Below are positions 1 to 27,701 of a stretch of DNA of 27,701 bases, one piece after another (the first letter of the stretch is position 1; every line of letters begins with the position of its first letter). Below the pieces are notes generated by a model that worked only from the letters and a program-made list of their open reading frames with translations, did no database searches and was not told the origin of the DNA. The stretch lies in IMG/VR virus record IMGVR_UViG_3300011114_000135, positions 1 to 27,701 of that record; one strand, 5' to 3'. The stretch comes from a virus. The position numbers were made by a program, and so were the translations under genes.

Positions 1-147
1 ATGAGCGGCTGGTTAATAATTGTAACTGGTCTTATATACGCTTGGATAGCGGTGGAACAGGGTCTTAAAGGGAATATACCCATGCTGATCTGTTATATCT
101 GCTATGCGGGCGCTAACGTTGGTTTATGGATGATGGCAACTAAATGA
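1..147 (+). CDS. Small hydrophobic membrane protein
   Basis: A 48-codon open frame runs from an ATG at the first base to TGA at 145-147. The product is almost entirely hydrophobic, with two likely membrane segments (residues about 3-18 and 27-45) joined by a short loop containing EQGLKGN, so both ends probably face the same side of the inner membrane. The ATG lies at the window edge, so a longer upstream start cannot be excluded. The next gene begins 7 bases after the stop and uses a GAGG inside the spacer as its ribosome site, which suggests co-transcription. Small two-helix proteins of this kind are common in phage early regions, but I do not recognise a named family and assign no function. 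Confidence 0.6.
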   Translation: MSGWLIIVTGLIYAWIAVEQGLKGNIPMLICYICYAGANVGLWMMATK

Positions 148-154
148 GGAAATT

Positions 155-445
155 ATGAGGAAAATATTAATAGCTGTATGTTTATACAGTAGTGTTGTAT
201 CAGCACAAGTAACAAGCTGGGAGAATAGTCCTATGAACTTTAAAAATTCCGATATGAATTGGAATAATAGTTCTAGCAATTTTAAAAATTCTCCATATAA
301 TTGGGAGACCAGCGAATACAACTACAACACAAAAGCTGGGGTTTACGATAATAGTGGTAACCGTCTTGGTTATGAAACAATAAACAGAGATGGCACAATA
401 AACTTTTACGATGACAGCGGTAACCGTATAGCATACGGAAGATAG
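155..445 (+). CDS. Secreted small protein with aromatic heptad repeats
   Basis: The 96-residue product begins with a signal peptide: a basic start (MRK), a hydrophobic core to about residue 15, and a likely cut after VSA at residue 17. The mature part is built from seven-residue units of the form [W/F]xNSxxN, with aromatic residues at 22, 29, 36, 43, 50 and 57, exactly seven apart. Two copies of a second motif follow, YD(N/D)SGNR(L/I)xY, at about residues 64-73 and 85-94. A GAGG ribosome site lies 5 bases before the ATG. Similar 'NSPYNW'-type repeat proteins occur in phages, plasmids and proteobacteria as unknowns (from memory, unverified). It is probably exported to the periplasm or cell surface; its role is unknown. 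Confidence 0.8.
   Translation: MRKILIAVCLYSSVVSAQVTSWENSPMNFKNSDMNWNNSSSNFKNSPYNWETSEYNYNTKAGVYDNSGNRLGYETINRDGTINFYDDSGNRIAYGR
218..343 (+). repeat. Six tandem heptapeptide-coding units
   Basis: Codons 22-63 of the secreted protein encode six consecutive 21-base units, each starting with an aromatic codon (W, F, W, F, W, Y). The first five fit aromatic-x-(N/T)-S-x-x-N; the sixth is degenerate. Only the protein pattern is strictly kept, since codons vary between units. This points to selection on the peptide rather than a recent DNA slippage event. Confidence 0.8.
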
Positions 446-453
446 AGGAAAAG

Positions 454-612
454 ATGATTGATTACGCAGAAAGCTTACTTGCACTTGCAAAAGGTACAAA
501 GGAACTTGACCACCTATTGCTTAGTAAGGAAGATCAAAAAGCAGTAGATAAGGTTGACGATTTGATTGTTATGTTGATTGGCTTAAAGCTTTGGCTAAAG
601 AAAAAGAAATGA
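454..612 (+). CDS. Small unknown protein, 52 residues
   Basis: An ATG at 454 preceded by AGAGGAAAAG opens a 52-codon frame ending in TGA at 610-612. The product is helical and charged, with an aliphatic stretch near residues 37-48 (DLIVMLIGLKLWL) followed by a lysine tail (KKKK). It could be a short amphipathic or membrane-associated helix. Its stop overlaps the ATG of the following nuclease gene as ATGA, typical of translational coupling. No family is recognised. Confidence 0.6.
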   Translation: MIDYAESLLALAKGTKELDHLLLSKEDQKAVDKVDDLIVMLIGLKLWLKKKK

Positions 613-1493
613 AAATAACCAATAAATTTAATTTACCTCAGACGTTTGTTAATGTTTTGAGCCGTGACGCCTACACCAAAGGCAAAGCCCACTTGTCTGC
701 TACTGAGATTATTAACAGCCCGCAGATTGTGCAGCTTAAGGCATTACACGCGGATGAGATTGAGGTTGATGTAACCGATATGATCTGGTCTATTTTTGGT
801 ACGGCGGTTCATGCAGTTTTGGAACAGGGCAAGGACGATAACCATATCGTAGAGGAAAGGTTACACGCTGAGATTGACGGCTGGAATATTTCTGGTGCAA
901 TTGATCTACAGATTGTGAATCCAAATGGCATAGAGGTTAACGACTATAAAACCGTAGGCGCATGGGGAGTAATGAATGAGAAAAAGGAATGGGAAGAACA
1001 ACTTAACATTTATGCTTGGTTGGTCGAAAAGGTTAAGAAAACGCCAGTCAATCGGCTCAAGATTATTGCAATTGTTAGGGATTGGAATCGTAGGGATGCT
1101 ATCAGCCGCGCTGGTTATCCTGAAACCCCTGTTGCGATCATTGACATTTCTGTCTGGCCTATGCAAAGACGTGAAGACTTTATTCGTAGTCGCATTCACG
1201 CCCATTCAGAAGCCTTATTCGCAACGGAAACCGGCGGGGAATTGCCGCCCTGTAGTCCGGAAGATATGTGGGAAAAATCCACCGTCTTCGCCGTTAAAAA
1301 AGATGGAGCAGTAAGGGCAAAGATCTTATGTAGCACTTTAGAGGAAGCAGAAGAAGAGCTACAAAGGCTGGGGAAAGGTTTCTTTATAGAGACTAGACCC
1401 GGAGAGAGAACACGATGCGCTAATTTTTGTCAGGTTAGTGGGTGGTGTAAGCAGTATCAAACTTACTTAGAGGAGAAGCAAAATGAAATTTGA
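609..1493 (+). CDS. Cas4/RecB-like PD-(D/E)XK exonuclease
   Basis: The product is a 294-residue nuclease of the RecB/Cas4-like PD-(D/E)XK superfamily. Visible motifs are GTAVHAVLE (His68), SGAIDL (Asp99), NDYKT (Asp112-x-Lys114) and QLNIYAWL, the usual order H...D...(D/E)xK...QxxxY. Four cysteines, 215, 270, 274 and 280 (the last three as CxxxCx5C), could hold an Fe-S cluster as in Cas4 and AddB. Such enzymes typically resect double-stranded ends to feed a phage annealing protein, and one (Sak3-like) is encoded downstream. I chose the ATG at 609, which overlaps the previous stop, over a TTG at 591 that lies inside the upstream gene. The end overlaps the next gene by 11 bases. Confidence 0.85.
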   Translation: MKITNKFNLPQTFVNVLSRDAYTKGKAHLSATEIINSPQIVQLKALHADEIEVDVTDMIWSIFGTAVHAVLEQGKDDNHIVEERLHAEIDGWNISGAIDLQIVNPNGIEVNDYKTVGAWGVMNEKKEWEEQLNIYAWLVEKVKKTPVNRLKIIAIVRDWNRRDAISRAGYPETPVAIIDISVWPMQRREDFIRSRIHAHSEALFATETGGELPPCSPEDMWEKSTVFAVKKDGAVRAKILCSTLEEAEEELQRLGKGFFIETRPGERTRCANFCQVSGWCKQYQTYLEEKQNEI

Positions 1494-2259
1494 AGTTATG
1501 AACATTACGCCAGATATGGCACAAAAGATGTTAGGTAAAAACTTAACTAACCGCGCCCTTAGTGACCGCAATGCCACCAAAAATGCGGAAATAATGAAGG
1601 AAGGTAATTGGTCTTTAACTCATCAGGGTATTGCGTTTTATAACGATGGTACTTTAGCAGACGGTCAACACCGTTTACTTGGTATAGTTCGCGCTGGTGT
1701 ACCAGTTAAGATGTTGGTGGTTCAAGGATTGGATAAATCCCAAGCTATTCATATTGATACACATCGCCCGCGCAGCAAAATGGATGGAATCAAAATTGGT
1801 AATTTAAATAGCTGGATTACTTCAAAGCATATCGGCATGATTAATCTATTGGCTGCACCAAAGCGCTTATCAACAGAAGAAATACTTTCTTTTGCAGATG
1901 ATATGGAAGTTCATATGTTGGCAGCAACAGAATGTTTTGTAACTAATCGTAGACATTTGAACCCATCAGTTATTCTTGCTGCATTAATGTTGGCTCATTT
2001 CTATGGTGAGAAGATTACAAAGTTACGCCGTTTTGCAGAGGTTCTATTAAGCGGAGTTTCAGAAAGCCCAGATGAGAGAGTAATTATTCTTGCTCGTGAG
2101 GCGTTCATGCGTAACACCAACAACGGTGAGTCAGACAAGATAGAGAAACTCTGGAAGACGCAAAAAGCAATTCATTCTTATTGCCGCGGAGAAAATGTTA
2201 CTCGTTTGTATTTGCCAAAAGAAGCATCGTATCCATACGAGGAGTTATTCAATGTTTAA
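1483..2259 (+). CDS. ParB/sulfiredoxin-fold protein with DGQHR motif
   Basis: A 258-residue protein with the N-terminal motif LADGQHRLLGIVRAG near residue 58, the signature box of the ParB/Srx-like fold and of DGQHR-domain proteins (DndB and DpdB also carry DGQHR). The rest is largely helical with no recognised domain. Family members include ParB-type CTPases/nucleases, DndB-like regulators and phage proteins of unknown role, so the biochemical activity here is open. The start is clear: GAGGAGAAG lies 7 bases before the ATG. It overlaps the nuclease gene by 11 bases and the next gene by 8, so it belongs to the same operon. A link with DNA modification is only an inference (see findings). Confidence 0.75.
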   Translation: MKFEVMNITPDMAQKMLGKNLTNRALSDRNATKNAEIMKEGNWSLTHQGIAFYNDGTLADGQHRLLGIVRAGVPVKMLVVQGLDKSQAIHIDTHRPRSKMDGIKIGNLNSWITSKHIGMINLLAAPKRLSTEEILSFADDMEVHMLAATECFVTNRRHLNPSVILAALMLAHFYGEKITKLRRFAEVLLSGVSESPDERVIILAREAFMRNTNNGESDKIEKLWKTQKAIHSYCRGENVTRLYLPKEASYPYEELFNV

Positions 2260-2470
2260 GAAAATATACTATTACCTTAAGAAAGAACTTTGGGGCGGCG
2301 ATAAAGACTGGCAGCCAGCAAAGGATACCATTTACTACGGCCTGATGACTGACGAGGAGATAGCAGATATGCGTAAGCGTAATGAAGTTGCTATGGCTAA
2401 GTCCAAGAAAAGCCTAGGTAAGAAGTGGTTATTGCACCCGTCTAACAAGGTAGTAAAAAATGACAGCTAA
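2252..2470 (+). CDS. Small basic unknown protein
   Basis: A 72-residue protein starting MFKKIYYYLKKELWGG. I placed the start at the ATG at 2252 because CGAGGAG lies just upstream; an in-frame earlier start at 2195 would lie inside the ParB-fold gene. The product has a basic aromatic N-terminus, a middle TDEEIADMRKRNE helix and a Lys-rich C-terminus, suggesting a small nucleic-acid-associated or membrane-peripheral protein. No family is recognised. It overlaps the next gene by 11 bases. Confidence 0.6.
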   Translation: MFKKIYYYLKKELWGGDKDWQPAKDTIYYGLMTDEEIADMRKRNEVAMAKSKKSLGKKWLLHPSNKVVKNDS

Positions 2471-2708
2471 TAACTTTCAAGTTGGTGGAGATCATTACGC
2501 AAAGAATGCAATCCAACCTTGGGATTATATAGTTGCTAATGAACTCGGCTATCTTGAAGGAAATATTGTGAAATACATCACAAGGTGGCGCGATAAGGGT
2601 GGATTACAAGATATTGATAAAGTAATTCACTATGCACAGAAGTTAAAAGAAGTAGAAATATTGAGGAACTTAAAAGAGGACTATGATGGAATACAAGGAA
2701 CTGCGTAG
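2460..2708 (+). CDS. DUF3310 protein, T7 gp1.7-like nucleotide kinase family
   Basis: The 82-residue product shows the DUF3310 pattern from end to end: VGGDHY (8-13), IQPWDYI (18-24), and EGNIVKYITRWRDKGG followed by DIDKVIHYAQKL. T7 gp1.7 belongs to this family and has been described as a nucleoside monophosphate kinase, so a role in thymidylate or guanylate metabolism during infection is plausible; the small phage versions are mostly uncharacterised. An AAGG site lies about 9 bases before the ATG. The gene overlaps the following annealing-protein gene by 26 bases. Confidence 0.85.
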   Translation: MTANNFQVGGDHYAKNAIQPWDYIVANELGYLEGNIVKYITRWRDKGGLQDIDKVIHYAQKLKEVEILRNLKEDYDGIQGTA

Positions 2709-3411
2709 TATTGATGTATCCAAGTACACAGAGAAGAAGAATGGCCTTACTTATCTGTCTTGGGCATGGGCGGTTGACCAGCTACTACTGGCTGACCCAA
2801 AGGCGCACTGGTTTTATCCAGAATTTCAGCGCTGGGGCAATGGAACCGTAATGGTGTTCTGTACTGTTGTGGCAAATGATATCGCCCGCACAGCGCAGTT
2901 GCCCGTTATGGATTACCGTAATAAGCCTATTGCTGAACCTGATTCATTTGCTGTTAATACGGCTATGCAGCGGGCTTTGGCTAAAGCGATTGCGCTTCAC
3001 GGCATTGGCTTATATATCTACAACGGTGAAGATATTCCCCCTGAATTGGGGAATGAAGTAACTATGGTAGAAGCCAAGCCCGTTACAAAGTCTATTACCA
3101 TAGCGGCTAAACCAGCCGAAGCAACAATTACTATTGCAAAACCAGAAGATAAATCTCTATTTGCCAGCGAGAAGGTATCGGCAAAGCTACCCGGAGAATG
3201 GTCTCTTAAACCAATTGGAGATGACTTTATCGGGTCATTGAATGTTGGTCTGGATGCAATGCTGCAATTAGCCGCGTCACCTGAGGACGTAGCCAATATC
3301 TTTAAGGTTAATCGTTCTGCTTTTGATAAGGCCAAGGCTCAGAATCTAGATGCATACAACGAAATGATGGCTAAATTTACCGTAACCAAGAAATCTTTAA
3401 CTAAGGAATAA
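2683..3411 (+). CDS. Sak3/DUF1071-type single-strand annealing protein
   Basis: The N-terminal half of this 242-residue protein matches the DUF1071 (SSAP Sak3-like) pattern: NGLTYLSWAWA near residue 20, LPVMDYRNKPI near 73-84, and the helix TAMQRALAKAIALHGIGLYIYNGEDIP near 92-119. Family members are Rad52-like annealing proteins that coat single strands left by a phage exonuclease and anneal homologous DNA. The middle (about 125-165) is a Lys/Ala/Thr-rich linker, followed by a helical C-terminal part that may bind a partner. Two adjacent ATGs are possible, 2683 or 2686; GAGGA at 2676-2680 is better spaced for the second. Neighbours support a recombination module. Confidence 0.85.
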   Translation: MMEYKELRSIDVSKYTEKKNGLTYLSWAWAVDQLLLADPKAHWFYPEFQRWGNGTVMVFCTVVANDIARTAQLPVMDYRNKPIAEPDSFAVNTAMQRALAKAIALHGIGLYIYNGEDIPPELGNEVTMVEAKPVTKSITIAAKPAEATITIAKPEDKSLFASEKVSAKLPGEWSLKPIGDDFIGSLNVGLDAMLQLAASPEDVANIFKVNRSAFDKAKAQNLDAYNEMMAKFTVTKKSLTKE

Positions 3412-3413
3412 AA

Positions 3414-3677
3414 ATGGAATACCCAAACAAAGGATCGCTTTTCCCATCAACAGTTCGCAAATCTGAGAAATCACCTGATTTTTTTGGCAGCATTAGGGTG
3501 GATCGCTCTTATCTACGCGACCTTATGGATAAACACGCTGAAGATCTTATTGAAATTAAGCTATCTGGCTGGAAACGCGAATCTAAAACCGGCAATCGGT
3601 TCTTATCATTGGCTGTAGATACCTATGTAAAACCCGAAGGCGCGCCAAAATCTCAGGAGAAAGATCCGTGGGAATAA
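3414..3677 (+). CDS. Candidate ssDNA-binding accessory protein
   Basis: This 87-residue protein starts two bases after the annealing-protein stop. Its opening (NKGSLFPS...SPDFFGSIRVD) and later KTGNRFLSLAVDTYV resemble small phage proteins often found beside recombinases and described as ssDNA-binding or SSB-like. The C-terminus is polar and ends DPWE, loosely like the acidic-hydrophobic tail by which SSB recruits partners. The function rests on weak similarity plus position next to Sak3; no diagnostic OB-fold residues can be read by eye. Confidence 0.55.
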   Translation: MEYPNKGSLFPSTVRKSEKSPDFFGSIRVDRSYLRDLMDKHAEDLIEIKLSGWKRESKTGNRFLSLAVDTYVKPEGAPKSQEKDPWE

Positions 3678-3931
3678 AGAAAACTTTGAACAAAGAAAGT
3701 AAAAGGTTTTTTAGCGATACTGATGAAGAGCTTGCCGCGCCCGTAGATTGGGAAAGGTTGTGCAAGCAACTTCAGGAAGCTTTAGCTAAAGAGATGTGTG
3801 AGAACCAAGATTTAGAGGCCGAAAGAGATAAGCTACTCATGGAAATGATAGAGCTAAAGGGCGTTATTAAGTATCTTGAAAAGCAATTAATTATCACGTT
3901 TGAAAGGACGTATGGAAACCAGCCAATTTGA
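3668..3931 (+). CDS. Coiled-coil small protein (GTG start)
   Basis: A GTG at 3668, well placed after CAGGAGA at 3655-3661, starts an 87-residue product. From about residue 28 it is a continuous charged helix (ERLCKQLQEALAKEM, then DLEAERDKLLMEMIELKGVIKYLEKQL) with heptad-spaced leucines and isoleucines, so a coiled-coil dimer is likely. The N-terminus is basic (KKTLNKESKR). It overlaps the upstream gene by 10 bases and the downstream gene by 20. No family is recognised; a scaffold or DNA-associated role is conceivable but unproven. Confidence 0.65.
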   Translation: MGIKKTLNKESKRFFSDTDEELAAPVDWERLCKQLQEALAKEMCENQDLEAERDKLLMEMIELKGVIKYLEKQLIITFERTYGNQPI

Positions 3932-4328
3932 GGCCAAGAAGGTAGCTTTAAAGCAAACCAAGGACGGTCATGTACTTACCCTAGCAATACACCCTGATGA
4001 TTCTCCAGAAGAGATTCTGAGGGATTTTGTAGGTGCTAGATACATGGTTGTTATGGTTCGCTTGGCGGATACAGAAGTGCCATTCAATCGGGAAGAATTT
4101 GCGGGCGCACAAATGGTGAAGCTAGCCGGTATGTTATGTCGGGATTCCAAATTCTGGGATTATCTATATGAAGATGGGCAGCTATTTGAAACCAGCGAGA
4201 CCGCTTGTATTGATTGGTTACAGTCCTATTTAAGCGTATCGTCTAGGGCTGAGATTAAAACTAACTTAGAAGCACAAGGTGCATTAAAGATTCTATATGC
4301 ACAATACAAGGAATGGAAAAATGAGTGA
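3912..4328 (+). CDS. Conserved-looking phage protein of unknown function
   Basis: A 138-residue soluble protein opening ETSQFEAKKVALKQTKDGHVLTLAIHPDD, followed by RDFVGARYMVVMVRL, MVKLAGMLCRDSKFWDYLYE and a helical C-terminus with WLQSYLSVSSRAEIKTN. I recall similar proteins encoded near recombination genes in phages of proteobacteria, always as unknowns. The ATG at 3912 follows GAAAGGAC and is preferred to a TTG at 3900 inside the upstream gene. It overlaps the next gene by 8 bases. Confidence 0.65.
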   Translation: METSQFEAKKVALKQTKDGHVLTLAIHPDDSPEEILRDFVGARYMVVMVRLADTEVPFNREEFAGAQMVKLAGMLCRDSKFWDYLYEDGQLFETSETACIDWLQSYLSVSSRAEIKTNLEAQGALKILYAQYKEWKNE

Positions 4329-4608
4329 TGAAAATTTAGTCCCGTATAGCCTTTATCTGCCGCGAAAGCAGATAAATCAGCTTAAGGTTATGGCAAAGAA
4401 CCGTAAGGCTTCTGCTTTTATTAGAGATGCATTAATTATGGCTCTTGAGAAAACAGATACATTTACAAGTGGTTACAACAAAGGATTAAGAGATGCGTGT
4501 AAAGCGGTTGCCGACATTAAAGAATCTAATATGATTGTTATTAAGGGTAAACCCTTAAACGAAGTTCTTATTGAACAAATTCATATGTTAGAAGAAAATG
4601 GAAAATAA
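4321..4608 (+). CDS. Ribbon-helix-helix-like DNA-binding protein
   Basis: A 95-residue product. Residues about 7-43 fit a ribbon-helix-helix (Arc/CopG-like) fold: a short strand (VPYSLYLP), a first helix (RKQINQLKVMAKN), a turn (RKAS) and a second helix (AFIRDALIMALEK). Such proteins dimerise through the strand and read operator DNA, so a repressor-like role is likely. The C-terminal half (about 45-95) may be an effector or oligomerisation part. The ATG at 4321 was chosen over an upstream in-frame ATG at 4297, which lies deep in the preceding gene. The two genes overlap by 8 bases. Confidence 0.65.
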   Translation: MSDENLVPYSLYLPRKQINQLKVMAKNRKASAFIRDALIMALEKTDTFTSGYNKGLRDACKAVADIKESNMIVIKGKPLNEVLIEQIHMLEENGK

Positions 4609-4786
4609 AGATCGGGAATACATGCGATTTTTGGCGGCTTGTTTTGCGCTAATGAATTGTGGGAATCCGAAGACCGCAGTTAACCTTGCGGACGAACTAA
4701 TGGAAGAATTAGATAGCCAAAAAACAAGCGGTGGTATTGTTGATATTGTTTCTAAACGCAGACGTAGACCTAGGGTAAACACATGA
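4598..4786 (+). CDS. Small unknown protein with basic tail
   Basis: A 62-residue product starting at the ATG at 4598 after GAAGAA, overlapping the RHH gene by 11 bases. It has a helical body (REYMRFLAACFALMNCG...AVNLADELMEELD) and a strongly basic C-terminus (SKRRRRPRVNT) that could contact nucleic acid. The stop overlaps the next small frame as ATGA at 4783-4786. No family is recognised. Confidence 0.6.
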   Translation: MENKDREYMRFLAACFALMNCGNPKTAVNLADELMEELDSQKTSGGIVDIVSKRRRRPRVNT

Positions 4787-4950
4787 ACGACGAAGAAATA
4801 GAAGAGGTTATACTAGCGTTGAAAGCAGCAGGTATGCAAATGCCTGAATACGAAATTTTACCGGACGGCTCATATCACTTTTTTCAAAATGGACAAACGA
4901 AACTTAATACTACAGTACATAGCCAAGAACCCCGGAGTTCTTTCGATTGA
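4783..4950 (+). CDS. Small acidic protein, overlaps winged-helix gene
   Basis: An ATG coupled to the previous stop (ATGA) opens a 55-codon frame ending in TGA at 4948-4950. The first 42 residues (IEEVILALKAAGMQMPEYEILPDGSYHFF) look like a normal helix-strand protein, while the last stretch is out of frame over the start of the next gene, giving a 62-base overlap. Either both genes are used in different frames or the following gene starts later than 4889. No family is recognised. Confidence 0.45.
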   Translation: MNDEEIEEVILALKAAGMQMPEYEILPDGSYHFFQNGQTKLNTTVHSQEPRSSFD

Positions 4951-5140
4951 TATTAATGTAGGATTAAGTAGAGCTTCTGTTGGCGCCCACGCTAAGGCAT
5001 TAATGGACGATGGCAAATTAATAAGAGACGAATCCAACGGTTGGCATATAGCCAAGGATTATGTTGTAGATTTTGAAAGAAATACGCCCATAGATATAGC
5101 CGGTGAACACATTAGAAAAATGATTGATGTACCGCAATAA
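4889..5140 (+). CDS. Winged helix-turn-helix-like small protein
   Basis: The 83-residue product begins with a winged-HTH-like pattern: helix (NLILQYIAKNPG), helix (SIDINVGL), recognition-like helix (SRASVGAHAKALMDDG) and wing (KLIRDESNGWHIA). A basic or acidic tail follows without recognised motifs. It probably binds DNA as a phage regulator. No good ribosome site precedes the ATG at 4889, so translation may be coupled to the overlapping upstream frame or begin elsewhere. It overlaps the next gene by 14 bases. Confidence 0.6.
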   Translation: MDKRNLILQYIAKNPGVLSIDINVGLSRASVGAHAKALMDDGKLIRDESNGWHIAKDYVVDFERNTPIDIAGEHIRKMIDVPQ

Positions 5141-5414
5141 AAGGTTATTAGAAATTGTACGAGAATCCCCTTGCCAGCATTGCGGCATACAAGACGGAAC
5201 CATTGTTGCGGCGCATAGTAATCAGCTTCGCGACGGTAAAGGTAGGGGACTTAAGTGTTCAGATTACAGGATTGCGGCCTTGTGTTATCGCTGCCATTCG
5301 GATCTTGACCAAGGAAGATCGTTATCTAAAGACCAAAGGATTGAGATGTGGGAGAGTGCGCACCGTGCCACCATTGGTTGGCTTTTTGAAAACGGACATA
5401 TTGAAATAAAATGA
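5127..5414 (+). CDS. DUF1364 HNH-like nuclease-domain protein
   Basis: The 95-residue protein carries CQHC (Cys16, Cys19), AAHSNQLRDGKGRGLKCSD (His30) and ALCYRCHSDLDQG (Cys53, Cys56, His57, Asp61), the complete pattern of the DUF1364 family found in lambdoid and other phages. The paired CxxC motifs should bind zinc and the two histidines suggest an HNH/treble-clef nuclease. Its role is not established; relatives sit among recombination and late-regulator genes. The start is either the TTG at 5124 or the ATG at 5127; I prefer the ATG. Its TGA overlaps the next ATG as ATGA. Confidence 0.8.
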   Translation: MYRNKRLLEIVRESPCQHCGIQDGTIVAAHSNQLRDGKGRGLKCSDYRIAALCYRCHSDLDQGRSLSKDQRIEMWESAHRATIGWLFENGHIEIK

Positions 5415-5500
5415 GAATAGTATGTTGGTTTAGCTGTGGTGCTGCTAGTGCAGTTGCCACAAAATTAGCCCTATCTCAATTTGGCGGGGGGGGGGTATGA
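5411..5500 (+). pseudogene. N-terminal piece of PAPS-reductase-like gene
   Basis: An ATG coupled to the DUF1364 stop opens 29 codons containing the PP-loop of the adenine nucleotide alpha-hydrolase fold (CWFSCGAASAVATKLAL, pattern SxGxxS). The frame then enters a run of ten G and ends in TGA at 5498-5500. The rest of the gene continues in the +1-shifted frame. This piece holds the ATP-binding loop, so without it the downstream frame would be inactive. It is therefore the true 5' end of the next entry, separated by a one-base shift. Confidence 0.75.
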
Positions 5501-6137
5501 ATTTATTATTGCATACACAGAAGTAATAGAAGAACATCCTGATAACAAACGTTTTTTAATTGATTGTGAAAAATGGTTTGGTCAAAAAATATTAATTCTT
5601 GGAAATGATAGATATAACAGATCTATATATAAAACATTTGAAACTTCTGCCATGAACATTAAGGGGGCTTCCCCATGCACAAGAAAGCTTAAGAAAGACG
5701 TTAGGCTTAAGTTTGAATTGCCAACCGACATTCAAGTATTTGGTTACACAATGGAAGAACAAGACCGCTATGACCGATTTTTAGATGCCAATAATATTAA
5801 AGCTATAGCACCGTTAATTGATAAAGGTTTAGGAAAAGCGGATTGTTTGGCAATGATTCAAAATGCTGGGATAGAACTTCCAGAAATGTATAAATTGGGC
5901 TATCACAACAATAACTGTATCGGCTGCGTAAAAGGTGGCAAAGGGTATTGGAATAAGATTAAAGTAGATTTTCCAATTCAGTTTAACCGCATGGCTAAAC
6001 TAGAAAGATCTAAAAGCCAAACAGTACTTAAAGACGTATATTTGGATGAGTTGCCACCAACTGCGGGAAACTATCCACAAGAACCAGATATACAGTGTGG
6101 AATCTTTTGCCACATGGCGGAGGAAGAATATAAATGA
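5481..6137 (+). CDS. PAPS-reductase-like PP-loop protein, frameshifted 5' end
   Basis: This frame encodes the body of a phosphoadenosine-phosphosulfate-reductase-like protein (218 residues as read from a TTG at 5481). It shows EFIIAYTEVIEEHPDNKRFLIDCEKWFG, then SPCTRKLKKDVRLKFE, then NNCIGCVKGGKGYWNKI and a terminal CGIFCH. The five cysteines (CTR, CIGC, CGIFC) could bind an Fe-S cluster. Such proteins are common in phages with unknown substrate; relatives include CysH and DndC. The ATP-binding PP-loop lies upstream in another frame (5411-5500). Nine instead of ten G would restore a single 241-residue protein from 5411. No convincing ribosome site serves the TTG. Confidence 0.75.
   Translation: MAGGGYEFIIAYTEVIEEHPDNKRFLIDCEKWFGQKILILGNDRYNRSIYKTFETSAMNIKGASPCTRKLKKDVRLKFELPTDIQVFGYTMEEQDRYDRFLDANNIKAIAPLIDKGLGKADCLAMIQNAGIELPEMYKLGYHNNNCIGCVKGGKGYWNKIKVDFPIQFNRMAKLERSKSQTVLKDVYLDELPPTAGNYPQEPDIQCGIFCHMAEEEYK
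5486..5495 (+). repeat. Run of ten G at the frame break
   Basis: Ten consecutive G (preceded by GGC) sit exactly where the PP-loop gene changes frame. Nine G joins both halves; ten, as here, stops translation five bases later. The run could be a sequencing or assembly slip, a slippage-prone phase-variable tract, or a site of programmed frameshifting. Confidence 0.9.
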
Positions 6138-6220
6138 GAGGCGCCGTGGACTAATGCAGCGTACTTACTGATAGAAGGAGTTCTGATTGTTTCCAGCCCA
6201 CCTCTCCAGATTAGTATAGC
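6138..6220. other. Convergent intergenic region
   Basis: This 83-base spacer separates the end of the plus-strand module from the end of the minus-strand late unit. It contains a GAGAGG/CCTCTC inverted pair (6136-6141 and 6201-6206) with a long, poorly paired interior, and an isolated AAGGAG at 6175-6180 followed by a TTG opening only ten codons. No GC-rich hairpin with a T-run, as expected for an intrinsic terminator, is visible in either direction. Confidence 0.5.
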
Positions 6221-6574
6221 TTATAACTCGAGCGGGTCAAATCCTAATTCAGTAGCTATAGAATGCGCGCGCCTACGGAATGTAGCGTCATGTTTTGTCC
6301 ATGCATCAGATATGGTGCCAGACCTAGACATATGAATCATTTCATGCGCCATTGTCCTAATAACGGTATCTAAATGCCCGCACCTTGCGTCTGAGATAGT
6401 AATAACATGTTCATGTTTTTCCCCGTCGTCATAAAGATAAGAACCCATAGTCTCTGGATCCGTTTCCACGACAAACTTAATCTGCTCCGGTAAAGGCAAA
6501 GACCACTTCATAAATGGCTCGCAACAGTACAGGGTGGAATAGATATTTTTAAGGATTTGGGTAGTCAGTTTCAT
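6221..6574 (-). CDS. SprT-like zinc metallopeptidase
   Basis: The 117-residue protein carries TMAHEMIHMSR (His77, Glu78, His81) and a third ligand candidate in TKHDATFRRRAHSIATELG (His95), spaced as in SprT/SPRTN-type peptidases (HExxH then His about 14 residues on). The N-terminal part forms a compact helix-strand lead (YSTLYCCEPFMKW ... YLYDDGEKHEHVITIS). In cells SprT-like enzymes cleave proteins bound or crosslinked to DNA; phage versions are mostly untested. It is the last gene of the leftward unit, and its start overlaps the stop of the metallophosphoesterase by 4 bases, so the two are co-translated. Confidence 0.8.
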   Translation of the reverse strand: MKLTTQILKNIYSTLYCCEPFMKWSLPLPEQIKFVVETDPETMGSYLYDDGEKHEHVITISDARCGHLDTVIRTMAHEMIHMSRSGTISDAWTKHDATFRRRAHSIATELGFDPLEL

Positions 6575-7533
6575 GTTTTATTAATACAGCCACGGAATTC
6601 AAATCTTTGCTCCCCGCATACTTGAATTAACTCAGGAAGCATAAGCCTTCCCTCTTCAAACGACAGTAGGGCAAATCCAGAGCGCCAGTCTTTTGGACCA
6701 TCTTCAGTATAGCCCATGTACTGCTCTCCGTTGGGATCCGATAGGGTGCCTGTTTGGACGCCATAGCGGGTTCCGTTGTAATCGGTAAGGGGTTGTACAG
6801 CCAAATTGTGAGTATGGCCTGTAATCATGTTTACGCCCGCATTGAGGGCATTTGCCCTACCAGCGCCAAATCCACCCTTCCAGCGGTGCTTAATACAGGT
6901 ATCCTCATTTACCCAGTACGACCAGCAGGGTAACCAATGAGGAAAGTGATCTTTAAGGGTAAACCCTGATACTCCCTCGTATTGGGGTGCCTGAGCCGCT
7001 AGGAACGTTTCAAAGCGGGCGTCATGGTTACCCATTGTCCATATCAATTCAGCGCCTACAGCAGCCTTTTGAATGCCTTCCATGAAGGTTTGGCAAGCCT
7101 CAAGCTCTTCCTTGACGGTTGGACTCTTTGACCAGCCAATTCTAGGGTGCCGTGAGTTCTGGGATCCGTCAAACATATCTCCGTTGGCTACAACTACTTT
7201 AGGCTGGAATTCCTTAATGATAATCAGTAAAGCCTGATAAGCCGTTGTGTAATCGTCAGGCCAGAAATGAGCATCGCTGAAAACTACAACTCTACCCTTT
7301 TCCATTTCTATGCCGCGACGGGCATGACCAACAGTTTGTTCTAATTTTTTAGGCGCGGTATATCTATTGTCCTTCAAAGTGGGAAGGCTTATTTGATGCC
7401 TTGCCTCGATTGATCTGCGCCTGTTGTGGACAGATCGAACGTCCATGCCATGCTTTGCAGCAAACTTAATGGGACTACTAATAATTCTCCATTCGTTAAT
7501 AAACTCTAAGTCCGTCAAGTAATATCCAGCCAT
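6571..7533 (-). CDS. Calcineurin-like metallophosphoesterase with HTH-like N-terminus
   Basis: This 320-residue protein shows all metallophosphoesterase blocks: SDAHFWPDD (Asp87, His89), ANGDMFDGS (Asp119), TMGNHDARF (Asn169-His170-Asp171) and ITGHTHN (His240, His242), which bind two metal ions. The first about 55 residues resemble a helix-turn-helix (INEWRIISSPIKFAAKHGMDVRSVHNRRR), so it may be directed to DNA. Family members include Mre11/SbcD nucleases and diverse phosphatases; the exact substrate cannot be read from sequence. A strong GAGGAGAGG lies just upstream of the ATG. It forms a pair with the SprT-like gene. Confidence 0.85.
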   Translation of the reverse strand: MAGYYLTDLEFINEWRIISSPIKFAAKHGMDVRSVHNRRRSIEARHQISLPTLKDNRYTAPKKLEQTVGHARRGIEMEKGRVVVFSDAHFWPDDYTTAYQALLIIIKEFQPKVVVANGDMFDGSQNSRHPRIGWSKSPTVKEELEACQTFMEGIQKAAVGAELIWTMGNHDARFETFLAAQAPQYEGVSGFTLKDHFPHWLPCWSYWVNEDTCIKHRWKGGFGAGRANALNAGVNMITGHTHNLAVQPLTDYNGTRYGVQTGTLSDPNGEQYMGYTEDGPKDWRSGFALLSFEEGRLMLPELIQVCGEQRFEFRGCINKT

Positions 7534-7624
7534 TAGTCCTCTCCTCTATCATGTGGTTAAGTAGGGTTTTACCACAAGTAAATTAAACAATCATTACATT
7601 TATATGATTTATAAGGGTATTTAC
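7534..7624 (-). promoter_or_regulatory. Leader before phosphoesterase gene with two inverted repeats
   Basis: This is the only clear gap in the leftward late unit below 18430. Read on the minus strand it is AT-rich and contains an AATCAT/ATGATT inverted repeat (7589-7594 with 7604-7609), then a TGTGGT/ACCACA hairpin (7552-7557 with 7571-7576), then the strong ribosome site. It may hold a promoter, operator or weak terminator that lets the phosphoesterase-SprT pair be expressed separately. I see no clean -35/-10 pair. Confidence 0.35.
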
Positions 7625-10600
7625 TTACTTTTCCAAGCTTTCAACTTGATTATTAAACTGTGTCATAACACGGGTTTTACGGTCTTCTAATTGTTTAATT
7701 CTTGCTGCCGGTGCATTTTTTTCCAACAGGTCTTTTTTCTCTCTATTAATTTTAGAGATTTCATTTTCTAATCTATTAGCCTGTTGCCATAAACGCGCTT
7801 CAGGATGATCCCTTAAAAAGTCTGCTGTTGCAACGCCATCTTTTCGGCGACCCTTAATTTCATTTTCATAGTTAGCCATGCGGGTAATATTGTCATAGAA
7901 CCGATTAGCTTGTGTTGCTTGAGATTTAATATCACCATAAAATTTACCAACTAATGGAACTTTATGAGTAGGCAGTTCTTCTCCAGTAACGGCAGCAGTA
8001 ACCGTTTGCTCTACCTTAGATATCTCTCTTCCAACGCCGCCCGTCGCTTGACCAACTAAGAAGTCAATTTGATCTGGCGTAGGACTTACTATTCCTTTTT
8101 GGTACTTAGTTCCACCTGAAGCAAGGTTAAGAAAATAAGATAACTCTTTACCTAAATAACTTGCAGTCTCACGGGCGCGCGTATATCCGGGTGTCGGATT
8201 AGTAGCACGATCTTCTTTAGCAATTGGGCGCCCAAATGTATCTTTGTTCTCAATAATGGCTGCAATTGGGTCTAGCATAGTTGGAGATAACGATTGCATG
8301 GATAACCCAGCATTACCAATTGGGTTAAATGCGTCCATTAAAACACCTGTTAAATTAAGAGATTTCTTACCAACATTTTTACCACCGTTCATTACCATCT
8401 CAGTAGTAATGCGTCCCATGTTAGGAATAATGTGTAAACCTAATGGCATTGGAATGGCTATGTAACGTCCGTCTGGGAATGGAATAACTAGATTACGGGC
8501 TTTAATAAACTCTGGTGGTTCATCGTCTTTAAATCCCATCATAGCTAATGCTAACGCTTGAACAGAACCCAAAAGTAATCCACCAGCAACAATCTTTTTA
8601 CCTGCTGGGCCTCTAAGAGTTTCTGCTAAACGAGTAGTGCCTTGAACTGAAGCGTTATAAAAAGCATACAAAGCACCCATTTGTTGGGCGCGTTCACCTT
8701 TACGGTTAAAATTAACTGTAAGGTTCTTAGCAATGCTGGCTGCTTGTTCTTTGGATATGCCTTGATCTATAGCTACTTTATAAGCCGATAAGCGTACCGC
8801 GTTTTCCATTGCATCGTTATAGTCCGATAACCAATTAAATACCGCAGCAACACCTTTTTTAATGTTACCTTTTTCAAGGTTGCGCATTTCTTTTTCAATT
8901 ACATTTTGATCTGATCTGTTTTTGCTAAATTGATCACGGTATCCAGTAGCACCACCTTCTTGTTGATACTCTTCCCATAACTTAGCCCACTCACCCTTGG
9001 CTACACCTTTACCAGCGCGAGCAGCCCTAAGATCTGAATAGATACCCATTAAAGCTGGAAAAACGCCTGCCGTAACTTGAGCTTGCTTTCCTGCAATAGC
9101 AGTAGTAGATAAGTTAAATTGAGCGCCTAATGTATCCCGTATGAAGTTATATGCACCAAATACTGGGTTGTATTGGGTGTTAACAGAAGCTATCCAGCGG
9201 GTAACCTTGGCTGCGTTACCTAGCGCCCAACCCATTTCTTCGGCGTCCAAGTTCTTAATGGCTTGAACCATACGCATAGCTCTAGGATCACTTGCATTAA
9301 AGAATATAAAACGTTCTTGACCATTTATACGGATAGCAAACACGTTAGGACTGTTGCGTAAGATAGGGTTTACCTTATAGGTAACAGTACCAGTATCTGG
9401 GTCTAAGACCGCTGTTTGTGGTTCTTGAATGATGTTGGTTGCATCTGCTTCACTTATTCCAAGTTTCCTTAACTCAGCAAAAAGAGCCTTCTCGTTTTTA
9501 ATGGCATCAGGATTTACTGGCAACCAAAAATCTGGATTAGGATTCATAATGGCTAAACCATATAACGCCGTTCCTACACGAGCCTTTTCAGCGCGAACAA
9601 TAGCCCGCTCACGCTGGTTAGCAATGTTAGCAAATATGTCTGCTACTTCTTTAAACGAACCAAACGCCCGCTTACTTGCACCGCCGCGAGTCTGGAAACC
9701 TTGACCAAGCCCTGTATAGTTCTGAGCAAAGTCTAAGTCCTTACGCATTAAAGGAACATACTTTTTGTATGTTTTATTCCAAACATCAATAGTAGATTGA
9801 GCTTCTAACCCTGCATCAATTAATACCTGTTGAGTTCCTTTAACAATGGCATCAATCTTCTTGGCAAGCTCTTCTAATGCTTTAGCTTTTTCCGGTGGTA
9901 GCTTATCTAAGTAGTCTTGAGCATCTTTAGTGAACATACCAGAACCGCCGTCTGGCATTGCATTAGGATTAAGTGTGCCATCTTCTAGGAACTCAGGATT
10001 AATCTTGGCAATTTGTATGTTGCGTTCTTCTGCATGGCGAGCCTGCAAATAGGTATCAAACTCTACTATGCTAATACCTTGTTTAAGCATAGAACGTACA
10101 ACTGGCAATAGCTCATTGTTTAAGAAGTCTTTGGTACGTTTTGCAGTACGCCCGTGGTATAGCTCTTCTTTAAGATAAGCATTCCATTTGTCTGTAATCT
10201 CTTTGCCTTGGGAAATAATGGCCTGAATGACGCGTTTAGTATCAATGTACTTATCTTGAATCTTATAGATAAACCGTTCCATCTTAGAATCATCTGGAAT
10301 AGAAAAAACGGTGGCAGGAGAAACAACATCACCACGATAGTTACGGCGAATCCTGTTTAATTTCTCTATTCCTTTTGGACCTTCGGCTTCCATCTCAGAA
10401 CGACTAAACAATGCCATCTGACCTTTAGGAGCTTTCTCTGTAGCTAAAGCTTCAAACTGAGAGCGTGATGCAATCTCATCTAAGTATTGCTTGAATGTCT
10501 CATTAGGTAAATACTTCTGTCCTTTAAGGGTTTCGTAGAACTTGCGTAAAGCCGCACCTAACTTAGCAAAGAACTTGTCCACTATGGTCAATGGCTTTTC

Positions 10601-13600
10601 TGAAGATACTGCCCAACGAGCAACTTGGTCTGCATACCATTCACTAAAACTTGTCCAATATTCTGGTAAATTACGCCCCATCATTTTTGGATCTCTAATT
10701 ATGGTGGTTTGTGCTGTGGTTTTAGCTCGCAATGTTTGTAACAACTCTTTAGCTGTAGCATTTTTTTGTGATGCTAACCACTCTAAATGTGCATCCTGAA
10801 GCTTTTTCTGCATTTCAGGAGAGGCATTAATAAACATTTCTTTTTGATGAACGTGTCCTAGTTCATGCGCTATAGTCTCCAGCATTTTAGTTATGCTAGT
10901 AGACTTTTTGAAAACAACATAATAACTGCCATCGCTCATCAACTTCATTGCGCCGTTCATTTTTGGGCCAAGTGATGCCTGAATATCGCGATGAGGACCG
11001 GTAAAGTTATCTTTGTTTTGTTCTACAAAATCTTGAGTAGTTATATAAACATTTGCTTTTATGCCAAGTAAATTTTTCCATGCACGAACCACATTTCCAA
11101 CATTCTTAGGCACACCACCAGAAACAGATATGCCATTTTGGAATTTAATAAATGGTGTTTTGGCGTGTTTTATAGCATCTTCTGCTTCAATAGCATCTAT
11201 CTTTTGTTGAATAATAGCCTTTTCTTCTGGGCTAATTGGGGCTTTATTAATATTTGTGTAATATCTATCTCCTTTAACTACACGATAATGTGGGCCGCCA
11301 TAGTCGTTAAAAGAATGAAATAAACCAAGATCACCTTCTTGCCATAAAAACTTTCCAGAAAGTTCTTGTTTAGCCATTTGCTCTACCGTATCTCTAGAGA
11401 ACATAGAAGGTGTGTTTGTATCTACCTCTGGGCCTACATCTGGTTCTATACCACGAATTTGGTTTTGAATTTGAGTTACTAGTGCTGGATTACTAGACCA
11501 GTTTTCCCATGCCATTTTCTGTTGGCGTAACTCATCAATCTTGGCTTGTAAAGATGCTGGATCTCTAACATCTACGCCGTATTTCTTAGCCACTTCAGGG
11601 CGCTTACTTGCACCAGTTACCGCAGATAAATCTTGAGTAATATCAGCTTGTTTTTTAGATGCAATACTAGCCATCTCTTCAGCTTCACGCATAGCGCTAT
11701 CATCGAAGCCAAACATATCTACGGTTGTTTCACCGCGCCCGCCAGAAATAGCCTTAACAGCTTGCATCATATTGACTGCGTTGTTAATAGACTTGCCCTC
11801 TTGAATCAACTTCATGCCCAACGCTTGAACTGAGTCTTCTTTTGGCGCGGAGTTTGCTATTCTGGTTGCTGCCTCATCTGTGAGGACATCGGCACGATGG
11901 GCGGCAATGAGGTCGCTGCTGCCGTTAGTTGCGATGGAGTAAGCCCTTTGTCCAGTTGATCTTGCCAGAACTCCGCTAGATTCAGCTTCTTCTCTGGTGT
12001 AACCGGGTCTTTGGAAGTAAGTGACATAATCTTTTACCTTTCCTTGTCCTTCTCGAATATTAAGTAATGCATCTAATGACGCGGCTTGGGTAACATCAAA
12101 GCCCTCAGACTCTTTATGAACCTGTGCTGGAATGGTTGTTTCCCCGCTACGTTTGGCTAAATCTAGCCGGTGGCGACCAGATATAACTTCTAAATCACCA
12201 TTGTTTCTTTCCCATAATTGGATGGGCGCGACACCAGTACGTTCAAACTTACCGCCCAATGGCTCTACAACGCCCGTAGAGGCATCTGCACCGTATTTAA
12301 ACTGTGGGACATCCTTAGATATCTTCAGGTCTGCAACGGGTGCCTCTATGGTCTGTAGGCTAGGTATAACCATTGGCATTGATGGAATTTCTTCTGGTGC
12401 TTTAACTAAGGGTTTACCCTCAGTTTCTTCTAACATTGCAGTTGTATCTTGAGAAATACTAGGAGGAACAAATTGTTCTGTTGGGGCTGGTTCAATTGCG
12501 GGTTCTGCGGCTCTTACTGATTCATCTTTAATTAGTTGTTTTAATGGAGAAATCCTAGGCTCTCTATATGCCTGAATACCCCTTGCAACTCCACCTATTC
12601 CACCACCAGAAGCCGCGGCTCCACCGAATGCTTCTTTGTATTCACCATAAGCATCTTCTCCAGTTAATGGTAATCCAGCTTGATAGCGCTCTGCTACCTG
12701 CTCTAACACTTCAACTGGGGCTTCTGCTATAACGCCTGCTGTTGCTCCTACTGCAACTTTTTTGCCAACCTTTGCGGCTAATTGGCGGGCAGTTAATTCT
12801 TTTACCACCTCTGTTCCAGCTTTTTTTCCAAAAACGCCTAAGCCAAGCATAAACCTATCTGCAAAATAACCTAACGGAGCAGTCCCAGCGGCAGTAAGCG
12901 CAGCTTTAGCTACTTCTAATTCTTTTGGGTCGTTCTTTTCTTGAGCTTGACGTACCAAGAAATTACCAAACTGTTGAACTCCATATACGCCAATACCAAC
13001 CAAAGCTCCGCCAACCGGTGCAATAAATGGAGATGCTGCCACGCCTGCTGCTAGTGGAATTGCGGTTTGTGGTCCAGATTGCGCAATCTGCTCTGTTATA
13101 AATTTAGGAACCTGTGCAACCGCGGCGCCAAGTCCTTGTTTCTCGTATATACGCTCTAACTCCGCAACACTCATTCCGGGAACCTCCTGTGGAACTTGTT
13201 GCGCGGCTTTTATCTGTTGCATTTTTTTAAGAGTATTGGCATCGGTACCTAGCGTAGATGTAGCCGCTAAACCCAAGCCAGAAGCAACATCGCCAAGAGA
13301 AGCAATTCCTCGTTTACCGGCGGCTAATGTTCCCTCTATGATTCCTATGTCTTGTGCGCGTCTTTGTGATGGATCCTGCGCAATAGCCGGTTGAGTAGTT
13401 GGAGCAACCGTTTCAGTAGGCTCAGATACGCTTCTTAGGTAAGCTACCGGATCAAATGTGCTGGATGCTTTTTGTGAATCAACACTTCTTAAATATGCTT
13501 CAGGGTCAAAACTAGACGCAACACTTTCTTTTGGGGCATCATTTTGCACATCCGGCTCCACACCAACCGATCTAAGGTAGGCTACAGGATCAAATGCCAT
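7625..13600 (-). CDS. Giant polyvalent internal virion/ejection protein
   Basis: At 1991 residues this is the largest gene. In order: three copies of FDPxAYLRSV (residues 3-12, 31-40, 49-58); a hydrophobic Gly/Ala-rich region (about 175-300); a ParB-like domain with SGRHRLDLAKR near 473-483; a zinc metallopeptidase with AHELGHVHQ near 911-919 and SEWYAD near 986-991 as third-ligand site; long helical stretches; a region resembling LPD38 of polyvalent proteins (about 1470-1770) with a hydrophobic patch near 1665-1690; and a C-terminal coiled coil. Such proteins are packaged in the virion and injected with DNA, like T7 gp16, to build the ejection path and act on host factors. The role is inferred from family and position. 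The start overlaps the upstream stop (TAATG). Confidence 0.85.
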   Translation of the reverse strand: MAFDPVAYLRSVGVEPDVQNDAPKESVASSFDPEAYLRSVDSQKASSTFDPVAYLRSVSEPTETVAPTTQPAIAQDPSQRRAQDIGIIEGTLAAGKRGIASLGDVASGLGLAATSTLGTDANTLKKMQQIKAAQQVPQEVPGMSVAELERIYEKQGLGAAVAQVPKFITEQIAQSGPQTAIPLAAGVAASPFIAPVGGALVGIGVYGVQQFGNFLVRQAQEKNDPKELEVAKAALTAAGTAPLGYFADRFMLGLGVFGKKAGTEVVKELTARQLAAKVGKKVAVGATAGVIAEAPVEVLEQVAERYQAGLPLTGEDAYGEYKEAFGGAAASGGGIGGVARGIQAYREPRISPLKQLIKDESVRAAEPAIEPAPTEQFVPPSISQDTTAMLEETEGKPLVKAPEEIPSMPMVIPSLQTIEAPVADLKISKDVPQFKYGADASTGVVEPLGGKFERTGVAPIQLWERNNGDLEVISGRHRLDLAKRSGETTIPAQVHKESEGFDVTQAASLDALLNIREGQGKVKDYVTYFQRPGYTREEAESSGVLARSTGQRAYSIATNGSSDLIAAHRADVLTDEAATRIANSAPKEDSVQALGMKLIQEGKSINNAVNMMQAVKAISGGRGETTVDMFGFDDSAMREAEEMASIASKKQADITQDLSAVTGASKRPEVAKKYGVDVRDPASLQAKIDELRQQKMAWENWSSNPALVTQIQNQIRGIEPDVGPEVDTNTPSMFSRDTVEQMAKQELSGKFLWQEGDLGLFHSFNDYGGPHYRVVKGDRYYTNINKAPISPEEKAIIQQKIDAIEAEDAIKHAKTPFIKFQNGISVSGGVPKNVGNVVRAWKNLLGIKANVYITTQDFVEQNKDNFTGPHRDIQASLGPKMNGAMKLMSDGSYYVVFKKSTSITKMLETIAHELGHVHQKEMFINASPEMQKKLQDAHLEWLASQKNATAKELLQTLRAKTTAQTTIIRDPKMMGRNLPEYWTSFSEWYADQVARWAVSSEKPLTIVDKFFAKLGAALRKFYETLKGQKYLPNETFKQYLDEIASRSQFEALATEKAPKGQMALFSRSEMEAEGPKGIEKLNRIRRNYRGDVVSPATVFSIPDDSKMERFIYKIQDKYIDTKRVIQAIISQGKEITDKWNAYLKEELYHGRTAKRTKDFLNNELLPVVRSMLKQGISIVEFDTYLQARHAEERNIQIAKINPEFLEDGTLNPNAMPDGGSGMFTKDAQDYLDKLPPEKAKALEELAKKIDAIVKGTQQVLIDAGLEAQSTIDVWNKTYKKYVPLMRKDLDFAQNYTGLGQGFQTRGGASKRAFGSFKEVADIFANIANQRERAIVRAEKARVGTALYGLAIMNPNPDFWLPVNPDAIKNEKALFAELRKLGISEADATNIIQEPQTAVLDPDTGTVTYKVNPILRNSPNVFAIRINGQERFIFFNASDPRAMRMVQAIKNLDAEEMGWALGNAAKVTRWIASVNTQYNPVFGAYNFIRDTLGAQFNLSTTAIAGKQAQVTAGVFPALMGIYSDLRAARAGKGVAKGEWAKLWEEYQQEGGATGYRDQFSKNRSDQNVIEKEMRNLEKGNIKKGVAAVFNWLSDYNDAMENAVRLSAYKVAIDQGISKEQAASIAKNLTVNFNRKGERAQQMGALYAFYNASVQGTTRLAETLRGPAGKKIVAGGLLLGSVQALALAMMGFKDDEPPEFIKARNLVIPFPDGRYIAIPMPLGLHIIPNMGRITTEMVMNGGKNVGKKSLNLTGVLMDAFNPIGNAGLSMQSLSPTMLDPIAAIIENKDTFGRPIAKEDRATNPTPGYTRARETASYLGKELSYFLNLASGGTKYQKGIVSPTPDQIDFLVGQATGGVGREISKVEQTVTAAVTGEELPTHKVPLVGKFYGDIKSQATQANRFYDNITRMANYENEIKGRRKDGVATADFLRDHPEARLWQQANRLENEISKINREKKDLLEKNAPAARIKQLEDRKTRVMTQFNNQVESLEK
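13427..13594 (-). repeat. Three FDPxAYLRSV-coding repeats
   Basis: Codons 3-58 of the giant protein contain three near-identical ten-residue motifs with Ser/Pro/Ala-rich spacers of 18 and 8 residues. Similar FDPDAYL-type repeats open other large phage virion proteins (from memory). They look like short linear binding motifs rather than a folded domain. Confidence 0.8.
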
Positions 13601-15576
13601 TATTTAAACCTTGCTTTAATTGCGTTAGATGCTGGATCAAGAGGATGTGCATTTGCCCATTCTAATGCCTCTATATCTGCTGGCGTGTACTTTTTACCAA
13701 AAAATTGAGATATAGCTCCGGGGGGTGCAACCTCTGGCTTTGGATAAGGTGATGGCTCTGCAATAAACTTAAATCCGGGAACCTTGGCTTCTGCCATAGC
13801 ATTATTTCTTAAACGGTTTAACTCTTGTTGATTCCATGTAAATTCAGGAGTACCGGGTGTTAATTGTTGTTCAGAAATCATTGCTGCAATTTTCTTAACG
13901 GTTGGATCTGAGTTGTACCTAGCAATAGCGGTTTCACGAGCATCACTAGCTTCTTTAGATAAAGATGCAGCAAGACGTTCTTTTTTAATTTCTTCTGATG
14001 CAATTGCCGCACGGTTTTTCTCTTCAGCAGTATCTTTTGCCCTTTGATTTGCGGCTGCTATTGCAAGGTTCTTAATTTCAGAATTTTCTTGAGCGGTTAA
14101 TGCTCTTATATCCAATTTATCTAATGCAGCTAAATCAGCAGAGCGTTGTTTCTTCAACGCGCCATAAGTACTGATGCCTTGTTCTGCGCCCTTACCAAGA
14201 TTAGCCATCATATAAGGAGATGTACCAGCCATCATTCCAAACCCAGCCTGCATTAATGCAAGATATGCATCTTGTTTAGAGCCAGCTTTCATTTCTTCGC
14301 GCTCTTGTGCGCTTCTAGCCAGCATACGATCAAGCGCGCTTTGTGGTTTTGAATAACTTGTAGGTGCTGTTCCATATAAATCTTCAGATGCAAATGGAGC
14401 ATAAGGATCATTTGCATATACTCCAGTATTTTCTGTTGGGCTATATTCAAATGGAGCATATGGGTCGTCTATATATTGTGGAGCTTTTGGCATTAACTCG
14501 CCTTTACCGTATGGATCTTCTCCAACAAGACTGCTATCTTCTCCGCTATAGCTATTAATTCCACCACTAGAAAAAGCAATCGCACCACCCCCAGATAACT
14601 GAGTAATTCCACCTTGATTAAAGTTGGATGCATACTGTCTAGTCTCGCCCGGGATAGGACCTTTTCTGCCACCAGCAATCCACTTATCTACATTACCGGG
14701 TCCCCAGTTGTACGCCATAGCTGCTTCTTTTTCATTGCCATAGCGTTGCAACATAGCATTGCCATAATCACGTCCAACACGGTTCATTTCATCTACGCTA
14801 TTGTTTTGTGCTGGTCTAACACCAAAACCCGGATCGCGTAATGTATTAGGCATAGTTTGCATACTAGCCATAGCGCCTTTAGATGAGGTTAGAATATTGC
14901 CCTTTTCGTCATAGTCACGTCCGCGGCTTTCTAAATGCCTAATTTTATTTAAAAAAGCTGTATCTTTAATTCCATTAGAAGAAGGTAGTGGTTCTTTATA
15001 AGTTATACCTTTATTTACTTCACTTTTTTCTTCTGGGTTAATACTAAATTTTGCGGCTGATTTTTCTTCTTTTGAAATACCGGCACTTGATTCAGCTCTT
15101 GGAATACCAGCAATTGCATTTCCTGTGCTTTCTTTAATCATAGAAAGCATTTCCATCATTTTTCTTTCATCTCTTGCGTCTTGAATATCATCTTCGTCTT
15201 CATCATCGTCTTCATCGTCTACTAATCCTCTGTTTGCAAACGATACAATTCCACCGTTAGCCATGCCTTGTGGCATACCTGTGGGTAACTGAGTAACTCC
15301 GGGCTGGTTCTCTGGGAGTGCTATTTGTGGCTGTTGAGGTATTGCTTGTGGAATTCCTTGAGGAATTTGTGGGGGTATCTGGGGAGCGGCTTCATTTAAC
15401 ACGTCGGCTGCCACGGTAGAAGCTGGAGGTTGTGGCGTATTCTGTAAATGCTGGCGGCGCTGAATCTCAGCTAAAGCTAGAAACTGAGGAACTACGCTAT
15501 TGGGATCACGGGCGTAATTAACTAATGTACCTTGTGGCACATCCTTTAACTGTTCAGATAATTGTGAAATATTCAT
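13600..15576 (-). CDS. Virion protein with lytic transglycosylase domain
   Basis: The 658-residue protein has a Pro/Gln-rich N-terminus (about 48-105), a NGGIVSFANRG motif, an acidic run of Asp/Glu (about 119-130), then an SLT-type lytic transglycosylase domain (about 205-310). The latter shows HLESRG with the catalytic Glu near 216, SKGAMASMQTMPNT, and AYNWGPGNVDKWI. This would cut peptidoglycan locally during DNA entry, as the transglycosylase part of T7 gp16 does. After it come further glycine motifs (GGITQLSGGGAIAF), Tyr/Pro-rich repeats with DPYAPF, and a long Ala/Glu-rich helix. It precedes the giant protein and is probably part of the same internal complex. Confidence 0.8.
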   Translation of the reverse strand: MNISQLSEQLKDVPQGTLVNYARDPNSVVPQFLALAEIQRRQHLQNTPQPPASTVAADVLNEAAPQIPPQIPQGIPQAIPQQPQIALPENQPGVTQLPTGMPQGMANGGIVSFANRGLVDDEDDDEDEDDIQDARDERKMMEMLSMIKESTGNAIAGIPRAESSAGISKEEKSAAKFSINPEEKSEVNKGITYKEPLPSSNGIKDTAFLNKIRHLESRGRDYDEKGNILTSSKGAMASMQTMPNTLRDPGFGVRPAQNNSVDEMNRVGRDYGNAMLQRYGNEKEAAMAYNWGPGNVDKWIAGGRKGPIPGETRQYASNFNQGGITQLSGGGAIAFSSGGINSYSGEDSSLVGEDPYGKGELMPKAPQYIDDPYAPFEYSPTENTGVYANDPYAPFASEDLYGTAPTSYSKPQSALDRMLARSAQEREEMKAGSKQDAYLALMQAGFGMMAGTSPYMMANLGKGAEQGISTYGALKKQRSADLAALDKLDIRALTAQENSEIKNLAIAAANQRAKDTAEEKNRAAIASEEIKKERLAASLSKEASDARETAIARYNSDPTVKKIAAMISEQQLTPGTPEFTWNQQELNRLRNNAMAEAKVPGFKFIAEPSPYPKPEVAPPGAISQFFGKKYTPADIEALEWANAHPLDPASNAIKARFK

Positions 15577-15578
15577 AG

Positions 15579-16769
15579 TTAGCCTAATAATTGATGCAAG
15601 CGAATATCATTTAAACCAGATTTAACAAGCCCGCCTTTAGCATAGCTTTTAACTTGCCCACCAGCAGCAAATAAACCAGTAGCTTTTCCTAAACCATACA
15701 CACCAAGTCCAGCAACCCCTAAACCACCAAGTTGAGATACATAATTTGGCGGTGCTGTGTAGCCTTGTTGTGTTCCAGTGCCGGTTTGAGCAGTACTTAT
15801 AAACGGTAAATTAGATAATGAGCTTTGTAAGAATTGGTTTTGTGTATATGGGAATTGTTGCTGTTGTAAACCAAATTGATTTTGTAACTGTAAGTTAGCA
15901 ATCTTTGCTGCATTTTGTTGTGCTGCAATATTACCCAAAGTACCACCTGCTGTAGTAGCACCAGCATAACCTTGTTGCGCACCTTGAACACCTTGAAGCC
16001 CCAAACCAGCGCCTTGCATTGCGCCCTGAAGTCCTTGGATACCAACTTGCTGCCCTTGCATACCAGCTTGAAGACCCTGAAGTCCTAGCGTAGATCCAAA
16101 CTGTTGAGCTTGTTGTGCGTTTTGGTAAGCTTGTTGTTGTCCTGTAGCTTCAATCCCAGATAGACGGTTCTGTAAACCGCGGTTAGCTTCTGCTTGTTGA
16201 AGGGCTAAACGATTACCACCAAAAGCTCCAGACCCAACAGATTGAGCCGCCATCTGAGGAGCTTGAATTTGATAATCTCTAATTGCTTGTTGTTTTTGCC
16301 AATCTACTACATTGTTCATGTATGGCGACATATACTGCGCCATTGCTTCTGGGCTTGTAGCTTGTTGGGCATACATATCACCAGCACGACTTGCCGCCGT
16401 ACCCATTGAAGCGCCTACCGCACCGTACTTAGGAGCTTCTGCGCCGTATTGGAATCCTTTTTGTCCGTAATCTAAAGCAATTGGAGCTGTACTTAAACTT
16501 CCTTGCCCGCCTGCTTGAGCCAAAGCAGAACCAGAAGCAAACCCACCGGGCAACTGAAGTCCAGCCGCGCCTATATATGATTGATTTAAAAGTGCCGGAG
16601 TCTGTTGATTTGCAACTAAATCTTGAGCGCGGTTTAAATAATTAGTAACATAGGGTTGGAACTGCGGTTGAATACTAGGCGTAGTCGTAGACGACTGGTT
16701 TGTAGTTCCTTGTGATGTTGGGCTAGAGGGTAGCGATTGCGCTCCCAATATGCTGTCAAGAATTCCCAT
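15579..16769 (-). CDS. Gln/Gly-rich virion protein
   Basis: A 396-residue protein rich in Gln, Gly and Ala. The centre carries YMSPYMNNVVDWQKQQAIRDYQIQ and GAFGGNRLALQQAEANRGL, a pattern I recall from phage internal or tail-associated virion proteins. A low-complexity helix of LQG-type repeats (LQGLQAGMQGQQVGIQGLQG) follows, and the end has FAAGGQVKSYAKGGLVKSGL, sharing the glycine motif with both neighbours. There is no enzyme motif. By position between the jelly-roll/hub genes and the transglycosylase protein it may fill the role of T7 gp14/gp15-like internal proteins; this is an inference. AAGGA precedes the ATG. Confidence 0.65.
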   Translation of the reverse strand: MGILDSILGAQSLPSSPTSQGTTNQSSTTTPSIQPQFQPYVTNYLNRAQDLVANQQTPALLNQSYIGAAGLQLPGGFASGSALAQAGGQGSLSTAPIALDYGQKGFQYGAEAPKYGAVGASMGTAASRAGDMYAQQATSPEAMAQYMSPYMNNVVDWQKQQAIRDYQIQAPQMAAQSVGSGAFGGNRLALQQAEANRGLQNRLSGIEATGQQQAYQNAQQAQQFGSTLGLQGLQAGMQGQQVGIQGLQGAMQGAGLGLQGVQGAQQGYAGATTAGGTLGNIAAQQNAAKIANLQLQNQFGLQQQQFPYTQNQFLQSSLSNLPFISTAQTGTGTQQGYTAPPNYVSQLGGLGVAGLGVYGLGKATGLFAAGGQVKSYAKGGLVKSGLNDIRLHQLLG

Positions 16770-16780
16770 AGTTTAATTCC

Positions 16781-18430
16781 TTATGCAGGTAATACTTTTT
16801 TGTCGTTAATAGCTCTAATTTGTCGCTTAGTGCCGTGTGCGTTTTTACGAATTCTGTCCATCATTGCGTATAGTTTTTTAGCCCCAGCGTCTGTAGAACC
16901 ACCACCTAAAGCACTAACTACGTCGCTTGAAACTACAAATTCACCGTCCGCAAGTCTAGCGGGCTGATTACCCCCTATTGTAGCTGGTATATCGTCACTT
17001 AATCCAGTACCATTACCCTTTAGAAGCCTTCCGCCATCTGAATAAGAACCTAAATCCCCGCTATTTAAACCCGCAATTCCGCCTTCTGCATATCTATAAA
17101 GCATTGGTTGTGCATAGGGTGTTGGGGTGTAATTCATTCCCGTATAAGACTGGTTTGGAGAGTATGTAGGAAATGCATATGGCATTGGAGCCTGTGTTAT
17201 TGGTGCAGGTGTTGCTTGAGTTGTATTTTGAGATGACGCTTGAGTTGGCGCTCCACTACCTTGAGAGCCGCTAGTTAATCCTTTTGCCGCCAAACTACCC
17301 AACGCTACTTTTTGCATTGTTGTCATACCCGAATCAGCAGCAAGTTTATAACCGGGTGAACCACCAACATCTCCCATTTGCGCTAGTTTAGCTAAATCTG
17401 CATTAGTAAGAGTATTGGTAGCATTGGTGGCTGTAGTTCCTAGATCCGCAGAAGATATTCCAACATTACTATATGGAGTTGCGTTAAGGGCATTAGTAGC
17501 GGTAGTTCCTAAATCAGCCGAAGATATTCCAAGATTGCTATAAGGAACAGAACTTGATGGAACATTAGTAAGCGTTGTTCCTAAGTCAGCAGAAGATATT
17601 CCGGGATAAGCACTAGCGCCAGCAGCCTCGCCAGCCATTGTTGTACCAGCGCCAATAGCACCAGAACCAAAAGCAGCAGCTCCACCTAATGCAGCGGAAG
17701 CTAAAAGCGGTGCGCCGTATTCATCCATCCAAAGAGTTGATTGTTTTATTCCTTCTGGTTCAGTAAATATAGGTTGTCCAGATTTGTCCATTTGCATTTT
17801 GGGTTTACCACTAGCATCTGTAAGCGCGGCTATGCCCTTCATGTTTTCTCTACTAATTGGGACTTCAACGCCGCCAATTTTATATGCAGATTGATTTGTT
17901 TCTGGGTGCCAAGCTACATTTTCCCCTGCTGGGTTCCAATACTGACCATTAAACTCATAATCTTTAAATGCTGGTGTAGCATTAGCAACAGAACCATCTA
18001 GGTTTACCCCTAATGTAGACCCATTAGGATTCATAAATTTACCGTATTCTGCGTCCCATTTATAGCCGTGTTCAGTAGGTTTAAATTCTTTTCCGCTAGT
18101 ATCACCAGCAAGCATTTGGTCCATTGTCTGAAGTTTTACAGGTTGGTCTGGCGTCCAAGTTGATTCTGTTTTGGGAGCCGCTTCTCCATTATTAACCCAC
18201 TCACCACCAGTCATTCCACCATCGTCATACCGCAATGCAGCAATCCCACCACTAGCCATCATTTGACCACTATAGGCATCTGTCTTGGGTTCGTAGCTAG
18301 CGTTAAGAGCGCTCATACTTATTGGGGTTTGACTAGGTGTAGCATATTGAGACGGCGTTTGATAACTACCGGGATAAGTATCGTTTTGAGCTAAAGGCGC
18401 GTTTAAGCCCACTATTCCGTTAGAATACAT
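16781..18430 (-). CDS. Repeat-containing virion protein with LADGEFV C-terminal motif
   Basis: The 549-residue protein contains MASGGIAALRYDDGG near residue 57, three copies of GISSADLGTT (about 277-333, 23-24 residues apart), a Pro/Tyr/Gln-rich stretch (PITQAPMPYAFPTY...), AEGGIAGLNSG, and a C-terminal block with TGLSDDIPATIGG, ARLADGEFVVSSDVV and GAKKLYAMMDRIRK. The DIPA...LADGEFV block recurs in virion proteins of many environmental phages, usually without assigned function. It is likely structural or ejected. AAGGAC lies upstream of the ATG. A 36-base gap separates it from the next gene upstream. Confidence 0.65.
   Translation of the reverse strand: MYSNGIVGLNAPLAQNDTYPGSYQTPSQYATPSQTPISMSALNASYEPKTDAYSGQMMASGGIAALRYDDGGMTGGEWVNNGEAAPKTESTWTPDQPVKLQTMDQMLAGDTSGKEFKPTEHGYKWDAEYGKFMNPNGSTLGVNLDGSVANATPAFKDYEFNGQYWNPAGENVAWHPETNQSAYKIGGVEVPISRENMKGIAALTDASGKPKMQMDKSGQPIFTEPEGIKQSTLWMDEYGAPLLASAALGGAAAFGSGAIGAGTTMAGEAAGASAYPGISSADLGTTLTNVPSSSVPYSNLGISSADLGTTATNALNATPYSNVGISSADLGTTATNATNTLTNADLAKLAQMGDVGGSPGYKLAADSGMTTMQKVALGSLAAKGLTSGSQGSGAPTQASSQNTTQATPAPITQAPMPYAFPTYSPNQSYTGMNYTPTPYAQPMLYRYAEGGIAGLNSGDLGSYSDGGRLLKGNGTGLSDDIPATIGGNQPARLADGEFVVSSDVVSALGGGSTDAGAKKLYAMMDRIRKNAHGTKRQIRAINDKKVLPA
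17433..17602 (-). repeat. Three GISSADLGTT-coding repeats
   Basis: Three copies of the decapeptide-coding unit, spaced about 69-72 bases, lie within the 549-residue virion protein. The copies differ at many third codon positions, so the duplication is old or under protein-level selection. Confidence 0.75.
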
Positions 18431-18466
18431 AGAAGTCCTTCTTAATATGTGCTGATTTTATCATGT

Positions 18467-19111
18467 CTATAGCCTTGATACAAAAGATAATGTAGCCACT
18501 ACGGACGGGCTAACAGGTCTAGCATAGGGGGTTGTAAGCGCTGGCAAACTAACTAAAGACACGGTGTTAAAGTCCGTAGCCCAGTACAAAGCAACACTAT
18601 CTCCAGAGTTTAAAGAAAGAAAAAAGTTGGCCGCCCCCAGTGCATAGTCATAAGTAGTGGCGTTTTTTCTTGCTGGTAACACAATTCTACTAGCCGTAGC
18701 TGATATATCTGCCCCATTTTTACGCAACCAAATATCTGCATAATGAATATCATTGTCGTTATTTTGAATTTGAACGCTAAATTGGTAGTTGTAAATGCCG
18801 CCTTGTGACACAGTAATGGCGCTATTAGCTAAAGTCATGCCACTAGAATAATCAAGAGTATTAAGGGTAACTAGGGTAGCGGTGTTTGCCGTAGCGGTTA
18901 CATTAGAGTTGTTCTGAACAGATATATAGGTATTTCCCAGATACTGCCCACCAGTACTTCCTAATAACGCCCCGGTAACGTTATCTACTTGGTTAAAGTA
19001 TAGGCGTAATGCATTGCTAAACTGATCTTGATAGTTTTGGTTGTACTCTACCGGCCCAATAGGTAAGTTAGGTGCAACGGTATTACGGATGCTTGTAGCG
19101 TTTGATGCCAT
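18467..19111 (-). CDS. Jelly-roll-like virion protein
   Basis: The 214-residue product starts with a short lead (APNLPIGPVEYNQNYQDQFSNALRLYFNQVDN) and continues as a beta-rich domain. NSAITVSQGGIYNYQFSVQI, ADIWLRKNGADI and NFFLSLNSGDSVALYWATD are reminiscent of C1q/TNF-like jelly-roll domains seen in phage head decorations and fibres. No enzymatic motif is seen. It may be a decoration or receptor-contact protein on the virion. The start overlaps the stop of the 717-residue protein (TAATG), with GGAGA upstream. Confidence 0.6.
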   Translation of the reverse strand: MASNATSIRNTVAPNLPIGPVEYNQNYQDQFSNALRLYFNQVDNVTGALLGSTGGQYLGNTYISVQNNSNVTATANTATLVTLNTLDYSSGMTLANSAITVSQGGIYNYQFSVQIQNNDNDIHYADIWLRKNGADISATASRIVLPARKNATTYDYALGAANFFLSLNSGDSVALYWATDFNTVSLVSLPALTTPYARPVSPSVVATLSFVSRL

Positions 19112-21264
19112 TAGCTTCTCCGTCCGTCTGGTCTAATATCAATCCGTGGTGCGCCCAACTGCCAAGATACCCCTAAGCCATCAGAACTAATCTTCATTGC
19201 CATTTGGCGGGCGCGAATCCTTGTATAGATCTGGCCTGTAAATTCTTGAACCGTATATTGTGGGTATACAGCATAGTTATTACCGCTTACTGTTGCGGCA
19301 TTTGATGGGCTTCCATAGGCTGAACCTGAGTTTTGGCGGGGTTGTAATTCCATCGTAACAACTGGGCCATTTACATTTGATCCATTAAAGTTAACGTCGG
19401 GCAGCATTCTCCAGACATAGCCAAAGTTGTGTCCATCCCCAATATCAAAATCAGAAGACTGCACATAGGCATAAATAGGTAAGGAAGTAGCCGTAGACAA
19501 ATCGTCATTACCAAGCTCGTGGTTAATCACACAGCCAGTCGAGTTTAATAAAGCATCCTCACCGTTTTGGAATGTACCCATTGGGTTTTGGCGAAGTCCT
19601 GAATCTAACCAAGACGTACGATTTAGTGTGCCGTAATACCAGACCCGATCAAGGTAGTTATAGATCACATACTTATCAACTACAACCGAGTTAGTAGAAC
19701 AATAGAACCACCAGATTTCATTAAAGCCTTCGTTACTACCAACAGTAACCTGCCAAGATTGGTCTTTATTAAGGTCAGCAAATATATATTGACGCAGCGC
19801 ACAAGGTAAAGTTTCTACACGACCAGAGTACATATAAAACTTATCTCCACCCATCCAATAGGTAATATTGTTAACCGTAATAACTGTGTTTGGTCCCATT
19901 ACCGAGATGTTATCCATCAAGACCTGAAAGCCCCATATATAGGGTGGCCCTAAATACTGCATAGAGTAAAGGGTTGAATCTGTTAATACTAATATTTCTT
20001 GGCGGGTATTAATCGTAGTAACAATATAAGAGCCATGCGAGAGCCTAAACTCACCTGCTTGGTTTGTAATATCTGGTACCCATTGGTATGGGTTTTCTTG
20101 GTCTGACCACCGTACCAACATAGGATCAAAGTCCGTTAATGGATCTGTAGGATCGTAAGAATTAGCACCAAAAGCAAACACAAAACGTTGGATATCAGAA
20201 GCTAAAACCTCAAGTGTTTTATAAGGAACAAACTGCCCGCTATAAGATGCAGTATTAGATAAATCTGATAACTTTTTACCACGATACGATGTTCCTAGGT
20301 TTGCGTCCCAATAGAAAAGCTGCCCACCACGTTGAGCATATACAAGATCTTGACCGTAGTTATCATTAGTCCAAATAACAAGCTGTTCACCTACACTAAC
20401 CCCTTGAGGAGCGGCGTTACCCCATCCATATTGACCCCAAGTACCAGCACCCCAACCATTACCATTAACATAGTATTCAAGTCCTACATGGCACAATACT
20501 TGGCAAGTTACATTTCCACCCACATTAGAGGCAGAAGACGTACAGTAAGTTACATTAGATAAGTTGTTATCTGAGCTTGAAGCCAAGAAGTAATAGACCG
20601 CTGAACCGTAGCTTAATATTTGATGCTCACCGTTAATAACCGTATTAGCCAATCCGCCAACCGAAACTGCGCAGTTAGATAGGATAAGATAGTCTCTATT
20701 ATTAGCGTTATTGGTGCCATCAAAAATTTTAACAAACGCGCTAGAAACATTAGCATTTGCCGTATGGGAGGCCGCGGTGGTGTTGTTAACTCCACGTACA
20801 CAGTTTGTGGCTGAATTAGCACTTAAAGTGTTGTAAAAAATAACTTCGCTATCAATCTTAACGTAGCCGTCTTGTGGCGGAAAATTAGTAGATGCAGTAA
20901 ATAATAGAGTTGTTGTAGTTGCGTTTACGTTAGCCGCAAGGGTAGTACGGCCTGTAGATAAAGCATTGCTTAAAGTAAGCGTCGATACAACAGGAGTAAT
21001 ATCGTAATACTGCCCGCCATTTTCTACATAGTATTTAAGGTTAGTTCCAACTCCAAGGTAGTTATACCCAGATAAAGTAGCCCAGTTCCACATAGAACGA
21101 CATACACCCCAGAACTTATATGCACTTAATCTAATCCAGCCACCAAGCTTTTCTGGAAAGCCAGATCTAAACCGAATCTTATCGCCGTCATAGAAGCCGC
21201 CTTCATTTGAGTAGTTAGTGCCTTCTCTATTAAGACCGGGTCTTAAAACCACCTTAGTTAGCAT
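19111..21264 (-). CDS. Large structural protein, possible tail hub or DNA stabiliser
   Basis: A 717-residue, beta-rich, Trp/Tyr/Gly-rich protein starting LTKVVLRPGLNREGTNYSNEGGFYDGDKIRFRSGFPEKLGGW. Blade-like recurrences (YLGVGTNLKYYVENGGQYYDITPV, WGQYGWGNAA, TLYSMQYLGPP, WYYGTLNRTSW) suggest a propeller fold, like packaged-DNA stabilisation or tail-tube hub proteins such as P22 gp10; this is structural analogy, not recognised homology. Residues about 107-176 hold a separate small module (FPPQDGYVKIDSEVIFYN ... CVRGVNNTTAASH) that I recall as recurring in phage virion proteins. GGAG lies 10 bases upstream of the ATG, overlapping the divergent endonuclease promoter. Confidence 0.65.
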   Translation of the reverse strand: MLTKVVLRPGLNREGTNYSNEGGFYDGDKIRFRSGFPEKLGGWIRLSAYKFWGVCRSMWNWATLSGYNYLGVGTNLKYYVENGGQYYDITPVVSTLTLSNALSTGRTTLAANVNATTTTLLFTASTNFPPQDGYVKIDSEVIFYNTLSANSATNCVRGVNNTTAASHTANANVSSAFVKIFDGTNNANNRDYLILSNCAVSVGGLANTVINGEHQILSYGSAVYYFLASSSDNNLSNVTYCTSSASNVGGNVTCQVLCHVGLEYYVNGNGWGAGTWGQYGWGNAAPQGVSVGEQLVIWTNDNYGQDLVYAQRGGQLFYWDANLGTSYRGKKLSDLSNTASYSGQFVPYKTLEVLASDIQRFVFAFGANSYDPTDPLTDFDPMLVRWSDQENPYQWVPDITNQAGEFRLSHGSYIVTTINTRQEILVLTDSTLYSMQYLGPPYIWGFQVLMDNISVMGPNTVITVNNITYWMGGDKFYMYSGRVETLPCALRQYIFADLNKDQSWQVTVGSNEGFNEIWWFYCSTNSVVVDKYVIYNYLDRVWYYGTLNRTSWLDSGLRQNPMGTFQNGEDALLNSTGCVINHELGNDDLSTATSLPIYAYVQSSDFDIGDGHNFGYVWRMLPDVNFNGSNVNGPVVTMELQPRQNSGSAYGSPSNAATVSGNNYAVYPQYTVQEFTGQIYTRIRARQMAMKISSDGLGVSWQLGAPRIDIRPDGRRS

Positions 21265-21267
21265 TTG

Positions 21268-21284
21268 TGCTATACTCCTATAAT
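21268..21284 (+). promoter_or_regulatory. Promoter for GIY-YIG endonuclease gene
   Basis: An extended -10 (TGCTATACT, 21268-21276) is followed closely by a perfect TATAAT (21279-21284), 21-38 bases before the ATG at 21306. No strong -35 is seen; extended -10 promoters often lack one. This suggests host sigma-70 RNA polymerase transcribes the endonuclease independently of, and against, the late unit. Confidence 0.55.
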
Positions 21285-21305
21285 GGTATTAATAAGGAGA
21301 GTATT

Positions 21306-22028
21306 ATGTTTGTATATATCTGGAAACACAATGAAGTTCCTTTTTATGTAGGCGCAACAAAGTCTAAAAGGCGTCTTAACCCATTTAATAGCGGGGGACA
21401 CAGAAACTGGCTTTGTAACAATAAAATTGCTGAAATTGGTATTAAAAATGTAGTTGTTGAAATTCATACCGTTGACACTTTGGAAGAAGCCCAAATACTA
21501 GAGCGTAGTTTAATTGAAAAGTACGGAAGAATCCAACTTGGTAACGGGCCTTTAACTAATTTAACAACTGGTGGTGATGGTGTACATGGAATGTCCGATG
21601 AAAATAAAGCGAAATTAAGTCTGCGCATGAAAGAAAATAATCCATTTTTAAAACCAGAAATTAGGGCAAAACAAAAAGCTAGAATGCAAGATCCAGATGT
21701 ACAATTAAAATTGCGGGGCGAAAATAACCCAGCCAAACATCCAGAAGCTAGAGCAAAAATACGAGCTAAATGGCAAGAGCCAGAATTTCGAGAAAAACAA
21801 TGCCAGCGTAAATTAGGCGTACCCATCCACTCTGATGAAAGCAAAGAATTGCGCCGCCAAAAACTTTTAGATCCAACTAATCCTATGCGCGAATTCCATA
21901 AGATATTAAACACTGATCCCAAAATTAAAGAAAAGCGGGTTGCTACACTAAAAACACCAGAAGTCAAAGCAAAAATAGTGGCGGGCTTAAAAGCATCATG
22001 GGCTAGGCGTAAAGGTGTCATTATGTAA
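21306..22028 (+). CDS. Free-standing GIY-YIG homing endonuclease
   Basis: The 240-residue product has an N-terminal GIY-YIG domain: VYIW (3-6), FYVGAT (13-18), KRR (21-23), the catalytic Glu probably at 66 in ILERSLIEKYG, and NLTTGGDG. The rest is a basic DNA-binding tail: a NUMOD3-like element (GMSDENKAKLSLRM) and then repeated units of the form xPE(x)RAKxxAxxx. I start it at the ATG at 21306 after AAGGAGA, not the in-frame TTG at 21267. It lies opposite to all surrounding late genes, between endolysin and the 717-residue protein, and its stop overlaps the endolysin stop by 8 bases. It likely cuts a cognate site in phages lacking it. Confidence 0.85.
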   Translation: MFVYIWKHNEVPFYVGATKSKRRLNPFNSGGHRNWLCNNKIAEIGIKNVVVEIHTVDTLEEAQILERSLIEKYGRIQLGNGPLTNLTTGGDGVHGMSDENKAKLSLRMKENNPFLKPEIRAKQKARMQDPDVQLKLRGENNPAKHPEARAKIRAKWQEPEFREKQCQRKLGVPIHSDESKELRRQKLLDPTNPMREFHKILNTDPKIKEKRVATLKTPEVKAKIVAGLKASWARRKGVIM

Positions 22029-22608
22029 GTACCTGTAGAGCTTTAGTTATCTTGGCAATACGCTCATCCAGACCCGTAGTACCACCATTGATTCTTCTTG
22101 TTATTGTGCCGTATTCTTGAGCATCTGCAAGGGGATTTAAACCTTTTTTGTTCCAGTACCAGCCCGCACTCAAAGCCGCATATTGGGGAGTAAGTAATAC
22201 ATCAGGGTTATGAATAAGATCGACACCAATACCATTTCCGCAGTTTTCATAATTTTCTCTACCTGTTAATTGTATTAAACCTCTACCGTGAAACCTCCAA
22301 CCGTCACCGTCTTGAAGATTACCCATGCGCCCAGCGTATACAAAGTTAGCAAGTTTTTCCGGGTTATGTGCATAAGGTTCTGCCATACTAATATTAGGAA
22401 AGCGGCTAGGCCATACCTGCATCAGTCTTTGGGCGGAGTAGTTAAGGTTTTCTTGTAAACGAGTAAAGTTAGCACTCTCAACAGTACACTGACCAATAAA
22501 CGCTGCTTGACGCTTTGGTGTGTTAAGGTCATATTTAACAAAGACTTGATTTAACGGGATTTCCCATTTGGTGTCTATGCCAAGTTCTTGTAATTGCAAG
22601 CTGTTCAT
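22021..22608 (-). CDS. Endolysin, glycoside hydrolase family 19-like
   Basis: The 195-residue enzyme matches GH19-type phage lysozymes: AAFIGQCTVESANFTRLQENLNYSAQRL with candidate catalytic Glu44 and Glu53, FVYAGRMGN, GDGWRFHGRGLIQLTGRENY, AALSAGWYW and a terminal RRINGGTTGLDERI. It should cleave the peptidoglycan glycan backbone at the end of infection. There is no signal peptide, so release depends on the holin-like protein nearby. Its ATG overlaps the spanin stop as ATGA (22605-22608). Downstream the antisense endonuclease gene separates it from the rest of the late unit. Confidence 0.9.
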   Translation of the reverse strand: MNSLQLQELGIDTKWEIPLNQVFVKYDLNTPKRQAAFIGQCTVESANFTRLQENLNYSAQRLMQVWPSRFPNISMAEPYAHNPEKLANFVYAGRMGNLQDGDGWRFHGRGLIQLTGRENYENCGNGIGVDLIHNPDVLLTPQYAALSAGWYWNKKGLNPLADAQEYGTITRRINGGTTGLDERIAKITKALQVLT

Positions 22609-23024
22609 TTGGCGTTAAAGATTCCAATTTGTTCTGATAACCACCCTTGAAGACTAACCAACTGTTGTGTAGTTATTGCACACTTTTCAATAAATTTAGG
22701 GTCGGTGGGGGTGCCATCAGTGCCGCTGGTGGTGTCGGAAATTGTGCCTGTTTGACTGGTGTTGGTGAGGCGCATCCCACCATAAGTACGCTTAATAAGA
22801 GCAATGCGGTTTTCATAATCATTTTTTACCTTTTCATTAACTTGAGCGGCTTCCTTAGCCTTTGATTTATTAATCATTTCTTGTTCTTTAGCGGCGAGTT
22901 CTACTTTAGATACATAAGCATCATACTTAACAGACTCGTATTTACCATAGCCAATACCAGCTACAGCAGCTAAAGACAGCACGGCGTATATATAAAACTG
23001 AATGGGTATAGTTAAGCCAAACAT
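22605..23024 (-). CDS. Rz: Inner-membrane spanin (Rz-like)
   Basis: The 139-residue protein has one N-terminal membrane segment (about residues 5-25, FYIYAVLSLAAVAGIGYG), then a periplasmic charged helix (VELAAKEQEMINKSKAKEAAQVNEKVKNDYENRIALIK) as in i-spanins. A Thr/Gly/Ser-rich linker and a short C-terminal helix follow. The embedded lipoprotein frame (22673-22822) confirms the assignment: Rz/Rz1 pairs bridge inner and outer membranes and disrupt the outer membrane in the last lysis step. It is translationally coupled on both sides (TAATG at its start, ATGA at its end). Confidence 0.85.
   Translation of the reverse strand: MFGLTIPIQFYIYAVLSLAAVAGIGYGKYESVKYDAYVSKVELAAKEQEMINKSKAKEAAQVNEKVKNDYENRIALIKRTYGGMRLTNTSQTGTISDTTSGTDGTPTDPKFIEKCAITTQQLVSLQGWLSEQIGIFNAK
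22673..22822 (-). CDS. Rz1: Embedded outer-membrane spanin lipoprotein (Rz1-like)
   Basis: A second frame lies wholly inside the Rz-like gene. From the ATG at 22822, preceded at 6 bases by GAAAAGG, it encodes 49 residues: MIMKTALLLLSVLMVGCASPT, with a lipobox LMVG-Cys at residues 13-17, then a short Pro-rich mature part (QFPTPPAALMAPPPT), eight prolines in all. A second in-frame ATG is at 22816. This is the classic nested Rz1 layout: a lipoprotein sorted to the outer membrane that binds the i-spanin. It is short enough to be missed by gene finders. The mature peptide would be about 33 residues. Confidence 0.85.
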   Translation of the reverse strand: MIMKTALLLLSVLMVGCASPTPVKQAQFPTPPAALMAPPPTLNLLKSVQ

Positions 23025-23581
23025 TATACGAACCTAATAGTGAATGCAAAGGTTGCTGGAAAGTTCTTAATTAACGCTGTGTTGTCATGCCACTGGTCTG
23101 GCGTAATGAACGCTGGGTCAACCAGCGCACGGATGTTGTGTCCAAAGTTTAGAATCATCATCTTGCCAAAAACATAGTGGTATGAGTTGTACTGCCATAA
23201 ATTATGACCCTCTACACGAATCGTGCCTTCATGGGTTTCGTTGCAGTTAATATCGCCCTGATAGCTCATACCAGAAGATCCGTCAATAAACTTAACATCA
23301 AAGCCGTAGAACGGATTACGCCATAGCCATTGGACTTTTGACCACCAGCAGGGGTTATGCTCTGCCCTAAAGGTTTGGTCACCGTCTAGGCTGTTATCAG
23401 GCGTTTGAAACCATGACAAGAAAGAGAATAGGCGCGGACCTGATTGCCAAACTGTAGCGTTGTTACACCAACCAATTTGGGTGGAATACATAATTCCAAT
23501 AATAAAAGCTAAAGGAAATGTAAGAACAGTTCCAATTAAGTTAACAGGCACTAACACTAAAGCATATATAAGATAGTTCAT
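23024..23581 (-). CDS. Membrane-anchored protein of the lysis region
   Basis: The 185-residue product opens with one or two hydrophobic segments (LIYALVLVPVNLIGTVLTFPLAFIIGIMY) and continues as a Trp-rich soluble part with SWFQTPDNSLDGDQTFR, WWSKVQWLWRNPFYGFD and RVEGHNLWQYNSYHYVFGKM. The TPDNSLDGD motif occurs in unknown phage proteins I have seen near lysis genes. No enzyme motif can be named. It sits between holin-like and spanin genes and is coupled to both, so a role in the envelope during lysis or in superinfection control is possible. Confidence 0.6.
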   Translation of the reverse strand: MNYLIYALVLVPVNLIGTVLTFPLAFIIGIMYSTQIGWCNNATVWQSGPRLFSFLSWFQTPDNSLDGDQTFRAEHNPCWWSKVQWLWRNPFYGFDVKFIDGSSGMSYQGDINCNETHEGTIRVEGHNLWQYNSYHYVFGKMMILNFGHNIRALVDPAFITPDQWHDNTALIKNFPATFAFTIRFV

Positions 23582-23784
23582 TCTTTATCCAATGGCAATG
23601 TAGTATAAAACCGTAAAACTGCACAAGTAACTCCAATACACATTAAAATAATTCCGTAGTACTTAGGGTCAATAACATTTTGCAGATACGAAAAGTTCTC
23701 ATATACCGCGCCTACAATCATTAAAGCAAGCGAAAACCACATGGTTCTAGACTTCGCCATTTGCTTAACGGTTACTCGTTTCAT
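23578..23784 (-). CDS. Holin-like small membrane protein
   Basis: A 68-residue protein with two membrane segments (about 15-30 and 42-60), a basic N-terminus (MKRVTVKQMAKSR) and a charged C-terminus (TTLPLDKE), the layout of class II holins. Its place just upstream of the membrane protein, spanin and endolysin genes supports a role in timing inner-membrane permeabilisation. Small two-helix proteins are hard to assign by sequence alone. It overlaps both neighbours by 4 bases (ATGA). Confidence 0.7.
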   Translation of the reverse strand: MKRVTVKQMAKSRTMWFSLALMIVGAVYENFSYLQNVIDPKYYGIILMCIGVTCAVLRFYTTLPLDKE

Positions 23785-23915
23785 TTTGACTTCTTAACTA
23801 CAGTTTTCTTTACCGTTTTTTTAGCAGCGGGTTTTGCTGGTGGGAAAGGCCAAGGCGCGGGTATAGGTTTACGAACATAGCCTAACTTGTCAAAAACATA
23901 GTCAATAATAAACAT
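23781..23915 (-). CDS. Lys/Pro-rich small peptide
   Basis: A 44-residue frame from the ATG at 23915 to TGA at 23781. It starts with a short hydrophobic helix (FIIDYVFDKLGYV), then a Pro-rich part (PIPAPWPFPPAKP), then a very basic tail (AAKKTVKKTVVKKSK). It is linked by TAATG to the zinc-ribbon gene and by ATGA to the holin-like gene, so translation in this chain is very likely. The function is unknown; an amphipathic-plus-cationic composition would fit a membrane-acting or nucleic-acid-binding peptide. Confidence 0.65.
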   Translation of the reverse strand: MFIIDYVFDKLGYVRKPIPAPWPFPPAKPAAKKTVKKTVVKKSK

Positions 23916-24127
23916 TAGAAAGTTACTCCAAATACAGGTACAGAAGTCACAGCGACAGCTAGATTCTGTTTAGGGTCAGATAAATCGGCGCCACAATCAT
24001 TACATCTTAGCGCCGCTAGTTCAGCTTCATCTACATCTCGGTTACAGTTTGGGCAAAGGATTTCTATTTTCGTTGCACAGTCCGCGTCTTTACCGGGAAT
24101 GTCTTGGGCTTGAGTTTCTATAATCAT
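23915..24127 (-). CDS. Small zinc-ribbon protein
   Basis: The 70-residue product has two CxxC knuckles, LCPNCNRDV (Cys25, Cys28) and LRCNDCGADL (Cys42, Cys45), forming a zinc ribbon, followed by a hydrophobic C-terminus (NLAVAVTSVPVFGVTF). No catalytic motif is present. It overlaps the Gly-rich fibre gene upstream by 4 bases and the Lys/Pro-rich peptide by 1. Its role between adhesin and lysis genes is unknown. Confidence 0.7.
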   Translation of the reverse strand: MIIETQAQDIPGKDADCATKIEILCPNCNRDVDEAELAALRCNDCGADLSDPKQNLAVAVTSVPVFGVTF

Positions 24128-25497
24128 GCTGTATAAGTTCCTGATCCAGTATATTTAAGAATGGTATTTGCACCGCTAGTTGAGACCGTGGGGCTTCCTG
24201 TATGAGTGCCAGAATATGAAGCTGTTGGCATAGATAGGATCACAACTCCTGAACCACCATTACCGCTAGCAACAATGTTACTTCCTCCGCCGCCTGAACC
24301 TGAGTTTGCAGTACCCGCACCAGCAGCGGTATTGCCTTGGCCTTGACCACCACCAGCAGCACCCGCACCACCAGCACCGGGTGAGCCACCGCCGCCACCA
24401 CCGCCTCCAGCGTAGTCTACAGAACTACCAGTAATAGTTGAGTTTGTACCTGCACCACCATTACCACCAACTGAAGTGCCTGAGCCGCCCGCCCCACCAG
24501 AACCACCACCACCGCCGCCGCCAACATCTTCACCGCCGTTACCACCAGCAGCACCGCCTCCTGATGCACCGCCACCGCCGCCTTGAGCTGTTGCCGCATT
24601 TCCACCACCCGCACCTGCAGCACTAGAAGCAACGCCAGTAATAGTACTTATTGAACCACTTGCAGCTTGAGCGCCACCAGCACCAATTGTCATTGTTAAA
24701 ACAGTAGTTCCCGGAATAGCTCCGGTTGTACTAGCCGCTACTGCTCCTGAACCACCGCCACCTCCGCCAGCACCTCCAAGTCCCCCGCCACCACCGCCAC
24801 CTACAACCAAATAAGAGATGGTATAAGAACCTTGATTTACAACTACAAATTTCACCCACTTGTCGTTTGCATAACCTTCATAAAATTCTCCTGAAGTGTT
24901 ATAACGAATTAATCCCTCAATGGGGGAAGCTGTTCTTTGTGCCGTTGTTCCAACTGGTGTATACCATTGATCCGTAGATGCGTTGCCATATATATTTGCA
25001 CCAACAGTAAGGCTAGTTCCAATAGATGCAGTAGTTCCAACAGATAAACTTCCTCCAGTAGAGGTATTCCCAGTAACAAATAAATTGCCGTTAATGTAGT
25101 TAAATGAAGTTGCGCTATAGAAATCAGTACCGTCACAAAAAATAACTTCACTACCCGCGTTGGCGATAGAAACGCCGTTTCCAGATGAGGTTTTAATTGT
25201 TACGGTAGCATTAGATCTATTTCTAACAATGTATACTTTTTGTGATGGGGGCGCAATAACGTTGCATGGGGCGCCAAGTAGTCCGTTAAAAATTAATACG
25301 GCATTTCTGGCTTGATCTGATAGTCCGTTATAATCAGTAAGTGTTACGTCGCCAGTAAGCGTAATTGGAAGTACCCCAGTAATTGCTTGTTCTAGCAAGG
25401 TTCCTAGGTTTGTATTCGTAGTTGTCCCCCACGTACCGGCCTGTTCGCCATTTCCGATAAGTTCTAGTTTGAGACTGGGTGAGTATGTTGAGGCCAT
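24124..25497 (-). CDS. Tail fibre/adhesin with Gly-rich domain
   Basis: The 457-residue protein starts with a fibre N-terminal module (SPSLKLELIGNGEQAGTWGTTTNTNLGTLLEQAI), typical of phage tail fibres. It continues with GTT/SVGT-type beta repeats, then the PVGTTAQRTASPIEGLIRYNTSGEFYEGY module, then about 200 residues dominated by glycine (YLVVGGGGGGGLGGAGG...) and a C-terminal cap ending SGTYTA. Long glycine tracts like this can form polyglycine-II bundles, as in the S16 gp38 adhesin, and carry the receptor-binding loops. It probably contributes to host recognition. AAGGAAAAAT precedes the ATG. Confidence 0.8.
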   Translation of the reverse strand: MASTYSPSLKLELIGNGEQAGTWGTTTNTNLGTLLEQAITGVLPITLTGDVTLTDYNGLSDQARNAVLIFNGLLGAPCNVIAPPSQKVYIVRNRSNATVTIKTSSGNGVSIANAGSEVIFCDGTDFYSATSFNYINGNLFVTGNTSTGGSLSVGTTASIGTSLTVGANIYGNASTDQWYTPVGTTAQRTASPIEGLIRYNTSGEFYEGYANDKWVKFVVVNQGSYTISYLVVGGGGGGGLGGAGGGGGGSGAVAASTTGAIPGTTVLTMTIGAGGAQAASGSISTITGVASSAAGAGGGNAATAQGGGGGASGGGAAGGNGGEDVGGGGGGGSGGAGGSGTSVGGNGGAGTNSTITGSSVDYAGGGGGGGGSPGAGGAGAAGGGQGQGNTAAGAGTANSGSGGGGSNIVASGNGGSGVVILSMPTASYSGTHTGSPTVSTSGANTILKYTGSGTYTA

Positions 25498-25506
25498 ATT
25501 TTTCCT

Positions 25507-26409
25507 TTATGCTGCTATAAGTTCCCACTCTGTGGTTTCTGAATTACTAATTTGACTCCAGCTAGTGCTAGAATCATCGTCAATATCTGTCCAATTTGGG
25601 TCTTGGTCGTTAGGTATTTGACCCCAAACCAATACATTGCCAATTATACCCGTAGCTTGAACGCCTGTTAAGTAGATATTGGCATTGGCTTTAGCTGTTA
25701 CTGTACCTACATATCCTACTGCCTGAACGCCAGTGACCGTTACATCAATACCTACAAATATACTAACTGTACCAAGCTGGGCGGGGGCTGCAATTCCCGT
25801 TAAATAGACATTTGCATTAGCCGCGGTAGTGACTGTTCCTACTTGCCCTACTGCTTGGACTCCTGTTACATAAATATTGGCGCCCGCTTTGGCAACAACG
25901 GTTCCAACCTGACCAACGCCTTGAACCCCAGTTGTTATTACATTAGCACCAGCAGTGGCTGAGGCAGTCCCTAGTTGAGTGACCCCTGTAACACCCGTTA
26001 AATTGACTACAGCACTAGCAGTTGTGGTTACGGTTCCTACTCTGCCTACTGCTTGCACCCCAGTAACATTTACCCCAATACCTTGTTGAGTAGTTACAGT
26101 TCCTAATTGTGCTGGAGCTTGAAGTCCTGTAAGATTTACTACTGCACTTGCAGCTACTGTTAGGCTGCCTACTTGTCCTACGCCTTGAACGCCAGTAAGA
26201 TTTATTACCGCGCCCGCTTGAGTAGTTACAGTACCAACCTGACCAACAGCCTGAACACCCGTTAGATTGACTACCGCATCGCCAGTAACGTTAGCAGTAC
26301 CTAAATATCCAACCGCCTGAACGCCAGTAACATTAACAACAATGCTAACCGCACCGCCGGGCAATGCACCAAACGGGGTCGAGGCAAATGGGTCAAAGCC
26401 AAATAGCAT
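25507..26409 (-). CDS. Eleven-fold 22-residue repeat virion protein
   Basis: The 300-residue protein begins FGFDPFASTPFGALPGG, then residues 24-265 are exactly eleven units of 22 residues with consensus VNLTGVQAVGQVGTVTTxAxA, each likely two beta strands. The tail (266-300) carries spaced tryptophans (DPNWTDI, SWSQIS, EWELIAA). Regular beta repeats suggest a solenoid or a fibre shaft. It lies between two Gly-rich fibre genes, so a tail-fibre or shaft role is the best guess. Units 1-5 resemble units 6-10 (see findings). The start follows the previous stop by 2 bases. Confidence 0.75.
   Translation of the reverse strand: MLFGFDPFASTPFGALPGGAVSIVVNVTGVQAVGYLGTANVTGDAVVNLTGVQAVGQVGTVTTQAGAVINLTGVQGVGQVGSLTVAASAVVNLTGLQAPAQLGTVTTQQGIGVNVTGVQAVGRVGTVTTTASAVVNLTGVTGVTQLGTASATAGANVITTGVQGVGQVGTVVAKAGANIYVTGVQAVGQVGTVTTAANANVYLTGIAAPAQLGTVSIFVGIDVTVTGVQAVGYVGTVTAKANANIYLTGVQATGIIGNVLVWGQIPNDQDPNWTDIDDDSSTSWSQISNSETTEWELIAA
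25615..26340 (-). repeat. Eleven tandem 66-base coding repeats
   Basis: Codons 24-265 of the repeat protein form eleven 66-base units with no indels. Matching segments 330 bases apart (for example those starting at 25721 and 26051) encode the same unit variant, which shows a five-unit block duplication. The repeats are coding, not CRISPR-like. Confidence 0.85.
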
Positions 26410-26411
26410 AG

Positions 26412-27464
26412 TTAGGCCGTATAAGTACCGCTAGCAAAAAACTGCACAATTGTATTTGACCCTGAAGTGGATATTGATACATTAGCCCCTGTATATGTTC
26501 CAGAGTAGTTTGTAGTTGGGACAGAAAGGATACAAATTCCTGAACCTCCGCTAGTGCCATTATTACCGCCACCAGCTCCGCCACCTGTGTTAACAGTTCC
26601 AGCGGTTCCCGCAGTACCCCCACCACCACCATTTCCAGTGCCACCAGCTCCGCCACCACCCGTACCTCCTGATGTTCCAGCGCCATTAAAGCTTCCCGCA
26701 CCGCCACCACCAGCACGAGTTACGGCTGAACCAGTAATAGATGAAGATAGTCCGTTACCACCTGCGCCGCCAGCGCTATCTACAGAATTTCCACCCACTG
26801 CTCCCGCACCGCCACCACCCGATCCAGTATAAGGAGCGGTATAGCTACCAGAAGATGTACCTCCTGAATTTCCTTGACCACTTGTTCCAGCGCCACCAGT
26901 ACCACCATTATTACCGCCGCCACCGCCTGAGCCGCCAGTACCACCAGCGCTAGCAAATCCACCACCTATACCACCACCTACAGTAGAAACATTAGTAAAG
27001 CTAGTTCCTGTAATAGTTGAATTAGAACCTTGCGTATTTATGGACCCCCCGCCACCTACAGTAACTGTGTAAATCGTACCCGGAGTAAATGTAGCAGTAT
27101 TAGATAAATATCCACCGGCTCCACCGCCACCGCCTTGTACTGAACTAGGCGTACCACCACCACCAGCAATAACTAAATAAGGAACAGAATATGGAGTGGC
27201 GGCTTTAATTGTTGTCCAAGCTCCACCAATATATCCCTCTAAAAGAATTAATGTAGTGTTGTATCTAATCATGCCGTTAACGCCAGTAGGTCTTTCGGCT
27301 GTAGTTCCTCTAGGAACAATCATTGCGCCAGTAGAAGTAAAGTTAGCGTTTTGCAATGTATCAATAATTACTGCTGTTGTATTAGCAGTTTGCAAGCCCA
27401 ACGAACCAGAAGCATCGACTGTTTCTGTTAGTCCAGATGTAGAAGCATTAATAAAAGTTGTCAT
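26412..27464 (-). CDS. Gly-rich tail fibre/adhesin paralogue
   Basis: A 350-residue protein starting TTFINASTSGLTETVDASGSLGLQTANTTAV. It then has VPRGTTAERPTGVNGMIRYNTTLILLEGYIGGAW, a long glycine-rich domain (PYLVIAGGGGTPSSVQGGGG...), and an end (ILSVPTTNYSGTYTG ... SGTYTA) that closely matches the C-terminus of the 24124-25497 protein. The two share the glycine domain but differ in the N-terminal attachment part. I chose the ATG at 27464, which overlaps the previous stop as ATGA; a TTG at 27479 is possible. Probable role: receptor-binding fibre tip or paired fibre component. Confidence 0.75.
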   Translation of the reverse strand: MTTFINASTSGLTETVDASGSLGLQTANTTAVIIDTLQNANFTSTGAMIVPRGTTAERPTGVNGMIRYNTTLILLEGYIGGAWTTIKAATPYSVPYLVIAGGGGTPSSVQGGGGGAGGYLSNTATFTPGTIYTVTVGGGGSINTQGSNSTITGTSFTNVSTVGGGIGGGFASAGGTGGSGGGGGNNGGTGGAGTSGQGNSGGTSSGSYTAPYTGSGGGGAGAVGGNSVDSAGGAGGNGLSSSITGSAVTRAGGGGAGSFNGAGTSGGTGGGGAGGTGNGGGGGTAGTAGTVNTGGGAGGGNNGTSGGSGICILSVPTTNYSGTYTGANVSISTSGSNTIVQFFASGTYTA

Positions 27465-27701
27465 GGGAAAGTTATCCAAACTCCAGAAACATAAGCCTCT
27501 AGATTAGCTGTAGAAGTGTTATATCTAATCATGCCATTTACAGCAGTAGGTCTGTTGTTTGTAGTTCCAGCAGGAACTATTACGGCGCCATTAGAAGTAA
27601 AGTTAGCGTTTTGATCCACACCAATAACTACTGCATTAGATCCATTAGTTTGCAATGCAAGGTTAGCCGTACCGTCTGAGCTTTTAATAATAGCTGAGAA
27701 G
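27461..27701 (-). CDS. Partial tail-fibre protein, cut by window edge
   Basis: The frame is open to the right edge and ends in TGA at 27461. The visible C-terminal 79 residues read FSAIIKSSDGTANLALQTNGS..., then NFTSNGAVIVPAGTTNNRPTAVNGMIRYNTSTANLEAYVSGVWITFP. The PxGTTxxRPTxxxGMIRYNT module is shared with the next two fibre genes, so this is another member of the fibre set lacking the Gly-rich domain. Its N-terminus lies outside the window. Confidence 0.7.
   Translation of the reverse strand, partial: FSAIIKSSDGTANLALQTNGSNAVVIGVDQNANFTSNGAVIVPAGTTNNRPTAVNGMIRYNTSTANLEAYVSGVWITFP

Follow-up and report, generated by a model that had tools for sequence, protein, structure and literature searches.

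A strict 22-residue repeat protein encoded beside a tail-fiber-type gene is a candidate fiber rod or connector in a family of phage proteins

The 27,701-nucleotide (nt) stretch of viral DNA analyzed here (the window) carries an unannotated gene that can now be linked to a recurring phage fiber module. The gene encodes a 300-residue protein built on a strict 22-residue repeat, and we put the probability that this protein serves as the rod or connector in the host-binding fiber of the phage at about one half. We read it this way because the repeat lattice is conserved, because related proteins differ in length by whole units, and because the gene is paired with a fiber-type gene and is fused in some relatives to glycine-rich or lectin domains. 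The reading also draws on a gene cluster that holds a virion structural/stabilization gene, an endolysin gene, and an Rz-like gene, on a dN/dS of 0.06 over units 1 to 8, and on an all-beta AlphaFold2 model. It is weakened by the lack of any profile match for the repeat protein and by those relatives that have no fiber gene downstream.

The repeat gene has the following parts.

25507-26409, minus strand: repeat-protein gene, a translated open reading frame (ORF) of 300 amino acids with an ATG start.
26350-26409, minus strand: conserved N-terminal peptide MxGFxPFAxxPFA (residues 1 to 20), common to most relatives, e.g., MFGFSPFASAPFAD.
25669-26328, minus strand: ten canonical 22-residue units (residues 28 to 247) at exact 22-residue spacing.
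25756-25821, minus strand: unit 9 (residues 197 to 218), replaced relative to the close relative L003.
25603-25668, minus strand: eleventh unit, canonical in its first half and followed by the C-terminal cap, which is invariant in the alignment of relatives.
25615-25638, minus strand: C-terminal cap NVLVWGQI (residues 258 to 265), within the eleventh unit and conserved family-wide.
25510-25602, minus strand: C-terminal tail with an 11-residue tryptophan repeat (W273, W284, W295).

The TG[V/L/I] anchors of the 300-residue protein fall at residues 28, 50, 72, 94, 116, 138, 160, 182, 204, 226, and 248, and each of the ten anchor-to-anchor spacings is exactly 22 residues, with no indels. The protein comprises 10 full units and a capping half-unit. 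An initial annotation of this DNA had described 11 repeats of 22 residues without an indel; the eleven anchors, the strict spacing, and the absence of indels all stand, but the eleventh unit is canonical in its first half only. The span given there, 25615 to 26340, is the same block as 25603 to 26328 in the TG register, read in a different phase. Within each unit, the glycines at positions 2 and 10 are near invariant. The tryptophans of the tail follow a period of 11, half of the main period, and across the whole family the W-to-W spacing after the last unit is exactly 11 in 180 of approximately 198 cases; VWG[QL] is present in 46 of the 93 distinct proteins. Compared with L003, the repeat gene is under purifying selection, with a dN/dS of 0.15 over the whole gene and 0.06 over units 1 to 8.

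The repeat protein had no match in Pfam (E 1), PHROGs (0.1), or NCBIfam (0.1), including the tail-fiber family profiles of all three, and matched PDB sequences only at chance level. A literature search on 22-residue phage repeats and on repeat-tuned phage fiber length found nothing specific. By whole-chain model comparison, the protein matches A0A6J5P871 from an uncultured Caudovirales phage (UniProt/BFVD; E 1.4e-12, TM 0.79/0.74, 37% identity); A0A6J5QA73, also from an uncultured Caudovirales phage and named glycine-rich domain-containing, follows at E 3.6e-3 and 28% identity. Both are uncharacterized, with no function assigned. The same 22-residue units occur in two metagenome-derived records, each time in a product annotated "hypothetical protein": phage DSL-LC04 (WJZ48131.1 in OR003939.1) and MW202675.1 (UOF80312.1), the latter with fewer units than the window protein. 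DSL-LC04 resembles the window in having a downstream fiber-type gene and a "stabilization protein" gene but differs in the WG-rich motifs that lie between its units. Judging from these searches, this is an apparently undescribed family, lacking both a Pfam, PHROGs, or NCBIfam profile and a relative of solved structure, and its members are recorded as hypothetical or uncharacterized.

We fetched approximately 90 distinct relatives from viral contigs, which carry from 3 to 43 units per protein; L145, picked up as a glycine-rich fusion, was left out of the family as collagen-like on reading. Successive units are separated by exactly 22 residues in 815 of 892 spacings (91%). Several members combine the repeats with other domains. 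In L018 and L122, the repeats are preceded by a fused glycine-rich domain; in L040 and L042, they are split by a LamG-like lectin domain; and long inserts similar to those of L040/L042 lie between units in L015 and L016. The repeat gene of L133 and L134 encodes 923 amino acids, in which nine 22-residue units come after a long nonrepeat N-terminal part. Two pattern scans of 84,980 cellular genomes, which rest on a few peptide patterns, gave no confirmed relatives.

Length differences within the family point to gain and loss of whole units. The window protein and L003 have 11 units, while L004, L005, L006, and L011 have 14, and in the alignment the extra three units of L004 to L006 are placed after unit 3. 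L024 and L038 differ by exactly 264 bp, or four units, in flanking DNA that is 99.97% identical over 3,012 bp on one side and 99.3% identical over 1,561 bp on the other, and only 6 bp (GGCGAA) are shared at the junction. Because the junction shares so little sequence and the units have diverged from one another, the difference is less likely to stem from a collapsed assembly, though it still could. Whole-unit differences of three, four, or five also separate other pairs of relatives, and some close pairs show length differences of other sizes. In L013, a 300-nt block is repeated at a distance of 198 nt (three units apart) with 91% identity. L021 shows tandem amplification of the 11-residue W repeat of the C-terminal tail (6667 to 6798, with a 33-nt period), and L029 has fewer copies, which suggests that the tail lattice likewise changes by whole units. 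Taken together, these comparisons support the view that, among related phages, the repeat protein changes length by entire units. The earlier suggestion that length evolves by block duplication is borne out to that extent, since whole-unit and block changes are found in related phages, but not in the form proposed for the window.

That form was a five-unit block of 110 residues (330 bases), duplicated in this lineage to give 5 + 5 + 1 units, a history that we now consider improbable. Mean unit identity is 14.2 of 22 residues at lag 5 versus 10.0 to 12.6 at the other lags (lags 1 to 8 were compared), and lag 5 ranks first whichever of the 22 unit phases is used, with nominal p values of 0.001 to 0.05. 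Also consistent with a duplication are a nominal excess at the homologous lag-5 pairs of L011 (p 0.011 to 0.019) and the relatives L092 and L101, which differ by exactly five units. The similarity at distance five is thus the strongest in every phase, but it is small and in most phases is not significant once the choice of lag is corrected for: family-wise p over lags ranges from 0.012 to 0.26 (median, 0.10) for protein and from 0.09 to 0.34 (median, 0.18) for DNA. Of five close relatives, four (L003, L004, L005, and L006) have no excess at the homologous pairs.

Codon usage and individual unit pairs argue in the same direction. Third codon positions in the window array show no lag-5 excess. 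Synonymous codon sharing between window units is at chance overall (0.335 versus a null of 0.339) and at lag 5 (0.357 versus 0.317 ± 0.050), whereas the same test on the recently expanded arrays of L013 and L021 gives z above 21. Tandem Repeats Finder made no call at the locus and, together with chance-level codon sharing, this indicates that the window array holds no recent duplication. The pairing of units 1 and 6 does not hold up, with only 11 of 22 residues in common in the TG frame; unit 2 is closest to units 4, 5, and 8 rather than to its supposed partner, unit 7; and units 4 and 9 are alike in the window but unlike in L003. With 11 or 14 units in the close relatives, the length difference known here amounts to three units instead of five. 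On chance synonymous sharing, the family-wise lag tests, and the homologous pairs of relatives, a recent five-unit duplication in this phage is effectively refuted.

The likeness of unit 9 to unit 4 is better explained by replacement of a whole unit. L003 is 89% identical to the window protein and also has 11 units, yet its unit 9 is a different unit, and the two proteins differ there without any change of frame or phase. In its FVGIxVxV half, unit 9 of the window protein looks like the units that L012 and L039 carry in the third position from the end. Since the likeness of units 4 and 9 is specific to the window and this half-unit has its match in L012 and L039, unit 9 was probably replaced as a whole unit. 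Window units match the units of relatives mostly by position in the array, not their lag-5 partners, which argues that they are old and separately maintained.

To place the repeat gene in its context, three further genes of the same region are listed.

24124-25497, minus strand: downstream tail-fiber-type gene, with a constant N-terminus MASTYSPSLKLELIGNGEQAGTWGTTTNTNLG and a C-terminal glycine-rich domain.
26412-27479, minus strand: upstream gene for a glycine-rich protein, with a TTG start as called and an in-frame ATG at 27464.
19111-21264, minus strand: P22-gp10-like tail stabilization/accessory protein of the same module (phrog_3287, virion structural protein; E 2.3e-58).

The downstream gene follows the repeat gene after a gap of 9 nt. 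Its product matches phrog_31104 in PHROGs through the constant N-terminus (E 3.5e-15) and reaches the gathering score of Pfam Gly_rich_2 (E 3.2e-10; 40.9 bits against a cutoff of 24.3); the upstream product falls just below that cutoff (24.2 bits) and matches phrog_2295 (E 3e-39). These are the "two adhesins" of the initial annotation, and their glycine-rich domains would fit a fiber tip, which falls short of proof of adhesion. Homologues of the 19111-21264 product are annotated "stabilization protein," and the same module also encodes a GH19-type endolysin and an Rz-like protein.

The pairing recurs across the family. A fiber-type gene with the same type of N-terminus lies directly downstream (within 450 nt of the repeat gene) in 68 of the 79 relatives with room to judge, in 55 of them after 8 to 12 nt, and the length of its product ranges from 152 to 1,319 amino acids across relatives. 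The downstream product of L018 matches PHROGs tail fiber profiles. Some relatives have no downstream fiber-type gene. In DSL-LC04, the homologue is flanked on one side by a gene annotated as an adaptor protein and on the other by a chaperone-domain and lectin cluster, in which the neighbor of the homologue is annotated as an intramolecular chaperone domain protein.

Several other genes deserve mention in their own right. L078 and L103 carry a 190-amino-acid ORF (starting with MFVYKITNxVNGMLYIGIT, GIY-YIG-like by eye) between the repeat gene and the usual position of the fiber gene. The window itself has a GIY-YIG endonuclease-like gene at 21267-22028 on the plus strand (Pfam PF01541; E 6.5e-5), opposite in strand to the endolysin and stabilization protein genes between which it lies. 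There is no gene at this position in L005 and L006 and a different 149-amino-acid ORF in L003, and the gene may be a mobile, homing-type element. On the minus strand, 7625-13600 encodes a 1,991-residue protein that takes up more than one-fifth of the window and has a large polyvalent protein-associated domain, LPD38 (E 1.1e-40). The 658-residue product of 13600-15576 (minus) has a lytic transglycosylase SLT domain (E 2.1e-6) and is probably a virion-associated cell wall enzyme. A calcineurin-like phosphoesterase (6571-7533, minus; E 9.3e-9) adjoins a SprT-like metalloprotease (6221-6574, minus; just under the cutoff).

We modeled the window protein as a monomer with AlphaFold2, using a 22-row alignment from which L008 was excluded. 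The model is all-beta, with nine-residue strands and two-residue turns (pLDDT 75, pTM 0.74). The ten canonical units show a beta-strand pattern with a period of 11, and the N-terminal peptide (residues 1 to 20) is of low confidence. Foldseek gave no confident match in the PDB (best E, 7.8e-3). In structural alignment, matches to beta-helices reached Z scores of 15 to 24; curli CsgA (8c50) was the best (Z 23.9, rmsd 8.3, 270 residues, 7% identity). The beta-solenoids beside which the model falls also include the HMW1 secretion domain (2odl; Z 19.2, rmsd 2.7) and, at a lower score, a tail fiber of an Agrobacterium phage (9rkv; Z 12.7, rmsd 3.7). The AlphaFold2 model of the relative L079 has a pLDDT of 46.6, strands of approximately 20 residues, and a different pattern; all that the two models have in common is an all-beta repeat that turns near positions 17 and 18. 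AlphaFold2 is reported to over-predict solenoids in tandem repeat proteins, yielding confident yet unrealistic ones where the repeats are perfect (PMC11795689), a bias that touches perfect repeats more than diverged ones like those of this family. The window protein is predicted to be solenoid-like with moderate confidence, and because of the disagreement with L079 and the published bias, we stop short of claiming a solenoid. A beta-solenoid rises by approximately 0.48 nm per rung or unit. If the protein were a solenoid, 11 units would span approximately 5 nm, which is short and counts against a long shaft.

How might such a protein work as a rod or connector? Each 22-residue unit would form a beta repeat of two strands, with turns at positions 6-7 and 17-18. 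The protein would be part of the virion, in whatever oligomeric state the rod may adopt, and would dock through its two ends, the N-terminal MxGFxPFAxxPFA peptide and the C-terminal NVLVWGQI with its 11-residue W repeats. The downstream tail-fiber protein, with its constant N-terminus and exchangeable C-terminus, would then carry the tip. Unit count would set the length of the rod, and in-register recombination would allow whole 22-codon units to be gained, lost, or swapped, with a possible effect of length on binding and infection.

One alternative is that the repeat protein serves as an adhesin or display scaffold in its own right, either lying on the virion or binding directly to host or particle surfaces by way of its repeat faces, glycine-rich caps, and lectin inserts. 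We hold this to be possible but doubtful. The lectin domains between the units of L040/L042, the similar inserts of L015/L016, the glycine-rich fusions of L018 and L122, and the lectin genes beside the DSL-LC04 homologue would suit such a role, but most members consist of repeats and short ends only, and the conserved terminal motifs and close fiber-gene pairing suggest a connector. A neck, collar, or head decoration protein, outside the tail fiber, seems unlikely, as the immediate downstream partner is a fiber-type gene and the window gene is flanked by two glycine-rich-domain genes, even though several relatives lie a few genes away from head-tail adaptor-type proteins and "head and packaging" PHROG proteins.

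The structural alignment raises the question as to whether the protein could be a phage-encoded, curli-like functional amyloid. CsgA gave the best alignment and likewise has approximately 22 to 23 residues per repeat and a variable number of units (PMC10192328). Yet the curlin motif (PF07012; N-x-Psi-x-Psi-x-Q), expected twice per CsgA repeat, is absent from the window protein and has 10 matches among 1,263 family units. There is no Pfam match even at E 1, the alignment has an rmsd of 8.3 at 7% identity, and the solenoid bias of AlphaFold2 may contribute; we regard this idea as very improbable.

Beyond the single gene, a bolder proposal can be put forward tentatively: the family could be a widespread, undescribed class of fiber connector with a strict 22-residue beta repeat, whose copy number of 3 to 43, changed by in-register recombination between nearly identical phages, would tune how far an exchangeable receptor-binding tip reaches or how such tips are spaced. 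For annotation, the family has a usable signature in its 22-residue TG units, VLVWGQI cap, and 11-residue W repeats. Natural allele pairs such as L024 and L038, which differ by whole repeats in almost identical surroundings, offer a handle on whether fiber length affects infection.

Several known systems bear comparison with the repeat protein. Curli CsgA is like it in repeat length, variable repeat number, and modeled monomer topology and unlike it in motif and context. A collagen-like phage fiber was rejected, as the window protein has no run of four Gly-X-Y triplets. The adenovirus fiber shaft, a triple beta-spiral, is built of repeats of approximately 15 residues in an intertwined trimer. 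It works in a similar way to what is proposed here, as a viral rod of short beta repeats, yet the two have no sequence relation, the adenovirus knob is on the same chain as the shaft, and an adenovirus-type triple beta-spiral is ruled out by the 22-residue period. One adenovirus fiber has 22 shaft repeats (PMC8869412). In T4, the long tail fiber protein gp34 forms a beta-rich proximal rod bearing distal fiber proteins from other genes (PMC5537660); its triple beta-helix has no clear sequence repeat, and gp34 has no sequence match to the repeat protein. The glycine-rich fiber tips Pam3 gp24 and S16 gp38 (PMC9608196) gave no sequence match in the PDB; they resemble the products of the neighboring genes in having long glycine-rich domains, a likeness that belongs to the neighbors and not to the repeat protein. 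A repeat-built viral fiber element with a variable number of repeats is already known, the adenovirus shaft being an example (PMC8869412), and what appears to be undescribed is this family.
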